Source: Stenotrophomonas maltophilia
GTDB lineage: Bacteria > Pseudomonadota > Gammaproteobacteria > Xanthomonadales > Xanthomonadaceae
Reading direction: 5' to 3'
Assembly (NCBI RefSeq): GCF_900186865.1
Contig: NZ_LT906480.1
Location: 2,002,001 to 2,066,000, forward strand
Length of the DNA: 64,000 nt
Shown here: in pieces, positions 1-64,000 of the stretch
Layout of the letters: every line of letters starts with the position of its first letter
Numbering within the stretch: the stretch's first letter is position 1
Program-made: the position numbers and the translations under genes
Notes under the pieces: generated by a model
The model's input: the letters and a program-made list of their open reading frames with translations, nothing else
Databases searched by the model: none
What the model was told of the DNA's origin: nothing

Positions 1-162
1 CACTGGCGTACGCAGGGTCAGCTCGATCGCCGGCAAGCCACCTTCCAGCAGCGCCGCACTGACCGCCCGCGCCTGGTCCAGCGTATGAATCGTCACCACC
101 GGCAGGATGCCCGCCGCACGCAACAGCTCCGCCGCCTTCACCTGATGTTGTTCGATACCCAT
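1..162 (-). CDS. eda: KDPG aldolase (2-dehydro-3-deoxy-phosphogluconate aldolase), 5' part only
   Basis: The first 54 codons are visible; the rest lies beyond the left edge. The N-terminus (MGIEQHQVKAAELLRAAGIL, then PVVTIHTLDQARAVSAALL and EGGLPAIELTLRT) fits the first strands of the Eda TIM barrel, including the conserved E of the IELTLRT motif. The enzyme splits 2-keto-3-deoxy-6-phosphogluconate into pyruvate and glyceraldehyde-3-phosphate, the last Entner-Doudoroff step. It is the last visible gene of the leftward zwf-glk-pgl-edd-eda series; a long hairpin separates it from edd. Function follows from family and context; the C-terminal half cannot be checked here. Confidence 0.85.
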   Translation of the reverse strand, partial: MGIEQHQVKAAELLRAAGILPVVTIHTLDQARAVSAALLEGGLPAIELTLRTPV

Positions 163-234
163 GCTTTTGCCCTTGCCTTTTGCTCTTCTTGATTCAGTGG
201 CCGCAGCGCAAATGACGCGCCGGGAATTGTCCAA

Positions 235-338
235 GGGCAGTAGAGCGCCCTGGCCGGGACCGTGAGCGGCATGGATGCCGCGACCGAGCCCCCATGGATG
301 GGTTTACGGCGTGTCCCGGCCAGGGCGCTCTACTGCCC
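235..338. repeat. Long hairpin repeat with fixed core and perfect 26-bp arms
   Basis: Arms at 235-260 and 313-338 are exact reverse complements. The loop holds a core that reads, on the minus strand, GACACGCCGTAAACCCATCC followed by an ATGG and CTCGGTCGCGG block. Similar cores occur in the hairpins at 20680-20783, 20908-21009 and 26029-26120, each with unrelated but self-complementary arms. It lies between edd and eda and could fold in the mRNA to tune the operon, or simply be a dispersed non-coding repeat. Confidence 0.85.
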
Positions 339-368
339 AGGCCGGGAAGCCTGCCGCGGCTTTTCGCT

Positions 369-2285
369 TCAGGCGTCTTTTGCCTCATGCGGCGCCGCCG
401 CCGCCGCGGCATCGTGCCCCAGCTCATATTCCGCGTCATACTCCCACGGCCCGCCATCAGCCGCCGCCGGCCCGCACGAAATCGAAATCGCACCCTGATC
501 AGCCGGACCCACCACGCGACGGTTGATCGCGAACAGGTTGCGGCCCAGATCATGCGCAGCCGGTGCTGTGTTCGGCGCCAGCGGACGTGCCGCCCATTCG
601 GCCGCGTCCACCAGCACTTCCAGCGTGCCAGCCTCGCCATCCAGGCGGATCATGTCGCCCTCGCGGACCTTGGCCAGCGGACCGCCGCGTGCCGCTTCCG
701 GCGTCACGTGGATCGCCGCCGGAATCTTGCCCGAGGCGCCGGACAGGCGACCGTCGGTGACCAGCGCCACGCGCCGGCCCTGGTTCTGCAGCAGGCCCAG
801 CAGCGGCGCCAGCGAATGCAGTTCCGGCATGCCGTTCGCACGCGGGCCCTGGTAACGCACCACCGCCACGAAGTCCTGCGGCAGCAGGCCACCGGCGTGC
901 AGCTTGTTCAGCACCTGCGGTGCATCGACCACCACGGCCGGCGCTTCGATCGTGCGGTACTGCGGCTTTACCGCCGACAGCTTGATCAGCGACTTGCCGA
1001 GGTTGCCGCGCAGCAGGCGCAGGCCGCCCTGGTGCTCGAACGGATTGTCGACGCCACGCACCACTTCGTCATCGGCGCTGCGTTCCAGGCCCGGCAGGTA
1101 GACCAGCTGGCCATCGCGCAGCTGCGGTTCGCGTGCGTAGTCGGCCATGCCGCCGCGCGCCACGCTGACCAGATCGCCGTGCATCAGGCCCGCCTTGATC
1201 AGCTCGCCGAACACGAACGCCGGGCCGCCAGCGGCCGCGAAGCGGTTCACGTCGGCCTCGCCGTTCGGATAGACGCGGGCCAGCAGCGGAATCAGCTGCG
1301 ACAGTTCGTCGAAGTCGTCCCAGGTCAGCACGATTCCGGCGGCACGCGCCACCGCGATCCAGTGGATGGTGTGGTTGGTCGAACCGCCGGTGGCCATCAG
1401 CGCGATGACCGCGTTGATGATCGCGCGCTCGTCGATGATCCGGCCCAGCGGACGGAAGTCGTCGCCCAGTGCGGTGATGTCCAGTGCACGTTCGGTCGCT
1501 TCGCGGGTCAGCGCGTCGCGCAGCGGCGTGCCCGGATTGACGAACGACGCGCCCGGCAGCTGCACGCCCATCGCCTCCAGCAGCACCTGGTTGGAATTGG
1601 CGGTGCCGTAGAAGGTGCAGGTGCCGGCGCCGTGGTATGAGGCGGACTCGGCTTCCAGCAGCTCTTCGCGGGTGGCTTCGCCGGCGGCGTAGCGCTCGCG
1701 CACTTCCGCCTTCTGCTTGTTGGGGATGCCCGGGGTCATCGGGCCGGCCGGCACGAACACCGCCGGCAAGTGGCCGAAGGCCAGCGCACCGATCAGCAGG
1801 CCGGGTACGATCTTGTCGCACACGCCGAGGTAGACGGTGCTGTCGAACATATCGTGGCTGAGCCCGATCGCGGTCGCCTGCGCGATCACATCGCGCGAGA
1901 ACAGCGACAGTTCCATGCCGCCGCGGCCCTGGGTGACGCCGTCGCACATCGCCGGCACGCCGCCGGCCACCTGTGCGGTAGCACCGAGCTCGCGGGCGAT
2001 GTCGCGGATCTGTTCCGGATAGGTCTCGAACGGCTGATGCGCCGACAGCATGTCGTTGTAGGCGGTGATGATGCCGAGGTTCGGCGTCACCCCGCCACGC
2101 AGGCGGCTCTTGTCGGTGCCGCCGCAGGCGGCGAACCCGTGGGCGAGGTTGCCGCAGCTCAGGCGGCTGCGGAACGGGCCCTCGCGCAGGGAGGCGTCGA
2201 TCGCGGCCAGGTAGGCGGCACGCGAGGCGGCGCTGCGGCGGATGACACGCTCAGTGATGGCTTGCAGTTGCGGATGGAGGCTCAT
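369..2285 (-). CDS. edd: Phosphogluconate dehydratase
   Basis: Predicted 638-residue IlvD/Edd-family [4Fe-4S] dehydratase converting 6-phosphogluconate to 2-keto-3-deoxy-6-phosphogluconate in the cytoplasm. The two cysteine signatures are clear: CDGVTQG at about residue 114 and CDKIVPG at about 156. [14 protein letters not shown] (about 77-90) and [10 protein letters not shown] (about 300) are typical of Edd rather than IlvD. The chain is about 30 residues longer than Escherichia coli Edd, mostly at an alanine-rich C-terminus. ATG start at 2285 lies 58 bases after the pgl stop, so it should be co-transcribed with pgl, glk and zwf. Confidence 0.96.
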
Positions 2286-2343
2286 TGGCTACCGGCGTTC
2301 GTGGTGGCGAGAGGCAAGCGGCGGCACGGCGCCGCCGCCGACA

Positions 2344-3066
2344 TCAATCAGCCCAGTGGACGCGCAGGCGCGCGCCTTCCAGGTTGATCGCGTTGAGGAT
2401 CGGGTACTGCTGGGCGTCGTTGCTGTCCAGTGCCTGGCGCAGCACCTGCAGCTTCTGCTTGCCCCGCAGCAGCAGCAGGCGCTGGCGGCACTGGCGCAGG
2501 CCGTGCGGGGTCAGCGTGATGCGCAGCGGCCACTGGTTCGCGCCCGGGCAGCCGGTGGCATCCAGTGCCGCGTAGGGCAGGGTGCTTTCCAGTGCACGGG
2601 CCAGGTCCCTGGAGCCCGGGAACAGCGAGGCGGTGTGGCCATCGTTGCCCATGCCCAGCGCCACCAGGCTCGGCGGCTGGCTGTGCTGGGCCTGCAGGTT
2701 GGCGGTGTAGACGCATTCCGGCAGCGGCTTGCCGATCCGTACCAGCGGATCGAAATGCGCACCTTCGGCGCGCTTGAGCAGGTTCTCGCGTACCAGCCAG
2801 GCATTGCTGTCGCGATCCTGCGGCGACAGCCAGCGCTCGTCGGCCAGGCTCACTTCCACCCGGTCCCAGTGCACGTCCAGTTCGGCCAGCGCCTGGTAGA
2901 CCGGCGCCGGCGTGGTGCCGCCAGACAACAGGATGCGGGCGCGGCCCACTTCGTTGATGTCGTGGTTGAGGGTCTGCGCCATCTCGGCGGCCACCGCCTC
3001 GATCCAGCCATCGGCATCGCCGTGGTTGATGAATTCGATGCGATCGTCGTGGAAGGTGGGGCTCAT
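2344..3066 (-). CDS. pgl: 6-phosphogluconolactonase
   Basis: 240-residue DevB/Pgl-type enzyme hydrolysing 6-phosphogluconolactone to 6-phosphogluconate, the step between Zwf and Edd. Family marks are ILLSGGTTPAPVYQAL near residue 45, VEVSLADERWL near 72 and GMGNDGHTASLFPGS near 145. The ATG overlaps the glk stop by four bases (ATGA on the minus strand), so translation is probably coupled. Shorter than the cycloisomerase-type lactonase, as expected for this family. Confidence 0.95.
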   Translation of the reverse strand: MSPTFHDDRIEFINHGDADGWIEAVAAEMAQTLNHDINEVGRARILLSGGTTPAPVYQALAELDVHWDRVEVSLADERWLSPQDRDSNAWLVRENLLKRAEGAHFDPLVRIGKPLPECVYTANLQAQHSQPPSLVALGMGNDGHTASLFPGSRDLARALESTLPYAALDATGCPGANQWPLRITLTPHGLRQCRQRLLLLRGKQKLQVLRQALDSNDAQQYPILNAINLEGARLRVHWAD

Positions 3067-4070
3067 GCGGCAACTCCAGGTACGTCACGTTCGGCGTCGG
3101 CGGCATAGGCGGCGGCGCCCAGCAAGCCGGCGTGGGGGTGCATCACGGCCAACGAGGGAACCCGTGCCATGATCGAAGAGAACCGCCCCTTGTGTTCGAA
3201 GCGCTGGCGGAAACCGGAGTGCTGCAGCGAATCGAGCATCTTCGGGGTCAGGCCGCCGGTCAGGAATACGCCGTCCCAGGCACCCTGGGTCAGTACCAGG
3301 TCGCCAGCGATGGCGCCGAACACCGCGCAGAACACATCCACGGTGCGCATTGCCTGCGGATCACCGTGCAGGGCACGGGCGGTCACGTCCACCGGCTGCA
3401 GCTGGCCGGGATCGATACCGGCCATCTCGCACACGGCGCGATGGATGTTGACCAGGCCGGGGCCGCAGATCAGGCGCTCATTGGAGACGCGGCCGAACTG
3501 CTCGGAGAGGATTTCCAGGATGCGGATCTCCTCCGGGGTTCCCGGCGGGAAGCTGACATGGCCGCCTTCGGTTTCCAGCGGGTAGCAGCGGCCATGACGC
3601 AGGATCAGGCCGCCGACACCCAGGCCGGTACCCGGCCCGATCACCGCGTAGTTGCGCGGCTGGCCGGGCTTGCCCGGGACCCAGGCAGCGCCGCCGACCT
3701 GGACCACGTCATCGGGCTGCAGCAGCGAAATCGCCATTGCCTGTGCGGCGAAGTCGTTGATCAGGTGCAGCTCGTTGAAACCGAGCATCGCTGCGGTGCG
3801 GCTGCGCGAGATCACCCACGGATGGTTGGTGATGCGCGCTTCGTCACCATCAACACGCCCGGCAACCGCGAACACGCCGCGGCTGGCGGTGGCACCGATC
3901 TGTTCCAGATGGTGGCGCGCAGCATCACCCAGCGACGGGAACTCCGCTACCGCGTACTCGCGGATGCTGTCCTTCTGCAGTGGTGCGTCCTGCGAGGTGT
4001 CAGCCAGGGCGAAGCGAGCGTTGGTGCCACCGATGTCGGCGACCAGCACCGGCTGCGAGCTGGCACTCAT
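3063..4070 (-). CDS. glk: Glucokinase
   Basis: 335-residue ROK-unrelated bacterial glucokinase that phosphorylates glucose with ATP to feed Zwf. The ATP phosphate-binding motif VADIGGTNARFAL is at residues 9-21; NDFAAQAMA (glucose site), GPGTGLGVGGL and ETEGGHVSFPP follow in family order. I chose ATG 4070 because homology begins at that point and it overlaps the zwf stop as ATGA; the open frame continues upstream only as a shadow of zwf. A downstream ATGA overlap joins it to pgl. Confidence 0.95.
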   Translation of the reverse strand: MSASSQPVLVADIGGTNARFALADTSQDAPLQKDSIREYAVAEFPSLGDAARHHLEQIGATASRGVFAVAGRVDGDEARITNHPWVISRSRTAAMLGFNELHLINDFAAQAMAISLLQPDDVVQVGGAAWVPGKPGQPRNYAVIGPGTGLGVGGLILRHGRCYPLETEGGHVSFPPGTPEEIRILEILSEQFGRVSNERLICGPGLVNIHRAVCEMAGIDPGQLQPVDVTARALHGDPQAMRTVDVFCAVFGAIAGDLVLTQGAWDGVFLTGGLTPKMLDSLQHSGFRQRFEHKGRFSSIMARVPSLAVMHPHAGLLGAAAYAADAERDVPGVAA

Positions 4071-5503
4071 GCCGACGCTCCGCTGTCCGGCGCGTCCACG
4101 CCCTGCGGCAGGAACTCGCCGGCATTGCTCGGCCCCCATTGGCCGGCGGGGTAGGGCTCCAGCGGCAGCTTGGCGTCCTTCCAGGCGTCGGCGACGCTGT
4201 CGATCCAGGCCCACGCTGCACGCACTTCGTCGTCGCGCACGAACAGCGTGTGATTGCCGTTGAAGGCATCCAGGAACAGGCGTTCGTAGGCGATGCGGCG
4301 GTGCAGGCCGGTCGGCACCGACAGTTCCAGTTCCAGTGGATGCAGTTCCAGCGCGCCCCATTCCGGGCCGGCCAGGCTGCTCATCAGGCCCAGTTCGATG
4401 TTTTCCTGCGGCTGCAGCTGGAACACCAGGCGGTTCGGCGCGGCTTGCGCGCGCTGTGGGCGCTCGAACAGCCAGTGGGTGACCGGCTTCAGCGTGACCA
4501 CCACGCGGGTGGTGCGCTCGGGCAGGCGCTTGCCGGTGACCAGGTGGAACGGCACGCCGCTCCAGCGCCAGTTGTCGATATGCGCAGTGACACCGGCGAA
4601 GGTTTCCACGTCGCTGCCTTCCGGCGGCTGGTAGGCCTGGGCCGGCTGGCCGTTGATGGTGCCGGCGGTGTAGCGGCCGCGGATGCTGTCACGCGCGGCG
4701 TGCTTGGCATCAAGCGGACGCAGGGCGCGCAGCACCTTGACCTTCTCGTCGCGGATGCGGTCGGCTTCCAGTGAGGCCGGCGGTTCCATCGCCACCATGC
4801 ACAGCAGCTGCAGGATGTGGCTCTGCACCATGTCGCGCAGCGCGCCGGAGCGGGCGTAGTAGGCGTCACGGCCGTCCACGCCTTCGCTCTCGGCCACCAG
4901 GATGTGCACCGATTCGATGTAGTTGCGGTTCCACACTGCTTCCAGCAGCGTGTTGCCGAAGCGCAGCGCGATCAGGTTCTGCACCGCGGCCTTGCCCAGG
5001 TAATGGTCGAGACGGAACACGCGGTCCTCGTCGATCCACTGGCCGATGGTGCTGATGATTTCCTCGGCGCTCTCGCTGTCGCTGCCGATCGGCTTCTCCA
5101 GCATCAGGCGTGCCGGTGCGGCGAGCGCACCGCCCTTGGCCAGGCCTTCGCAGGTGGAGATGTACAGGCCCGGCGGGATGGCCAGGTAGCTGACGCACTT
5201 GCGGTGCACCAGGTCGGAGACCGCGGCGGCAACCGAGTCGACGTCGCGCAGGTCCACCGAACGGTAGTCGATGCGGCGCAGCAGGGCGCTGATGTCGTCC
5301 TGCGTGGCCATCGGCATGGCCTGCTGCAGGCGCGGCCGCAGGATGTCATGGAAGGCTTCGGTGTCATGCCCGGACAGGGCCAGCGCACGGATGCGGAAGT
5401 CCTCCGGCAGCAGGCCGTCGCCAAGCAGGCGAAGCAGCGAAGGGAACAGGTAGCGCTGGGCCAGATCACCTGTGGCACCGAACAGGAAGAGGGTGTCGTG
5501 CAT
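4067..5503 (-). CDS. zwf: Glucose-6-phosphate 1-dehydrogenase
   Basis: 478 residues. Oxidises glucose-6-phosphate to 6-phosphogluconolactone with NADP(+) or NAD(+), the entry to the Entner-Doudoroff and pentose phosphate routes. The dinucleotide-binding motif FGATGDLA is at residues 8-15, and the active-site segment reads LDHYLGKAAVQNL, where most homologues have DHYLGKE. ATG 5503 gives the standard N-terminus MHDTLFLFGATGD; the frame stays open further upstream without recognisable sequence. First gene of the leftward operon, with an upstream control region shared with the ugpC-like gene. Confidence 0.95.
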   Translation of the reverse strand: MHDTLFLFGATGDLAQRYLFPSLLRLLGDGLLPEDFRIRALALSGHDTEAFHDILRPRLQQAMPMATQDDISALLRRIDYRSVDLRDVDSVAAAVSDLVHRKCVSYLAIPPGLYISTCEGLAKGGALAAPARLMLEKPIGSDSESAEEIISTIGQWIDEDRVFRLDHYLGKAAVQNLIALRFGNTLLEAVWNRNYIESVHILVAESEGVDGRDAYYARSGALRDMVQSHILQLLCMVAMEPPASLEADRIRDEKVKVLRALRPLDAKHAARDSIRGRYTAGTINGQPAQAYQPPEGSDVETFAGVTAHIDNWRWSGVPFHLVTGKRLPERTTRVVVTLKPVTHWLFERPQRAQAAPNRLVFQLQPQENIELGLMSSLAGPEWGALELHPLELELSVPTGLHRRIAYERLFLDAFNGNHTLFVRDDEVRAAWAWIDSVADAWKDAKLPLEPYPAGQWGPSNAGEFLPQGVDAPDSGASA

Positions 5504-5855
5504 CGCTCGAGTTTCAGATCCGGGTGACATCGTTGTCAATCGCTTCATGGCTGGGTTCGGGGGACATCCGCGCAACTGCCTGTCCGAGGTTCGTCGGGGG
5601 CGGTCTCCGGGGTACTGGAAGACCGTTCCATTCGAAACCACTACCTCGGCGGAACCTTCGTTCAATCGCCGACGCAGATCGGTGCGCACCGATCATCGGA
5701 TAGTGCCACGTGAAAACGTTTACATGGCAGAATGGGCAACTGTATTCGATTGCAGTGCTCGCCGTCATGCGGCAGGCGCGCAATCATCACTGCCATCGGG
5801 AGGGCCGAGGCAGTCCCAAAAGACAGCCCGGCTTCGGGCGGACCGGATAGGTGAT
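5504..5855. other. Divergent control region between zwf and the ABC ATPase
   Basis: About 350 bases without a convincing gene. It must hold the promoters of both the leftward zwf operon and the rightward ATPase gene. The clearest element is a LacI-family-like palindrome at 5711-5724. No SMAG-type hairpin is present, in contrast to most other gaps in this window. Confidence 0.6.
5711..5724. promoter_or_regulatory. LacI-family-like operator
   Basis: TGAAAACGTTTACA is a 14-bp inverted repeat with six of seven paired positions and the central CG typical of LacI/GalR-family operators. It lies between zwf and the sugar ABC ATPase gene. The regulator is not encoded in the window, so the assignment rests on shape and context only. 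Confidence 0.5.
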
Positions 5856-6938
5856 ATGGCAAAAGTGCAGTTGCAGGGTGTGCGCAAGGTCTATGACAAC
5901 GGCCAGGTCGCGGTGAAGGACGCCAGCTTCGAGGTCGCCGATGGCGAGCTGATGGTGCTGGTCGGACCGTCCGGCTGTGGCAAGTCGACCCTGCTGCGGA
6001 TGGTGGCCGGCCTGGAGGAGATCAGTGGCGGCACGCTGACCATCGGTGACCGCGTGGTCAACGACGTGGCGCCGAAGGATCGCGACATCGCCATGGTGTT
6101 CCAGAGCTACGCGCTGTACCCGCACATGACCGTGGCCGAGAACCTGGCCTTCGGCCTGAAGCTGCGCGGCCATGACAAGGCGACCATCGACAAGCGCATC
6201 GCCGAAGCAGCGCAGACCCTGGGCCTGACCGAGATGATGGACAAGCTGCCCAAGGCGATGTCCGGTGGCCAGCGCCAGCGTGTTGCGCTGGGCCGGGCGC
6301 TGGTGCGCGAGCCGGCGGTGTTCCTGCTCGATGAGCCGCTGTCCAATCTGGATGCCAAGCTGCGCCACAGCGTGCGTACCGAAATCGCGCAGCTGCACCG
6401 CAAGCTGGGCACCACCATGATCTACGTGACGCACGACCAGGTTGAAGCGATGACCCTGGGCCAGCGCATCGTGGTGCTGAAGGACGGCATCATCCAGCAG
6501 ATCGATACGCCGATGGCGCTGTACGACCGCCCGGCCAACCTGTTCGTGGCCGGCTTCCTCGGCAGCCCGGCGATGAACGTGCTGCGTGGCACGCTGCAGG
6601 GCGATGCCGGTGGCGTGACCGTGGTCGACGGCGAGTGGCGTGCACCGCTGGGCCAGGCCACGATCGATCCGGCTTGGCTGCAGAAGCCGATTGCGGTGGG
6701 CGTGCGTCCGGAACACCTGCAGCCGGCGGCCACCGATGATGCGCATGGGTTCACCGCGCGCATCGAAGGCATTGAACCGGTCGGCAACGAAATTTTCGTC
6801 AATCTGAGCAGCGGCCAGCATGCGCTGACCATGCGCGTGGCGCCGCAGACGCTGCCGGCGGTGGGCGAGCAGATCCGCGTGGCGATCCACCCGCAGGGCC
6901 TGCATTTCTTCAGCGCGGAAACCGGCGAGCGCCTGTAA
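5856..6938 (+). CDS. ugpC: ABC transporter ATP-binding protein, UgpC/MalK type
   Basis: 360-residue cytoplasmic ATPase of a carbohydrate or glycerol-3-phosphate importer. Walker A GPSGCGKST at residues 37-45, signature MSGGQRQR at 135-142, Walker B and D-loop FLLDEPLSNLD at about 156-166, switch histidine in YVTHDQ, then a C-terminal TOBE-like regulatory domain (about 240-360). ATG 5856 starts the conserved MAKVQLQGVRKVYDNG segment. No permease or binding-protein genes are adjacent, so it probably serves one or more transporters encoded elsewhere, as known for shared UgpC/MsmK-type ATPases. Its placement opposite the glucose catabolic operon supports a sugar role. Confidence 0.85.
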   Translation: MAKVQLQGVRKVYDNGQVAVKDASFEVADGELMVLVGPSGCGKSTLLRMVAGLEEISGGTLTIGDRVVNDVAPKDRDIAMVFQSYALYPHMTVAENLAFGLKLRGHDKATIDKRIAEAAQTLGLTEMMDKLPKAMSGGQRQRVALGRALVREPAVFLLDEPLSNLDAKLRHSVRTEIAQLHRKLGTTMIYVTHDQVEAMTLGQRIVVLKDGIIQQIDTPMALYDRPANLFVAGFLGSPAMNVLRGTLQGDAGGVTVVDGEWRAPLGQATIDPAWLQKPIAVGVRPEHLQPAATDDAHGFTARIEGIEPVGNEIFVNLSSGQHALTMRVAPQTLPAVGEQIRVAIHPQGLHFFSAETGERL

Positions 6939-6941
6939 GGG

Positions 6942-7036
6942 GTAGGGCCGGCCGCTGGTCGGCTATCTCAACCGTGCTTGGTTGCCGGCCAGCGGCCGGC
7001 ACTACCATTTCAGGCGTGCGGACCAACGGTCCGCAC
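6942..7036. repeat. SMAG-type stem-loop pair
   Basis: GTAG at 6942 and CTAC ending at 7005 bracket two self-complementary arms of the GGCCGGCCGCTGG type in inverted order, so the unit can fold as two small hairpins or one long one. A second small hairpin (GTGCGGACC/GGTCCGCAC) follows at 7016-7036. Lies between the convergent ends of the ATPase and ygfZ genes. Confidence 0.8.
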
Positions 7037-7065
7037 CCACCAGTGCAGATCCCCACCAACCTGCT

Positions 7066-7941
7066 TCAGCGTGCCAATCCATCCAGCAACGGCACGCGCT
7101 GCGCGATGGCATCACCCACCTGCAGGTCAGCATCACCGGCCTCCAGTGGCAGCACCGCCAGTGCCAGGTCGCCGGCCACGCAGGCGATCGTGCCCAGCGC
7201 CGCGCCGTCCTGCTGCACGCCATCGCCGGCCTGCGCCGGTGCCGCGGTATGCAGCAGCTGCACCGCGCGCTTGGCCTTGCCGAGGAAGTGGGTGCGGGCG
7301 ACGATTTCCTGGCCGGGATAGCAGCCCTTTTTCACGCTGTAGCCGTTCAGACGGTCCAGGCCCAGCTGCTGCGGGGTCCACACCTCGCGCTGGCCTTCTT
7401 CCAGCCGCGGCAGCCCGTAGCGCAGGTCGGCCTGGCGCCAGGCCAGGGCGAAAGCGGCCTCATCGGTTTCGCTGCCGGCCGCAAAGGCATCGGCGGCGCC
7501 GATGCGCAGGGTGCGCGGCAGGGCATCGCTGCCCAGGTCCAGTTCCCAGCCATCACCTGCGGCCTGCGCAATTGCGGCGCCGCTGGCGGCCTCCGGCGCA
7601 GTGAATGCCCCGGCCGCCGCCAGATCATCGCGCACCAGCACCTTCACCTTGCGGCGGAACACGAAGCGCTGCAGTTGCGGCGCAATCGCATCGGCATTGC
7701 CGTCGGCCAACACCAGCAGCACGTGGTCTTCGGCCAGCCGCAGCAGCTGGAACACTGCCAGGGTGCGGCCCTTGGCGCTCAACCAGGCGCTCCACTGCCA
7801 GTGCAGCAGGGGCAGGGCGGTGACGTCGCTGCTGAACTGGGCGTGGGCGAAAACGGCCGCATCCGCGCCCTGCAGGCTCAGCAGCTGGTGGCCGGGCAGG
7901 CGCGGATATCCGACGAAAGCAGGGGGCAGGTTGTCAGGCAC
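7066..7941 (-). CDS. ygfZ: Folate-binding protein YgfZ
   Basis: About 291 residues, related to the GcvT aminomethyltransferase fold; YgfZ/IBA57 proteins help repair or build certain Fe-S clusters using tetrahydrofolate. The signature KKGCYPGQEIVARTHFLGK contains the characteristic KGCYxGQE cysteine motif. The N-terminus LPPAFVGYPRLPGHQLLSLQG fits a GcvT-like start. I chose GTG 7941; an in-frame TTG at 7992 would add 17 residues and overlap the divergent SDHAF4 gene. Only 39 bases separate it from that gene, which is itself linked to an Fe-S enzyme (Sdh). Confidence 0.88.
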   Translation of the reverse strand: MPDNLPPAFVGYPRLPGHQLLSLQGADAAVFAHAQFSSDVTALPLLHWQWSAWLSAKGRTLAVFQLLRLAEDHVLLVLADGNADAIAPQLQRFVFRRKVKVLVRDDLAAAGAFTAPEAASGAAIAQAAGDGWELDLGSDALPRTLRIGAADAFAAGSETDEAAFALAWRQADLRYGLPRLEEGQREVWTPQQLGLDRLNGYSVKKGCYPGQEIVARTHFLGKAKRAVQLLHTAAPAQAGDGVQQDGAALGTIACVAGDLALAVLPLEAGDADLQVGDAIAQRVPLLDGLAR

Positions 7942-7980
7942 GTGAACGAGGTCTAAAATTTGTGCGTTGCGAGACCGAAC

Positions 7981-8151
7981 ATGATAGGCCAAACAACCCC
8001 CACTCCCGACGACGAATCTGAAGCCCCGCTGGTCCCCGCGGCACCCGTGCCCGTGGAACAGGAAAAAGCAGAGGAATTCGGCGGCCGCGGCGGACTTGAT
8101 CCGGTGCGGTACGGCGATTGGGAGAAAAACGGACGCTGCATCGATTTCTGA
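7981..8151 (+). CDS. Succinate dehydrogenase assembly factor 4 homologue (DUF1674)
   Basis: 56-residue protein: a low-complexity acidic N-terminal half rich in P, E and A, then the DUF1674/SDHAF4 core with RYGDWEKNGRC and the C-terminal IDF. In mitochondria SDHAF4 binds flavinylated SdhA and promotes assembly with SdhB; bacterial members are little studied. Here it starts the sdhCDAB cluster, 56 bases before sdhC, which strongly supports the same role. It is short and easily missed. ATG 7981 is preferred over upstream TTG/GTG codons. Confidence 0.88.
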   Translation: MIGQTTPTPDDESEAPLVPAAPVPVEQEKAEEFGGRGGLDPVRYGDWEKNGRCIDF

Positions 8152-8207
8152 TCAGCATTGAGCCAACGCGGCCGCGTGCCGCCCAGCCGAGACAACGAGC
8201 CCAGCGA

Positions 8208-8600
8208 ATGGCGACCAGACAACGCCCACTTTCCCCGCACCTTCAGGTGTATCGCTGGCAGATTCAGATGGCCACCTCGATCCTGCATCGAGCCACTGGC
8301 GTCTTTCTGTCTGTTGGTGCCCTCATCATCGCCGCCGGCCTGCTGGCCCTGATGATGGGGCCCGAGTCCTGGAACTGCTTCACCGGCCATGCCGGGGCCT
8401 GGTATGGCCGCGTGTTCCTGTTCGCGTGGACATGGTCGTTCGCCTATCACCTGTGCAATGGCATCCGCCATGTGGTGCAGGACTTCGCCATCGGCTTCAG
8501 CATCCCCGCCTTCATCCGCAGCAGCTGGCTGTCGGTCATCGGTAGCCTGGTGATCACCCTGCTGGTGTGGGCCTATGTGATGTTCGGAGGTGCCGCGTGA
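8208..8600 (+). CDS. sdhC: Succinate dehydrogenase cytochrome b556 subunit
   Basis: 130-residue membrane anchor of complex II. It opens with RQRPLSPHLQVYRWQIQMATSILHRATG, the SdhC signature with the quinone-site serine (S27-type) and arginine, followed by three predicted membrane spans. The haem-ligand histidine lies in FAYHLCNGIRH at about residue 84. Start ATG 8208 is chosen because family homology begins at MATRQRPLSPH. Its stop overlaps the GTG of sdhD (GTGA). Confidence 0.93.
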   Translation: MATRQRPLSPHLQVYRWQIQMATSILHRATGVFLSVGALIIAAGLLALMMGPESWNCFTGHAGAWYGRVFLFAWTWSFAYHLCNGIRHVVQDFAIGFSIPAFIRSSWLSVIGSLVITLLVWAYVMFGGAA

Positions 8601-8983
8601 GCAAGTTCCGTACCCCGTTGAAGAGCGTGCGCGGCCTGGGCTCGGCCAAGACCGGCACCGAGCACTTCGTGCACCAGCGCCTGACCGCCGCCGCCCTGGT
8701 GGCGCTGGGCATCTGGTTCCTGGTCTTCGTGCTGAGCCTGCTGGGCTCGGACTACGCGACCGCCGCCGCTGCCGTGGCCAAGCCGTGGAATGCCGTGCCG
8801 CTGATCGGCCTGCTGATCGCCATGTTCTGGCACGCGCAGCTCGGCATGCAGGTCGTGCTGGAAGATTACATCCACGAATCGCTGCTGGCCCTGGTGCTGC
8901 AGACCGCGGTGAAGTTCGTCGCCGTGCTCGGCATGATCGTCAGTGTGTTTGCGGTGGGCCGCATCGCCCTCGGCGTTGCCTGA
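8597..8983 (+). CDS. sdhD: Succinate dehydrogenase membrane anchor subunit
   Basis: 128-residue second anchor subunit. The N-terminal RTPLKSVRGLGSAKTGTEHF is the typical alpha/gamma-proteobacterial SdhD start. Three membrane spans follow (about 30-50, 62-82, 97-120), and HAQLGMQVVLEDYIH carries the haem-proximal histidine and the conserved DY pair. GTG start overlaps the sdhC stop, indicating coupled translation; sdhA begins 31 bases downstream. Confidence 0.92.
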   Translation: MSKFRTPLKSVRGLGSAKTGTEHFVHQRLTAAALVALGIWFLVFVLSLLGSDYATAAAAVAKPWNAVPLIGLLIAMFWHAQLGMQVVLEDYIHESLLALVLQTAVKFVAVLGMIVSVFAVGRIALGVA

Positions 8984-9014
8984 GCCCAGGCACCAACACA
9001 GGAATCCAGATTAG

Positions 9015-10805
9015 ATGTCCGCTTACAAGATCACCGAACACAAGTACGACATGGTCGTGGTCGGCGCCGGCGGTGCCGGCCTGCGCGCCACGTTCGGCCT
9101 GGCCGCCAAGGGCCTGCAGACCGTGTGCCTGACCAAGGTCTTCCCGACCCGTTCGCATACCGTTGCCGCCCAGGGCGGTATCTCGGCCGCGCTCGCCAAC
9201 ATGGGCGAGGACGACTGGCGTTACCACTTCTTCGACACCATCAAGGGTTCGGACTGGCTGGGCGACCAGGACGCCATCGAATACATGTGCCGTGAGGCCA
9301 TCCCGGCCATCATCGAGCTCGAACACTACGGCGTGCCGTTCTCGCGCACCGCCGAAGGCAAGATCTACCAGCGTCCGTTCGGTGGCATGACCACCAAGTA
9401 CGGCGAAGGCCCGGCGGCGCAGCGTACCTGCGCGGCGGCCGACCGTACCGGTCACGCGATGCTGCACACCCTGTACCAGCAGTCGCTGAAGCACGACGCG
9501 CGCTTCATGATCGAGTACTTCGCGCTCGACCTGATCTTCGACGATGAAGGCGCCTGCCGCGGCGTGCTGGCCCTGGACATGTCCGACGGCACCCTGCACC
9601 TGTTCCGCGCCCAGGGCGTGGTGCTGGCCACCGGCGGCTACGGCCGTGCCTACTTCAGCGCCACCTCGGCGCACACCTGCACCGGCGACGGTGGCGGCCT
9701 GGCCATGCGTGCCGGCATCGCCATGCAGGACATGGAGTTCGTGCAGTTCCACCCGACCGGCATCTACGGCGCCGGCTGCCTGATCACCGAGGGTGTCCGC
9801 GGTGAAGGTGGCATCCTGCGCAACAGCAGCGGCGAGCGCTTCATGGAGCGCTACGCACCGCACTACAAGGATCTGGCCTCGCGCGACGTGGTCAGCCGTT
9901 CGATGACCATCGAGATCCGCGAAGGTCGCGGCGTCGGCGAGCACAAGGACCACATCCTGCTCGACCTGACCCACCTCGGCCCGGGCGTGATCGACGAGAA
10001 GCTGCCGGGCATCGCTGAAAGCGCCCGCATCTTCGCCGACGTCGACGTGCACAAGCAGCCGATTCCGGTCATCCCGACCGTGCACTACAACATGGGCGGC
10101 ATCCCGACCAACTACCACGGCGAAGTCGTGCGCAAGGTCGGCGACAACCCCGATGCCGTGGTGCCGGGCCTGTACGCCATCGGCGAAGCGGCCTGCGTGT
10201 CGGTGCACGGCGCCAACCGCCTGGGCTCGAACTCGCTGCTGGACCTGGTGGTGTTCGGTCGTGCGGTGGCCAATCGCTGCGCCGAGACCATCAAGCCGGG
10301 CGCATCGCACAAGCCGCTGCCGGCCGATGCCTGCGACAAGGCGCTGGGCCTGCTGGACAAGCTGCGCCACGCCAACGGCGATACCCCGACCTCGGTCATC
10401 CGCGATCGCATGCAGCGCACCATGCAGGCCGACGCGGCGGTCTTCCGCACCAGCCAGACGCTGAAGGAAGGCTGCGAGAAGATGGACAAGATCTTCGACT
10501 CGTTCCAGGACGTGAAGGTCTCCGACCGTTCGCTGGTGTGGAACTCGGACCTGATCGAGACCTACGAGCTGAACAACCTGCTGCTCAACGCGGTGGCGAC
10601 GATCAACTCGGCCGAACAGCGCAAGGAAAGCCGCGGCGCGCATGCGCACGAGGACTTCCCGGACCGCGACGACGTCAACTGGCAGAAGCACACCCTGGTC
10701 AGCGTCGACGAGAAGGGCAAGTGCAGCTTCGACTACCGTCCGGTGCACATGTACACGTTGACCGACGACGTGTCCGTAGTGCCGCCGAAGCCGCGCGTGT
10801 ACTGA
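9015..10805 (+). CDS. sdhA: Succinate dehydrogenase flavoprotein subunit
   Basis: 596 residues. Rossmann motif [13 protein letters not shown] at 14-26; His48 in [10 protein letters not shown] is the expected covalent FAD attachment site. [11 protein letters not shown] and [19 protein letters not shown] are active-site and FAD segments shared by SdhA and FrdA. Gene order sdhC-D-A-B and the SdhC haem ligand point to succinate:quinone oxidoreductase working in the oxidative direction in the inner membrane. Confidence 0.97.
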
Positions 10806-10871
10806 TCCGACCCCGCCTACCATGCAATCCGCGCCCACGGGCGCGGGCCGCCTGAGCCAACGAGAGCAGCC

Positions 10872-11657
10872 ATGGCCGAGTTTTCACTCCCCAAGAATTC
10901 CAAGATCACGAAGGGCAAGCACTTCCCCGTCAAGAACGGCGGCAAGAACGTGCGCACCTTCAAGATCTACCGCTGGAGTCCGGACGACGACAGCAACCCG
11001 CGCACCGATACCTATGAAGTTGATCTGGACGCCTGTGGCCCGATGGTCCTGGACGCCCTGATCAAGATCAAGAACGAGATCGACCCGACCCTGACCTTCC
11101 GCCGCTCCTGCCGCGAAGGTATCTGTGGTTCGTGCGCGATGAACATCGACGGCACCAACACCCTGGCCTGCACCCGAGCCATCTCGGACTGCGGCAAGAA
11201 GGAAGTGCCGATCTACCCGCTGCCGCACATGAACGTGGTCAAGGATCTGGTTCCGGACCTGACCCACTTCTACGCGCAGTATGCGTCGATCAAGCCGTGG
11301 ATCCGCACCCAGACCCCGGCACCGCCGGACCGTGAGCGCCTGCAGTCGCCGGAAGACCGCAAGAAGCTGGACGGCCTGTACGAGTGCATCCTGTGCGCCT
11401 GCTGCTCGACCAGCTGCCCGAGCTACTGGTGGAACGGCGAGCGTTACCTGGGCCCGGCGATCCTGCTGCAGGCCTACCGCTGGATCATCGACTCGCGCGA
11501 TGAGGACACCGGTGCGCGCCTGGACGATCTGGAAGATCCGTTCAAGCTGTACCGCTGCCACACCATCATGAACTGCGCCCGGACCTGCCCGAAGGGCCTG
11601 AACCCGGCGCTGGCGATCGCCGAGATCAAGAAGCTGATGATGGAACGCCGCGCCTGA
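10872..11657 (+). CDS. sdhB: Succinate dehydrogenase iron-sulfur subunit
   Basis: 261 residues carrying electrons from SdhA flavin to quinone. The [2Fe-2S] ligands are C80, C85, C88 and C100 (CREGICGSC...LAC); the second domain holds two cysteine clusters, [19 protein letters not shown] and [17 protein letters not shown], for the [4Fe-4S] and [3Fe-4S] centres. Ends with [15 protein letters not shown] as usual. Closely follows sdhA. Confidence 0.97.
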
Positions 11658-11676
11658 TCGGCTCTGGCCGTACCCG

Positions 11677-11737
11677 GTACAGCCGCGCCACGCGTGGCTT
11701 TGCCACCCCAGTAGAGCCACGCCATGCGTGGCTTTGC
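11677..11737. repeat. Two SMAG-type stem-loops
   Basis: GTAC-led and GTAG-led units (11677-11700 and 11711-11737) each contain AGCC..CGCCA.GCGTGGCT, a compact hairpin. They lie between sdhB and sdhE, in the position where a processed operon often carries an mRNA-stabilising hairpin. Confidence 0.8.
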
Positions 11738-11752
11738 TGTATCTGGAGAAAC

Positions 11753-12004
11753 ATGATGGAAGAAGACGTTCTGCTGAAGAAGCTGCGCTGGCGCTGCCGT
11801 CGCGGCATGCGCGAGCTGGACCAGCTGTTCGGCCGTTACCTGGACCGTGAATGGAGCACTGCGCCGACCGAAGAGCGCGAGGTTTTCCTGTTCCTGCTCG
11901 ACTGCGAGGACGATAAGTTGTGGCGCTGGTTCATGGGCTATGAGGCCTGCCCGCATGCGCACGCGATCCCCCTCATGCAGAAGATCCTCGCCCTCAAGCC
12001 TTGA
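11753..12004 (+). CDS. sdhE: FAD assembly factor SdhE
   Basis: 83-residue small acidic protein of the SdhE/YgfY/SDHAF2 family that promotes covalent flavinylation of SdhA. It shows the RRGMRELD segment, in which the conserved RGxxE glycine-glutamate pair contacts SdhA, and [20 protein letters not shown]. Co-located with sdhCDAB and the SDHAF4 homologue, so at least two assembly factors for complex II sit in one cluster. The stop is embedded just before the next frame. Confidence 0.93.
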
Positions 12005-12404
12005 GTGGCGCCCCTCGCGGCTGCAGGCCGCCGCCCAGTTGGCGGTGCTGCTGGCTGCGCCCTGGCTGCTGCGCGCATCGGATCTGCCTTCACGGTTGCT
12101 GATGCCCGCGGTGGTGCTGGCCTGGGTCATCGGGTTGGCTGAACTGGCCTGGTGCCAGCGCAGGCCACGCGTGCAGGTGCTTCTGCCGGTACCACCCGAG
12201 CCGCTGCAGGTGGCCGGGCAGGACGCCGATGCACCACAACTGATCGTGCGTGGCCCATGGCTGTTGTTGCTCTGGCGTGAGGATAGGCGCCGCCGGCGCC
12301 TGCTGTTCTGGCCGGATGTGCTCGATTCCGGGCAGCGACGTGAACTGCGACTGGCCGTGGCCGCACGCGGCGTTTCCCGTAGGCCCCGGTCGATGGCACC
12401 ATAA
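11955..12404 (+). CDS. YgfX-like membrane protein
   Basis: The recognisable part begins at [20 protein letters not shown], a YgfX (CptA) style N-terminus with two predicted membrane spans (roughly 30-45 and 52-72), followed by a cytoplasmic beta-rich half containing [22 protein letters not shown]. In enterobacteria ygfX follows sdhE (ygfY), and the same order is kept here. The start is uncertain: no ATG or GTG lies next to the conserved segment, so I give ATG 11955, inside sdhE; a shorter product from a rarer start codon is possible. Whether it acts as a cell-division toxin, as claimed for E. coli, cannot be told from sequence. Confidence 0.65.
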
Positions 12405-12427
12405 GCTGAATTGACCGGCGTGCCTGC

Positions 12428-13661
12428 ATGTTCAAACCCATTCCCGTGGCCATTGGCCTGCGCTACCTGCGCGCCAAGCGCCGCAACGGCTTCATCTCCT
12501 TCATCTCGATGGCATCGATCCTGGGCATCGCGCTCGGCGTTACGGTGCTGATCACCACGCTGGCGGTGATGAGCGGTTTCCAGAAGGAAATCCGCAGCCG
12601 CCTGCTGCAGATGACCGCCCACACCACCATCAGCCGTGACGGCGAGCCGATGCCGGACTGGATGCGCGTGGTCGATGTGGCCCGCAAGGATCCGCGCGTG
12701 GCCGGTGCCGCGCCGTACATCGAGATCCAGTCGATGATCAGCGGCCCGCGCGTGCAGGGTGCGATCATCCAGGGCATCGATCCGGCGCTGGAGCCGAAAG
12801 TCTCGGTGATCGACAGGAAGGTCACCAAGGGCAGCTATGACAGCCTCACGCCGGGCAGCTTCAACCTGCTGCTGGGCAAGGAGCTGGCGATCTGGCTCGG
12901 CGTGGACGTGGGTGATCAGGTACTGGTGACGTTCGCCGAAGTGCAGGGCACGCCTGCCGGCGCGGTGCCACGAATGAAACGCTTCACCGTAAGCGGCACC
13001 TTCGAGGCCGGCTACAACGAGGTCGACCGCGGCGTCGGCTTCGCCAACATGAAGGATCTGGAGCGCGTGCTGCGCAGCGATGGTGCCACCGGCGTGCGGC
13101 TGAAACTGCACGACATGGACCGCTCGCTGGAAGTGGGTGTGGACCTGGCGCAGAACCTTGGTGGCGCGTACCGCGTGAGTGACTGGACCCAGCAGAACGC
13201 CAACCTCTACCACTCGCTGCGCATGGAGAAGGTGGTGATGGGCATCCTGCTGTCGCTGATCATCGCCATGGGCGCCTTCAACCTTGTTTCGTCGCAGGTG
13301 ATGCTGGTCACCGACAAGCAGGCCGACATCGCCATCCTGCGCACCCTTGGCCTGACCCCGGGCGGGGTGATGCAGGTGTTCATGGTGCAGGGTTCGCTGA
13401 TCGGCATCTTCGGCACGCTGGCCGGCCTGATCGGCGGCATTACCCTGACCCTCAACCTGGAGCGCATCCTCGGCGCCATCGAGAGCGTGTTCAACGTCAA
13501 GCTGCTGCCGGAGGATGTGTACTACATCACCGGCCTGCCGACCGACATGCAGACCGGCGACGTGGTGGCGATCACCGTGGTCGCGCTGCTGATGAGCTTC
13601 TTGGCCACCCTGTATCCCGCCTGGCGGGCAGCACGCACCCAGCCGGCGGAGGCCCTGCGTT

Positions 13662-13669
<8 letters not shown>
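12428..13669 (+). CDS. lolC: Lipoprotein-releasing ABC transporter permease (LolC/LolE/LolF type)
   Basis: 413 residues. Predicted N-terminal membrane span (about 23-47), a large periplasmic domain, then three spans near the C-terminus (about 270-400), the layout of Lol permeases that extract lipoproteins from the inner membrane for LolA. The start [22 protein letters not shown] is the family signature. Only this permease and LolD are present; no second permease gene follows lolD. This matches the two-component LolDF arrangement, in which one hybrid permease (LolF) works as a homodimer. Stop overlaps lolD by eight bases. Confidence 0.9.
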
Positions 13670-14375
<706 letters not shown>

Positions 14376-14388
14376 GGCGCCGGGCCCG

Positions 14389-14516
14389 CTTTGGTGGAAG
14401 CCGACCTTGGTCGGCTGCTCCTGTAGGGCAAGCGCCAACCAAGGTTGGTGACTACCGGAATCCGGAGCCTTGGGTCTGCTTTGGTAGAGGCCGACCTTGG
14501 TCGACCGCCGACCGGC
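14389..14516. repeat. Cluster of SMAG-type stem-loops
   Basis: Three hairpins in a row: GCCGACC/GGTCGGC, GCCAACCAAGGTTGG bracketed by GTAG and CTAC, and GGCCGACCTTGGTCG. They share the four-base GTAG/CTAC borders and the ACCTTGGT or ACCAAGGT centre also seen in the array at 18401-18615. Non-coding gap between lolD and the next lipoprotein gene. Confidence 0.75.
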
Positions 14517-14596
14517 GCCTGAATGGGGCTGCCGGTCGTCGCGCCGGCACTGCCGGCCCAGGCGCATGATGGCGACAGTTCCCCGAGGAGATCGCC

Positions 14597-15046
14597 ATGA
14601 AGACCCCGATCCTGATGGCCGGACTCTGCCTGGCCTTGGCCGCCTGCGCGACCACCGGCCGGCTCAGCAGCGCCGAGAAGCTTGACCTTTACCGTGCCCA
14701 CGCCGGTGCGCCGCAGAACGACATGCAGTTCTTCGGCACCCTCAATGGCTGGACCGAACTGGGCGACAGCGCGCTGGCGGTATGGACGCGTCCCAGTGAG
14801 GCCTATCTGCTGGAATTGAGGGGGGCGTGCCAGGACCTGCCATATGCCACGGCCATCGGCCTGACCAGTCAGATGAATCGTGTTTCGGCGCGCTTCGACA
14901 AGGTGCTGGTGCGCGACCCCACGGGCGGCCCGCGCATGCCATGTTTCATCGACAAAATCCGCAAGCTGGACGTGAAGGCGCTGCGCACGTCGGAGCAGGA
15001 GCTGCGCCAGGCGCAGGTGCAGGAGCGCGAGGAAAACACGAAATAG
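14597..15046 (+). CDS. Conserved lipoprotein (DUF6491-like)
   Basis: 149 residues with a lipoprotein signal: LCLALAACATT places the lipidated cysteine at about residue 18. The mature part (FFGTLNGWTELGDSALAVWT, LRGACQDLP, RFDKVLVR, PCFIDKIRKLD) has the two-cysteine pattern of small DUF6491-type lipoproteins, with unknown function; it ends in a charged Q/E-rich tail. Isolated between SMAG repeats, with a good ribosome-binding site (GAGGAG) before ATG 14597. Family name is from memory of the pattern. Confidence 0.75.
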   Translation: MKTPILMAGLCLALAACATTGRLSSAEKLDLYRAHAGAPQNDMQFFGTLNGWTELGDSALAVWTRPSEAYLLELRGACQDLPYATAIGLTSQMNRVSARFDKVLVRDPTGGPRMPCFIDKIRKLDVKALRTSEQELRQAQVQEREENTK

Positions 15047-15050
15047 CGCG

Positions 15051-15113
15051 GTAGTGCCGGCCGCTGGCCGGCATCGCGCAGATGCCAGGTTGCCGGCCAG
15101 CGGCCGGCACTAC
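15051..15113. repeat. SMAG dimer, GTAG to CTAC
   Basis: GTAGTGCCGGCCGCTGGCCG begins at 15051 and its inverted partner ends with CTAC at 15113. Arms of about 22 bases are almost exact complements, so the element can fold as one long hairpin or as two short ones. Lies between the convergent lipoprotein and yggX genes and may act as a bidirectional terminator or barrier. Confidence 0.85.
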
Positions 15114-15120
15114 CTGTGCG

Positions 15121-15390
15121 TCAGGCTTCCGGGGTGAAGCCTGCCGGCTTTTCCGCGTCCTTCTCGAACAGGAACTTGACCAGTTCGCCTTCAAGGAACG
15201 CGCGATGTTCCGGCGTGCGCGGCGACAGGCGGTTTTCGTTGATCAGCATGGTCTGGTGCGCCAGCCATGCGGCCCAGGCCTGCTTGCCGATGTTGTTGAA
15301 GATGCGCTGGCCCAGCTCGCCGGGGTAGGGCACGAAGTCCAAACCTTCGGCATCGCGTTGTTCGTACTGGCAGAAGACGGTTCGGGGCAT
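15121..15390 (-). CDS. yggX: Probable Fe(2+)-trafficking protein YggX
   Basis: 89 residues. Family features are [18 protein letters not shown] with the single conserved cysteine at residue 7, [20 protein letters not shown], and [20 protein letters not shown]. Thought to protect iron-sulfur clusters from oxidation and to move iron. It starts five bases after the mutY stop; the mutY-yggX order is conserved in many gammaproteobacteria, and MutY itself is an Fe-S enzyme. Confidence 0.95.
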
Positions 15391-15395
15391 GGCAC

Positions 15396-16520
15396 TCACT
15401 CGTGGTTGCGGGGTTTCTTGGTAGTTCGTTTCGGCGTCTTGATCGTGGCGCCGTCGAGCAGTTTGCGGATCGGCGCCGGCAGGCCCAGCGCGGGCAGTTC
15501 GTCGCTGGCGACCCAGCGCAGCGTGGGTTCTTCCACGCGCAGGCCGTTCACCCGGCGCGACAGTACCTGCAGATGCAGCTTGTAGTGGCTGAAGGTGTGC
15601 TGCAGTACCGGCAGCTCTTCGGCATCTTCCAGCGAGCCGTCGACATGGGCATCGAACCAGTCCTGCAGCACGCTGCCGGCGTCGGCCTGCGGCAGCGTCC
15701 ACAGCTGCGCCCAGATGCCGGTGTCCGGTCGCTTCTGCAGCAGCACGCGCTGCTGGGCGTCGCGCAGCAGCAGGGCCACTGCTTCGCGCTCGGGCAGGGT
15801 CTTGCTGGGCTTGGGCGTCGGCAGTTCGGCAGTGCGGCCTTCGCGGCGCGCCACGCACGCGTCCTGCAGTGGGCAGATCACGCAGGCGGGTCTGGCGCGG
15901 CTGCACACGGTCGCGCCCAGGTCCATCTGCGCCTGGGTGTAGTCGGCCATGCGCCCATTCGGCACCTGCGCCACGTGTGCTTCGGCCATCGCCCACAACT
16001 GCTTCTCGATGGCCGGCAGGCCCGGGAAGCCGTCGATGCCGTGGTAACGGCTGAGCACGCGCTTGACGTTGCCATCGAGGATCGCGAACGGATCGTTCCA
16101 GGCTTGGCTGAGGATCGCACCGGCGGTGCTGCGGCCGATGCCGGGCAGGGCATGCAGCGCGTCGAAGTCACGTGGCAGGTCGCCGTCGTGCAGTTCGACG
16201 CAGCGCTTGGCTGCCGCGTGCAGGTTGCGTGCGCGGGCGTAGTAGCCGAGCCCCGCCCACTGCGCCATCACCGCGTCGTTGCTGGCGGCAGCGAGGTCGG
16301 GCAGGATCGGGAAGTGCTGCAGGAACCGCTGGAAGTACGGGATGACCGTGTTCACCTGGGTCTGCTGCAGCATGATTTCCGACAACCAGACCCGATAGGG
16401 GCTGCGCGGATGCTGCCAGGGCAGATCGTGGCGACCGTGGTCGTCGAACCAGTGCAGCAGGCGGGCGACGAAGTCGTCGGTCTGCGCGGTTCCGGCGCTG
16501 GCGTGCGGCTGGCGGGGCAT
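15396..16520 (-). CDS. mutY: A/G-specific adenine glycosylase
   Basis: 374 residues. Removes adenine mispaired with 8-oxoguanine. N-terminal HhH-GPD glycosylase domain with [19 protein letters not shown] and [14 protein letters not shown]; a [4Fe-4S] loop with cysteines spaced [18 protein letters not shown]-terminal NUDIX-like domain (about 240-360) that recognises oxoG. Start ATG 16520 ([10 protein letters not shown]) is chosen because upstream sequence in this frame is a SMAG repeat. Leads the mutY-yggX pair. Confidence 0.95.
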
Positions 16521-16537
16521 CGGTATTCCGGAGGTGG

Positions 16538-16634
16538 GCAGCCACCCATGGGGTGGCTCTACTGTGGTGGGTGCCGCCGCGATGAACCCCGCGTGGCCCG
16601 GAGCGCAGTAGAGCCACGCCATGCGTGGCTGCAC
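16538..16634. repeat. SMAG-type stem-loops between ftsY and mutY
   Basis: A CTAC-ended hairpin (GCAGCCACCC/GGGTGGCT, 16538-16562) and a GTAG-led hairpin (GAGCCACGCCATGCGTGGCT, 16608-16634) face each other. The second matches the unit at 11711-11737 almost exactly. Confidence 0.8.
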
Positions 16635-16640
16635 GGTGTA

Positions 16641-17963
16641 TCAACCGCCCAGCGCTTCGGGCAGCAGGGCGTCGACGAAGGCTTCCGGGTCGAATACGCG
16701 CAGGTCTTCCGGGCGCTCGCCGATGCCGGCGAAGCGGATCGGAATGCCGAACTCGCGGGCCAGCGCGAACACCACGCCACCCTTGGCGGTGCCGTCCAGC
16801 TTGGTCACCACCAGGCCGGTCACGTTCACCGCGGCATTGAACTGGCGCAGCTGCGACAGCGCGTTCTGGCCGGTGGTGCCGTCGATCACCATCAGCACTT
16901 CGTGTGGTGCGGTGGGGTCGATCTTGCCGAGCACACGGCGGATCTTGCCCAGCTCGTTCATCAGGCCGGACTGGGTGTGCAGGCGGCCGGCGGTATCGGC
17001 GATCAGCACCGAGGTGCCGCGGGCCTTGCCGGCCTGCAGCGCATCGAATGCCACCGAAGCGGCATCGGCGTTCTGTCCCTGCGCGACCACGGCCACGCCG
17101 TTGCGCTCGCCCCAGGCCTGCAACTGGGCCACGGCGGCGGCACGGAAGGTATCGCCGGCGGCCAGCATCAGGCTGTGGCCTTCATCCTTGAAGCGCTTGG
17201 CCAGCTTGCCGATGGTGGTGGTCTTGCCGACGCCGTTGACGCCGACGGTCAGCACCACGAAGGGCTTGGCGTTGCGGTCGATCACCAGCGGCTTGGCCAC
17301 CGGCTGCAGGATTGCGATCAGTTCGCTGCGCAGTGCGGCCAGCAGGGCGTTGGCATCGGCGAACTCGCGCGCCTTCATGCGCTTGCGCAGGCCCTCGACC
17401 AGATCGGTGGTGGCACCCACGCCGACATCGGCGGTGATCAATGCGGTTTCCAGCTCGTCCAGCAGGTCGTCGTCGAGCTTGGGGTTGCGCGAGAACAGGC
17501 CGCCAAAGCTGCGCGCGATGACGCTGTTGCGCAGGCGTTCGCGCCAGCCGGGCTTGCCGGCAGTTGCAGGCACGGCATCGACCGAGGCGGCGGCCGGCAG
17601 GTCGTCGGTGGCCGGTACCGGTGCCGGGGAGGGCTCAGGCACCGGTGCGGGTGCCGGTTCGATGGCCGGGGTCGCGATGGGGGCGACGTCGATCTGCGCC
17701 GTCGGCGCAGGAGCTGCCGGAACCGGTGCGGCTGGGGTCGGAATCACCGGGGTGGGCTCGACAGCGACCGGAACGGCGGCTGCCGGTGGCGGCTCGACTG
17801 GTGCAGGCTCGGCCGGTACGGCTACCGGTGCCGGCTCCTTGTCCTCGACCGGCGCGGTCGACGGGAACGCCGCCGCCAGCTCTTCAGCCGAGTAGTGCTG
17901 GGTCTTGGGAGCCTCCGTTGCGGGGGCATCCTGGGGCTTCTTGCGGCGGAAAAAACTGAGCAT
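16641..17963 (-). CDS. ftsY: Signal recognition particle receptor FtsY
   Basis: 440 residues. The N-terminal third is a long alanine/proline/glutamate-rich A domain (about 10-130), with no transmembrane span. The NG domain follows: GVNGVGKTTTIGKLA P-loop, DTAGRLHTQSGLMNEL, and TKLDGTAKGGVVFALA. It docks ribosome-SRP complexes at the membrane. ATG 17963 gives MLSFFRRKK, the usual short basic amphipathic start; a TTG two codons earlier is less likely. Confidence 0.95.
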   Translation of the reverse strand: MLSFFRRKKPQDAPATEAPKTQHYSAEELAAAFPSTAPVEDKEPAPVAVPAEPAPVEPPPAAAVPVAVEPTPVIPTPAAPVPAAPAPTAQIDVAPIATPAIEPAPAPVPEPSPAPVPATDDLPAAASVDAVPATAGKPGWRERLRNSVIARSFGGLFSRNPKLDDDLLDELETALITADVGVGATTDLVEGLRKRMKAREFADANALLAALRSELIAILQPVAKPLVIDRNAKPFVVLTVGVNGVGKTTTIGKLAKRFKDEGHSLMLAAGDTFRAAAVAQLQAWGERNGVAVVAQGQNADAASVAFDALQAGKARGTSVLIADTAGRLHTQSGLMNELGKIRRVLGKIDPTAPHEVLMVIDGTTGQNALSQLRQFNAAVNVTGLVVTKLDGTAKGGVVFALAREFGIPIRFAGIGERPEDLRVFDPEAFVDALLPEALGG

Positions 17964-18092
17964 TGGCAAAAGGCGCTGAAATCAGAGGGATATGCTACCA
18001 CTCGGGCCTGTCGGGCCGATGTGGACTCAAGGTCGCGGCCCGCCGGCCGTTAACCGGTCCGGAGGGCTGCGCGGAGCGGCCCGGAGACCGCC

Positions 18093-18392
18093 ATGAACAA
18101 CGTGATGGGAATCGCCCTCAGCGGGATGCGCGCGGCCCAGCAGGGCGTGCAGGTGGCTGCGCACAACGTGGCCAACCTGGCGACTCCCGATGCCCAGCGC
18201 CTGCAGCTGCAGCGTAGTGCGGTGGAGCAGGGCGGGGTACAGGCCGCGGTGACCCCTACCGGCGCCGATGTCAGTGCACCACTGGGTGATCTGCTGGCAG
18301 CGAAAGCCGAAGTGGTGGCCTTCGCCGCCAATGCCACGGTGATCCGCCGCCAGGACCAGATGCTGGGCTCGCTGCTGGATCGGGAGGTCTGA
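18093..18392 (+). CDS. Orphan mini flagellar rod/hook-like protein
   Basis: 99 residues. GIALSGMRAAQQGVQVAAHN and VANLATPDAQR match the N-terminal coiled-coil segment of flagellar rod, hook and FlgBCFG proteins (SGM..A...L...ANNVAN); the C-terminal part (VVAFAANATVIRRQDQMLGSL) resembles their C-terminal helix (A.N..V......M). The usual central domain is missing. No flagellar genes lie nearby. It may be a small conserved protein using the rod helix pair for another purpose, or a capping relic. Function unknown. Confidence 0.65.
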   Translation: MNNVMGIALSGMRAAQQGVQVAAHNVANLATPDAQRLQLQRSAVEQGGVQAAVTPTGADVSAPLGDLLAAKAEVVAFAANATVIRRQDQMLGSLLDREV

Positions 18393-18400
18393 GCCGCCCG

Positions 18401-18615
18401 GCTTTGGTGGGTGTCAACCTTGGTTGACACGCTCGCCCCCCTGGTGGGTGCCAACCTTGGTTGGCACGCTCGATCCGCCTGGTGGGTGCCAACCTTGGTT
18501 GGCACGCTCGACTCGCCTGGTAGGTGCCAACCTTGGTTGGCACGCTTTTGGGGCGCCAACCAAGGTTGGCCTCTACCAGAGCATCGCCGGGTAGACCGGG
18601 CCATGCCCGGCGCCC
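18401..18615. repeat. Tandem SMAG array with about 38-bp period
   Basis: Four direct units, each GGTGGGTG(C/T)CAACCTTGG followed by the mirror arm ending in CACGCTCG, start at 18406, 18443, 18481 and 18519 (spacing 37, 38, 38). An inverted unit (GCCAACCAAGGTTGGC with CTAC) and a shorter GTAG hairpin (GGGCCATGCCC centre) close the array. All arms stay self-complementary while the linkers differ slightly. It fills the gap between convergent orphan gene and htpG. Not a CRISPR: the units are palindromic and there are no unique 30-base spacers. Confidence 0.9.
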
Positions 18616-18625
18616 CCCCTGTCGA

Positions 18626-20515
18626 TCAGGCCGACAGCTCAAGCAGCAGCTTGTTCAGGCGCGCCACATAGGCGCCCGGGTCCTTCAGGCTGTCGCCGGC
18701 GGCCAGCGCGGCCTGGTCGAACAGCACCCGGCCCAGATCGTCGAAGCGCGCGCCATCGGCTTCGGCATCGAGCTTGGCGATCAGCGGGTGGCCCGGGTTG
18801 ATCTCCAGCACCGGCTTGCTGTCCGGCACCTTCTGCCCGCTGGCTTCCAGGATCTGGCGCATCTGCAGGCCCAGGTCCTGTTCGCCGATGGCCAGCACCG
18901 CCGGCGAATCGGTCAGGCGGTGCGACACGCGCACTTCGGCCACGTCATCGCCCAGCACCGCCTTCAGGCGCTCGACCAGACCCTGCTTGTTCTTCGCTGC
19001 CGCTTCCTGCTCCTGCTTGTCCGCTTCGGTTTCCAGCGCGCCCAGGTCCAGGTCGCCACGAGCGATGTCGACGAAGCCCTTGCCGTCGAAATCGGTCAGG
19101 TAGCCCATCAGCCACTCGTCGATGCGGTCGGTCAGCAGCAGCACTTCCACGCCCTTCTTGCGGAACACTTCCAGGTGCGGGCTGTTGCGCACCTGGCTGT
19201 AGCTCTCGCCGGTCAGGTAATAGATCTTGTTCTGGCCTTCGGTCATGCGGCCGAGGTAATCGGCCAGCGACACGCTCTGCGCATCGCCGTCGCCACGGGT
19301 GGAGGCGAAGCGCAGCAGGCCGGCCACCTTCTCGCGGTTGTTGTAGTCCTCGGCCGGGCCTTCCTTCAGCACCTGGCCGAATTCCTTCCAGAACGTGGCG
19401 TACTGCTCGGGCTTGTCGGCGGCCAGCTTCTCCAGCATGTCCAGCGAGCGCTTGGTCAGCGCCGCCTTCATCGAATCGATGACCGGGCCGGACTGCAGGA
19501 TCTCGCGCGAGACATTCAGCGACAGGTCGTTGGAGTCGACCACGCCCTTGATGAAGCGCAGGTACAGCGGCAGGAACTGCTCGGCCTGGTCCATCACGAA
19601 CACGCGCTGCACGTACAGCTTCAGGCCCTTGGGCGCATCGCGGTGATACAGGTCGAACGGCGCGCGGCCGGGCACATACAGCAGCGAGGTGTACTCCAGC
19701 TTGCCTTCGACCTTGTTGTGGCTCCACGCCAGCGGATCGCTGTGGTCGTGTGCCACGTGCTTGTAGAACTCGGTGTACTCGGCGTCGCTGATCTCGGTGC
19801 GCGGGCGGGTCCACAGCGCGCTGGCGCGGTTGACGGTCTCCCACTCGCCGGCAGCGCCGTCTTCGCCTACCTTCGGCATCTGGATCGGCAGGCCGATGTG
19901 GTCCGAATACTTCTTGAGAATGCTGCGCAGGCGCCAGCCATCGGCGAAGTCGTGCTCGCCGTCCTTCAGGTGCAGGACGATGCGGGTGCCGCGTTCGGCC
20001 TTGTCGATGGTGGCGACATCGAAATCGCCTTCGCCACGCGAGGTCCAGCGCACGCCCTCGGCGGCGGCCAGGCCGGCGCGGCGCGAGGTCACTTCCACTT
20101 CGTCGGCGACGATGAAGGCGCTGTAGAAGCCGACGCCGAACTGGCCGATCAGCTGCGAATCCTTCTTCTGGTCGCCGGACAGCTGGCGGAGGAAATCGCC
20201 GGTGCCGGACTTGGCGATCGTGCCGAGGTGGGCGATGGCTTCGGCGCGGCTCATGCCGATGCCGTTGTCTTCGATGGTGATGGTGTGGGCGGCGGGGTCG
20301 AAGCTGACGCGCACGCGCAGCTCGCTGTCGCCTAACAGCAGGGCCGGCTGGGTCAGGGCTTCGAAGCGCAGCTTGTCGGCGGCGTCGGCGGCATTGGAGA
20401 CCAGCTCGCGGAGGAAGATTTCCTTGTTGGAGTACAGCGAGTGGATCATCAGCTGCAGCAGCTGCTTGACTTCGGTCTGGAAGCCAAGGGTTTCGGTCTG
20501 GGTGGTCTCGGTCAT
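18626..20515 (-). CDS. htpG: Molecular chaperone HtpG (Hsp90)
   Basis: 629 residues. N-terminal GHKL ATPase: [20 protein letters not shown] (Mg-binding Asn), [11 protein letters not shown], and [15 protein letters not shown]; middle domain with RRVFVMD-like [17 protein letters not shown]-terminal dimerisation domain ending NKLLLELSA. Cytoplasmic ATP-dependent folding factor. ATG 20515 begins [20 protein letters not shown], the usual start; the longer open frame upstream covers dispersed repeats. Confidence 0.97.
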
Positions 20516-20600
20516 CGATAAGGCTCCATGTGCAATGCCGCGCCAGCGCGTGCGGCCTCGCCAAGGGGTATGGCTGATTGTCCCGAAATCAAGGGTTGGT

Positions 20601-20790
20601 CGGCAGGGCTTGCAGCCCTGCACCTGCAGAGGCCGAAGCAGCAGCAACAGCAACAGCAACAGCGGGCTATCCGTGGGATGGCGGGGCGGTGTGGGTGGGC
20701 AGGACACGCCGTGAACCCGTCCCTGGGGGCTCGATGGCGCCATCCATGGCGCCAACGGTCCTGCCAACCCACACCGCCCCGCCTCTGACA
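20601..20790 (+). repeat. Composite repeat element, copy A
   Basis: Order: small GCAGGGCT..AGCCCTGC hairpin, CACCTGCAGAGGCCGAAGC block, a short spacer with CAACAG repeats, then a long hairpin (20680-20783) whose arms GGCGGGGCGGTGTGGGT and complement flank the fixed core GACACGCCGTGAACCC. The same order and the trailing CTCTGACAGGT occur at 25961-26132. A 17-base block TCGATATCTGACAGATG at 20840-20856 recurs as its reverse complement at 26174-26190, further linking the two copies. Confidence 0.8.
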
Positions 20791-20856
20791 GGTTCCCGGT
20801 GACGGTGGCAACGGCTGGGCTTCTGATCTCATCAATTCCTTCGATATCTGACAGAT

Positions 20857-20883
20857 GTTCATCCACGCATGGCGTGGATCTAC
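20857..20883. repeat. SMAG-like stem-loop
   Basis: GTTCATCCACGCATGGCGTG with its complement and a CTAC end. It follows the TCGATATCTGACAGATG block, as another small hairpin does at 26149-26174 in the other copy. Confidence 0.7.
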
Positions 20884-20907
20884 TGCAGATCGCAGGAAAC
20901 TGTCGAA

Positions 20908-21089
20908 GGCGGGGTGGGGCCGGTTGAGGGGGCGTGAGCCGCATGGATGCGGCGACCGAGCTTACATGGACGTACTTGCAGCGTCCCCCTCGACCGGACC
21001 CACCCCGCCAATCCACAGGAAACCAGCTTTTGAAGTTGCTTCGGCCGTTGCTGTGGCTTCTGCGGGTGCCGGCCGCGGGCCGGCCGAAC
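20908..21089 (-). repeat. Composite repeat element, diverged copy in inverse orientation
   Basis: Read on the minus strand it begins with a GGCCGGCC hairpin, continues with CACCCGCAGAAGCC and CGGCCGAAGC blocks, then a long hairpin (20908-21009) with arms of the GGCGGGGTGGG type around a core containing CATGTAAGCTCGGTCGCC and GCATCCATGCGG. The order of parts equals copies A and B, but the core and arms have both changed. Confidence 0.75.
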
Positions 21090-21140
21090 TACAATCCCGC
21101 TCATGCTGAAATTCTCGAATGAACCCCGCCGGGGGCGCCT

Positions 21141-22255
<1,115 letters not shown>

Positions 22256-22315
22256 GCCCCGCTGTACCCGCACCCCATTACGTACAACACCACGCACCAT
22301 TCCGGGAGGAAACCC

Positions 22316-22807
22316 ATGAACACCACCATGCGCGCGATGCTGATCGCTTCGTTGGCCCTGGCCTTCACCGCTTGCAAGAAGGAAGAGGCCGCTCCGGTCG
22401 ACGAGGCCAAGCAGGCCCTGGTCGCCCCGGCCAAGGACGACGATGCAGGCTGGAAGAAGTACCTGCAGGAAGTGGCGATCCAGAACATGGGCAACATCAA
22501 CAACAGCCCGTTCCTGTACTACCTCTCCCCGGAATCGGACCCGGACTTCCAGTCCAAGTACGAGCGCCAGACCGAGAGCGCGACCCAGGCCGTGGCCCGT
22601 GGCGTGCAGCCGGGCAACATGCTGGCCTTCGGTTCGTCGGCCTCGGGCAAGATGGCTGACATGATCCAGGCCGTGTTCAAGGACGTGTCGCCGGATTCGA
22701 TGAAGGGCGTGCGCGTCGTCTTCATCGGCCAGTCGGCCGACAACGCCCGTGTGCAGGCTGCGATCCAGCCGACCGGCGCCGAGTACATTTTCGTCGAAGC
22801 CAAGTAA
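22316..22807 (+). CDS. Conserved lipoprotein of unknown function
   Basis: 163 residues. Lipobox LAFTACKK puts the lipidated cysteine at residue 20; the +2/+3 lysines follow. A charged linker precedes a compact domain (YLQEVAIQNMGNINNSPFLY, MLAFGSSASGKMADMIQAVF, VRVVFIGQSADNARVQAAI, GAEYIFVEAK), which looks like an alpha/beta fold but carries no motif I recognise. The GSSASGK string resembles a P-loop only superficially and the site is extracytoplasmic. It sits between coaD and the ferredoxin gene on the same strand; good RBS GGGAGG upstream. Confidence 0.8.
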   Translation: MNTTMRAMLIASLALAFTACKKEEAAPVDEAKQALVAPAKDDDAGWKKYLQEVAIQNMGNINNSPFLYYLSPESDPDFQSKYERQTESATQAVARGVQPGNMLAFGSSASGKMADMIQAVFKDVSPDSMKGVRVVFIGQSADNARVQAAIQPTGAEYIFVEAK

Positions 22808-22939
22808 GACCGAGCCATGGCGGCCATGCTCCGGCATGGCCCGGGCGGCGTCCTGCAAGGGCGCCGCTGATGACCTGACCGGCCCGCGCGCCCGCGCTGG
22901 CCGGTCCTTTGTCCCAGGGCGCGGGCGAGGAGTATCGCC

Positions 22940-23221
22940 GTGTCGCTGAAAATCAACGAGCTCTGCGTCAACTGCGACGTATGCGAGCCGGCCTGCCCGA
23001 ACCAGGCCATTGCGATGGGTGAAACCATCTACGTGATCGACCCTGCGCGCTGCACCGAATGCGTGGGCCATTTCGACGAGCCACAGTGCGTGGTCGTCTG
23101 CCCGGTCGAGTGCATCGACCCGGACCCGGAGATCGTGGAAACGGAAGACCAGCTGCTGGCCAAGCTGCGCCAGCTGCAGCACGATCACCCCGAACTCTAT
23201 GCGGAGCCCCCATCCGAATGA
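22940..23221 (+). CDS. YfhL-family 4Fe-4S ferredoxin
   Basis: 93 residues with two clusters: CVNCDVCEPACP near the N-terminus, then CTECVGHFDEPQCVVVCPVEC, where the extended spacing in the second motif and the C-terminal helical tail are typical of YfhL/Allochromatium-type 2[4Fe-4S] ferredoxins. Such genes commonly lie next to coaD. GTG 22940 with an upstream GGGCGAGGAG is the likely start. The stop overlaps the ATG of ggt. Confidence 0.92.
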   Translation: MSLKINELCVNCDVCEPACPNQAIAMGETIYVIDPARCTECVGHFDEPQCVVVCPVECIDPDPEIVETEDQLLAKLRQLQHDHPELYAEPPSE

Positions 23222-24948
23222 AGACGCTGATCGTCCGACCCCTGCTGCTGCTCGGCCTGCTGCTGAGCCCGATCGCCTGGGCTGACAGCCCGGCCCGTGC
23301 CGAACGCCCCGATGGCGCGGCCATTGCCAGTGGCCATGCGCTGGCGACCCAGGCCGGCATCGACATCCTGGCGCAGGGTGGCAATGCCTTCGACGCCGCG
23401 GTGGCGGTATCGTCCACGCTGGCGGTGGTCGAGCCGATCAGTTCCGGGCTGGGCGGTGGTGGCTTCTTCCTGCTGCACGACGCGGCCACCGGCAAGGACG
23501 TGATGCTGGACGCGCGCGAGACCGCGCCGGCCGCGGCAACGCCGCAGGCCTTCCTCGACAAGCAGGGCAACCTCGACCGTGACCGCTCGGTCAACGGTGC
23601 GTGGTCGGCCGGTATTCCGGGCCTGCCTGCGGCGCTGGTCGAGCTGTCGGCCAAGCACGGCAAGCTGCCGCTGTCTGCATCGCTGCAGCCGGCGATCCGC
23701 ATCGCGCGCGAAGGCTTCCCGGTCTACGACCGCATGGCCAAGGGCTATGCCTCTCGCCGTGAGGTGATGGAGCGCTATCCCGGCACCCGTGAGGTCTACC
23801 TGCGCAACGGCAAGCCGATCGCCAGCGGTGACCTGTTCAAGCAGCCGGAGCTGGCACAGACGCTGGAGCGCTTGGCCGCAGGTGGCTTCGATGGCTTCTA
23901 CAAGGGCCAGACCGGAAAGCTGTTGCTGGCCGGCGTGAAGCAGGCCGGCGGCAAGTGGACCGCTGAAGAGCTGGCCGGCTATCGCGTGAAGCAGCGCGAA
24001 CCGATCGTGTTCAACTACAACGGCTGGAAGATCACCACCGCGCCGCCGCCGTCGTCCGGTGGCATCGCGCTGGCCAGCATGCTGCAGATCCTGGAAGGCT
24101 GGGACATCAACAAGATGGACCCGGCGCACCGCACCCACCTGGTGGTGGAGTCGATGCGCCGTGCCTACCGCGACCGCACCTTCTTCCTCGGCGATCCGGA
24201 CTTCGTGCAGATCCCGCAGAAGGTGCTGACCAGCAAGGACTACGCACAGGGCCTGCGGGCGACCATCCATCCGGAGAAGGCCACGCCCAGCGACCTGCTG
24301 TCGGGCAACCCGACCCCGCTGGAAGACGACGAGACCACGCACTTCTCGATCATCGACCGTGACGGCAACCGGGTCGGCGCGACCCAGACCGTCAACCTGC
24401 TGTACGGCTCGGGGCTGATTCCGAAGGGCACCGGCGTGCTGCTGAACAACGAGATGGACGACTTCGCGCTGAAGCCGGGCACGCCCAACGCGTTCGGCGT
24501 GATGGGCTACGAGGCCAATGCGCCGAAGGCGGGCAAGCGCATGCTCAGCTCGATGACCCCGACCTTCATGGAGAACGCCGACAAGGTGGTGGTGCTGGGC
24601 ACCCCGGGTGGCAGCCGCATCATCACCATGGTGCTGCTGGGTATCCTCGGCTACGACGCCGGCCTGGACGCGCAGCAGGTTGCCGCGCTGCCGCGCTACC
24701 ACCACCAGTGGTTGCCGGACCTGATCGAAGCCGAGGACGATGCATTCGACGCGGCCACGGTGAAGCAGCTGCAGGCGATGGGTCACAAGATCGACCTGCC
24801 GGGCAATGTGGCCGCCGGGGGCCGCGGGTCCAGCCACGTGTGGGGCAACCTGCAGACCGTGGAATGGGACCGGAAGGCCAACAAGCTGTTTGGCGGCAGC
24901 GACCCGCGCAACCCGGTGGGCAGCGCCCTGGTCGTGCCGGCACGCTGA
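23218..24948 (+). CDS. ggt: Gamma-glutamyltransferase
   Basis: 576 residues with a signal peptide (MKTLIVRPLLLLGLLLSPIA, cleavage after AWA). Periplasmic N-terminal nucleophile hydrolase that cleaves glutathione and other gamma-glutamyl compounds and self-cleaves into two subunits. The catalytic threonine is the first T or second of DDETTHFSIIDRDGN (about residue 378); GGFFLL, GSGLIPKGTGVLLNNEMDDF and GTPGGSRIIT are also conserved. ATG overlaps the ferredoxin stop by four bases. A clear terminator lies about 45 bases after the stop. Confidence 0.95.
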   Translation: MKTLIVRPLLLLGLLLSPIAWADSPARAERPDGAAIASGHALATQAGIDILAQGGNAFDAAVAVSSTLAVVEPISSGLGGGGFFLLHDAATGKDVMLDARETAPAAATPQAFLDKQGNLDRDRSVNGAWSAGIPGLPAALVELSAKHGKLPLSASLQPAIRIAREGFPVYDRMAKGYASRREVMERYPGTREVYLRNGKPIASGDLFKQPELAQTLERLAAGGFDGFYKGQTGKLLLAGVKQAGGKWTAEELAGYRVKQREPIVFNYNGWKITTAPPPSSGGIALASMLQILEGWDINKMDPAHRTHLVVESMRRAYRDRTFFLGDPDFVQIPQKVLTSKDYAQGLRATIHPEKATPSDLLSGNPTPLEDDETTHFSIIDRDGNRVGATQTVNLLYGSGLIPKGTGVLLNNEMDDFALKPGTPNAFGVMGYEANAPKAGKRMLSSMTPTFMENADKVVVLGTPGGSRIITMVLLGILGYDAGLDAQQVAALPRYHHQWLPDLIEAEDDAFDAATVKQLQAMGHKIDLPGNVAAGGRGSSHVWGNLQTVEWDRKANKLFGGSDPRNPVGSALVVPAR

Positions 24949-24991
24949 TCCGGTCGGGCCGGCCGCTGGCCGCCAATCTGGCTGTTTACCG

Positions 24992-25020
24992 AAACCCCGC
25001 CCTTGACGGCGGGGTTTTCT
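24992..25020 (+). terminator. Rho-independent terminator after ggt
   Basis: AACCCCGCC and GGCGGGGTT form a 9-bp stem with a short CTTGAC loop followed by TTTTCTGTTTCC. It ends the rsmD-to-ggt transcription unit. Confidence 0.9.
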
Positions 25021-25068
25021 GTTTCCTTTCTAGCGATTATTTAACGAGCCGGCGCCGATAATCGACAC

Positions 25069-25956
25069 ATGAAACTCTGGTCTATTCGTGGAAACTCGCA
25101 GCGCCTCGACGGCGGCGCGATGTTCGGCAACGCGCCGCGCGCGTTGTGGGAAAAATGGGCGGCACCGGACGAGCTCAATCGCATCGAGCTGGCCTGCCGT
25201 GCGCTGCTTGCCAGCCCGCTGGAAGGCAAGACCGTGCTGTTTGAAACCGGTATCGGGGCGTTCTTCGATCCGCGCATGCGTGAGCGCTATGGCGTGCAGG
25301 AAAGCCAGCACGTACTGATCGATTCGCTGCGCGAAGCAGGTTTCGAGCACGAGGACATTGATGTCGTCGTGCTCAGCCACCTGCATTTCGATCATGCCGG
25401 TGGCCTGCTGGCGGCATGGAGCGAAGGGCGTGAGCCGGAACTGCTGTTCCCCAATGCGACCTATGTGGTCGGTGCGCAGCATTGGCAGCGCGCCATGCAG
25501 CCGCATCCGCGCGACCGTGCCAGCTTCATTCCGGAGCTGCCTGGCCTGCTGCAGGCCAGCGGTCGCCTGGAAGTGGTGGACGGCGAGTATTCGAAGGTTC
25601 TGGGTCGCAGCGTTCGCTTCAGCTACAGCGATGGCCACACGCCGGGGTTGATGCTGGCCGAGATCGTCGGCCACGCGCACGCCGGCGAAGATGCGCACGG
25701 CGGGGTGGTGTTCTGTGCCGACCTGATCCCGGGGCGCTCATGGGTACACGTGCCGATCACCATGGGCTACGACCGCAATGCCGAGCTCCTGATCGACGAG
25801 AAGCGGCAGTTCCTTGAGGACAAGCTGGCGCGCAACGTGCATCTGTTTTTCACCCACGACCCGCAGGTGGCGCTGGCGCAGCTGGGTCGCGATGACAAGG
25901 GGCGTTTCGTGACCCTGCACGAGCAGGGTGAACTGAAGGCGCGCGCGCTGGGGTGA
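25069..25956 (+). CDS. Metallo-beta-lactamase-fold hydrolase
   Basis: 295 residues, no signal peptide. The metal motif [10 protein letters not shown] (HxHxDH) is at about residue 101, with later ligands in [10 protein letters not shown] (H) , [10 protein letters not shown] (D) and FFTHDP (H). This arrangement fits the broad family that includes N-acyl-homoserine lactonases, but also many esterases and thioesterases. Substrate unknown. Monocistronic between a terminator and a repeat element. Given a LuxR solo in the same region (48635), an acyl-homoserine lactone substrate is possible but unproven. Confidence 0.85.
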
Positions 25957-25960
25957 CGGG

Positions 25961-26190
25961 TGTTCGGCAGGGCTGCTCCCTGCACCTGCAGAAGCCGAAG
26001 CAAGATCAAGAACGGCATTCCGTGGGATGGCGGGGCGGTGTGGGTGGTCAGGACACGCCGTAAACCCATCCATGGGGCTCGATGGCGCCATCCACGGCGC
26101 CTGCCCACCCACACCGCCCCCACCTCTGACAGGTGGCCGGTGGCTATTGGTGGGTGCCGACCGTTGGTCGGCACATCTGTCAGATATCGA
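25961..26190 (+). repeat. Composite repeat element, copy B
   Basis: Parallel to copy A: GTTCGGCAGGGCT, CACCTGCAGAAGCCGAAGC, spacer, GTGGGATGGCGGGGCGGTGT, then core GACACGCCGTAAACCCATCC inside a long hairpin (26029-26120), CTCTGACAGGT, a small GTGGGTGCCGACC hairpin (26149-26174) and CATCTGTCAGATATCGA. The core agrees better with the element at 235-338 than with copy A, although the arms match copy A. Confidence 0.82.
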
Positions 26191-26263
26191 TATTCAAATG
26201 GGGTCGAATGCCATTGCTGTGCAACGGGCTCTGCCCCCATTCGATTGAACTGGACGAGCGATG

Positions 26264-26557
26264 CTACGACGCCTTCAGGCAGCTGCTCATGAAGGTCTTG
26301 CGCGCGTCACCGGCCAGCTTCTTGGCACCCGCGTCAGCGTTGCACTTGCGCATGCGTTCCTGTTGCGCGTTGGCCGGCTTGGCTTCGGCAGCGTGGCCAC
26401 TGAGGCAGGAACTCTGCGCGGTCTTGTAGGCGTCACCCTTCAAGCCCTTGTTCTTGGCCGAGCAGTCGGCCATGCGCTGCTGCTGCGGCGTGGTGGCATT
26501 GGCAGCCAGGGGCAGGCCGACCAGCAGGGCAGCGGCCAGCAGGAAAGAAGCTTTCAT
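26264..26557 (-). CDS. psiF: PsiF-family periplasmic protein
   Basis: 97 residues. Signal peptide MKASFLLAAALLVGLPLAANA, then two copies of a cysteine-containing repeat: QQQRMADCSAKNKGLKGDAY..SSCL and QQERMRKCNADAGAKKLAGD..SSCL. This double C...C repeat defines PsiF, named for phosphate-starvation induction in E. coli; its molecular role is unknown. It lies 1.8 kb from the phosphate-scavenging operon starting at 28368, but no clear Pho box is visible upstream. Confidence 0.9.
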   Translation of the reverse strand: MKASFLLAAALLVGLPLAANATTPQQQRMADCSAKNKGLKGDAYKTAQSSCLSGHAAEAKPANAQQERMRKCNADAGAKKLAGDARKTFMSSCLKAS

Positions 26558-26672
26558 CGAGAGCACTCCAAGCGGTGGCGGGTGCGCGGAGCATTGGCCT
26601 GCAGGCAGCAAGGCCACGTGAAGAATCGTGCCTCGGCAGCGACCGCTTGCAGGGGCATTCAGATCGGCGTAT

Positions 26673-26694
26673 TACTTAGCCATATGGGTAAGTA
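26673..26694. promoter_or_regulatory. Palindromic operator over the arsR-type start codon
   Basis: TACTTA at 26673-26678 and TAAGTA at 26689-26694 are perfect inverted arms around GCCATATGGG; only one internal pair fails. The ATG of the ArsR-family gene (26684-26686) lies in the centre. The position fits autorepression by an ArsR dimer. Confidence 0.65.
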
Positions 26695-27043
26695 TGATCC
26701 CGCCATTCAAGACGTGTTCCAGGCACTGGCCGACCCCACCCGATGCGCGATCGTGGCGGCGCTGGGGCAGGGGCCGCGCACGGTGTCGACCTTGGCCGAG
26801 CCTTTTGAGATGGCCTTGCCCTCGCTGATGAAGCATCTGGCCGTGCTGGAGCGCAGTGGCGTGGTGCGCAGTCGCAAGCAGGGGCGTGTACGCACCTGCG
26901 AACTGGTGCCGGAACGGTTGGGCCAGGCCGAGCAATGGCTGGCCGCGCAGCGCGTCGTGTGGGCAGCGCGCGCCGACCGCATGGTCGAGTTTGTCGAAAC
27001 CCTTCACCGACAGGAGCAGGCCCATGGCCGTAGACGCAGGTAA
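26684..27043 (+). CDS. ArsR-family transcriptional regulator
   Basis: 119 residues with a winged helix: IQDVFQALADPTRCAIVAAL, TVSTLAEPFEMALPSLMKHLAVLERSGVV (recognition helix) and RKQGRVRTCEL (wing). No metal-binding CxC motif in the DNA-binding helix, so it belongs to the non-metal ArsR group typically paired with an SRPBCC/AHSA1 gene, as here; the two genes overlap by 20 bases. Probably represses the pair by binding the palindrome that spans its own start codon. Ligand unknown. Confidence 0.9.
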   Translation: MGKYDPAIQDVFQALADPTRCAIVAALGQGPRTVSTLAEPFEMALPSLMKHLAVLERSGVVRSRKQGRVRTCELVPERLGQAEQWLAAQRVVWAARADRMVEFVETLHRQEQAHGRRRR

Positions 27044-27503
27044 CAACCCCGAGACCGATCTGGTCATCAGTCGCGTACTGAACGCACCGCGCGCCGCCCT
27101 GTGGCGGGCGTGGACCGACCCGGAGCTGCTGCGCCAGTGGTGGTGCCCGAAGCCGTGGTCCACCGAAGTGCGTGCCTTCGACCTGCGCCCGGGCGGCGCC
27201 TTCCACACCTTCATGCAGGGCCCCGACGGCGGCAGCAGTGACAACCCGGGCAGCTTTCTGGAGATCGTGCCGCAGCAGCGTCTGGTGTTCACCTCGATGC
27301 TGGGACCGGGTTGGCGGCCGCAGTCACCGTGGCTGGGCTTCACCGCCATCATCTCGATGGAGGATGAGGGCCAGGGCTGTCGTTACACCGCGCAGGTGAT
27401 GCACCCGGACAAGGCCCTGCGCGACCAGCATGAGCAGATGGGCTTCTTCGACGGCTGGAACACCGTCATCGGCCAGCTGGAAGCGTTCGCGGCCGGCCTG
27501 TAG
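27024..27503 (+). CDS. SRPBCC (AHSA1/Aha1-like) domain protein
   Basis: 159 residues. The START-like fold signature is seen in ISRVLNAPRAALWRAWTDPELLRQWW, FDLRPGGAFHTFM and GFFDGWNTVIGQLEAFA. Such proteins bind hydrophobic ligands; genes paired with ArsR regulators are common, with roles unknown. It starts inside the end of the regulator gene, which indicates translational coupling. Confidence 0.9.
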   Translation: MAVDAGNNPETDLVISRVLNAPRAALWRAWTDPELLRQWWCPKPWSTEVRAFDLRPGGAFHTFMQGPDGGSSDNPGSFLEIVPQQRLVFTSMLGPGWRPQSPWLGFTAIISMEDEGQGCRYTAQVMHPDKALRDQHEQMGFFDGWNTVIGQLEAFAAGL

Positions 27504-27518
27504 GCCGGCATCCGGGGT

Positions 27519-27555
27519 GGGGTCAGAGCCCTTTCTGCGAAAGGGATCCGACCCC
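27519..27555. repeat. GGGGTC...GACCCC stem-loop repeat
   Basis: GGGGTCAGAGCCCTTTCTGC and the mirror AAAGGGATCCGACCCC form a long imperfect hairpin between the convergent SRPBCC and upp genes. It belongs to a different sequence class from the GTAG-bordered units. Likely acts as a terminator-like barrier for both genes, although the T-tract is absent. Confidence 0.75.
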
Positions 27556-27566
27556 GGTTCACCGGA

Positions 27567-28199
27567 TCAGCCGACGCGGGTACCGAAGATGCGGTCACCG
27601 GCATCGCCCAGGCCGGGCAGGATGTAGCCCTTGTCGTTGAGCTGGGCATCGATGGCCGCGGTGTAGATTTCCACGTCCGGATGCACGGCCTTGACTGCTT
27701 CGATGCCTTCCGGCGCGGCCACCAGGAAGATGCCCTTGATGCGGCGGGCGCCGGCACGCTTGAGCATGTCGATGGTGGCGATCAGGGTGCCGCCGGTGGC
27801 CAGCATCGGGTCCAGGATCAGCGCGTCGCGTTCTTCCAGGCGGCCGGTCAGGCGCTCGAAGTAGGGCACCGGCTGCAGGGTTTCCTCATCGCGCTGCAGG
27901 CCGACCACGCTGACGCGTGCCGCCGGGATCAGCGACAGCACGCCGCTGAGCATGCCAAGGCCGGCGCGCAGGATCGGCACCACGGTGATCTTGGCACCGG
28001 CGATGCGCTGCACGGTGACCGGGCCGGCCCAGCCGGGCAGGGTGTGCGGCTCGGTGTCCAGGTCGGCGGTGGCCTCGTAGGCCAGCAGCGTGCCGAGCTC
28101 GTTGGCCAGTTCGCGGAAATCCTTGGTGCTGAGCGCAGCGTTGCGCATCAGGCCGATCTTGTGCTGCACCAGCGGGTGGCGCACTTCGACGATCTTCAT
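27567..28199 (-). CDS. upp: Uracil phosphoribosyltransferase
   Basis: 210 residues. Converts uracil and PRPP to UMP in pyrimidine salvage. [15 protein letters not shown] and the PRPP loop [22 protein letters not shown] are diagnostic; [17 protein letters not shown] closes the protein as in other Upp. ATG 28199. Single gene, divergent from the TonB-receptor operon across 168 bases. Confidence 0.97.
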
Positions 28200-28338
28200 G
28201 GTCGGGAAGGGGGATAAGGAGAGAGGACGCCATTTTGCCGGATTGGGCGCCCAACCCCAAACCGGGGCCGGAGACGGCCTGCATGAAATGTGCAGATGCA
28301 TGTCATTGCCATGCAACCTTGCGGACATACCGTGCAGA

Positions 28339-28359
28339 CCCATTCTTAACAGGAATGGG
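28339..28359 (+). promoter_or_regulatory. Hairpin masking the receptor gene's ribosome-binding site
   Basis: CCCATTC (28339-28345) pairs perfectly with GAATGGG (28353-28359) across a TTAACAG loop. The only good Shine-Dalgarno candidate for the GTG at 28368 is the GGGGA that ends this stem, so folding would hide it. This suggests translational control, or the match is fortuitous. Confidence 0.5.
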
Positions 28360-28367
28360 GATTCCCA

Positions 28368-30950
28368 GTGCATATCAAGACTCCGTTGGCCGTTGCCATC
28401 ACCCTGACCCTGGCGATGGGGGCTGCTGCACCACTGCAGGCCGCCGGGCAGCAGGCGGTCGCCGCCACCGGCGCAGTGGCCGCCGATGCGGTCGACCTGG
28501 ACCGCATTGAAGTGCGCGCCCAGCTTGAATCGCAGATCCGCGCGGTGGACCTCAAGCGCAGCAGCAACGCCATCGAGGATGCGGTGTCGTCCGACGCGCT
28601 GGGCCAGTACCCGGACAAGAACGTGGCCGAGTCGCTGCAACGCCTGCCGGGCATCAGCGTGACGCGCGACCAGGGCGAGGGCCGCTACGTGGTCGTGCGC
28701 GGACTGGATGCCAACCTCAACAGCGTCAGCGTCGACGGCATCGCCATCGGCACACCGGACAACTCCAGCCGCGCCGCACCGATGGACGTGATCCCGTCCG
28801 ATTCGACCGAGCGCCTGCGCGTGGTCAAATCGCCGACCCCGGACATGCCGGGCGACGCCATTGGCGGCGCGATCCTGGTCGAGACCGCCTCGGCGTTCGA
28901 CCGCGAGGGCCGCAGCCTGCGTGGCAAGATCGAAGGCAGCCACCAGCAGCTTTCGGGCGAGACCAGCCCGAAGGCCGCGTTCAACTACAGCGAAGTGTTC
29001 AACGACACCTTCGGCATCGCCGCCGGCGTGAACTACCAGAAGCGGACGTTCGAATCGGACAACAGCGAAGTGGAGTACGGTGATGTCAGCGGGAACAAGG
29101 ATCCGACCACCACCCGCCCGGGCGAAATCACCGCGCTGAACCTGCAGAACCGCAAGTACGAGATCGAGCGCAAGCGCATCGGCGCCAACCTCAATTTCGA
29201 CTGGCGCCCGAACGAGGACAGCCGTTACTACCTGCGCACGCTGTACAGCCAGTTCGACGATGCCGAAACCCGCCAGCGCGTGATCTTCAACTTCAACAGC
29301 GCCGACATGATCGCCACCGGCACCGACCAGTATCGACTTGCCGGCATGCCGAAGGATTCGATCGACAAGCGCATGCGCTACCGGACCAAGGAAGAGAACA
29401 CCTTCGCCGCCAGCCTGGGTGGCGAGAACAAGCTGACCGACGCGGTACTGGACTACAAGATCGGCTATACCCGCACCGAAGAACGCGTGGACGACGAGAT
29501 CGAGTCGCGCTTCAAGCTCAACGGCAAGGCCTTCAATGGCACGTTGGACCAGCGCAGCCGCCTGCCCACCTACACCTTCGACAACGACCAGTGGCTGGAC
29601 AACGCCAACTACAAATTCGACCGTGTGGTGGCCAAGCCGAAGAAGGTGGACGACGAGGAGCGCAGCGCGCAGGTCAACATCCGCTTCGACGGTGACAACA
29701 GCAGCTACAAGTTCGGCCTGCTCGGGCGTTGGCGCGACCGTGACGTGAATGTCGATGAAGCGTCGCTGCGCGTGGGTCCGGCGATCAAGCTCAGTGACTG
29801 GACCACCGGCTCGCCGGAACATCGCCACGGCCCGATGGGGCAGGGCATGGACTCGTCGGCGATGCGCAGCTACTGGTCGCAGCACGGTGGCGAATACAGC
29901 GCGCGTCCGCAGGACGTCGGTGGCAACGCCGCGACGTCTCTGGAAGGCGACTACACCGCGCGCGAAGACGTGTTCGCCAGCTATGCGATGGGCACCTGGG
30001 ACATCGGTGCGCTGCGCGTGATCGGCGGCGTGCGTGTGGAGAACACCCGCTTCAGCGCCACCGGCAATCGCGTGGACGTGGCCAAGGACGGGCGCTCCTA
30101 CACCGCGACCCGGGTCACCGCCAGCAAGAGCTACAACAACGTACTGCCGGGCCTGCACCTGCGTTACGACGCCAGCGACGACTGGGTGTTCCGCTTCGCT
30201 GCCAACAAGACGGTGGCGCGCCCGGGCTTCGGCGATGCCTCGCCGCGCATCGGCCTGGCCCGCAACGACAATGAAGTGCGCCTGGGCAACCCGGAGCTGG
30301 ATCCGTACGAGTCGACCAACATCGACCTGTCGGTGGAGAAGTACATCGGCGACAGCGGCATCCTCTCGCTGGGCGTGTTCCACAAGTCGATCGACGGCTA
30401 CATCGTGCAGGTCCGCCAGGCCGGCGCCGACGGCATCTACGACGGCCTGCCGGTGGTGACCTCGATCAATGGCGACAAGGCCAAGGTGCGCGGCGCCGAA
30501 TTCAACTGGCAGCAGCAGCTGTCGTTCCTCCCGGCTGGCTGGGATGGCCTGCTGGTGGGTGCCAGCGGCACCTGGCTGGACACTGATTTCGACCCGGGCC
30601 TGGCCAAGCGCGCCGGTGAGGACTTCACCCTGCCGCGCGCCTCGAAGAACGTGTACAGCGCGCACATCGGTTACGAGAAGTACGGCCTGAGCACCCGCGT
30701 GGCAGCCGTGCACCGCAGCGAGTACCTGGATACCCTTGGTGCCGGCCGTGCCTTCGACATCTACGTAGCGCCGAACACCCAGCTCGACTTCTCGCTTGAC
30801 TACAGGTTCACTCCGCGCGTGAGCATGTATTTCGAGGCACAGAACCTGCTGGACAAGCCGCTGGAGCTGTACCAGGGCACGCGCTCGCGCACCCTGCAGA
30901 TGGAAGAATATGGCCGCACCTACGCACTGGGCCTGAAGGTGGCACTGTGA
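28368..30950 (+). CDS. TonB-dependent outer-membrane receptor
   Basis: 860 residues. Signal peptide of about 26 residues ending LQAAG; a TonB-box-like [11 protein letters not shown] near residue 43; plug domain with [36 protein letters not shown] and [10 protein letters not shown]; and a 22-strand barrel ending LGLKVAL. It imports a substrate energised by TonB-ExbBD. Because phytase-like, phosphatase and pyrophosphatase genes follow, directly overlapping, the likely ligand is an organophosphate such as inositol phosphate or a breakdown product, rather than a siderophore. GTG 28368; stop overlaps the next GTG (GTGA). Confidence 0.9.
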
Positions 30951-32065
30951 GCGGGCCTCGCATCACCCTGCTGGCCACCATGCTGGCCGTGACGTTGGTG
31001 GCAGGCTGCACGCCGGCCAACGGCAATGATCCGGCCGTGGCCAAGCCCGGGGCGAAGGCCATGAACGAGCGTGCGGTGACCACCATCGCCGAGGCATTCC
31101 TTTCACCGATGACGCCGGCTGACAACATCGATTCGCCTGCCGCCTGGCGTGCACCTGACGGAAAGCTGTGGCTGATCGCCACTGCCAAGGCCACCGACAA
31201 GCTGGTGGTCTACGACGGCAGCAGCGGCCAGCACCTGCGCGACGTAGGCAGCAGCGGCACCGCGCCAGGGCAGTTCGATCGCCCAAACGGCATCGCGGTG
31301 ACCGACGATCTGCTGTGGATCGTGGAGCGCGACAATCACCGCGTGCAGGTGCTGAGCCTGCCGGACTTCACTCCACTGGCGACCTTCGCTGCGGACGATC
31401 TGCGCAAGCCGTACGGGCTGTGGGTCGACCGCCGTGCCGATGGCTACAGCGTCTACGTGACCGACTCCTGGGACAACGGCGAGGATGCACAGGGCCGTGA
31501 CATCCTGCCGCCGCTGACCGAGCTGGACAAGCGCGTGCGCCAGTACCAGGTGACCCGCGATGGCGCGAAGGTCGAAGCGAAGCTTGTGGCCAGCATCGGT
31601 GATACCACTGAGGCGGGTGCCCTGCGCGTGGTCGAGTCGATCTGGGGCGACCCCGAGAACGATCGCCTGCTGATCGCCGAAGAGGACGAGGGCTACGCCA
31701 GCGAGTTCAAGGTCTACACGCTGGCCGGGCGTTTCACCGGCACCACCTTCGGCCGCGACGTGTTCAAGGCGCAGGCCGAAGGCGTAACCCTGCGCACCTG
31801 CGGCAAGGATGGTTGGTGGATCACCACCGAACAGGGCAAGCAGCGCAGCGTGTTCCACCTGTTCGACCGCCACACCCTGAGGCCGGTCGGCGCGTTCCAG
31901 GGCAATACCGTGGCCAACACCGATGGCATCTGGATGATGCAGCAGCCCAGCGCGCGCTTCCCGCACGGCGCGTTGTATGCGGTGCATGACGACCAGGGCG
32001 TGGTGGCGTTCGACTGGGAGAGCATCGCCAAGCAGTTGGCATTGCCGCTGGAGTGTGGTTCGTGA
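30947..32065 (+). CDS. Beta-propeller phytase-like lipoprotein
   Basis: 372 residues. Lipobox LVAGCTPA with cysteine at about residue 21. The mature protein has six-bladed beta-propeller phytase (3-phytase) features: NIDSPAAW near the start, [37 protein letters not shown], and an acidic-residue-rich surface for calcium. Such enzymes remove phosphates from inositol hexakisphosphate. GTG overlaps the receptor stop and its own stop overlaps the next GTG, so the three genes are translationally coupled. Assignment as phytase is by pattern; activity unproven. Confidence 0.82.
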
Positions 32066-33429
32066 GCGGTCGTTGCCTGATGCATACGTTGGCGCTGGGC
32101 CTGCTGCTGGCGGTGCCGTCGTTGTGCTTCGCGGCGGCTGAAGCGAACATCCAGGTGCCGGCAGGCAGCCGCCACTACGCAGCGACGACGGTGCCGGACC
32201 GCATTGTCGCTTCGCCGGCAGTCGATCCCGGCCATGGGTTCGCCGTGGCCTGGCGCACCGACGGCAGCGTGCAGGCGCCGCTGCTGGAGATTGCCCTTGC
32301 CGGTGATTCACCGGCCATCGAGGGCATCCGCCAGGTGCGCGCCACGACCCGCGCGCTGCAGACCGAGAACGGGCTGTCGCACCACCACCGCGCTGATGTC
32401 AGCGGCCTGCGGCCCGATACCCTGTACGTCTACCGCGTGCAGGGCAACGGCAGCTGGAGCGCCTGGAACCAGCTGCGCACGCTGGCTGCGCCCGACCAGC
32501 CGCTGACCCTGCTGTACTTTGGAGATACCCAGAACAAGAACGTGAGCCATGTCAGCCGCGTGGTGCGCGCCGCGCAGAAGGCCGCACCCGAGGCGCGCCT
32601 GAGCCTGTTCGCTGGCGATCTGGTCAGTGGGGGCGATGGTGCCGATGACAGCGAGTGGGACGAATGGTTTGCCGCCGCCGGTTGGCTGGCGCAGGAAACC
32701 CTGGTCGCGCCGGCGATCGGCAACCACGAGTATGTCGAGGAGTTCGAGGGCACTCCGCAGGAACGCCGCGTGCTGGGCAGGCACTGGCCGGTGACGTTCG
32801 CGCTGCCGGGCAATGGGGCATCCGCCGCACAGCAGACCAGCTACTGGTTCGATGCGCAGGGCGTGCGCGTCGCCGTGGTCGATGGCACGTCGGCACTCGA
32901 CCTTGGCACGGCCAAGGAGCAGGCGCAGTGGCTGGACAAGGTACTGACCGGCAATCCGCAGCCGTGGACACTCGTGCTGCTGCACCAGCCGTTCTATTCG
33001 CCGCGCGAAGGGCGCGAGAACGCCGCATTGCGTGACGTGCTGCTGCCGGTGGTTCGTCGCCACAACGTCGATCTGGTGCTGCAGGGCCACGATCACACCT
33101 ATGGCCGCCGTGGTGAAGGACAGGCTGCGACGCCGCAGTATGTGGTGACCGTGGCGGGGCCGAAGCAGTACCGTCTCTCCGACGAGGCACGTAGGACGAT
33201 GGATCCGGTGGCCGAGGACACCCAGCTGTTCCAGGTGTTGCACATCGATCCGCAGCACCTGCGCTATGAAGCCCGCACGGTGACCGGGCGACTCTACGAT
33301 GCCTTCGAGCTGCGTCGCGACACCAAGGGCGGCAAGCAGCGCACGGAGCTGACCGAAGGCCGCATCACGCCGCGTGACTGCCCGCGCGCGCAGACTGCCA
33401 AGGGCCGCGCCGATCGCTGCTGGGAATGA
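32062..33429 (+). CDS. Exported purple-acid-type metallophosphoesterase
   Basis: 455 residues. Signal peptide (LALGLLLAVPSLCFAAA). An N-terminal fibronectin-like domain (about 35-150, ending DTLYVYRVQGN) precedes a calcineurin-like domain with LLYFGDTQN (metal D), LFAGDLVSGG (GDxx), IGNHEYVE (GNHE), and LQGHDHTYGR (GHxH). That is the purple acid phosphatase layout. Cysteine-containing tail RDCPRAQTAKGRADRC. It should release phosphate in the periplasm from products made by the upstream phytase. Confidence 0.9.
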   Translation: MSGRCLMHTLALGLLLAVPSLCFAAAEANIQVPAGSRHYAATTVPDRIVASPAVDPGHGFAVAWRTDGSVQAPLLEIALAGDSPAIEGIRQVRATTRALQTENGLSHHHRADVSGLRPDTLYVYRVQGNGSWSAWNQLRTLAAPDQPLTLLYFGDTQNKNVSHVSRVVRAAQKAAPEARLSLFAGDLVSGGDGADDSEWDEWFAAAGWLAQETLVAPAIGNHEYVEEFEGTPQERRVLGRHWPVTFALPGNGASAAQQTSYWFDAQGVRVAVVDGTSALDLGTAKEQAQWLDKVLTGNPQPWTLVLLHQPFYSPREGRENAALRDVLLPVVRRHNVDLVLQGHDHTYGRRGEGQAATPQYVVTVAGPKQYRLSDEARRTMDPVAEDTQLFQVLHIDPQHLRYEARTVTGRLYDAFELRRDTKGGKQRTELTEGRITPRDCPRAQTAKGRADRCWE

Positions 33430-33442
33430 GGAGGAGATCCAG

Positions 33443-34057
33443 ATGAAAACCGTACACCGTCTTGTCCCCATGGCTGCCATCGGCGGGGCCCTGCTCCTGC
33501 TCGCGACCGCGGTGGCCGCCGCCGATGGCGTGCTGCACCCGTTCCTGGTGGCGCAGCCGAAGCAGGCGCCGCAGGAAGTGAACCTGGCGGTGGAGATTCC
33601 GGCCGGCAGCGTCACCAAGTACGAGATCAAGGAGGACGGCCTGGTGCATGTGGATCGCTTCCAGTCGATGCCGGTCGCCTATCCGGCCAACTACGGTTCG
33701 ATGCCGCGCACGTTGGCTGGCGACAACGATCCGCTGGACGCGCTGGTGCTGACCCGTGAACCCCTGCATCCGGGGGTGATCGTGCGCTTCCGGCCGATCG
33801 GCTACTTGAAGATGGTCGACGGCGGCGAGCACGACGAGAAGATCATCGGCGTGCCGACCGACAAGGTTGACCCGACCTACGCCAACATCCGCGACCTGGC
33901 CGATCTGCCGGAGATCGAACGACAGCGCATCGAAGCGTTCTTCCGGGTCTACAAGGACCTGCCGGCCGGGCGCAACCCGGTGCAGCTCAACGGTTGGGGC
34001 AACGCTGCCGAGGCGCGGACGCTGATCAGCGAAGCGATGAAGCGCTTCGAAAAATAG
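33443..34057 (+). CDS. ppa: Exported inorganic pyrophosphatase (family I)
   Basis: 204 residues. Unlike the usual cytoplasmic enzyme it begins with a signal peptide (MAAIGGALLLLATAVAA). The catalytic set of soluble family I is complete: VEIPAGSVTKYE, VDRF, YPANYG, GDNDPLDALVL, the DGGEHDEKIIGVP aspartates and lysine, and VYKDLP. It hydrolyses pyrophosphate, here probably outside the cytoplasm. It starts 13 bases after the phosphatase gene behind a strong AGGAGA site, making it the fourth gene of the operon. The chain is about 30 residues longer than E. coli Ppa because of the leader. Confidence 0.92.
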   Translation: MKTVHRLVPMAAIGGALLLLATAVAAADGVLHPFLVAQPKQAPQEVNLAVEIPAGSVTKYEIKEDGLVHVDRFQSMPVAYPANYGSMPRTLAGDNDPLDALVLTREPLHPGVIVRFRPIGYLKMVDGGEHDEKIIGVPTDKVDPTYANIRDLADLPEIERQRIEAFFRVYKDLPAGRNPVQLNGWGNAAEARTLISEAMKRFEK

Positions 34058-34076
34058 ATCCACGCCATGGCTGGAT

Positions 34077-34661
34077 TCAGTCCAGCAACGTCTCGATGAA
34101 CGACTCGGCCTGCAGGCGGTCGCCCAGTACCCGGGCCACCGCCTGTACGGCTGCCTCCTGGTGTTCAGGACGGATGCCGCCATCGTCATCGTCGTTGTAG
34201 AGGTCATCGCCGGCATCGAGGTACACCGTGCCTGCAGCAGCCAGAGCCGCCATCAAGGTCGGCACATCGGCAGTGATCTCGCCGGCATCCAGCAGGCCGG
34301 CGCCGTGGTGGCTGAACAGCACACGGCCGTCGTCCAGGTCGAGGATGAACGGATCAGCGCCGCGATCGGCAATCACCAGCCAGTTCGATGGCCAGTCGTT
34401 GATCCGTTCGCCGCTGACGCCATGCCATCGATAGCCGGCCTGCTGGCTCCACAGGCGCTGCAGTGACGGTATCCAGACATCAAGGCCGGGAACGGTGATG
34501 CCGGCGCGGCCAACCCTGGCATTGATCTCTTCGCCCAGCGGCCCGATCTGCGCGTAGAAGCGCGCCAGCACCGGGGGCAGCGGGAACGGGCCCTGCCAGT
34601 CACGCTCGTGCTGCGCATGCAGCAGCCCGAAGCGGGCGAATGAGGCGTGCAGATCATCCAT
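34077..34661 (-). CDS. SMI1/KNR4-like (SUKH) family protein
   Basis: 194 residues. LPPVLARFYAQIGPLG, DWPSNWLVIADRGADPFILD and VLFSHHGAG match the SMI1/KNR4 pattern; the C-terminal part has an acidic run DLYNDDDDGG. Members are often immunity proteins against contact-dependent or polymorphic toxins, but others have housekeeping or unknown roles, and no toxin gene lies nearby. I chose ATG 34661; a TTG four codons earlier is possible. Convergent with the pyrophosphatase operon. Confidence 0.7.
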   Translation of the reverse strand: MDDLHASFARFGLLHAQHERDWQGPFPLPPVLARFYAQIGPLGEEINARVGRAGITVPGLDVWIPSLQRLWSQQAGYRWHGVSGERINDWPSNWLVIADRGADPFILDLDDGRVLFSHHGAGLLDAGEITADVPTLMAALAAAGTVYLDAGDDLYNDDDDGGIRPEHQEAAVQAVARVLGDRLQAESFIETLLD

Positions 34662-34770
34662 GTCAGAGTCCAACGGGTAGCGGCCGTGCAGCCTAGCAGA
34701 CGGCGTCTGCGCGCATCCCCTTCACCACCGCTGGCTATCATGTGCGCCTTCCACAACGAAGGCGGTACCT

Positions 34771-36216
34771 GTGTCGGTAGCGTTGGTATGGTTCCGCCGT
34801 GATCTGCGGCTGCAGGACAATCCGGCCCTGCAGGCCGCGCTGGATGCCGGTCACGACGTGGTGCCGGTCTACATCCATGCGCCGCACGAAGAAGGTGAGT
34901 GGGCGCCGGGTGCCGCCTCCGATGCGTGGCGCCACCGTTCACTGGCCGCGCTGGATGCGGACCTGCGCACGCGCGGTTCCTCGCTGGTGCTGCGCAGTGG
35001 TGACAGCCTGCCGGCCCTGCAGTTGCTGATCGCGCAGACCGGCGCCGAGGCGGTGTACTGGAACCGCAAGTACGAACCGGCCACCCAGCCACGCGACGCC
35101 ACCATCAAGCGCATGCTGCGCGAGCAGGGCATCGATGCGCAGAGCTGCAATGGCAGCCTGTTGTTCGAGCCTTGGGACATCGCCACCCAGCAGGGCCAGC
35201 CGTACAAGGTATTCACCCCGTACTGGCGCAATGTACTCAGTCATTGGCGCCTGCCGGCACTGCAGGCCGCACCGGAAGCACTGGCGCCGCACGCGGCCGA
35301 CAGCCTGGCATTGGATGATCTCCAGCTGGCGCCGACGCTGGACTGGGATACCGGCTTCTGGGAGCACTGGCAGCCGGGTGAAGCCGGTGCGCTGGAAGCA
35401 CTGTCCGTCTTTGAAGACGGTGCCCTGCGCGGGTATCGCGAGCAGCGTGACCTGCCGGACCGTGTCGGGACCTCGCGGCTGTCGCCGCACCTGCATTTCG
35501 GCGAAATCGCACCCTGGCGGATTGCCCATGCGCTGGAAGGGCTGCGTAGTGCTGGCACCGACGCCGACATCGACGGCTACCTGCGCCAGCTGGGCTGGCG
35601 TGACTTCGCCTACCACCTGCTGCATCACTTCCCGAAGACGCCCACCGACAACCTCAACCCGCGTTTCGATCGCTTCCCATGGGCAACGCCCAGTGACGCG
35701 CAGCTGCACGACTGGCAGCGCGGCAACACCGGCGTGCCGATCGTCGATGCCGGCCTTCGCGAGCTGTGGCACACCGGCTACATGCACAACCGGGTGCGGA
35801 TGATCGTGGCCAGTTACCTGTGCAAGCACCTGCGCGCGCACTGGCTGCATGGCGCACGCTGGTTCTGGGACACCCTGGTCGATGCCGACCTGGCCAACAA
35901 CACCATGGGCTGGCAGTGGGTGGCCGGGACCGGTGCCGACGCGGCACCGTACTTCCGTGTGTTCAACCCCGTGACCCAGGCCGAGAAGTTCGATCCGCAG
36001 GCACGGTACATCAGCCGCTGGGTGCCCGAACTGGCCGCGCTGCCGGTGAAGGCCCGGTTTGCGCCCTGGCAGCATCCGCTGCTGCTGGCGGCACATGCCC
36101 CGGGCTATCCGCCTACGCCGCTGGTGGACCTGGCTGCGGGCCGCGACGCCGCATTGGCGGCGTACCGCCAGTCGGGGGGCGGGGTACAGGGCGACCTGGG
36201 CGATCTGGTCAGTTAG
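34771..36216 (+). CDS. phrB: Deoxyribodipyrimidine photo-lyase
   Basis: 481 residues. Repairs UV-induced cyclobutane pyrimidine dimers using FAD and light. N-terminal photolyase alpha/beta domain (VWFRRDLRLQDNPAL), FAD domain with GTSRLSPHLHFGEI, YLRQLGWRDFAYHLLHHFP, WHTGYMHNRVRM, and LANNTMGWQWVAGTGADAAPYFRVFNP, all class I marks. GTG 34771. Single gene. Confidence 0.96.
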   Translation: MSVALVWFRRDLRLQDNPALQAALDAGHDVVPVYIHAPHEEGEWAPGAASDAWRHRSLAALDADLRTRGSSLVLRSGDSLPALQLLIAQTGAEAVYWNRKYEPATQPRDATIKRMLREQGIDAQSCNGSLLFEPWDIATQQGQPYKVFTPYWRNVLSHWRLPALQAAPEALAPHAADSLALDDLQLAPTLDWDTGFWEHWQPGEAGALEALSVFEDGALRGYREQRDLPDRVGTSRLSPHLHFGEIAPWRIAHALEGLRSAGTDADIDGYLRQLGWRDFAYHLLHHFPKTPTDNLNPRFDRFPWATPSDAQLHDWQRGNTGVPIVDAGLRELWHTGYMHNRVRMIVASYLCKHLRAHWLHGARWFWDTLVDADLANNTMGWQWVAGTGADAAPYFRVFNPVTQAEKFDPQARYISRWVPELAALPVKARFAPWQHPLLLAAHAPGYPPTPLVDLAAGRDAALAAYRQSGGGVQGDLGDLVS

Positions 36217-36326
36217 CTGAACGCGGCCCTGTCGGTGTGCCCGATCATCATTCCGGCATCGCATCGGGCTGTTTATTCTCTTTGCGCCCGCAGGCCGCCG
36301 GCCGACCGGAAACCAAGGAGAACCTC

Positions 36327-37022
36327 ATGATCCGCAACACCATCCGCAACGTCGCACTGGCCCTGATGAGCGCGGCCGTCCTGTCGGCCTGCGCCACCGG
36401 CGGCTCCTACGTACAGAGTGACCAGTACGGCAACCCCACCGAGCAGCAGAACCGTACTGGCCGTAACGCCCTGATCGGTACCGCCATCGGCGTGGCAGCC
36501 GGCCTGCTGACCGGCGACAGCGCCACCGAGCGCCGCCAGCATGCCCTGATCGGCGCCGGTATCGGTGCGCTCAGCGGCGCCGCCGTCGGCCAGTACCAGG
36601 ATCGCCAGGAACGCGCACTGCGCGAGCGCACTGCCAACACCGGCATCGATGTGCAGCGCCAGGGCGACAACATCATGCTGAACCTGCCGGACGGCATCAC
36701 TTTCGACTTCGGCAAGTCGACCCTGAAGCCGCAGTTCTACGGCGCGCTCAATGGCGTGGCAGGCACCCTGCGTGACTACAACCAGACCATGATCGAAGTG
36801 GTCGGCCACACCGACAGCATCGGCAGCGATGCGGTCAACAACCGCCTGTCGAAGGAACGTGCCGACTCGGTCGCGCAGTACCTGATCGGCCAGGGCGTGC
36901 AGAGCGTGCGCATCGAAACGCTGGGCGCCGGCAAGTCGTACCCGATTGCCGACAACAGCACCGACGCCGGCCGCGCCAAGAACCGCCGCGTCGAGATCCG
37001 GGTGATTCCGCTCAAGCAATAA
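36327..37022 (+). CDS. OmpA-family lipoprotein (YiaD-like)
   Basis: 231 residues. Lipobox AAVLSACATG; then glycine-zipper helices ALIGTAIGVAAGLLTGD and ALIGAGIGALSGAAVGQYQD (about 48-92), and a C-terminal OmpA peptidoglycan-binding domain (about 115-231) with ITFDFGKSTLKP, GHTDSIGSDAVNNRLSKERA and KNRRVEIRV. Anchors the outer membrane to the wall. Strong AAGGAG site; a good terminator lies 45 bases after the stop. Confidence 0.92.
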   Translation: MIRNTIRNVALALMSAAVLSACATGGSYVQSDQYGNPTEQQNRTGRNALIGTAIGVAAGLLTGDSATERRQHALIGAGIGALSGAAVGQYQDRQERALRERTANTGIDVQRQGDNIMLNLPDGITFDFGKSTLKPQFYGALNGVAGTLRDYNQTMIEVVGHTDSIGSDAVNNRLSKERADSVAQYLIGQGVQSVRIETLGAGKSYPIADNSTDAGRAKNRRVEIRVIPLKQ

Positions 37023-37067
37023 CGCGTAGCGTTACTGCTTGAGCCGGTCCGGCCATCGGCCGGAACG

Positions 37068-37096
37068 AAAATGCCGCCCTTGCAGGCGGCATTTTT
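37068..37096. terminator. Bidirectional Rho-independent terminator
   Basis: AAAATGCCGCC/GGCGGCATTTTT with a CTTGCA loop: 11-bp stem with A-run on one side and T-run on the other. Serves the OmpA-like gene and could also stop leftward transcripts from the regulator gene at 38233. Confidence 0.9.
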
Positions 37097-37172
37097 GTGG
37101 GTGCCGAGCGTTGCTCGGCACGCCGATAGCGCATCCCTCTGTAAGCCATGCCGACCAAGGTCGGCAACTACC
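37097..37172. repeat. SMAG-type stem-loops
   Basis: GTGGGTGCCGAGCGTTGCTC with mirror GGCAC (37097-37121), then GCCGACC/GGTCGGC with a CTAC end (37148-37171). Located between convergent genes, next to the terminator. Confidence 0.75.
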
Positions 37173-37201
37173 AGGAGATGGGTAGGCGCTCTTGTTGCAG
37201 G

Positions 37202-38233
37202 CTACGCCGCCGAAGCGGCCACCTTCTCCAGGATCCGCTTGCCGCTGCTTTCCAGTGCGGCGTCTTCCTTTTCCTTCTGCTGCTGCGCCAGCTTCGCACC
37301 CGGGCACTGCGCCAGCATGTAATTGGCGTCGAAGTTGAGCTTTTCGACCAGGAAGTCGACGAACGCACGCACCTTTGGCGAGACCAGGCGGCCGCCGGCG
37401 AACACGGCGTTGAAGTCCACTTCCGGGCCGGTCCAGCCGGCCAGCACGCGGCGCACCATGCCCGATTCAACGAACGGCTTGGCCATCACGTCGCCGGTCA
37501 GCAGCAGGCCTTCGCCACAGACCAATGCACCATTCAACGCAGACATGTCGTTGGCGGTCATCAGCGGGGTGACCGGGAAGTCACGCAGCTCGCCGCCGTT
37601 CTCGCCCAGCTGCCAGGTGAAGCGCGGCGAATTGCCGGTGTGGTACGGCTTGCGCATCGCCAGGATGCGATGGAACTGCAGCTCCTCCGGATGCAGCGGC
37701 TCGCCATAGCGCTCGATGTAGGCCGGGCTGGCGAACACCTGCGTGCGCAGGCTGCCGAGCTTGCGTGCGACCAGATTGGAATCGGGCAGGGCCCCCACGC
37801 GCAGCGCAAGGTCCGCTTCACCTGCAATCAGGTCCAGCTTCTCGTTGCCCATGTGCATGTCCAGGCGGATCTCCGGATACTGCGCATGGAACTGGCCCAG
37901 CAGCGGGGCGATCCAGGTGATGCCGATCGAATAGGGCACGGTGAAGCGCAGCCAGCCGCGCGGGCCGGACTGCAGCTGGCTCACCGCGCTCTCGGCCTCT
38001 TCCAGTTCGCGCGCGATGCGCTGGCAATGTTCGTGGTAGATCGAACCGGCTTCGGTCAGGCCGAGGCGGCGCGTGGTCCGGTGCAGCAGGCGCGCGCCCA
38101 GGCGCGTTTCCAGCTCCTGCACTTTGCGGCTGACCGTGGTCTTGGGCAGGCCGAGCGATTTGGCAGCGGCAATGAAGCTGCCTTGCTCGACCACTTTGAC
38201 GAAGATCAGCGTCTCGTTGAGATCGTGGGACAT
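37202..38233 (-). CDS. smeRv: LysR-family regulator of the SmeVWX efflux locus
   Basis: 343 residues. N-terminal winged helix (LNETLIFVKVVEQGSFIAAA, LGLPKTTVSRKVQELETRLG), then a LysR effector domain; unusually basic/alanine C-terminal tail. Divergent from smeU1-V-W-U2-X, which identifies it as SmeRv. From the literature as I recall it, substitutions at Gly266 lock the regulator in an activating state and overproduce the pump; position 266 here (RRVLAGW) is glycine, the wild-type form. ATG 38233 chosen; an in-frame start 11 codons upstream lacks homology. Confidence 0.9.
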   Translation of the reverse strand: MSHDLNETLIFVKVVEQGSFIAAAKSLGLPKTTVSRKVQELETRLGARLLHRTTRRLGLTEAGSIYHEHCQRIARELEEAESAVSQLQSGPRGWLRFTVPYSIGITWIAPLLGQFHAQYPEIRLDMHMGNEKLDLIAGEADLALRVGALPDSNLVARKLGSLRTQVFASPAYIERYGEPLHPEELQFHRILAMRKPYHTGNSPRFTWQLGENGGELRDFPVTPLMTANDMSALNGALVCGEGLLLTGDVMAKPFVESGMVRRVLAGWTGPEVDFNAVFAGGRLVSPKVRAFVDFLVEKLNFDANYMLAQCPGAKLAQQQKEKEDAALESSGKRILEKVAASAA

Positions 38234-38299
38234 GGTCGGGGATCCTGGACGTCGGGGATGGGACAATCGTGACAGAACGATTGGACCGGGAGCGGGATG

Positions 38300-38316
38300 A
38301 TTATTCCCCTTAATCA
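38300..38316. promoter_or_regulatory. Candidate LysR-type box
   Basis: GATTA-N7-TAATC fits the T-N11-A inverted-repeat rule for LysR regulators; TAATC is repeated directly at 38322-38326. The region is locally A+T rich. It lies between smeRv and the efflux operon, 67 bases from the regulator start, so it is the natural SmeRv site. Confidence 0.55.
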
Positions 38317-38380
38317 GGACTAATCAAGTAAAGGTTTGAGGTCTATCGTGGCGCCATTCGTTAATTGGAGCCCGTCCGCC

Positions 38381-38608
38381 ATGAGCCTGCGCAACATTCT
38401 TGCCCGACTCCGGAACGCCGGCCAGAACACCCTGGACCTGGCGATGACCGTCGAAGCCCGTCCGAGTTCCTTGGTACACAAGGACTTTCGTGAGTTTACC
38501 GCGCCCATGCGTCAGCAGCGTGGCGGTGCCATCCGCCTGGCCCCTCACAAGGGTGACCGCCTGCGCCGAATCGGGACTATCCCGGATTTGGGAGGAAATG
38601 TCCCGTGA
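38381..38608 (+). CDS. Small basic protein upstream of smeU1
   Basis: 75 residues, no cysteine, many arginines (LRNILARLRNAGQNTLDLAM, FREFTAPMRQQRGGAIRLAP). I do not recognise the family. Its TGA overlaps the GTG of smeU1 (GTGA), the arrangement expected for a translated, coupled upstream gene; however the Shine-Dalgarno before ATG 38381 is weak and distant (GGAG). It could be the true first gene of the efflux operon or a leader whose translation affects smeU1. Confidence 0.5.
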   Translation: MSLRNILARLRNAGQNTLDLAMTVEARPSSLVHKDFREFTAPMRQQRGGAIRLAPHKGDRLRRIGTIPDLGGNVP

Positions 38609-39375
38609 ATGGGATGCTGACGCCTGAAGTCCTGGTCCTGGGCGGCACCGGTGCCGTCGGCCAGGGTGTGGTTGGCGCGCTGCTGGAGGCCGGCAGCCCG
38701 GTACTGGTTGTCGGCCGCGATCCGGGCCGGCTGGCGGCGCTGCACGAGCAGTTCGCTGACGAGCCGGGCCTGGAGACGCTGCTGGGGTCGCTCAGCGACG
38801 ACGGATCGGCGCGCGCGCTGGCCGAACGCATCGCGCAGCGCCCGCGCCCGTTGGCGGCGGTGATCGCCGCAATGGGTGGACCGTACCGCCGCGGTCGCGT
38901 GGTCGACCGCAACGGTGACGAACTGATGGGCGCGATGCAGGCCGATCTGATGCCGCACGTGCACGCGGTGCGTCACCTGCTGCCGCTGCTGCAGGACAAC
39001 GTGCATGCGCGCCGCTACGTGATGATCGGCAGCCCGGCCAACGCCAAGCCATGGGCGGGCTACGGCGAGACCTCGATCACCACCGCCGCGCTGCGCATGT
39101 ACGCGCAGGTCGTGCACCAGGAAGCGCAGGCGCTGGGCGTGCGCGCGCAGATGCTGGAAGTCTGCAGCCCGGTGTGCACCCCGGCCAATGCGGCCAATGC
39201 CTGCATCGAGTGGCCCAGCTCGCTGCTGGTGGGTCGTCGCGTTGTGTCGCTGCTGGATGGTTGCCGCGACAACCGTGCCATCGTCCGCTGTGACAGCAGC
39301 GATGCCGAACTGCCGCGCGGCCTGCTGCACCTGGAAGTTCCCCCTTTGTGGCGCGATACCGCAGGCGTTGCTTGA
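38605..39375 (+). CDS. smeU1: SDR-like oxidoreductase SmeU1
   Basis: 256 residues. Nucleotide-binding motif VLVLGGTGAVGQGVVGALLE at 9-28 and an RDPGRL arginine suggest NADP(H) binding. The canonical catalytic YxxxK is replaced: the expected place reads GYGETSITTAALRMYA, with tyrosine but no lysine four residues on. First SDR of the smeU1VWU2X operon; role in efflux or in reducing substrates is not known. GTG start overlaps the stop of the small upstream gene. Confidence 0.88.
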   Translation: MNGMLTPEVLVLGGTGAVGQGVVGALLEAGSPVLVVGRDPGRLAALHEQFADEPGLETLLGSLSDDGSARALAERIAQRPRPLAAVIAAMGGPYRRGRVVDRNGDELMGAMQADLMPHVHAVRHLLPLLQDNVHARRYVMIGSPANAKPWAGYGETSITTAALRMYAQVVHQEAQALGVRAQMLEVCSPVCTPANAANACIEWPSSLLVGRRVVSLLDGCRDNRAIVRCDSSDAELPRGLLHLEVPPLWRDTAGVA

Positions 39376-39466
39376 CCTCGACCATGGTTGAGGTCGCAGG
39401 ATACGCCGCCGGTTTTTGCAACACGTTCTCATATAGCTGTACCACCCCTCCGTACGGATGCATGCC

Positions 39467-40690
39467 ATGACTTCCCCCAATACCACCCCACATCGTTTCG
39501 GCCATCGCATTGCGATGGTCGGCGTGTCGATCCTCGCCGCAGCCGTGCTTGCGGCCTGCAGCGGCGGCCACGCCGAAGAAGCCGGTGCACCGCCGCCGCC
39601 GCAGGTCAGCGCCGCGCCGGTACTGGTCAAGCAGGTCAGCCAGTGGGACGAGTTCAGCGGCCGCGTCGAAGCGGTGCAGAGCGTTGAACTGCGCCCGCGC
39701 GTGTCCGGCTACATCGACAAGGTCAACTACGTCGAAGGCCAGGAAGTGAAGAAGGGCGAAGTGCTCTTCACCATCGACGCGCGCAGCTACCAGGCCGAGT
39801 ACGATCGAGCGGCTGCCGAGCTGGCCCGCGCCCGCACCCAGGCCACGCTGGCCCGCAGCGAGTCCGAGCGCGCCAAGCGACTGTCCGAGCAGCAGGCGAT
39901 CTCCACCGAGACCGCCGAACAGCGTCGCGCGGCCGCCGACCAGTCCGGTGCCGCCGTGCAGGCCGCGCAGGCTGCGCTGGACGCGGCCCGGCTCAACCTG
40001 GAGTTCACCAAGGTGCGTGCACCGATCGACGGCCGTGCCGGCCGCGCGATGGTCACCGCCGGCAACCTGGTCACCGCCGGCGACAGTGCCAGCGTGCTGA
40101 CCACGCTGGTCTCGCTGGATACCGTCTTTGTCTACTTCGATGCCGACGAAAGCACCTTCCTGCGCTACGCCCAGATGGCACGCAAGGGCGAGCGCCCGAG
40201 CGAGCGTGACAGCGAACTGCCGGTGAAGGTTGGCCTGTCCGGCGAAGAGGGCTACCCGCACTCAGGCAAGGTCGACTTCCTCGACAACCAGGTCGCCCGC
40301 AGCACCGGCACCATCCGCGTCCGCGCACTGCTGGACAACGCCGACCGCCAGTTCACGCCGGGCCTGTTCGCCCGCGTGCAGCTGCTCGGCAGCGGCCAGT
40401 TCCAGGCGCTGCTGATCGATGACAAGGCCGTGCTGACCGACCAGGACCGCAAGTACGTCTACGTGGTCGACAAGGATGGCAAGGCCCAGCGCCGCGACAT
40501 CCAGCTCGGTCGCACCGCTGATGGCCTGCGCATTGTCGAACACGGCCTGGCTGCGGGCGACAAGGTGATCATCGACGGCGTGCAGAAGGTCTTCATGCCG
40601 GGCATGCCGGTGCAGGCCAAGGCGGTGGCGATGCAGCCACAGCCGGCGCCGGCACCGGGCCGCGATGCCACCGCCGCCCTGAAGCACTGA
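39467..40690 (+). CDS. smeV: RND efflux periplasmic adaptor SmeV
   Basis: 407 residues from ATG 39467 (three more if ATG 39458 is used). Lipobox VLAACSGG. Barrel and lipoyl parts: ELRPRVSGYIDKVNYVEGQEVKKGEVLFTIDARSYQ-type segment, a long alpha-hairpin (AAELARARTQATLARSESER..QAALDAARLNLE), then FTKVRAPIDGRAGRAMV. Links the inner-membrane pump SmeW to the outer-membrane channel SmeX. Substrates reported for the system include quinolones, chloramphenicol and tetracyclines. Confidence 0.93.
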   Translation: MTSPNTTPHRFGHRIAMVGVSILAAAVLAACSGGHAEEAGAPPPPQVSAAPVLVKQVSQWDEFSGRVEAVQSVELRPRVSGYIDKVNYVEGQEVKKGEVLFTIDARSYQAEYDRAAAELARARTQATLARSESERAKRLSEQQAISTETAEQRRAAADQSGAAVQAAQAALDAARLNLEFTKVRAPIDGRAGRAMVTAGNLVTAGDSASVLTTLVSLDTVFVYFDADESTFLRYAQMARKGERPSERDSELPVKVGLSGEEGYPHSGKVDFLDNQVARSTGTIRVRALLDNADRQFTPGLFARVQLLGSGQFQALLIDDKAVLTDQDRKYVYVVDKDGKAQRRDIQLGRTADGLRIVEHGLAAGDKVIIDGVQKVFMPGMPVQAKAVAMQPQPAPAPGRDATAALKH

Positions 40691-40802
40691 TCCGCGTCCC
40701 CGCTTAGCTGCCGGCGCCAGCGGCAGCCTTCCCTGCCTTCGTCATTTCGGCGAGGGGCAGGGTGGCTGTTGCCCGCCGAATGCCTTTCCCAGGAATTCCT
40801 CC

Positions 40803-43800
40803 ATGGACTTTTCCCGTTTCTTCATCGACAGGCCGATCTTCGCGGCGGTGCTGTCGATCGTGATCTTCGCCGCAGGCCTGATCACGATTCCAATCCTGCC
40901 GATCAGCGAGTACCCGGAAGTGGTGCCGCCGTCGGTGGTCGTGCGCACGGTCTATCCGGGCGCCAACCCCAAGGTCATCGCCGAGACCGTCGCCACGCCG
41001 CTTGAAGAAGCCATCAACGGCGTCGAAGGCATGATGTACCTGAAGTCGGTCGCCGGTTCCGACGGCGTGCTGCAGATGACCGTCACCTTCCGCCCGGGCA
41101 CCGACCCGGACGCAGCGGCGGTGAAGGTGCAGAACCGCGTGGCGCAGGCGCAGGCGCGCCTGCCCGAGGACGTGCGCCGGCAGGGCGTGACCACGCAGAA
41201 GCAGTCGCCGACCTTCCTGATGGTGGTGCACCTGACCTCCCCGCAAGGCAAGTACGACACCCTGTACCTGCGCAACTACGCCCGCCTGCACGTCAAGGAT
41301 GCGCTGGCGCGCATTCCGGGCGTCGGTGATGCGCAGATCTTCGGTGGTGGCGACTACGCCATGCGCGCCTGGCTGGATCCGGACAAGGTGGCTTCGCGCG
41401 GCCTGACCGCCAGCGACGTGGTGCGCGCCATGCGCGAGCAGAACGTGCAGGTGTCGGCCGGCCAGCTCGGCGCCGAACCGCTGCCGGACAGCAAGTTCCT
41501 GACCCTGATCAATGCCCAGGGCCGGCTGAAGACCGAAAAGGAATTCGGCGACATCGTGCTCAAGAGCGGCACCGATGGCGAGATCGTGCGCCTGGCCGAC
41601 GTGGCCCGCCTTGAACTGGGTGCCGGTGACTACACCCTGCGCTCGCAGCTGGACGGCAAGAACGCGGTCGGTATCGGCATCTTCCAGTCGCCGGGTGCGA
41701 ACGCGCTGGAAATCCGTGACCAGGTCATCTCGACGATGGACGAGATGCAGAAGACCATGCCGGCCGACGTGAAGTACGAAGCGGTGTATGACACCACCAT
41801 CTTCGTGCGGGACTCGATCAAGGCCGTGGTCTCCACGCTGCTGGAAGCGATCGCGCTGGTGGTGCTGGTGGTGATCCTGTTCCTGCAGACCTGGCGTGCC
41901 TCGATCATCCCGTTGATCGCCGTGCCGGTGTCGGTGGTGGGTACCTTCGCCGCGCTGTACCTGCTGGGCTTCTCGATCAATACGCTGAGCCTGTTCGGCC
42001 TGGTGCTGGCGATCGGCATCGTGGTCGACGACGCGATCGTGGTGGTGGAGAACGTCGAGCGCAACATCGAGGAAGGCCTGTCGCCCACCGCCGCGGCCCA
42101 CCAGGCCATGCGCGAAGTGTCCGGCCCGATCGTGGCGATCGCGCTGGTGCTGTGTGCCGTGTTCGTGCCGATGGCGTTCCTGTCCGGTGTCACCGGCCAG
42201 TTCTACAAGCAGTTCGCGGTCACCATCGCCATCTCCACGGTGATCTCGGCGATCAACTCGCTGACCTTGTCGCCGGCCCTGGCCGCGCGCCTGCTGAAGG
42301 CCCACGGCGCACCGAAGGATGGCCCGAGCCGCCTGATCGACCGCCTGTTCGGCTGGGTGTTCCGTCCGTTCAACCGCTTCTTCAAGTCCAGCTCGGAGAA
42401 GTACGAGCGTGGCGTGGCCCGCATCCTCGGCCGACGTGGCGCGGTGTTCGTGGTCTACGCGATCCTGCTGGTCGGTACCGGCGTGATCTTCAAGCTGGTG
42501 CCGCCGGGCTTCATCCCGACCCAGGACAAGCTGTACCTGATCGCCGGCGTGAAGCTGCCGGAAGGTTCGTCGATCGCGCGTACCGATGAAATGCTGCTCA
42601 AGGTGGCCAAGATCGCCCAGGAAACCGATGGCGTGGCCCACACCATCTCGTTCCCGGGCCTGAACGCGCTGCAGTTCACCAATACGCCCAATACCGGTGT
42701 GGCGTTCATTCCGCTCAAGCCCTTCGCCGAGCGTCATGGCCGTACCGCTGCGCAGATCAATGCCGAGATCAACCAGAAGATCGCCGGCCTGCAGGAAGGC
42801 TTCGCCTTCGCGATGATGCCGCCGCCGATCCTCGGCCTGGGCAACGGCAACGGCTACCAGATGTTCATCGAGGACCGCGGCAACCTGGGCTACGGCGCGC
42901 TGCAGAATGCGGTGCAGGCGATGCAGGGCACCGTGGCGCAGACGCCGGGCATGGCCTTCCCGATTTCCAGCTACCAGGCCAACGTGCCGCAGCTGGATGC
43001 CGAGGTCGACCGCGTCAAGGCCAAGGCACAGGGCGTGCAGCTCACCGAACTGTTCGACACCCTGCAGACCTACCTGGGTTCGGCCTACGTCAACGACTTC
43101 AACCAGTTCGGCCGTACCTGGCAGGTGATCGCCCAGGCAGACGGTCCGTTCCGCGAGACGGTCGAGGACATCGGCAAGCTGCGTACCCGCAACGACCGCG
43201 GCGAGATGGTGCCGATCGGTTCGATGGTCACCATCAAGCAGACCTTCGGCCCGGACCCGGTGCTGCGCTTCAATGGCTACCCGGCAGCGGACCTGGCCGG
43301 TGAAGCCGACCCGCGTTTGCTGTCCTCGGCCGAGGCGATGACCAAGCTGACCGAGATCGCCGGCAAGGTGCTGCCGGTGGGCATGACCACCGAATGGACC
43401 GACCTGAGCTACCAGCAGGCGACCCAGGGCAAAGCCGCCTTCATCGTGTTCCCGGTGGCGATCATGCTGGCCTTCCTGGTGCTGGCCGCGCTGTACGAGA
43501 GCTGGTCGCTGCCGCTGGCGGTGATCCTGATCGTGCCGATGACCCTGCTGTCCGCGCTGTTCGGCGTCTGGCTGACCGGCGGTGACAACAACGTGTTCGT
43601 GCAGGTCGGCCTGGTGGTGCTGATGGGCCTGGCGTGCAAGAACGCGATCCTGATCGTCGAGTTCGCCAGAGAACTGGAGATGGGCGGCAAGGGAATCGTT
43701 GAAGCTGCGCTGGAAGCCTGCCGCCTGCGCCTGCGCCCGATCGTGATGACCTCCATCGCGTTCATCGCCGGCACCGTGCCGCTGGTGCTGTCGCACGGTG

Positions 43801-43973
43801 CAGGTGCCGAGGTGCGCTCGGTGACCGGTATCACCGTGTTCGCCGGCATGCTGGGCGTGACCCTGTTCGGCCTGTTCCTCACCCCGGTGTTCTACGTGGC
43901 CCTGCGCAAGTTCGTCACCCGCAACGGTGGTGGCCAGCTGGTGCAGCACGGCGAGCCGACCATCCACCACTGA
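40803..43973 (+). CDS. smeW: RND multidrug efflux transporter SmeW
   Basis: 1056-residue HAE1-type proton antiporter. Twelve predicted membrane spans; starts FSRFFIDRPIFAAVLSIVIF. TM4 holds the proton-relay pair in VVDDAIVVVENVERN (about residues 407-408), and TM10 has the partner lysine in LACKNAILIVEFA. Two large periplasmic loops. Full length, no interruption. Works with SmeV and SmeX; the operon continues with smeU2 64 bases later. Confidence 0.96.
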   Translation: MDFSRFFIDRPIFAAVLSIVIFAAGLITIPILPISEYPEVVPPSVVVRTVYPGANPKVIAETVATPLEEAINGVEGMMYLKSVAGSDGVLQMTVTFRPGTDPDAAAVKVQNRVAQAQARLPEDVRRQGVTTQKQSPTFLMVVHLTSPQGKYDTLYLRNYARLHVKDALARIPGVGDAQIFGGGDYAMRAWLDPDKVASRGLTASDVVRAMREQNVQVSAGQLGAEPLPDSKFLTLINAQGRLKTEKEFGDIVLKSGTDGEIVRLADVARLELGAGDYTLRSQLDGKNAVGIGIFQSPGANALEIRDQVISTMDEMQKTMPADVKYEAVYDTTIFVRDSIKAVVSTLLEAIALVVLVVILFLQTWRASIIPLIAVPVSVVGTFAALYLLGFSINTLSLFGLVLAIGIVVDDAIVVVENVERNIEEGLSPTAAAHQAMREVSGPIVAIALVLCAVFVPMAFLSGVTGQFYKQFAVTIAISTVISAINSLTLSPALAARLLKAHGAPKDGPSRLIDRLFGWVFRPFNRFFKSSSEKYERGVARILGRRGAVFVVYAILLVGTGVIFKLVPPGFIPTQDKLYLIAGVKLPEGSSIARTDEMLLKVAKIAQETDGVAHTISFPGLNALQFTNTPNTGVAFIPLKPFAERHGRTAAQINAEINQKIAGLQEGFAFAMMPPPILGLGNGNGYQMFIEDRGNLGYGALQNAVQAMQGTVAQTPGMAFPISSYQANVPQLDAEVDRVKAKAQGVQLTELFDTLQTYLGSAYVNDFNQFGRTWQVIAQADGPFRETVEDIGKLRTRNDRGEMVPIGSMVTIKQTFGPDPVLRFNGYPAADLAGEADPRLLSSAEAMTKLTEIAGKVLPVGMTTEWTDLSYQQATQGKAAFIVFPVAIMLAFLVLAALYESWSLPLAVILIVPMTLLSALFGVWLTGGDNNVFVQVGLVVLMGLACKNAILIVEFARELEMGGKGIVEAALEACRLRLRPIVMTSIAFIAGTVPLVLSHGAGAEVRSVTGITVFAGMLGVTLFGLFLTPVFYVALRKFVTRNGGGQLVQHGEPTIHH

Positions 43974-44037
43974 CATGGAACCCCGTCGTCGCCGGTCAAT
44001 GCCCGGCGGCGGCTTCCCCCTCACAAGGCATGCATCC

Positions 44038-44775
44038 ATGAATACCCATCAGAACAAGATCGCGCTGGTCACCGGCGCCACCCGTGGCATCGGCCTGGAA
44101 ACCGTGCGCCAGCTGGCCCAGGCGGGCGTGCACACGCTGCTGGCCGGTCGCAAGCGTGAGACCGCCGTTGAGCTGGCGCTGAAGCTGCAGGCTGAAGGCC
44201 TGCCGGTCGAAGCCCTGCAACTGGACGTGACCGACGCGGCCAGCATCGCCGAAGCAGTCGAGCAGGTACGCCAGCGCCATGGCCGCCTCGACATCCTGGT
44301 CAACAATGCCGGCATCATGATCGAGAATCCCGCGCAGGCGCCGTCGGAGCAATCGCTCGAGACCTGGAAGCGCACCTTCGACACCAACGTGTATGCGCTG
44401 GTGGCGGTGACCCAGGCATTCCTGCCGCTGGTCAAGCAGGCCAAGTCCGGCCGCATCGTCAATGTGTCCAGCATGCTCGGCTCGCAGACCCTGCACGCGG
44501 ATCCCTCCTCGGGCATCTATGACTTCAAGATTCCGGCGTACAACGCCTCCAAGGCCGCGGTGAACAGCTGGACCCTGAGCCTGGCCTACGAACTGCGCAA
44601 CACGCCGATCAAGGTCAATACCGTGCATCCGGGTTACGTGAAGACCGACATGAACGGCGGCAACGGCGAGATCGAAATCAGCGAAGGCGCGCGTTCCAGC
44701 GTGGAAATGGCACTCATCGGTGAATCCGGTGCCAGCGGCAGCTTCACCTACCTGGGCGAGGTGCTGCCATGGTGA
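44038..44775 (+). CDS. smeU2: Short-chain dehydrogenase SmeU2
   Basis: 245 residues. Classical SDR: TGATRGIGLETVRQL cofactor motif, DILVNNAG, catalytic serine in IVNVSSM and YNASK. Complete active site, unlike SmeU1. Sits between pump and channel genes and overlaps smeX by seven bases, so it is co-expressed with the efflux system; substrate unknown. Confidence 0.93.
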   Translation: MNTHQNKIALVTGATRGIGLETVRQLAQAGVHTLLAGRKRETAVELALKLQAEGLPVEALQLDVTDAASIAEAVEQVRQRHGRLDILVNNAGIMIENPAQAPSEQSLETWKRTFDTNVYALVAVTQAFLPLVKQAKSGRIVNVSSMLGSQTLHADPSSGIYDFKIPAYNASKAAVNSWTLSLAYELRNTPIKVNTVHPGYVKTDMNGGNGEIEISEGARSSVEMALIGESGASGSFTYLGEVLPW

Positions 44776-46190
44776 TCCGCACGTTGGCGATGGCCGTCTC
44801 CAGCCTGGTGCTGGCGGGCTGTGTCAGCGTCGGTCCGAACTACAAGGCGCCGGTGCAGGAACCGGTGGTGCTGCAGGGGGCGCAGCAGCCGGTGTTCAGC
44901 ACTACCTCGCCGGTGGCCAGCTGGTGGGCGCAGTTCGATGATCCGGTGCTGGAAGAACTGGTGCACGGCGCACTGTCGGACAACCTGGACCTGCGCGTGG
45001 CCGTGGCCCGCGTCAGCCAGGCCCGCGCGGTGTTCGTCGAAAGCCGCCTCGACCAGGCGCCGCACATCACCGCGGGCGGCAGCTACGACCGCCGCAAGCA
45101 ACCCGATCCGCAGCTGGGTGGGCAGCGGGTGTTCAGTGAAAGCTACCAGCTCGGCTTCGATGCCGGCTGGGAGCTGGATCTGTTCGGCCGCAAGCGGCGT
45201 GCAGCAGAAGCCGCGCGCGCCGACCTGGACGCCGAGCAGGCCAACCTGGCCGATGCGCAGGTACTGGTCGCCGCCGAAGTGGCACGCAACTACTTCGAGC
45301 TGCGCGGTACGCAGAAGCGCATCGCGGTGGCCCAGCACACCCTGGTCAACCTGCGCGATACGCAGAAGCTGACGGAGGCGCGCTGGGAGCTGGGCGCCGG
45401 CAGCGAGCTGGACGTGCAGAGCAGTCGCGCGCGGCTGAAGGCGATCGAGGCCGATATCCCGCTGCTGGAAGTGGCCGAAACGCAGTCGCGCAATCGCCTG
45501 GCGGTTCTGCTGGGCCAGCGTCCGGAAACGCTGACCGCCATGCTTGCGCCGCACGACGTGCCGGCATTTGCCAAGGCCCTGCCGCTGGGCGATACCCGCG
45601 AGCTGCTGCGCCAACGCGCCGACGTGCGCGTGGCCGAGCGTCGCCTGGCCGCTGCCACCGCGCGGGTGGGCGTGGCCACTGCGGACCTGTTCCCGCGGCT
45701 GTCACTGTCCGGTTTCGTCGGCTTCCTTGGCGGCGACGCCAGTGGCCTGGTCAATGGCAACAACAAGGCCTGGTCGCTGACGCCGTCGCTGAGCTGGGCC
45801 GCGTTCGACTTCGGCACCGTGCGTGCACGCCTGCGTGCCAGCAAGGCTGAAGCCGAGGGTGTGGCTGCGCAGTATGAGCAGGCCGTGCTGCTGGCGCTGG
45901 AAGACACCGAGAACGCGCTGACCCGCTATTCCAAGCAGCAGGCGCGGCTGGCGATCGTGGTCGAGCAGGCGCAGGCGGCACGCCGGGCTGAGTCGCTGGC
46001 GCAGATCCGCTACCGCGAGGGCTCGGAAGACTTCCTGACCCTGTTGGATGCGCAGCGCACGCAGCTGGCGGCCGACGATGCGTTGGCGGCGGCTGAGTCC
46101 GAGGTCAATGTCAGCGTGGTGGGCGTGTACAAGGCACTGGGTGGCTGGGGGCAATCACCGCAGCCGCCGAGCGTGGCGCAGGTGCAGTAA
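44769..46190 (+). CDS. smeX: Outer-membrane efflux channel SmeX
   Basis: 473 residues. Lipoprotein of the NodT/OprM class: lipobox LVLAGC with Cys18, then VGPNYKAPVQEP, ASWWAQFDDPVLEELVHGAL, and two repeated TolC-type coiled-coil halves (NLDLRVAVARVSQARAVFVE; RYREGSEDFLTLLDAQRTQL). Last gene of the operon, followed directly by a terminator. Confidence 0.94.
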   Translation: MVIRTLAMAVSSLVLAGCVSVGPNYKAPVQEPVVLQGAQQPVFSTTSPVASWWAQFDDPVLEELVHGALSDNLDLRVAVARVSQARAVFVESRLDQAPHITAGGSYDRRKQPDPQLGGQRVFSESYQLGFDAGWELDLFGRKRRAAEAARADLDAEQANLADAQVLVAAEVARNYFELRGTQKRIAVAQHTLVNLRDTQKLTEARWELGAGSELDVQSSRARLKAIEADIPLLEVAETQSRNRLAVLLGQRPETLTAMLAPHDVPAFAKALPLGDTRELLRQRADVRVAERRLAAATARVGVATADLFPRLSLSGFVGFLGGDASGLVNGNNKAWSLTPSLSWAAFDFGTVRARLRASKAEAEGVAAQYEQAVLLALEDTENALTRYSKQQARLAIVVEQAQAARRAESLAQIRYREGSEDFLTLLDAQRTQLAADDALAAAESEVNVSVVGVYKALGGWGQSPQPPSVAQVQ

Positions 46191-46195
46191 CCGCA

Positions 46196-46230
46196 GGGGA
46201 CGGAAGCACTGGCTTCCGTCCCTTTCTTCT
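46196..46230 (+). terminator. Rho-independent terminator after smeX
   Basis: GGGACGGAAG pairs with CTTCCGTCCC around CACTGG, followed by TTTCTTCT. Ends the efflux operon; the convergent VOC gene stops just beyond it. Confidence 0.9.
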
Positions 46231-46231
46231 G

Positions 46232-46609
46232 TCAGGGCCAGTGATTGGCCGGTGTGTCGCGCTCGCGCATGCGCACGATGCAGAAGCGATGGCCGGTGGG
46301 TGCTTCCATCACCCACCAGCGTTTGACGAAGCCGATCCGGCGCGCGCCGAGTTTTTCCAGTCGATCTGCCTCGGCATCGATGTCGTCGCTCTCGATGTCC
46401 AAGTGCACCCGTGAGGGGTGAGCGACACGTTGCACTTCCACGTTCAGGCCCGCGGGTGCGCCCTGCAGGTCGGCGTACTCGGCGCCATCTTCGCCATACG
46501 ACGGCTGCGCCTGCAGACCGAGTGCGGCCGCCCAGAAGCGTGCGCCTTCGTCTGCGGGCGTGTCCTGGCAGTCGATGATGAATCCGGCCAGACGGCTCTG
46601 GTGCGCCAT
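46232..46609 (-). CDS. VOC/glyoxalase-superfamily protein
   Basis: 125 residues. Two beta-alpha-beta-beta-beta modules: GFIIDCQDTPADEGARFWAAALG and RVHLDIESDDIDAEADRLEKLGA, ending VMEAPTGHRFCIVR. The HLD-type histidine (V-H-L-D) and EAPTGHRFC are usual metal or substrate positions in this superfamily. Function not predictable from sequence. Single gene with AGGACG upstream. Confidence 0.85.
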   Translation of the reverse strand: MAHQSRLAGFIIDCQDTPADEGARFWAAALGLQAQPSYGEDGAEYADLQGAPAGLNVEVQRVAHPSRVHLDIESDDIDAEADRLEKLGARRIGFVKRWWVMEAPTGHRFCIVRMRERDTPANHWP

Positions 46610-46748
46610 GACGTCCTCCGCAGATCGGGAATGGAGGAAGGGTAGCGCGTCGCTTGCTGTGGACGTTGTCACAGTCATGACGTTTCTGACTCTGCCAGAA
46701 CCGGGGCCTGCGGTGTAACTAGTGGGGCAGATTCCGGGAGGGATGGCG

Positions 46749-47012
46749 ATGAGCGACGACAAACGTGATACCCAGCGCATGCTGTTTGGTGATCCGGGAC
46801 CGCCTGGCGCAGGGCTGTCGGTAGCGGTCGTAGTGCTGATGGTGTTGGCTACCATGGCGGCTGCGATCGGCTTCATGCGCCTGCCGGACCAGATGCTGGG
46901 GCTGGGCCTGATCGGCATCTCCGTGTTTCTGGCGGTCGGTGCCCGCATCTGCCAGGCACGCAACCAGCATCAGGCGCTGTACCGGCTGATGTCGCGACAG
47001 CCGCCGCCGTAG
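46749..47012 (+). CDS. Small membrane protein of unknown function
   Basis: 87 residues from ATG 46749, which has GGGAGG at a proper distance (upstream ATG 46743 and GTG 46722 do not). Two predicted membrane spans (AGLSVAVVVLMVLATMAAAI and MLGLGLIGISVFLAVGARI) separated by a short FMRLPDQ loop, so both ends are cytoplasmic; a basic tail follows. No family recognised. Confidence 0.7.
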   Translation: MSDDKRDTQRMLFGDPGPPGAGLSVAVVVLMVLATMAAAIGFMRLPDQMLGLGLIGISVFLAVGARICQARNQHQALYRLMSRQPPP

Positions 47013-47031
47013 CTGCGGCTGCCGTACAGGT

Positions 47032-47886
47032 TCAGTGCTTCGGCCAGTCCAGCTCGACCACCAGCGGGAAATGATCCGACGGCAGCACGCCATCGATGCG
47101 ACGGTCATCGGTCAGGAAGCTGCGTGCATGGAAGCCACGCACCAGCACCCAGTCCAGCTGCACGGTGGCCTTGCCGGTGAAATCGTGGAAGGTCAGGCGT
47201 GGCCCCTGCGGAACCTTCACCTGGGTACGGGTGTCCTGCAGCAGGCGGGTGAATGCCTTGTAGGTGTCACCACCGGGCTCGCTGTTGAAGTCACCCGTCA
47301 GGACCACCGGCAGATCGGCCGGCAGGGCTTCCACGCGCTTGCCGATCAGCTCGGCACCCTTCACCCGGCGCGGTTCATCCTCGTCGCGGTAGGGCAGGTG
47401 GGTATTCATGAAATAGAAACGACGGCCATCGTCCAGGCGGCGGAACAGGGCCCAGGTGACCATGCGCGGGTACAGGTTGCCCCAGGTGATGCTGCCGGGT
47501 GCGTCGGGTGTATCGGACAACCAGAAGTTGCCGGACTCCTCGATGGCCAGCACCTTGCTGTCGTAGAACACGCCCATGTGTTCGTCACCGCTGCCACCAC
47601 GGCGGCCTTCGCCGAACCAGCGGTAGCCGGGCAGGTGTTCGGACAGGTAGTCGGCCTGCTCCTTCACCAGTTCCTGGGTGCCGATCACAGCCGGGTGCGC
47701 ATCGAGGATGACCTTGACCATGGCATCGCGGCGGTCGGGCCAGCGCTTGCCCGCTTCGGTATCGGCCGGGGTGCGTACGTTGAAGGACATTACTTTCAGT
47801 GGCGCCGGTGCAGCAGCCCAGGCGACGGCAGGCAGCGCAAGCACCAGCAGCGCACACAGCGCGGGGCGACGGAAACGCGACAACAT
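47032..47886 (-). CDS. Exported endonuclease/exonuclease/phosphatase-fold hydrolase
   Basis: 284 residues. Signal peptide CALLVLALPAVAWAA. The mature part has DNase I/EEP motifs: LKVMSFNVRTPA (N), VIGTQELVKEQ (QE), MNTHLPYRDE, LPVVLTGDFNSEP (GDFN) and GVLPSDHFPLVVELDW (SDHxP). Such proteins include nucleases, sphingomyelinases and phosphatases; in Xanthomonadales many are exported. The LacI-type palindrome 20 bases upstream of ATG 47886 suggests sugar-responsive repression. Confidence 0.88.
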   Translation of the reverse strand: MLSRFRRPALCALLVLALPAVAWAAAPAPLKVMSFNVRTPADTEAGKRWPDRRDAMVKVILDAHPAVIGTQELVKEQADYLSEHLPGYRWFGEGRRGGSGDEHMGVFYDSKVLAIEESGNFWLSDTPDAPGSITWGNLYPRMVTWALFRRLDDGRRFYFMNTHLPYRDEDEPRRVKGAELIGKRVEALPADLPVVLTGDFNSEPGGDTYKAFTRLLQDTRTQVKVPQGPRLTFHDFTGKATVQLDWVLVRGFHARSFLTDDRRIDGVLPSDHFPLVVELDWPKH

Positions 47887-47905
47887 CGTGGAATCCCTCC
47901 ATTCC

Positions 47906-47921
47906 ATGAAAACGGTTTCAT
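47906..47921. promoter_or_regulatory. LacI-family-like operator
   Basis: ATGAAAACGGTTTCAT: six-base arms ATGAAA/TTTCAT are perfect complements around a central ACGG. It lies at the expected place for a repressor site just upstream of the EEP-fold gene and resembles the site at 5711-5724. Confidence 0.55.
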
Positions 47922-48024
47922 GAAGCATGCCATGGAAGGCGAGGGCAGCGGTATGCCGGGATGGGCGACTGGGAGATGCCGGACGGGCGCTGGACGCTCC
48001 GCCCGGCAGATGCCCCTTGCCCGA

Positions 48025-48270
48025 TCAGGGGTCGTAGATCATCCCGTTCTCGTCGCGGTTGTAGTGGTCACTGACTACGCGGGTGCCGTCGTCATGGACC
48101 ACGTACAGCGTGCAACGCTGGTGGAACACGTTGCCGCTGATGCGGAAGGGCACGCACTCCTCCTGCAGGCCGACCTCTTCGGCTGCATTCGCCGGCGGCG
48201 AGGGCACCAGGGCGGCAAGTGCAACTACTGCAGCGAAAGAAAAAGCGGTCATTCGATTGTGCAGCGTCAT
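48025..48270 (-). CDS. Small secreted cysteine protein, paralogue 1
   Basis: 81 residues. Signal peptide (FAAVVALAALVPSPPANAA), then about 52 residues with two cysteines: EECVPFRISGNVFHQRCTLYVVHDDGTRV and HYNRDENGMIY. It matches the next gene over the whole mature part (CVPxR...N..HQRCT...DGT..S.....ENG..Y). Function unknown; likely a disulfide-bonded periplasmic or secreted protein. Confidence 0.75.
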   Translation of the reverse strand: MTLHNRMTAFSFAAVVALAALVPSPPANAAEEVGLQEECVPFRISGNVFHQRCTLYVVHDDGTRVVSDHYNRDENGMIYDP

Positions 48271-48311
48271 TGATCACACTCCTTGGAGTCGTAGTCGGTG
48301 TCCGATGCAGA

Positions 48312-48548
48312 TCAGTCTGCCGGGAGGTACCACTGACCGTTCTCGTCTATCCAGTACACCGACGTGAGAACGGTGCCGTCTGCCAGAGTGCGGGTGACGG
48401 TGCAGCGCTGATGCACGAGGTTGGGCCCAAGCCTTACGGGTACGCAATCGGTCGTCGATCCGGGGGACCCGGCCGCGTGGCCGGTTGCCGGTACCACACT
48501 ACCCAATGCCAACATCAATGCGGCCATCGCGGCCAGTTGCAGTTTCAT
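48312..48548 (-). CDS. Small secreted cysteine protein, paralogue 2
   Basis: 78 residues from ATG 48548, preceded by AAGGA at a good distance. Signal peptide MKLQLAAMAALMLALGSVVP and A-x-A-like cleavage site, then DCVPVRLGPNLVHQRCTVTR and WIDENGQWYLP. Tandem duplicate of the gene at 48025. Both lie downstream of hchA-smoR on the same strand, with separate upstream regions. Confidence 0.75.
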   Translation of the reverse strand: MKLQLAAMAALMLALGSVVPATGHAAGSPGSTTDCVPVRLGPNLVHQRCTVTRTLADGTVLTSVYWIDENGQWYLPAD

Positions 48549-48634
48549 AAGCATCATCCTTGCTTCTGCAATCGCGCACATGCGCATGGCGTGTGTAACA
48601 CGCGAACCAGGCCGCCGGAAGTGTCTCGCCGTGA

Positions 48635-49339
48635 TCAGTCTTCGATCTCGCCGCGACGGCTGGCAGCACGCACTGCCTGCGCGGTGGTCGCCACACCCAG
48701 CCGTTGCCGCGCGTGGCGCAGGTGGTTCTCCACGGTGCGCGTGGAAAGCCCAAGCGTGGCCGCGATCTCAGCTTGGCGACGGCCAGCGGCGACCCAGCGC
48801 AGCACTTCGCGCTCGCGGTTGCTCAGTGCGCTTCCCGAAAGCTCGGCAGGCGATTCGGCCAGATGGCGCGCGGCACGGAATGCTGCAGCTGCAGCAGCTT
48901 CCAGCTGCAGTCGCGCGCTGGCCGATGCATCGATCGCTGTCCCGGCAAAACTGATCGCGCCTTCCAGACCGGTGGTGCCGAACACCGGCACCTGCAGACC
49001 GTGCAGGCCTTCACCACGTGGCTGTTTCACCACCTGATAGCGTTCGCCGCGAACACCCTGGCGCTTGCTCCAGAAGAACGGCGCGTCACTGTCCAGTACG
49101 TGGCGATTGACCGGGCAGGCGTGCAGGTAGCGCGCGAGGTCGGTACTGCTGCCGTCGCCGAACCAGTCGCCCTCGATCCAGTACACGCGCTGTGTACCGC
49201 GCTCCAACCCCGTGCCGGTGGCGAACACCAGCACGCGGTCGTAGCCGAGCGGTGCAGAGATGCTGCGTAGTACGGCGCCCACCGCACTCAGTGAGCGGGC
49301 GCGTTCCAGTTCCAGCAACGCCTGCACCAGTTCGCTCAT
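48635..49339 (-). CDS. smoR: LuxR-family regulator, LuxR solo SmoR
   Basis: 234 residues. N-terminal autoinducer-binding domain (about 10-160) with YWIEGDWFG and LDSDAPFFW, C-terminal GerE-type HTH: LSNREREVLRWVAAGRRQAE and LGLSTRTVENHLRHARQRLG. No luxI synthase gene is nearby, so it is a solo receptor. Its place a few genes after smeX and directly after hchA fits the S. maltophilia solo SmoR, reported to respond to exogenous acyl-homoserine lactones and affect swarming. Starts five bases after hchA stops. Confidence 0.85.
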   Translation of the reverse strand: MSELVQALLELERARSLSAVGAVLRSISAPLGYDRVLVFATGTGLERGTQRVYWIEGDWFGDGSSTDLARYLHACPVNRHVLDSDAPFFWSKRQGVRGERYQVVKQPRGEGLHGLQVPVFGTTGLEGAISFAGTAIDASASARLQLEAAAAAAFRAARHLAESPAELSGSALSNREREVLRWVAAGRRQAEIAATLGLSTRTVENHLRHARQRLGVATTAQAVRAASRRGEIED

Positions 49340-49344
49340 CCGGG

Positions 49345-50217
49345 TCAGCGGCTGGCCAAGGCGTCGAGCAGCGTGCGTGCGGCCAGCTTGCCCAGCGCAT
49401 TACCGGCCAGCGGGCTGTCGCCGGTCAGCAGCAGGCGATCCTGCAGCACGCTGCCATCGATGCCGTCATTGACGATCTGCACGCCCTGCTGCGCCAGGCG
49501 CTCACCGAAGAACCACGGCAGCTGCCCGGGCATGTAGCCGATCTCCGGCGTCTGCCGGTCCATCGCATCGGGGAAGGCACAGATGCGGTAGCCGCGGAAC
49601 AGCGAACCACCATCGGCCTCGTCCACGCCTGCGGCCAGCAATGCGGCCGGGCCGTGGCAAAGGGTGATGATGTGACGTTGCTCGGCCATCGCCCAGTGCA
49701 GGGCTGCCTTTACCGCGCGACTCTGCGGCAGTCCGATAAGGGCGCCATGGCCACCGGGAATGAACACGGCGGCATAATCCGATGCGGCATCGAGGCCTGC
49801 CACCACCTCATCCAACGGCAGCGGCTGGCGGAAGCGCGACTCGTAACGTTCGTACAGTCCACCGATCTCCGTGTCCTCACGCGGGAACGCCCACCACTCG
49901 AACTTGGCGGCGTTGCCCGACAGCGTGGCCACATCGATGTCGAAGCCGGCCTTGTCCAGGTGGTACATCGGCAGCAGGGTTTCCACCGGATGGTTGCCGG
50001 TGGAGAACAGGTGGCCGTTGGCAGTGGGCAGATAGCGTTCGTCCGCAGCGATCATCAGCACCTTCCAGCGGCCATCGCGGCGTGCGTCCGGATAGTCGGC
50101 ACCGGACAGGTTGCTCTTGGGCGATGTGAACTGCGACAGCGAGTAGGGCGACGGGAAGAAGGCATCGCGCTCGGCCGGGTCGGGGCTGGGCTGGCGGCTG
50201 GGCTCTTGCGTGTTCAT
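49345..50217 (-). CDS. hchA: DJ-1/PfpI-family chaperone and deglycase HchA (Hsp31)
   Basis: 290 residues. VFIPGGHGALIGLPQ and the nucleophile elbow ITLCHGPAALLAAG hold the catalytic cysteine; NGHLFSTGNHPVETLLPMYHLDKAGF is the Hsp31-specific N-terminal part. Proposed to refold proteins and detoxify glyoxals. Leads the hchA-smoR pair. A perfect TGAGGG-N4-CCCTCA palindrome lies 58 bases upstream. Confidence 0.93.
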   Translation of the reverse strand: MNTQEPSRQPSPDPAERDAFFPSPYSLSQFTSPKSNLSGADYPDARRDGRWKVLMIAADERYLPTANGHLFSTGNHPVETLLPMYHLDKAGFDIDVATLSGNAAKFEWWAFPREDTEIGGLYERYESRFRQPLPLDEVVAGLDAASDYAAVFIPGGHGALIGLPQSRAVKAALHWAMAEQRHIITLCHGPAALLAAGVDEADGGSLFRGYRICAFPDAMDRQTPEIGYMPGQLPWFFGERLAQQGVQIVNDGIDGSVLQDRLLLTGDSPLAGNALGKLAARTLLDALASR

Positions 50218-50274
50218 GCGGACCTCCAGTGGGGTGGTGGAATCCAGCATAGAAGGGCTGATGCGTACAGGCGA

Positions 50275-50290
50275 TGAGGGTTTTCCCTCA
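50275..50290. promoter_or_regulatory. Palindrome upstream of hchA-smoR
   Basis: TGAGGGTTTTCCCTCA has six-base perfect arms. It lies between the end of the lipoprotein hydrolase gene and the hchA start. There is no T-run on the outgoing strand, so an operator is more likely than a terminator. It is a candidate site for SmoR. Confidence 0.5.
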
Positions 50291-50301
50291 GCCGCGCGCA
50301 G

Positions 50302-52323
50302 CTACTTCACCGTGGCCGAATGCTGCTGCATGTCTTCATGCAGGATCCGCCGCAGTTCGACGATGGCCGGCGTGGCTTCCTGCACGCTGTGCCCGGATAC
50401 GATCACCTTCTCCGAATCCGCGTGCGGCAGGTGCGAGCTCCAGTAGGGCACCAGCCCGTCGTCGGTCTTTTCCAGCGGCCCATCGGCCTTGGCGCGCGCG
50501 ATGATCGAGTGGTAGTGCACCTTCGGCGACATCGGCAGGTCGGCCACCGCGCGGACGAAAGGATCGTCCTTGTCCAGATTCTGGATGCTGTTCATCTGGT
50601 AACCGTGCTTGCCATCATTGCGGTCGATCTGGCCGTCGTTGGCGATGGTGGCGACGTCTTCCAGCACGGTCAGCGGCAACCGCACCAGGCGACCGATCCA
50701 GCGGCCCAGGCGGGTGCCCGCCACGTCGGTGCCGCGGTGTGGCGTGGCGATGAATACCACGCGCGATACTTCCGGTTCCGGCAGGAAAGTCAGCACCGGC
50801 GCGCCCTTGGTACGCAGCAGTTCACGCTGTGCCGGCGTCATCTGCGCAGTCTCCAGCAGGGTGTCGACCAGATGATCGCCGGAAGAGGAGATCATCAGCC
50901 GCGCGATCACGCCACCCATGCTGTGCCCGACCAGCACCATGTCATGCGAAGCCTGCGCCTTGCCGCTGGGGTCGAAATGCTTGAGCACTTCGGACAGCGT
51001 ATGACGCATCGCATCGTGGCTCATCGCGATGGGCATGTTGGTCGGGTAGTAGAACTGCCAGACCTGGAAGTCCTGGCGGATCTCGTCGTCGCGCATCAGT
51101 TCGTTGGCGACGTTCACCCAGGCTTCCGGGCTGCTGGCCAGGCCATGGATCATCAGCAGCACGCGGCGGTTCGGATCGTAGGGCTGCATCATGTACAGGT
51201 GCGGCGTGTCGATGCCGCCCTTGCCACCGAAAAGCGAGCGCAGCGACTGGTGGCTGAAGTTGGAACGGGCCAGCCACAACGCATAGCCGGCGGTGAAGTT
51301 CGCGGCCAGCGGAACCTGTTGGCCATGCAGGGTGACTTCCGTGACCTGGTAGGGATCGTGGATCTCCAGCTCCGGCTCGTCGTCGTGCAGCACTTCCCAC
51401 AGGTTCTTTCCCGAGAAGCGCAGCAGCACCGTCATCGAAGGGGAGGGCATCTCGCTCCAGCTCTGCGCGGCCGAGGTGCTTGCCTGCGCGGCGGGCGTCG
51501 CTGCCGAAGGCGGGGTGGCCGTGCTGCCAGCCGGATCGTTCATCACCGCCACCAGCTCGGCACCGAAGCCATCGCGGCGATGCACGCTGCGCAGCGTGCC
51601 AGTGAACGACAGCGAGGCCGCCGGTACCAGTTCGGTAGGGGTACGCGTATCCAGCGGTGATGCTTCGCCTGAAGGGGCCAGCACGAAGGTCCAGCGGCCC
51701 AGCTGGAAGTGGTTGGCCTGGCCGTGCACGCGGCCCGTGGCATAGGCGTCGTACAGCTGTACCGAGGCTTCCTGCACGGCCAGGTTGTAGTAGTCGCGCA
51801 CCTGGGTCTGGCGATCTTCGAAGCCGCGCTGGTTGGCGGTGCGCTCGGTGAAGAACAGATACGCATAGGCCTGGCGCGCGACCTGCATCCACGCATCCAG
51901 GCGCGGTTGGAAATCGGCATCCAGCTCGGTGATCGCGCTCTTGGCGCGGCCGGATGCCGAGTACTCACGCTTCGGCGCCGGCAGGGTCATCGCATACTGC
52001 AGCCACAACTCGGCCAGGCTGGAGCGTTTGTCTTCCTCGCGCACCACGATGCTGCTTTCCATCGCCTCGATGCAGGGCAGGCCCGGTTTGGCGCATACGC
52101 CTTCATCGAGGCCGGCCACCCGCAAGGTCTCCGTGGTCGCCGCGCTGAGCTTGCCGGAAGTGAGGATGTCACCGCGCTTGAGCGCGATGTACTGACCGGG
52201 CGTGACCGAGGCCACCTGCACCGACGGCCCGAACTGGCGCAACGTGGCGCAGCCGCCCAGGGTGAGCAGCACAGTGATGATGAGGGTCGTGCGGCCGATG
52301 AAGCCCAAGCCCGTGGTTGCCAT
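50302..52323 (-). CDS. Large lipoprotein alpha/beta hydrolase
   Basis: 673 residues. Lipobox LTLGGCAT (cysteine at about 25). An N-terminal helical region of about 300 residues without recognised domain, a low-complexity A/S/T stretch (about 255-280), then an alpha/beta-hydrolase domain: LMIHGLASSPEAW oxyanion segment, LVGHSMGGVIARL nucleophile elbow (catalytic Ser), DDGLVPYWSSHLP (Asp) and SGHSVQE (His). Likely an outer-membrane-anchored esterase or lipase facing the periplasm. The N-terminal half is unusual for the family. Confidence 0.88.
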   Translation of the reverse strand: MATTGLGFIGRTTLIITVLLTLGGCATLRQFGPSVQVASVTPGQYIALKRGDILTSGKLSAATTETLRVAGLDEGVCAKPGLPCIEAMESSIVVREEDKRSSLAELWLQYAMTLPAPKREYSASGRAKSAITELDADFQPRLDAWMQVARQAYAYLFFTERTANQRGFEDRQTQVRDYYNLAVQEASVQLYDAYATGRVHGQANHFQLGRWTFVLAPSGEASPLDTRTPTELVPAASLSFTGTLRSVHRRDGFGAELVAVMNDPAGSTATPPSAATPAAQASTSAAQSWSEMPSPSMTVLLRFSGKNLWEVLHDDEPELEIHDPYQVTEVTLHGQQVPLAANFTAGYALWLARSNFSHQSLRSLFGGKGGIDTPHLYMMQPYDPNRRVLLMIHGLASSPEAWVNVANELMRDDEIRQDFQVWQFYYPTNMPIAMSHDAMRHTLSEVLKHFDPSGKAQASHDMVLVGHSMGGVIARLMISSSGDHLVDTLLETAQMTPAQRELLRTKGAPVLTFLPEPEVSRVVFIATPHRGTDVAGTRLGRWIGRLVRLPLTVLEDVATIANDGQIDRNDGKHGYQMNSIQNLDKDDPFVRAVADLPMSPKVHYHSIIARAKADGPLEKTDDGLVPYWSSHLPHADSEKVIVSGHSVQEATPAIVELRRILHEDMQQHSATVK

Positions 52324-52476
52324 ACGATCCTCCTGCGCGGTGGCGCCACTCTAGCGGTCGGCATGTCAAAGCGGAAGATACCGGGCGGTCGGTTTGGGGC
52401 GCTCAGGCGCTGCCATCCAAGCGATTCAGCCGGTTCCGTGTGACACTGGGGTGAATGGAGTTATGCAGGGACTGCG

Positions 52477-52938
52477 ATGACGTGGCTTGAGACCCGGATC
52501 CCGCCGCCGCTGGTGATGCTGCTGTGCGCGGGGATCGGCTGGCTTGGGAGCCGACTGTGGCCGGAGGCGGTCTTGCCACTGCCGATGCGGGCGCTGATGT
52601 CAGGCGGGGTGATTGGGATCGGTGTGGCGCTGAACCTGCTGCCGAAGCTTGCGTTCCAGCGGGCGCGCACCACGGTCAATCCGCTGCGCCCTTCGGCATC
52701 AAGCGCGCTGGTCACGCGCGGCATGTACCGTTACACGCGCAATCCGATGTACCTGGGCCAGGCAACGATCCTCACTGGCGCAATGTTGTACCTGCAGAAC
52801 ACGATCGCGTTGCTGGCTGTGCCGTTGTTCGTGCTCTACATCACCTGGTTGCAGATCATGCCGGAAGAGCGGGCGTTGCTGGCCCGCTTCCCCGACGTGT
52901 ATCCGATGTTCCGCCAACGTGTGCGGCGTTGGCTGTAG
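52477..52938 (+). CDS. Isoprenylcysteine carboxyl methyltransferase-family membrane protein
   Basis: 153 residues with four predicted membrane spans. LVTRGMYRYTRNPMYLGQAT and MPEERALLARFPDVYPMFRQRVRRWL are the RHPxYxG- and EE-type motifs of ICMT/PEMT phospholipid-methyltransferase-like proteins that bind S-adenosylmethionine. Bacterial substrates are mostly unknown. Single gene. Confidence 0.88.
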   Translation: MTWLETRIPPPLVMLLCAGIGWLGSRLWPEAVLPLPMRALMSGGVIGIGVALNLLPKLAFQRARTTVNPLRPSASSALVTRGMYRYTRNPMYLGQATILTGAMLYLQNTIALLAVPLFVLYITWLQIMPEERALLARFPDVYPMFRQRVRRWL

Positions 52939-52951
52939 CGGGCTTCACCCG

Positions 52952-53434
52952 TTATCGCGAGATCTGGCACTTCACGGCAGCGGAATAGCCTTCGTAGTCA
53001 TCGCCTGCGATCACGTGCAGGGTGTGGCGCTTGTCGATGGTCTTCACGTATGAAGGTTCCTCCGTGTTGGCGTGTTCGTTGACCGTGTTCACTGACCACG
53101 CTTTGGCCAGATGCGTGGCGTCAACGCCGTTCAAGTAGACGAAGAGGCTCTTCTCGCCCTCGGCCACGTTCACATCGGCACTGGTGACGGTACCGCCGAG
53201 CAGGGCGACCGGCTTGTCCTCCGGCTCGAAGGTGCCACCCGGTTTCCTGGCCAGGCCAGCGGCCTGCAGTGCATCGATGGCGTCGGCCTCGCTGAAGTCC
53301 GAGCCGGCCTTGCAGGCCAGCAGGGCTTCCAGCGTGGCGGTGCCGGGGGGCGCGATGGCCGGTGCCGCGGCGTGCGTGGCTGGGGTTGCGGCGAGGGCGG
53401 TAAGGAGTACGGAAATCGTGAAAGCAGCTTTCAT
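52952..53434 (-). CDS. Periplasmic protein of unknown function
   Basis: 160 residues with signal peptide (FTISVLLTALAATPATHAAA). The mature part contains two cysteines (LLACKAGSDF, VKCQISR) that could pair, and SADVNVAEGEKSLFVYLNG plus HTLHVIAGDDYEGYSAAVKC. No family recognised. Last chromosomal gene before the prophage boundary region. GAAGGA ribosome-binding site before ATG 53434. Confidence 0.75.
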   Translation of the reverse strand: MKAAFTISVLLTALAATPATHAAAPAIAPPGTATLEALLACKAGSDFSEADAIDALQAAGLARKPGGTFEPEDKPVALLGGTVTSADVNVAEGEKSLFVYLNGVDATHLAKAWSVNTVNEHANTEEPSYVKTIDKRHTLHVIAGDDYEGYSAAVKCQISR

Positions 53435-53524
53435 GGCAGATCCTTCTGGCGGTCGCGGGGTGGGGCTGCAGTGTGGAGGTGTCATCCCGATTATGCGCCA
53501 CGCGTCCTGCGCGACGTGCAGGCA

Positions 53525-53562
53525 CAAAAAAGCCGGAACTCCATTGACGGGAGATCCGGCTT
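53525..53562 (-). terminator. Strong leftward terminator at the prophage left edge
   Basis: Nested stems AAGCCGGA/TCCGGCTT and CTCC/GGAG with a small loop; on the minus strand the stem is followed by TTTTTT. It stops leftward transcripts, most likely the prophage early operon running from 57815 to 53688. Confidence 0.9.
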
Positions 53563-53687
53563 CTTGCGGCCTCGACAGGCCATACAGATGGTGGGGTGGG
53601 CCCTACCGCAATGTGAAAGTAAGTTGTTGATGGGGCTAGTGGTTAGTGGTGGGGCGCGAGAGCGATACCCCCACCTATACCCCCATC

Positions 53688-53906
53688 CTATGCAGCCTTG
53701 GCGGCTTCAATTCCATTCCGCTCCGCCACCCGGGCAGCCTGCCAGGCGTCCACCTCAGCCTCGATCCAGCCTACTGCGTTGCCACCGAGCGGCACAGGCG
53801 CAGGGAAGGTGCCAGCGCTGATCCGGTCGTAGATCGTGGTCTTGCCCAACCCCGTGCGGCGCTTGACCTCGGGCATCTTGATGAAAACGAGCGGCTCGGT
53901 AGCCAT
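53688..53906 (-). CDS. AlpA-like DNA-binding protein (excisionase type)
   Basis: 72 residues. FIKMPEVKRRTGLGKTTIYD and AGTFPAPVPLGGNAVGW..EVDAW are the AlpA/MerR-like winged-helix signature. In P4-type elements AlpA acts as excisionase activator; at the end of a prophage early operon next to the boundary such a protein is usually the recombination directionality factor. Last gene of the leftward operon. No integrase gene is adjacent in the window, which is odd. Confidence 0.85.
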   Translation of the reverse strand: MATEPLVFIKMPEVKRRTGLGKTTIYDRISAGTFPAPVPLGGNAVGWIEAEVDAWQAARVAERNGIEAAKAA

Positions 53907-53917
53907 GGCTTCCTCCT

Positions 53918-54226
53918 TCAGGTCGACGCCAGCGCCGCGCGCTGGGTCTTGGGTTTGCGCTCGGCGAGGCCGAGCTGGAACTGCAGGACGTTGTCGGCCG
54001 CCGCGGGCACCGCGGCCGGGCGCGCGCTGCGCTCGGGGCGGTTGAGCCGGCGCCACGCCGCAATGGCCTTCTCGGGATCGGCATGCTTGCTGGTCGACCT
54101 GCAGGCGCACTCGACCAGGTGGCCTCCGCCGGCGGAGGCGTAGCGCTTGTCGTGGATGTGGCGCGCGCGGTGGCCGGCGGCGCAGTTCGGCAACCCTTCC
54201 GGGTGGCTGATATGTTCCTGGGTCAT
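53918..54226 (-). CDS. Phage protein of unknown function with Cys/His pattern
   Basis: 102 residues. The N-terminal half has NCAAGHRARHIHD and HLVECACRSTSKHADPEKA, a C-H-H-H-C-C pattern that could bind zinc. The C-terminal half is alanine/arginine rich. ATG 54226 overlaps the stop of the preceding gene (ATGA). Similar small zinc-type proteins are common in phage early operons; I cannot name the function. Confidence 0.65.
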   Translation of the reverse strand: MTQEHISHPEGLPNCAAGHRARHIHDKRYASAGGGHLVECACRSTSKHADPEKAIAAWRRLNRPERSARPAAVPAAADNVLQFQLGLAERKPKTQRAALAST

Positions 54227-54807
54227 GGCTTGTTGCACTCCTCGATGTGGGCTTCGAGCTGCTCGATCAGGAAAGTGGCTTCGGTGGCCCTGCGGCGGCG
54301 CTCGTGCGTGCTAACCGGAGCGGGCCCGGCGTCCCGGATCCACTGCAGCGGCTCAAGGAACCAGCTCGGGTGGACAGGCAGCAGTTTGCGCGGGTCGGGC
54401 TTGTTGTCAGGTGGGAAGCAATCCGGCCCTGCCCAGTCCTCGCTCATCCCGCAGCGCGTGCACACTCGTCGCTGGAAGTCATGGACCTTCTCGGGCTGGA
54501 TTACGCGCGGCGTTTCGAACAGTGCCCGGACAACGAGCCCACGCTGATGGGCGGCATAGACGTGCCCTGCGTCGGCCTGCATCCAGCAGCCAGGCCGGTG
54601 ATCGTCCTTGTTGCGGCACTCCCAGCGCACTGGCTGAGCGGTGTAGAGCTCTTTCAGAAGGGTGTCAGCCCAAGCGCGCACCTGGCGCCCGTCAACAGCG
54701 GTGGCTGGATCGACACGCCGCATCGCAGAGACAACTGCGGCGACAGGCGACGATGCCTTGGTGGCCTCGACAGCCGTGGCCGGGGAAATGGGCAGTGGTG
54801 CGGTCAT
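54223..54807 (-). CDS. Phage protein of unknown function
   Basis: 194 residues. Contains RWECRNKDDHRPGCWMQADA and RRVCTRCGMSEDWAGPDCFPP, i.e. several cysteine pairs suggesting a zinc ribbon. Proline-rich flanks. It lies 11 bases after the methyltransferase gene and overlaps the next gene; part of the leftward early operon. No family recognised. Confidence 0.65.
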   Translation of the reverse strand: MTAPLPISPATAVEATKASSPVAAVVSAMRRVDPATAVDGRQVRAWADTLLKELYTAQPVRWECRNKDDHRPGCWMQADAGHVYAAHQRGLVVRALFETPRVIQPEKVHDFQRRVCTRCGMSEDWAGPDCFPPDNKPDPRKLLPVHPSWFLEPLQWIRDAGPAPVSTHERRRRATEATFLIEQLEAHIEECNKP

Positions 54808-54818
54808 GCTCTAATCCT

Positions 54819-55886
54819 TCAGTTCGTGGCCAGCGCAGCGCGCAGCTGCTCGTCTGGATCCGGGTAGCCGTCCATGTAGGCGGCGATCACTTCCGCGGCG
54901 ACTTGCGGGACGATGGCGTTGCCGTAGGCGCGCAGGCGTCCCACTCGGGCCAGAACCCCATGAGCCAGCAGACGAATGCTGGATTCAACGCGCCGGAATT
55001 TTCCGTCGTGGCCGATGAGCCAGCAGGCTCCATCCCAATGGCCACGCTCGACAGGTACAGGCCGTGCCGACCGTCCAGCTGCGAGGGCGGGATTTTGGTC
55101 GTCCGGTTCTCGTTGGCCGACGCTCGTGGCGTTGGGTATAGCGCGACTGCTGCCTGCGACACCGCAGCCAGATCCGGCCCATGGTTCCGCGCTGCCTCCC
55201 TGATCGCGCCCTCCGTTGATCGCACGCCCTTGTCGGCGAGCGAGGCGGTCGGCGTCGGCCACAGGCCCGCAATACGGGGGTCGTCCAGCGGCGCAGACAC
55301 GTTCACCACCACCGTGGTCAGCGATTCCTGCGAGCCCTTCGTGTCCCCACGCCGACGCTGATAGCCCAGCCGCGGTTCGTGCGCCATTGGCGTGGGCCAC
55401 AAACCAGAGTCGATCCCGGCGATGGGGCGCGTCGACGGCACAAGCTGGGACAACGACCGCCCGGCAGGCGTAGTCCTCTGCTTCCAGGTCAGCAGACACT
55501 CCGTCGAGCCAGTTCTTGCCAACCGCCGCCGCAACCTGTTCTCCCATGACGACAGCGGGCCGTCGGGCACGGATGAGGCGAAGGAAGTGGGGCCACAGGT
55601 GCCGATCGTCATCCTGGGCTTTTCCTTTGCCCGCGACGGAGAACGGCTGGCACGGGGCGCTGCCGGTCCAGAGCTCGCGGTCGTCGGGCCACCCAGCAAG
55701 TCGAGCTGCAAGGGACCAACCGGCGATGCCGGCGAAGAAGTGGCATTGCCGATATCCGGCGAGGTCTGATGGTTGAACATCGGTGATGCTCCTGGTGTCG
55801 ACGTGGCCGGGCGGGATCAGGCCGGCATCGATGAGGTTGCGGATCCACTGCGCGGCGTAGGCATCCCATTCGCTGTAGTAGTTCAA
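54819..55886 (-). CDS. Phage DNA (cytosine-5) methyltransferase
   Basis: 355 residues from TTG 55886 (GAGGG six bases upstream; homology begins at NYYSEWDAYAAQW). Motifs: HFFAGIAGWSLAARLAG (I, SAM), TGSAPCQPFSVAGKG (IV, catalytic PCQ), VVMGEQVA (in place of the usual ENV), APHRRDRLWFVA (VIII), and RAYGNAIVPQVAAEVIAAYM (X). It should methylate prophage DNA, for example against host restriction. The target recognition region (about 190-290) is Gly/Ala/Arg rich. A second long reading frame is nested in it, see the entry at 54887. Confidence 0.88.
   Translation of the reverse strand: MNYYSEWDAYAAQWIRNLIDAGLIPPGHVDTRSITDVQPSDLAGYRQCHFFAGIAGWSLAARLAGWPDDRELWTGSAPCQPFSVAGKGKAQDDDRHLWPHFLRLIRARRPAVVMGEQVAAAVGKNWLDGVSADLEAEDYACRAVVVPACAVDAPHRRDRLWFVAHANGARTAAGLSASAWGHEGLAGIADHGGGERVCAAGRPPYCGPVADADRLARRQGRAINGGRDQGGSAEPWAGSGCGVAGSSRAIPNATSVGQREPDDQNPALAAGRSARPVPVERGHWDGACWLIGHDGKFRRVESSIRLLAHGVLARVGRLRAYGNAIVPQVAAEVIAAYMDGYPDPDEQLRAALATN
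54887..55780 (-). CDS. Overprinted frame nested in the methyltransferase gene
   Basis: 297 codons in the +1 frame relative to the methyltransferase, same strand, without a stop. It has its own ATG preceded by AGGAG with an 8-base spacer. Segments GPTSFASSVPDGPLSSWENR, CLLTWKQRTTPAGRSLSQLV, repeated LWPTP(M/T)A, and LNPAFVCWLMGFWPEWDACA are, to my memory, like a recurrent class of phage proteins found beside or within dcm-type genes. So the frame may be a real second protein. Against this: high G+C DNA readily keeps alternate frames open, and conserved motifs of the host frame dictate part of the sequence. Confidence 0.5.
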   Translation of the reverse strand: MFNHQTSPDIGNATSSPASPVGPLQLDLLGGPTTASSGPAAPRASRSPSRAKEKPRMTIGTCGPTSFASSVPDGPLSSWENRLRRRLARTGSTECLLTWKQRTTPAGRSLSQLVPSTRPIAGIDSGLWPTPMAHEPRLGYQRRRGDTKGSQESLTTVVVNVSAPLDDPRIAGLWPTPTASLADKGVRSTEGAIREAARNHGPDLAAVSQAAVALYPTPRASANENRTTKIPPSQLDGRHGLYLSSVAIGMEPAGSSATTENSGALNPAFVCWLMGFWPEWDACAPTATPSSRKSPRK

Positions 55887-55963
55887 TGAAGTCCCTCGCG
55901 TTCTTGGCAATAGCTGCTGCGTGCAGCTACTCTCCCTTCTCCATGAATGTGCGAGAGGCAAGG

Positions 55964-56191
55964 ATGTCGCTGAAGGAAATGGGCCGATCGAGTTCGGCCG
56001 TGTACAAAGGAACGACGTACAGCGCCAAGGGTCGCTTTTCCGTTCAAGGCGGATACGCGGCCGAGTACCGTATTGGGCTTGCTGCGACTGACCCGTGGGT
56101 TCTTTGTGATGGCCGATTCGATAGCTGGGAGGAAGCTCTCGAACATGCTCAGGTCACCGCGCGCGCTGCCATAGACAAGCTGCAGGAATAG
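55964..56191 (+). CDS. Small phage accessory protein
   Basis: 75 residues from ATG 55964, preceded by GAGAGG; an open frame extends to ATG 55886 but there is no site for it. SLKEMGRSSSAVYKGTTYSA and VLCDGRFDSWEEALEHAQVT look like a compact alpha/beta protein. It runs opposite to the surrounding leftward operon and is less G+C rich than its neighbours. Unknown function; likely a moron-type gene with the next one. Confidence 0.55.
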   Translation: MSLKEMGRSSSAVYKGTTYSAKGRFSVQGGYAAEYRIGLAATDPWVLCDGRFDSWEEALEHAQVTARAAIDKLQE

Positions 56192-56302
56192 GCGCCTAGG
56201 CATTGCCCACCGCCTGGCTGTCGGTCGAGGCGGCCAAGCTCTCGTTTGGATGGATGCAGGTCATGGCAGAATCGGCTTCAACATGGACAGGGGGATTACG
56301 CG

Positions 56303-57004
56303 ATGGCGATGTGCCCGCTCGCGGTGGACTGGGGGAACGTGGCCGACTGGGCCGCGGTAGGTGTCGGTGTCGGAGCAGCAGTGGCTACGACCGTGGTAGC
56401 GATGCTCGCTTACCGCACCTCCAAGCGAGCGGCTGAGATCGCGGAGGAAGCGACCCGGATCGCAGCTCAGCAGCATCAAGAGGCGGTGGACAATCGCGAA
56501 GCGAACGCGCGAATTGTCGTCAGACTGCTGTTGCACGAAGTCTCTGAGCTCCCGGTCCAACTTGCGATTCAAATAAAGCGATGCGAAAGACGGGTGGGCA
56601 TGGATTCTCAGGGCACAGCTCCCAAGTACCGTGTCGACTCTTTTGTTCGAGCGCTGCGGGCAGCGGGTGGCTCGTTTTTGCCTGGCACAGAGCAGGTACT
56701 CGATCGAATTCCAAATCTTCGAGACGAAATCGGCGATGACCTCGCCACATTGGTTGGTTACAACCGAACCATCAACCAGATGAGCAAAGATCTCCTGCCG
56801 ATGGTGGTTAGTTCGCCGATCCCAAACTTGAGCGGATTGCCGAGTTTTTCGTATACCGGGAACGAGAAGGACATAGAACTTTTCCGTAAGTACCTGGCTG
56901 TATTCCTCGGCTTGGCCATCGACTTTGCGAACCGCTTTCGCGCATATGGCGGTGTTGAACAGTACGATTACTCCAATTACGAGGAGTTGGCGGACAGGAC
57001 CTGA
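56303..57004 (+). CDS. Membrane-anchored accessory protein, probable moron
   Basis: 233 residues from ATG 56303 behind GGGGGA. One N-terminal membrane span (WAAVGVGVGAAVATTVVAML), a helical charged linker (SKRAAEIAEEATRIAAQQHQ), then a soluble alpha-helical domain with low-G+C codons. Opposite in direction to the leftward early operon, with a promoter of its own needed. The layout (one span, coiled-coil, helical domain) is often seen in phage defence or exclusion proteins, but no motif supports a specific function. Confidence 0.7.
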   Translation: MAMCPLAVDWGNVADWAAVGVGVGAAVATTVVAMLAYRTSKRAAEIAEEATRIAAQQHQEAVDNREANARIVVRLLLHEVSELPVQLAIQIKRCERRVGMDSQGTAPKYRVDSFVRALRAAGGSFLPGTEQVLDRIPNLRDEIGDDLATLVGYNRTINQMSKDLLPMVVSSPIPNLSGLPSFSYTGNEKDIELFRKYLAVFLGLAIDFANRFRAYGGVEQYDYSNYEELADRT

Positions 57005-57073
57005 CGCGGCGGCGCGGTTGGCCGCTGCCATGCGGGCTGGGTCGTGATCGAAGATGTCGAGCTGGTTACGCAC
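57005..57073 (-). pseudogene. Truncated 5' end of a leftward phage gene
   Basis: A GTG start at 57073 has an excellent AGGAG site six bases upstream and encodes MRNQLDIFDHDPARMAAANR and a few more residues. Beyond 57004 the frame continues only as antisense of the opposite-strand gene and changes composition. The best reading is that the rightward insertion at about 55.9-57.0 kb cut this gene. A short natural peptide ending inside is less likely since no stop follows for 240 codons. Confidence 0.5.
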
Positions 57074-57160
57074 GCTGGACTCCTGGGATGGGTTGCCGGC
57101 TGTTGGAACCCGGCCGGCGCGGGTTCCCTGCGCTGCAGGGGGAGAGCGCAGGGCAGGGGG

Positions 57161-57403
57161 TCAGTGGGTGTCGTCGGCCGGCATCGGCGCGCGCTGTCGT
57201 TCTGCCGTGCGCCGCCGCATTTCGTGGCGGAAGGCCGGCCAGTTGCGCCACAGGTCGCGCATGCCGCACCAGATGAAGTGGACGGTGCCGGCCAGGAAGA
57301 CCAGAACGAACGATTCGGCACCGGTGTAGATGGCGCGCGCGAGCAGCGCCAGCAGTAGGCCGACGATGACGGCGCAGTAGAAGGGCAGGGGCAGGTGGCG
57401 CAT
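57161..57403 (-). CDS. Small phage membrane protein
   Basis: 80 residues. Two predicted membrane spans (PFYCAVIVGLLLALLARAIY and FVLVFLAGTVHFIWCGMRDL) and a basic, soluble C-terminal tail (HEMRRRTAERQRAP). Start overlaps the stop of the upstream gene by one base. Unknown function. Confidence 0.65.
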   Translation of the reverse strand: MRHLPLPFYCAVIVGLLLALLARAIYTGAESFVLVFLAGTVHFIWCGMRDLWRNWPAFRHEMRRRTAERQRAPMPADDTH

Positions 57404-57618
57404 CAGGCTGCTCCGTCTTGGGCGCGCGCTGCGCTGCGGATAGCAGCGACGGCGCCTGCAGCGCTGTGGCCGTGCCGCAGAACGGCATTGGCGGCGACGC
57501 TTGCTGCGACGACGACCTGATAGGGGAGAAGGCCCCAGCGCTTACCGGCGCGGGCGACGATGCCTGCGGTGGCAGCGGCGCGCTGTGCCTGGGAGTGCTT
57601 GGCGATGACGGCGTTCAT
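57403..57618 (-). CDS. Small phage protein
   Basis: 71 residues, alanine rich: MNAVIAKHSQAQRAAATAGI, then YQVVVAASVAANAVLRHGHS. One weak hydrophobic segment. Tightly packed between neighbours, overlapping the previous gene by four bases. No family recognised. Confidence 0.6.
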   Translation of the reverse strand: MNAVIAKHSQAQRAAATAGIVARAGKRWGLLPYQVVVAASVAANAVLRHGHSAAGAVAAIRSAARAQDGAA

Positions 57619-57815
57619 GCGGCGGCGCGTTGGCTTTCGGAGCGCAGTTGCTGCGCTGCGCGCTGGAGCCCTACGGCCAGCTGGTCGGCCTCTTCCGGGC
57701 CGAGGTGGATGCTGACGCAGCCAACGCTGAGGGCGACGATGCCGGTGCTGACGTCTGGCATCGACGTGGCGGTGGGTTGCAGTTGTTTGAATGCGCCGAG
57801 GGACAGGCTGGCCAT
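57615..57815 (-). CDS. First gene of the leftward early operon, unknown function
   Basis: 66 residues: MASLSLGAFKQLQPTATSMP, DVSTGIVALSVGCVSIHLGP and a helical tail EEADQLAVGLQRAAQQLRSE. ATG 57815 has AGGAGAT upstream. It directly follows the PL-like promoter and operators at 57874-57913, the place of N-type or other first early genes, but it does not look like an arginine-rich N protein. Confidence 0.65.
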   Translation of the reverse strand: MASLSLGAFKQLQPTATSMPDVSTGIVALSVGCVSIHLGPEEADQLAVGLQRAAQQLRSESQRAAA

Positions 57816-57873
57816 GTTTGATCTCCTGCGCCGTTTCCCCCAAGGCGTGAGGGATGATCAAAGCGCATTAGAG

Positions 57874-57913
57874 AAACTACAGAATACTGTAAATCAAGTC
57901 AACAGAATGCTGT
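57874..57913 (-). promoter_or_regulatory. PL-like promoter with two repressor operators
   Basis: On the minus strand: -35 TTGACT (57897-57902), 17-base spacer, -10 TAGTTT (57874-57879). Operator OL1 ACAG-AATA-CTGT (57879-57890) fills the spacer; OL2 ACAG-AATG-CTGT (57902-57913) abuts the -35. Spacing between operators is 23 bases, as in the PR region. It would drive the leftward operon and be shut by the repressor encoded at 58646. The -10 box is poor. Confidence 0.75.
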
Positions 57914-58014
57914 AAATTTCAAATAGCAAAGATCTACGGCGGACCGTCGATTTCTTGGCTACGCACGCTTTAGGACAGGCTGCCGTACAGCAGCCTGTCT
58001 TTTGCTCTGGGGAC

Positions 58015-58260
58015 TTATGAAGAAATCAGATCCCTCAGCCAGTCCCAGACCTTGGCTAGATTGCTCCACAGCCACTCCGCTAGCCTGAAGCCAGCAAAGC
58101 GCCAGGGAATCTTGTCCCATAGCGAACGCCACCAGGCCTTGGGGGTTGCATGCTTCGTTGCCCTTGGCCTCTTGCTCGACCAGAATCGGCTCGGACGGGC
58201 CAAGTTGGTGCGGTTGCTATTTTTCCTACTGCGCTTCTTCTTTGCACTGCGTTTCGTCAT
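58015..58260 (-). CDS. Small very basic phage protein with tryptophan-rich helices
   Basis: 81 residues. KRSAKKKRSRKNSNR at the N-terminus, then KAWWRSLWDKIPWRF and RLAEWLWSNLAKVWDWLRDL, amphipathic helices with six or more tryptophans that could insert in a membrane. Strong AGGAG site before ATG 58260. It sits between PL and the repressor gene, the place of superinfection-exclusion or rex-like genes in lambdoid phages, so expression in the lysogen is plausible. Lower G+C than the surroundings. Confidence 0.6.
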   Translation of the reverse strand: MTKRSAKKKRSRKNSNRTNLARPSRFWSSKRPRATKHATPKAWWRSLWDKIPWRFAGFRLAEWLWSNLAKVWDWLRDLISS

Positions 58261-58610
58261 TTGGGTTCTCCTCTATAGACGATGGGTGTTTCAGGTTTTG
58301 CCCATTCGCTAGCGAGAACCCACAACGAGCATTCATCTTTAGATTTGCAATCCTCAAGAATTAGGCTTACAGTTGCTTTACGAGATTGGTTCCAACAACT
58401 CTATTAGGCATTCGACGAGTTGTTTTAAGGTTAAAGATGTGGCGTCTCTAACCTAGTGCTAGCCTAGAACGCTCAGACGACCCATGGTTGTTTGAGCGCT
58501 TTGCGTTCCAGTTCAGGAAGTTAACCACGAGATAAGCCCTAAGTCAAGCGCTCTTGAAATGCAAGACTTATTTTAAAAAGATTCTCAGCTTTGGTTCATA
58601 CTTCGTTCAT
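58261..58610. other. Low-G+C gap with a hairpin
   Basis: About 350 bases without a supported gene and clearly more A+T rich than average. An imperfect hairpin CGCTCAGAC (58470-58478) with GTTTGAGCG (58490-58498) is the only structure I see. It should contain the promoter of the leftward gene at 58260. A small RNA is possible. Confidence 0.5.
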
Positions 58611-58642
58611 AAAAAAGCCCCTGCTTGTCAGGGGCTTTTTTA
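58611..58642. terminator. Terminator after the repressor gene
   Basis: AAAAAAGCCCCTG and CAGGGGCTTTTTT with a CTTGT loop: strong bidirectional terminator three bases beyond the repressor stop. Isolates the repressor transcript from the gene at 58015. Confidence 0.95.
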
Positions 58643-58645
58643 TGC

Positions 58646-59326
58646 TCAGAATTTCCGTAGGCCTGCATGTATCAGGGCTTTTCCCAAGACCGATAGGTCG
58701 TCCGAGTCTGGTCTGAAAGGCGGGAAATCAGTGTTGACGCTCACCACGTAGAGGCCATCACCGCGCTTCTGGAGCATCTTGATCTGAGTCTCGCCACCAA
58801 TGTTGATGAGGTAGTAATCGTCACCATCGAAGTAGTCGCAGCTGGTGTCGATCCAGACGATATCGCCGTCCTCCAGCTTGGGGCGCATAGACGGGCCGCG
58901 GCCGGTGATGATCTGGATCCTGCCAGGCTGTGGCAGGTAGCCGAGCTTGCGGCGGACCTCCCATTCGGCGACTTCAATGGTCTTTACGACCTCCGGGTAG
59001 TCTTGGTTGACCATCCCTGCACCCATCCCCGCACCCCCTTCGAACAAGTCGAAGCGAACATAGCCAGGTGGTGTCTCAATCTCCGCGACGTATGAGATAG
59101 GGCGCTCTTCTACGCTGCCGTGCATCGAGCCCTTGCCGGTTTCCAGCCACGCGAGGGAGACGCCGAGGGCATCGGCCAGAACCCGCAGCTTAGTGCTTGT
59201 TTGCATACCGCCGCGCTCCAGCTCGGAAATCGTGCTGTAGCCCACCCCCGATGCCGTCGCCAGGGCGGATCGAGAGATCCCCTTTTGGGCACGGGCTTCC
59301 TTTACTCGGTCACCGATCGTCTGCAT
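58646..59326 (-). CDS. Prophage repressor, XRE-type HTH with S24 peptidase domain
   Basis: 226 residues from ATG 59326. HTH GDRVKEARAQKGISRSALAT, SGVGYSTISELERGG (about 5-45); C-terminal LexA/CI-like S24 domain with the catalytic serine S146 in GRGPSMRPKLEDGDIVWID and lysine K183 in QIKMLQKR. Ala-Gly pairs at 99-100 and 103-104 are candidate self-cleavage bonds for SOS induction. It should bind the ACAG-N4-CTGT operators at PL and PR. A CAGGG site precedes the start. Confidence 0.92.
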   Translation of the reverse strand: MQTIGDRVKEARAQKGISRSALATASGVGYSTISELERGGMQTSTKLRVLADALGVSLAWLETGKGSMHGSVEERPISYVAEIETPPGYVRFDLFEGGAGMGAGMVNQDYPEVVKTIEVAEWEVRRKLGYLPQPGRIQIITGRGPSMRPKLEDGDIVWIDTSCDYFDGDDYYLINIGGETQIKMLQKRGDGLYVVSVNTDFPPFRPDSDDLSVLGKALIHAGLRKF

Positions 59327-59338
59327 CCCTGCATGCTC

Positions 59339-59391
59339 ACAGAAATCTGTAACAGAATGCTGTTGATTGAATCTACAGAATCCTGTAGCTT
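59339..59391 (+). promoter_or_regulatory. PR-like promoter with three repressor operators
   Basis: -35 TTGATT (59363-59368), 17-base spacer, -10 TAGCTT (59386-59391). Operators: ACAG-AAAT-CTGT (59339-59350), ACAG-AATG-CTGT (59352-59363) next to the -35, and ACAG-AATC-CTGT (59375-59386) within the spacer, the last extended to a perfect 16-bp CTACAGAA/TCCTGTAG-type palindrome. The ATG of the Cro-like gene is nine bases after the -10, implying a leaderless or nearly leaderless mRNA. Confidence 0.78.
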
Positions 59392-59399
59392 CGTGGTCC

Positions 59400-59837
59400 A
59401 TGGACTGGAAATCTCATATCGAAGGGTTATTGAGCGCTGGCGCCACTGTTGATCAGCTGGCGCGCGGGATGGGCGTCACGCCCAACGCGATCAGGGAAAT
59501 CCGTGCTGGCCGAACCCGTTCGCCACGCGCGGACGCCGCGTTTCGGCTGGCAGCCATGAAGCCGGAGCAGTTCAGCTACGGGTCCGGGAACGTTGTCGGC
59601 ACATTCGCTGTCACCAAACGCGCGCTGCTCGACCGCTTGGGTATGACCAGCACGGCGCACTTGGCGAAGGTGCTGGACCTGCCAGCCGCTCAAGTGGCCG
59701 ATTGGGGGGATGACGCGCCTATCCCAGCCTTGCCGCAGGTAATGAAGCTGCTTGGGCACCCCGAACAGCAGGAGCCGGCCAAGCCGGCAAACGACGATCC
59801 CGATGCAGACCGCATAGCCCCGATTGAGGTGGCGTGA
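59400..59837 (+). CDS. Cro-like HTH regulator
   Basis: 145 residues. SAGATVDQLARGMGVTPNAI REIRAGRTRSPRADAAFRLA contains a helix-turn-helix; a second possible HTH occurs at RLGMTSTAHLAKVLDLPAAQ. Divergent from the repressor, first rightward gene, hence Cro or an equivalent. No Shine-Dalgarno before ATG 59400, in line with a leaderless transcript from PR. Longer than lambda Cro because of the second domain. Confidence 0.8.
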   Translation: MDWKSHIEGLLSAGATVDQLARGMGVTPNAIREIRAGRTRSPRADAAFRLAAMKPEQFSYGSGNVVGTFAVTKRALLDRLGMTSTAHLAKVLDLPAAQVADWGDDAPIPALPQVMKLLGHPEQQEPAKPANDDPDADRIAPIEVA

Positions 59838-59841
59838 TGGG

Positions 59842-60051
59842 CTACAGCCGAACCAGGCGCTCGCCAGTAGCAACCACTTCAAATCCGTCTGCGTCGGCAT
59901 TGACGGCGCTGCCGTCTCCGAGTGTGTGCCTTGCCATCCCCTCGACCCAGCTTGGCCCGTCCAAGTCCGAAGTGTCGATGCGAGTGAAGTGCTTGATGAC
60001 CCACACCCTGCGGCCGTCCGCGCCGCGAGTTTCGATTTGTTCCGTCTCCAT
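59842..60051 (-). CDS. Small phage protein on the opposite strand
   Basis: 69 residues: METEQIETRGADGRRVWVIK, HFTRIDTSDLDGPSWVEGMA, and GSAVNADADGFEVVATGERL. It resembles small phage proteins ending in an F-x-V-x-x-T-G-E-x-L motif that I have seen in other proteobacterial phages, function unknown. Antisense within a rightward operon, with only a weak ribosome site, so it may be expressed from its own promoter. Its ATG at 60051 lies 12 bases from the divergent gene at 60063. Confidence 0.6.
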   Translation of the reverse strand: METEQIETRGADGRRVWVIKHFTRIDTSDLDGPSWVEGMARHTLGDGSAVNADADGFEVVATGERLVRL

Positions 60052-60062
60052 GGAGAACCCCA

Positions 60063-60242
60063 ATGTCTGACCAGACCCCCGAGCAGGTGCGGGAGCACCA
60101 CCTGTCGCGCATCCGCGAATACGCGGTGCAGCACGACCTCGCTGGCGAGGATATCGCACTGATCTTCAATGCTGGGCTGGCTGCCGCCCGCACTCTGCGG
60201 CCCGCGCTTTTCGAGCAAGTGACTTCCGGCCGTCGTCCCTGA
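60063..60242 (+). CDS. Short phage protein (59 residues)
   Basis: MSDQTPEQVREHHLSRIREY continues through DLAGEDIALIFNAGLAAART to a TGA at 60240. A GGAG site lies seven bases before the ATG. The protein is predicted helical and acidic in its first half. Easily overlooked because of its size; no family recognised. Confidence 0.6.
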   Translation: MSDQTPEQVREHHLSRIREYAVQHDLAGEDIALIFNAGLAAARTLRPALFEQVTSGRRP

Positions 60243-60324
60243 GTTGTTGATCTCCATGGCGCCAATCCTGCGCCACCCGAGCACAGCCCGAAACCTTGAA
60301 AAACCGTCCCTCCCAAGGTGACCC

Positions 60325-60855
60325 ATGACCTGCCGCACATCCGCTCTCAACTGGCTCGACGTTCTCTACAACTCCGTGCGCAAGACGCCCGGCGGTGTCG
60401 TGGACGCGGCCGCTTTCCTAGCCGACCGCCGCGGCAAGTCCATGCACCCGGAGACGCTGCGCGCGAAGTTGCGCGGGCTGGAGGGCGAATCGGTAACGCT
60501 GGAAATCGCCGAACTGCTGACCGAGTGGATGCAGGAGAAGGCGGGCGGCAGCGACTACGCCCTGGATTGGATGCAGGCGCTGGCAGGCCAGTTCGGCATG
60601 GCGGTGGCTACCGTGCCGCCGCCACCGGAGGGCGGCTGGTCGGACGAGATTGGCGCCATCCAGACGAAGTTGCTGGAGATCACCACGCGGGTAGGGCGCT
60701 TGTCCGGCACCGCTGTGGAGGCGATGACCGATCGCCACATCGACAGCGACGAAGCGAAGCTGATGGTGGAAGAGGCCAACTCGCTGATCACCATGGCGCA
60801 CCGGCTGATCCGCAACGTGTCGCGCGCTGCTGCCAAGGGGAGGGCGCGTCGATGA
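60325..60855 (+). CDS. CII-like phage regulatory protein (CP76 family)
   Basis: 176 residues. NWLDVLYNSVRKTPGGVVDA, MHPETLRAKLRGLEGESVTL and IAELLTEWMQEK fit the Phage_CP76/CII-like regulatory family, where the region near residue 40-60 is the DNA-binding helix. C-terminal coiled-coil helices follow (IGAIQTKLLEITTRVGRLSG). Second regulator of the rightward operon; likely controls lysogeny establishment. Stop overlaps the next ATG. Confidence 0.78.
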   Translation: MTCRTSALNWLDVLYNSVRKTPGGVVDAAAFLADRRGKSMHPETLRAKLRGLEGESVTLEIAELLTEWMQEKAGGSDYALDWMQALAGQFGMAVATVPPPPEGGWSDEIGAIQTKLLEITTRVGRLSGTAVEAMTDRHIDSDEAKLMVEEANSLITMAHRLIRNVSRAAAKGRARR

Positions 60856-61163
60856 ATCATCCGGCCCGAGCAACCGACCTCAGCACCAGTCACGAGGCCG
60901 CACAGTACGTCGTTCAATCCGGCTTGCAGGGTGACCAGCAGGCCGCAGCAGCGTCCGCCGTGAAGCGCCATCCCGGCCTCACCAGCAATGAACTGGCCCA
61001 ACAGACCGGCATGTGTCGTTACGTGCTCGCACGCCGGCTGCCCGAGCTGGCAGAAACCGGCCGTGTTTGGCGTGGCCCGAAAAAGCCCTGCTCCGTCTCG
61101 GGCCGCAGCGCCTGCACCTGGTGGCCAGTGGCGCCGGGCGAAAACATGACGCTGGGGCTCTGA
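60852..61163 (+). CDS. Phage winged-helix DNA-binding protein
   Basis: 103 residues. HPGLTSNELAQQTGMCRYVL ARRLPELAETGRVWRGPKK is a winged helix of the MarR/phage-replication type: helix, recognition helix and wing. Contains three cysteines (CRYV, CSVSG, CTWW). Begins in overlap with the CII-like gene and ends one base before the replication gene. Could assist initiation or act as regulator. Confidence 0.7.
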   Translation: MNHPARATDLSTSHEAAQYVVQSGLQGDQQAAAASAVKRHPGLTSNELAQQTGMCRYVLARRLPELAETGRVWRGPKKPCSVSGRSACTWWPVAPGENMTLGL

Positions 61164-61164
61164 C

Positions 61165-62058
61165 ATGTCGACCATCATCATGTCGCAATGCTGGCCGCTG
61201 CAGGGCCTGAGCGTCACGCAGAAGGCTGTGCTGATCTCGCTGGCTGATCAGGCGAACGACGACGGTGTGTGCTGGCCGGCGGTGGGCACCATCGCCGCGC
61301 GCTGCTGCATGTCGGCGCGCGCTGTGCGCACGGCAATGGATCATCTGGAGGCTGTGGGTCTGCTTACTCGTGACCGCCGCTTCAACAGCAGCACGGTCTA
61401 CAAGGTGACCCCCGTCAACTTCGACAAAGCTGCTGCGCCGTCGAAGGCTGGGCGAAAGGCAGGAAAAGCAGGGGCTGCACCGGGCGCAGGAGATGCGCCC
61501 CCTGCAGGTGGTGCGCCCGCTGCAGGAGGGGATGCGCCCCGTGCAGGAGGGGATGCACCGGGCGCAGCTCTGGGGGTGCGCCCCGTGCCGCCTAACCGTC
61601 ATATAACCCTCAAGGAACCGTCAGGAGAACCGCCATTTCCGGCGGGCCTGATGGCCGCGCCGCCGGTGGTGGATTCCGAGACCGACCTGCAGGCTGCCTG
61701 TCGGGCCACCTGGGGGGCCTATGCCAGCGCCTACCGCACCCGCCACGGTGTGGCCCCGGTGCGCAACGCAAAGGTGAACAGCAACGTCCGGCAGATCGTG
61801 CAGCGGCTGGGCCATAGCGAGGCGCCGCTGGTCGCCGCGTGGTTCCTGACCGTCAACGAGCGCTACGTGGTGCAGAACATGCACGACCTGGGCGCGCTGC
61901 TGACGAAGTGCGAGGCATACCGCACGCAGTGGGCCACCGGCCGTCAGATGACGCAGGCCAGCGCCCAGCAGCAGGACCAGACGCAGTCCAACGCCAACGC
62001 GGCCGACGAAGCCAAGGCGCTGCTGCGGAAGATCAAGGGAGCCAGCAATGCTCAGTGA
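61165..62058 (+). CDS. Phage replication initiator-like HTH protein
   Basis: 297 residues. N-terminal winged helix (WPLQGLSVTQKAVLISLADQ, CWPAVGTIAARCCMSARAVR, TAMDHLEAVGLLTRDRR) as in DnaT/lambda-O-type initiators; a low-complexity Ala/Gly/Pro linker at about 95-142; C-terminal helical domain (LQAACRATWGAYASAYRTRH, LGALLTKCEAYRTQWATGRQ). The linker is encoded by the iteron-like repeats at 61476-61590, which resembles the placing of ori inside lambda gene O. Immediately precedes a possible helicase-loader gene. Confidence 0.75.
   Translation: MSTIIMSQCWPLQGLSVTQKAVLISLADQANDDGVCWPAVGTIAARCCMSARAVRTAMDHLEAVGLLTRDRRFNSSTVYKVTPVNFDKAAAPSKAGRKAGKAGAAPGAGDAPPAGGAPAAGGDAPRAGGDAPGAALGVRPVPPNRHITLKEPSGEPPFPAGLMAAPPVVDSETDLQAACRATWGAYASAYRTRHGVAPVRNAKVNSNVRQIVQRLGHSEAPLVAAWFLTVNERYVVQNMHDLGALLTKCEAYRTQWATGRQMTQASAQQQDQTQSNANAADEAKALLRKIKGASNAQ
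61476..61590. repeat. Iteron-like direct repeats inside the replication gene
   Basis: Six units of the form TGC(G/A)CC-N3-GCAGG-N(2-5) start at 61476, 61494, 61512, 61533, 61554 and 61577 (spacing 18-23 bases). An A+T-rich stretch with CATATAACCC follows at 61597-61610. Repeats plus adjoining A+T-rich DNA within an initiator gene suggest a replication origin; a merely repetitive Ala/Gly/Pro linker is the alternative. Confidence 0.55.
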
Positions 62059-62710
62059 CTTTGAGCAGGATCGGCTTGTTGAGCTGCTGGTTGCCACGGC
62101 CGAAGTTATCGGCGACCGGATCAGCCCGAGCGCGGCCGTGTTCATGGTGTCGGATCTGGCGCAGTACCCGCTGCCGATGCTGGAGCGCGCGCTGGCAGCG
62201 TGTCGCCGGGAGTTGAAAGGCCGTCTGTCGCTGGCCGCAGTTCTTGAGCGCATCGAGGACGGACACCCGGCGCCAAATGAGGCTTGGGCCAATGCGATAC
62301 GTGCCGCGGACGAAGGCGCAACCGTGGTCTGGACCGAGCAAACGCGCGATGCGTGGGCTGCGGCACTGCCGCTGGTGCTGGCGGGCGACAAGATCGCGGC
62401 CCGCCCGGCGTTCCTGGAGGTGTACGCCCGGTTGGTGAAGGAAGCGCGCGCTGCACATCGCACGGCGACCTATCAGCTGTCCCTTGGCGCCGACGCGTCT
62501 GGCCGGGATGGGGTATTGCTGCAGGCCGTGGCCGCTGGCCAGCTGACGCACGAGCAGGTGGCGGAACACCTTGCGCTGCCTCCAGCTACGCCCGCGTTCA
62601 ATCCGGTGGCGCTGCTGGCTGGAACCGTTGAGGCCTCGCCGACCGCCGATTCCAGGACGCGTGCGCGTCTGATGGAAATCGCGGAGCTGCTTGCAGGCAA
62701 GGCCGCATGA
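62048..62710 (+). CDS. Phage protein in the helicase-loader position
   Basis: 220 residues, mostly helical: FEQDRLVELLVATAEVIGDR, LERALAACRRELKGRLSLAA, VLERIEDGHPAPNEAWANAI, then WTEQTRDAWAAALPLVLAGD. It overlaps the initiator gene by 11 bases and holds the place of lambda P. The middle segment resembles small phage replication-linked proteins of unknown biochemistry; there is no Walker motif. Functional name by position only. Confidence 0.65.
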   Translation: MLSDFEQDRLVELLVATAEVIGDRISPSAAVFMVSDLAQYPLPMLERALAACRRELKGRLSLAAVLERIEDGHPAPNEAWANAIRAADEGATVVWTEQTRDAWAAALPLVLAGDKIAARPAFLEVYARLVKEARAAHRTATYQLSLGADASGRDGVLLQAVAAGQLTHEQVAEHLALPPATPAFNPVALLAGTVEASPTADSRTRARLMEIAELLAGKAA

Positions 62711-62904
62711 CTAGCCCCGATCACTTCGACCTGGAAGTGCGCCTGGTCAGCGAGCCAGTGGCCGTGGCCGGTTGGTATCTGGCGTATGGCTACGGGGTGA
62801 AGCCGCTGGTGATGTACGCCTCGCGCGGGATGACGGTGTGGCGGGACGGCATGCGCCAGATACCTATCACCCGCTATGCCGGCCCGATCCCGGAGCTGCG
62901 CTGA
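62707..62904 (+). CDS. Small phage protein
   Basis: 65 residues: DLEVRLVSEPVAVAGWYLAY, GYGVKPLVMYASRGMTVWRD. Beta-rich by appearance, no cysteines. ATG overlaps the preceding stop (ATGA) and its own stop touches the next ATG region, so it is a normal member of the rightward operon. Function unknown. Confidence 0.6.
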   Translation: MTSPDHFDLEVRLVSEPVAVAGWYLAYGYGVKPLVMYASRGMTVWRDGMRQIPITRYAGPIPELR

Positions 62905-63272
62905 TGTGGTCGAAGGCACCGCCACCGACGAGGGAAGAGGGTGCCCGCATCGAGTTGGCCAAGACCGGCCCGTGCATGGCCTGCCTAGCGCTGCAGTTGC
63001 AGGAGTTGCTGGAGCCGGAGCTGGTGGTCTACGGCTGCGACTACAACCACGCCAAGAGCGGGAACCTGCGGCGCGGCCACCTGCTCGGCTACGCGCTCTG
63101 CAAGTGGCACCACATGCGGCATCCGATGGAGGGGAACACCTTCGCGACGATGCGCCAGATCTACGGCCCGAGCCTGATGGATGGCTCGCGGACGTTCCAC
63201 GAGACATACGGCTCCGACGACGAGCTGATCGCAAACCAGACCTACATCAACGAACTGAGGGCGGCAGCATGA
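62904..63272 (+). CDS. Ref-like HNH nuclease
   Basis: 122 residues. GPCMACLALQ, VVYGCDYNHAKSGNLRRGHL, YALCKWHHMRHP and YGPSLMDGSRTFHETYGSDD match the phage P1 Ref / RecA-dependent nuclease superfamily: CxxC-type zinc ligands plus the HNH-like histidines. Ref cuts DNA at RecA filaments and enhances recombination. In lambdoid phages similar genes lie in the nin region before the antiterminator, as here. Confidence 0.8.
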   Translation: MWSKAPPPTREEGARIELAKTGPCMACLALQLQELLEPELVVYGCDYNHAKSGNLRRGHLLGYALCKWHHMRHPMEGNTFATMRQIYGPSLMDGSRTFHETYGSDDELIANQTYINELRAAA

Positions 63273-63478
63273 AGAAGACGAAGGCCATGGCGCCCAGGAT
63301 CAACCCCCAGCGTGCGCCACGCGAGCGTCGGATGGACCACAACACGGTTTCCCGCCCGAAGCGGGTGAAGGCCAGGCCGGTCGCAACTGGTTCGGCTGAA
63401 ACGGTGGAGGAATTCAAGGCGCGCGGCGGGCGGGTGCAGTACCTGACGGCCAGCTGGGAGCAATGTCATGCAGGTTGA
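63269..63478 (+). CDS. Small basic phage protein
   Basis: 69 residues, lysine/arginine rich at the N-terminus (KKTKAMAPRINPQRAPRERR) with a compact end (VEEFKARGGRVQYLTASWEQ). Start overlaps the Ref-like stop, and it overlaps the next gene by 11 bases. The end motif GG.VQ.L occurs in small phage proteins of unknown function. Confidence 0.6.
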   Translation: MKKTKAMAPRINPQRAPRERRMDHNTVSRPKRVKARPVATGSAETVEEFKARGGRVQYLTASWEQCHAG

Positions 63479-63896
63479 TACCTTCGGGGCCTACGTGCGG
63501 GCGGAACTCGAGTATTGGGGGGTGCAGTTTGCTCTACACCGGGACTGCGACTACCTAGGGCACCAGTCGTGCAACGTCCTACAGGCATTGATCGACTACC
63601 AAGGGGACCTGCCGGGCCAGGCTCAGGGATTCAAACCGATGACCGTAGACACTCGAGCCCAGCGCGTCGAGGACCTAGTTACCGTGATTGCACGAGACAG
63701 CAAGGCAATGGCCTGCGTCCTGCGCGCGCGGTTCTGCGGAAGGGGCAGGGTGAAGAACGAGCGGTACGAGACGGCCCAGCTGCTTCTAGCCAACGCGGGG
63801 GAGCCAATGATGCACGTGAAGGCTTACTTGGAGCTGGCGCGGCGCGGGGAGGACCGGATTCACGGGATGCTTGCAGGCATTGCTTTGGCTGCCTAA
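63468..63896 (+). CDS. Putative late-gene antiterminator (Q-like)
   Basis: 142 residues. LEYWGVQFALHRDCDYLGHQ and a helical core with VTVIARDSKAMACVLRARFCGRGRVKNERY resemble Q-type or related late regulators (an HTH-like stretch with the GRG turn). The strongest support is context: last gene of the early rightward operon, followed by a promoter and a terminator that lack any gene between them. Identity as Q is inferred, not shown. Confidence 0.6.
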   Translation: MQVDTFGAYVRAELEYWGVQFALHRDCDYLGHQSCNVLQALIDYQGDLPGQAQGFKPMTVDTRAQRVEDLVTVIARDSKAMACVLRARFCGRGRVKNERYETAQLLLANAGEPMMHVKAYLELARRGEDRIHGMLAGIALAA

Positions 63897-63912
63897 CGCG
63901 CGCGCGAGACAG

Positions 63913-63943
63913 CTTGACAGGTGCCACCTGCAAGGGGTTTAAT
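63913..63943 (+). promoter_or_regulatory. Late-promoter candidate with palindromic spacer
   Basis: -35 TTGACA (63914-63919, perfect consensus), 18-base spacer, -10 TTTAAT (63938-63943, five of six). CAGGTGCCACCTG at 63918-63930 is a perfect palindrome around one C; with one bulged A it extends to CTTG...CAAG (63913-63934). This is where Q proteins bind in lambda-type late promoters. Confidence 0.7.
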
Positions 63944-63961
63944 TCCGGCACGATGACATAG

Positions 63962-63991
63962 AAGCATCCGGGGCGTTTCGGGGGCTTTTTC
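63962..63991 (+). terminator. Terminator just downstream of the late promoter
   Basis: AAGCATCC pairs with GGGGGCTT (one mismatch, one wobble) around GGGGCGTTTC, followed by TTTTCTG. About 15 bases after the expected transcript start plus leader, as tR' follows PR' in lambda. Readthrough would need antitermination. Confidence 0.55.
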
Positions 63992-64000
63992 TGTGGGCAG

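What the first reader, a model, noticed from the sequence alone, without database searches (positions are those of the whole stretch)
54887..55780. Nested second gene inside the prophage cytosine methyltransferase
A 297-codon stop-free frame in +1 register lies entirely within the methyltransferase gene on the same strand. It has its own ATG with AGGAG at an ideal 8-base distance. Its segments (GPTSFASS, LTWKQRTTPAGRS, two LWPTP repeats, LNPAFVCWLMG, WDACAPTATPSS) are ones I recall from a recurrent class of phage proteins. If translated, this is overprinting: one DNA stretch specifying a conserved modification enzyme and a second protein of unknown role.
Basis: partly seen in the sequence, partly recalled or inferred. 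Interest (0 to 1): 0.78.

Follow-up and report, generated by a model that had tools for sequence, protein, structure and literature searches.

The report
Methylase recognition domain hidden out-of-frame
Inside a phage DNA-methylating enzyme gene, a second protein is written in a shifted reading frame, and comparison with relatives indicates that this hidden protein is the enzyme's own missing DNA-reading half, built from exchangeable modules.

Summary
The nested frame is real and under selection. ORF2 (54887-55780, minus strand, 297 aa) lies in +1 of a C5-cytosine methyltransferase (MTase; proposed TTG start 55886, stop 54819). Its length alone is weak evidence (p about 0.02). The case rests on relatives: 80 of 80 viral loci picked by the MTase profile carry an ORF2 relative in the same register. 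The selected frame switches: over catalytic motifs I-VIII substitutions fall mostly at MTase third positions, between motifs VIII and X mostly at ORF2 third positions (window vs L008: ORF2 dN 0.010, dS 0.833). ORF2 has its own conserved ATG and Shine-Dalgarno. It carries WPTP modules of about 37 aa and LNPxFVxWLMGFP, i.e. recognition region plus motif IX. Frame 0 keeps the large domain and about 100 residues without confident structure where the small domain should be. In many actinophage MTases such modules, motif IX and X lie in line in one chain. Best reading: a C5-MTase whose DNA-reading domain is supplied in trans from an overlapping frame; the reported M.EcoHK31I layout is the closest precedent. 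Translation and complex formation are not shown here.

The parts
54819..55886 (-). C5-cytosine MTase, frame 0 (355 aa, proposed TTG start): large catalytic domain with motifs I, IV (PCQ), VI (GEQV), VIII and X
   Evidence: PF00145 E=1.9e-18; phrog_363 E=5e-80; AF2 model and M.HhaI match; coordinates. A longer open frame to TTG 55961 exists; relatives align from about the YY residues after 55886
54887..55780 (-). ORF2, +1 frame, 297 aa: proposed small (target-recognition) domain supplied in trans
55776..55793 (-). MTase residues RSITDV, whose DNA also encodes ORF2's AGGAG (55789-55793) and ATG (55778-55780)
55427..55501 (-). ORF2 anchor ECLLTWK...LVPSTR, dual-coded over MTase residues before motif VIII; predicted beta hairpin
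   Evidence: above MTase-forced similarity at z>2 in 29 of 33 disjoint pairs; strands 96-103 and 109-116 in the model
55398..55424 (-). MTase motif VIII (HRRDRLWFV), end of the catalytic block in frame 0
55265..55402 (-). ORF2 module 1 (LWPTPMAHEP...)
55142..55264 (-). ORF2 module 2 (LWPTPTASLADKG...)
55034..55141 (-). ORF2 module 3 (LYPTPRASA...); the automatic parser cut its tail off as a fourth piece
54941..54994 (-). Motif IX equivalent GALNPAFVCWLMGFWPEW in ORF2 frame, dual-coded
   Evidence: 33 of 33 disjoint pairs above MTase-forced similarity at z>2; aligned to the corresponding segment of the in-line Phasih MTase
54897..54935 (-). MTase motif X (LRAYGNAIVPQVA) in frame 0
54223..54807 (-). 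Next gene downstream, phrog_38416 (unknown function); same transcript is a guess from spacing

Best explanation
A phage-type C5-cytosine MTase is split by reading frame. Frame 0 makes the large domain (catalytic Cys and Glu, motifs I-VIII and X) with a pass-through of about 100 residues, without confident structure, where the small domain should be. ORF2, started internally at its own ATG, makes the small domain: an anchor hairpin, a few exchangeable target-recognition modules of about 37 aa (three here) and motif IX. The two polypeptides, made from one mRNA, pair to rebuild a full MTase that methylates the cytosines its modules specify and so shields phage DNA from restriction. Shown: conservation of both frames, which frame is selected where, the conserved start, module sharing between divergent ORF2s, the in-line order in actinophage relatives. 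Inferred: translation of ORF2, complex formation, DNA reading by the modules, protection.
Against: No translation or binding data. ORF2 alone folds poorly (mean pLDDT 57.5, pTM 0.22) with no Foldseek match at E<=0.001, so the small-domain fold is not confirmed. ORF2 before the LTWK anchor exceeds MTase-forced similarity at z>2 in only 14 of 33 pairs, below zero in 2. One close pair (L118-L133) has no significant frame bias in region C (16/16/24). The split is not uniform: Gordonia Trax and CheeseTouch and Mycobacterium Chanagan have modules in +1 but motif IX in frame 0; in Gordonia Gmala1 frame 0 stops soon after motif VIII; in Getalong motifs IX and X appear in yet another frame; 24 of 30 Phasih relatives, Phasih's own contig included, also have module-like strings in +1. 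CheeseTouch aligns with the ORF2 profile only over motif IX, probability 53%. The review I saw puts M.EcoHK31I's predicted TRD in its large subunit.
Confidence: 0.84

Rival explanations
1. ORF2 is a passenger: a long open frame produced by GC-rich codon usage and MTase amino-acid constraints, not translated.
For: Length alone has p about 0.02 in the window; 17 of 83 loci have p above 0.05.
Against: The frame persists in loci of about 43-55% GC; substitutions in region C lie mostly at ORF2 third positions; conserved start; the other sense frame shows nothing (0 of 83).
Confidence: 0.02
2. One polypeptide by programmed frameshifting: ribosomes shift +1 after motif VIII and back before motif X to make an in-line MTase.
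For: The order I-VIII / modules-IX / X matches the in-line order.
Against: Two shifts would be needed; frame 0 need not stay open in region C, yet 0 stops are seen against 243.6 expected, and +1 need not be open in region B, yet 1 against 70.7; ORF2 has a conserved ATG and Shine-Dalgarno. I did not search systematically for a slippery site. Gmala1, where frame 0 stops after VIII, would fit this rival or a plain split.
Confidence: 0.07
3. ORF2 is an unrelated second protein (for example a regulator or anti-restriction factor) that merely shares the DNA.
For: No Pfam, NCBIfam or PDB match of note for ORF2 or its relatives.
Against: Modules and motif IX occur in line in actinophage MTases; frame 0 shows neither motif IX nor a confidently structured small domain.
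Confidence: 0.07

Closest known systems
M.EcoHK31I (two-polypeptide C5-MTase, YGGCCR)
   Same: Large polypeptide has motifs I-VIII and X, small one motif IX (passage in PMC3404938). That the small one is read in an alternate frame inside the large one is my recollection of Lee, Kam and Shaw 1995 (not held).
   Different: The passage assigns the predicted TRD to the large subunit; here selection places the recognition region in the second frame. Sequence homology to EcoHK31I was not tested. Ours is in a prophage, with shared modules.
M.AquI (split C5-MTase)
   Same: Two subunits complete one C5-MTase (passage).
   Different: Cut once in the variable region, with IX and X both in the small subunit.
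Multispecific Bacillus phage C5-MTases
   Same: Several target recognition domains in tandem give several target sequences (passage in PMC8936443).
   Different: To my knowledge single chain and single frame; homology of the modules not tested.
ShiLan domain in a mycobacteriophage methylase (hidden HNH gene in an alternate frame)
   Same: A phage methylase frame runs through DNA whose meaningful product is in another frame (passages in PMC11855218).
   Different: A mobile insertion element, not part of the enzyme.

Membership tests
C5-cytosine DNA methyltransferase (PF00145) | PCQ nucleophile motif IV, Glu motif VI, motif VIII RxR, motif X GN | tested here: met
   PF00145 over cut-off; motifs conserved in A1 and A5; motif VI reads GEQV
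C5-cytosine DNA methyltransferase (PF00145) | Variable region plus motif IX between VIII and X in the same chain | tested here: not met
   In frame 0 no motif IX seen, the stretch has low pLDDT and ORF2 is the selected frame there; motif IX and modules are in ORF2
M.EcoHK31I-type two-polypeptide C5-MTase | Motifs I-VIII and X in one polypeptide, motif IX in the other | tested here: met
M.EcoHK31I-type two-polypeptide C5-MTase | Both polypeptides needed for methylation | not testable with these tools
   needs expression and a methylation assay
M.EcoHK31I-type two-polypeptide C5-MTase | Sequence homology to EcoHK31I polypeptides | not tested
   its sequence was not looked up in any call
Multispecific phage C5-MTase | Tandem exchangeable modules of about 40 aa between VIII and IX | tested here: met
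   76 of 100 ORF2s parsed: 1-5 pieces, internal median 37 aa; sharing across divergent ORF2s; position between VIII and IX. The 40-aa yardstick is recalled
Multispecific phage C5-MTase | Each module specifies a DNA target | not testable with these tools
   needs methylomes
Overprinted (nested) gene | Second frame open, with a start, and under purifying selection across relatives | tested here: met
Overprinted (nested) gene | Second product translated | not testable with these tools
   no ribosome-profiling or proteome data here

The most novel reading that the evidence does not exclude
A very large phage enzyme family keeps its catalytic and recognition domains in different reading frames of the same DNA, and uses the second frame as an exchangeable cassette of recognition modules, so one MTase can gain, lose or combine target sites by recombination while the catalytic frame merely passes through. 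Actinophages with modules in both frames would carry a cis set and a trans set at once.
Probability: 0.58. Interest if true: 0.85.

Novelty: new variant of a known kind. Interest (0 to 1): 0.74.

Why it matters
In the records I saw, ORF2 is unannotated, 'hypothetical', 'Mte8-like' or 'DNA methyltransferase', so the likely specificity determinant of a common phage MTase family is missing or misnamed. If right, target specificity of these enzymes must be read from the second frame, cloning frame 0 alone should give an inactive or unspecific protein, and the family offers a natural series for how an enzyme is split across frames, with in-line relatives for comparison. It is also an overprinted product whose function can be named and tested.

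Tried and rejected
Pfam, NCBIfam and PDB sequence searches with ORF2 or its alignment gave nothing useful. AF2 of ORF2 alone was poor and its Foldseek list without meaning. Plasmid search gave 7 records, six under 'DNA cytosine methyltransferase', none covering 80% of ORF2. Literature: searches returned no paper; one paper, unrelated; 'Mte8' four, one a phage paper without explanation; some searches gave listings. Passages only were seen of PMC9409062, PMC5582158, PMC5723332, PMC3404938, PMC3439449, PMC5944983, PMC6070908, PMC3091744, PMC8227390, PMC11855218, PMC8936443, PMC6456624 and PMC4574080; no passage describes this nested frame. Only open-licence PMC papers are covered. First module clustering chained by single linkage and was redone at 60% identity (202 modules, 119 families, 87 of them singletons; 71 distinct orders among 76, a number inflated by the singletons). 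One search counted 16 module-sharing pairs with divergent anchors; four involved L047, whose contig is cut in this gene, so one search left it out (11 pairs). One search's first region-B count (1 against 98.1) began after the last stop and was therefore partly open by construction; one search replaces it.

One search's null ignores codons shared by descent. In one search the B/C boundary failed for some pairs, whose B codons were counted in C. lets an ORF2 score with any of several ATGs. HHalign E-values are for a pairwise comparison. In one search the +1 length was significant (p<=0.02) in 8 of 10 loci, not in Trax (0.13) nor L144 (whose annotated frame is already ORF2's); L140, L141, L142 and L145 had no tblastn match to ORF2 and were judged by motifs.

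Rows dropped: 8 loci (stop at the MTase's own end in six, in the motif I region in L086 and L088); not parsed: 14 of 97, 30 of 97, 20 of 97, 8 of 97, 24 of 100; 8 of 132 ORF2s left out as shorter than 120 aa by my start picker; 13 of 95 MTase rows not used for A5.

Full report
1. What is there. The window lies in a 5.0 Mb genome; hits with names among the 120 listed are Stenotrophomonas. Nearby are an excisionase-like gene and a CI-like repressor, in keeping with a prophage. On the minus strand the MTase frame runs from a TTG at 55886 (proposed) to the stop at 54819, 355 aa; ORF2 runs from ATG 55780 to 54887, 297 aa, in +1. MTase third positions are ORF2 second positions, and ORF2 third positions are MTase first positions, so the two frames leave opposite footprints.

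2. Is it chance? By length alone, barely: p about 0.02. Against relatives, no. tblastn with ORF2 finds 196 of 50,697 phage records, from Escherichia, Paenibacillus, Klebsiella and others. In Paenibacillus phage Diva it is annotated as 'g49 internal gene', in E. coli phage K1ind2 as 'Mte8-like'. PHROGs has it as phrog_1008, labelled DNA methyltransferase. The protein database gives 1229 relatives among 6077 candidates, and 1858 among 7992 with a profile (120 listed each). In 80 viral loci chosen by the MTase profile (the best of 597) plus window, L003 and L004, 83 of 83 match ORF2 in +1; the +1 open length has p <= 0.05 in 66 of 83, the other sense frame in 0 of 83. In 91 genomes of the genus 4 have a match, one of them the window's own.

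3. Which frame is selected where. Over 145 linked pairs, differences per codon at MTase positions 1/2/3 are 0.103/0.077/0.264 upstream of ORF2, 0.049/0.035/0.128 in the catalytic overlap (B), 0.332/0.246/0.326 between motif VIII and motif IX (C; includes swapped modules and some misplaced B codons), 0.075/0.053/0.145 in the motif IX-X block (D) and 0.087/0.056/0.185 after ORF2. In close pairs without swaps the switch is stark: in C, window vs L005, L006, L007 and L008 have 16, 26, 30 and 52 differences at ORF2 third positions, 2, 8, 5 and 7 at first, and 1, 7, 3 and 1 at second; ORF2 dN and dS for L008 are 0.010 and 0.833. In B the MTase frame has dN 0.088 and dS 0.37 for the same pair. L031-L032 and L031-L034 agree (21 of 25 each); L118-L133 shows no significant bias; L032-L034 has no differences in C; L085-L090 could not be parsed. 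Across 223 pairs of same-family modules from 58 loci, ORF2 positions 1/2/3 differ 1182/784/3427 times, position 3 leading in 220; these pairs were chosen by ORF2 identity, which favours that outcome. So DNA in C codes for ORF2, and frame 0 there is kept open: 0 stops in 83 loci against 243.6 expected, third frame 406 against 416.9. In the dual-coded anchors ORF2 similarity exceeds what MTase residues force: LTWK block in 29 of 33 disjoint pairs at z>2, motif IX block in 33 of 33, the stretch before LTWK in only 14 of 33.

4. The start. MTase residues RSIxDV encode both AGGAG and gATGt in the window. The Arg codon there is AGG in 31 of 90 genes against 6.4% of other Arg codons; the complete AGGAG plus ATG is in 30 of 90. 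The Asp codon is GAT in 65 of 82 against 898 of 2353 gene-wide; p 3e-15 and 3.5e-14. 65 of 77 parsed ORF2s have an ATG with a Shine-Dalgarno match of 4 or more bases (36 with 5 or more), against 112 (47) of 868 other out-of-frame ATGs.

6. Modules. Of 100 non-redundant ORF2s, 76 could be parsed: one to five pieces, most often three, internal median 37 aa (the parser splits the window's third module). At 60% identity 202 modules form 119 families, 32 with two or more members, 12 of these at more than one position. Of 169 pairs of loci-modules alike at 75% or more, 11 join ORF2s whose anchors are under 45% identical, for instance L023 with L091, L095, L109 and L119. This fits recombining recognition modules as in multispecific phage MTases (passage), but specificity was not tested.

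7. Mechanism and standing. I hold that ORF2 is a real protein (about 0.97) and that it is the recognition subunit of the frame-0 enzyme (0.84). Trans assembly is preferred to frameshifting because both frames stay open where frameshifting would not need it, and because of the conserved start. The layout I-VIII+X / IX is that reported for M.EcoHK31I (passage; the alternate-frame location of its small subunit is recalled). What seems new is the breadth, the placement of the recognition region in the second frame by substitution pattern, the module sharing and the in-line relatives. I found no description of this in the paper searches (open-licence papers only, mostly listings). After re-checking I lowered the main confidence from 0.85 to 0.84 and the novel case from 0.60 to 0.58, and raised the frameshift rival from 0.06 to 0.07, because of Gmala1 and Getalong and the smaller module-sharing count.

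Noticed in passing
54819-55886 (MTase) and relatives: Motif I (QCHFFAGIGG) follows the motif II/III-like stretch (YYNE-DPYAAQWL..., GxVDxRSI), i.e. order II-III-I-IV; the structural match to M.HhaI starts at its residue 35, and HHalign pairs the window N-terminus with the corresponding stretch of Phasih. Lacticaseibacillus R9.1 and Phasih have the usual order.
   Followed up: partly
54941-54994: Window motif IX reads WLMGFWPEW; most rows of A2 have P in place of that W.
   Followed up: no
L150 (Gordonia phage Getalong): The MTase gene carries an extra stretch whose +1 reading looks like a separate protein, reminiscent of the hidden homing-endonuclease insertions of PMC11855218; motifs IX and X appear in a third frame.
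   Followed up: no
L086, L088: One in-frame stop in the MTase motif I region with ORF2 open; the two contigs print alike; mutation or sequencing error not distinguished.
   Followed up: no
   Followed up: no
54223-54807: Downstream neighbour belongs to phrog_38416, unknown function.
   Followed up: no
L152-L181 (actinophages): Many genes show module-like strings in both frame 0 and +1 of the same MTase gene.
   Followed up: partly
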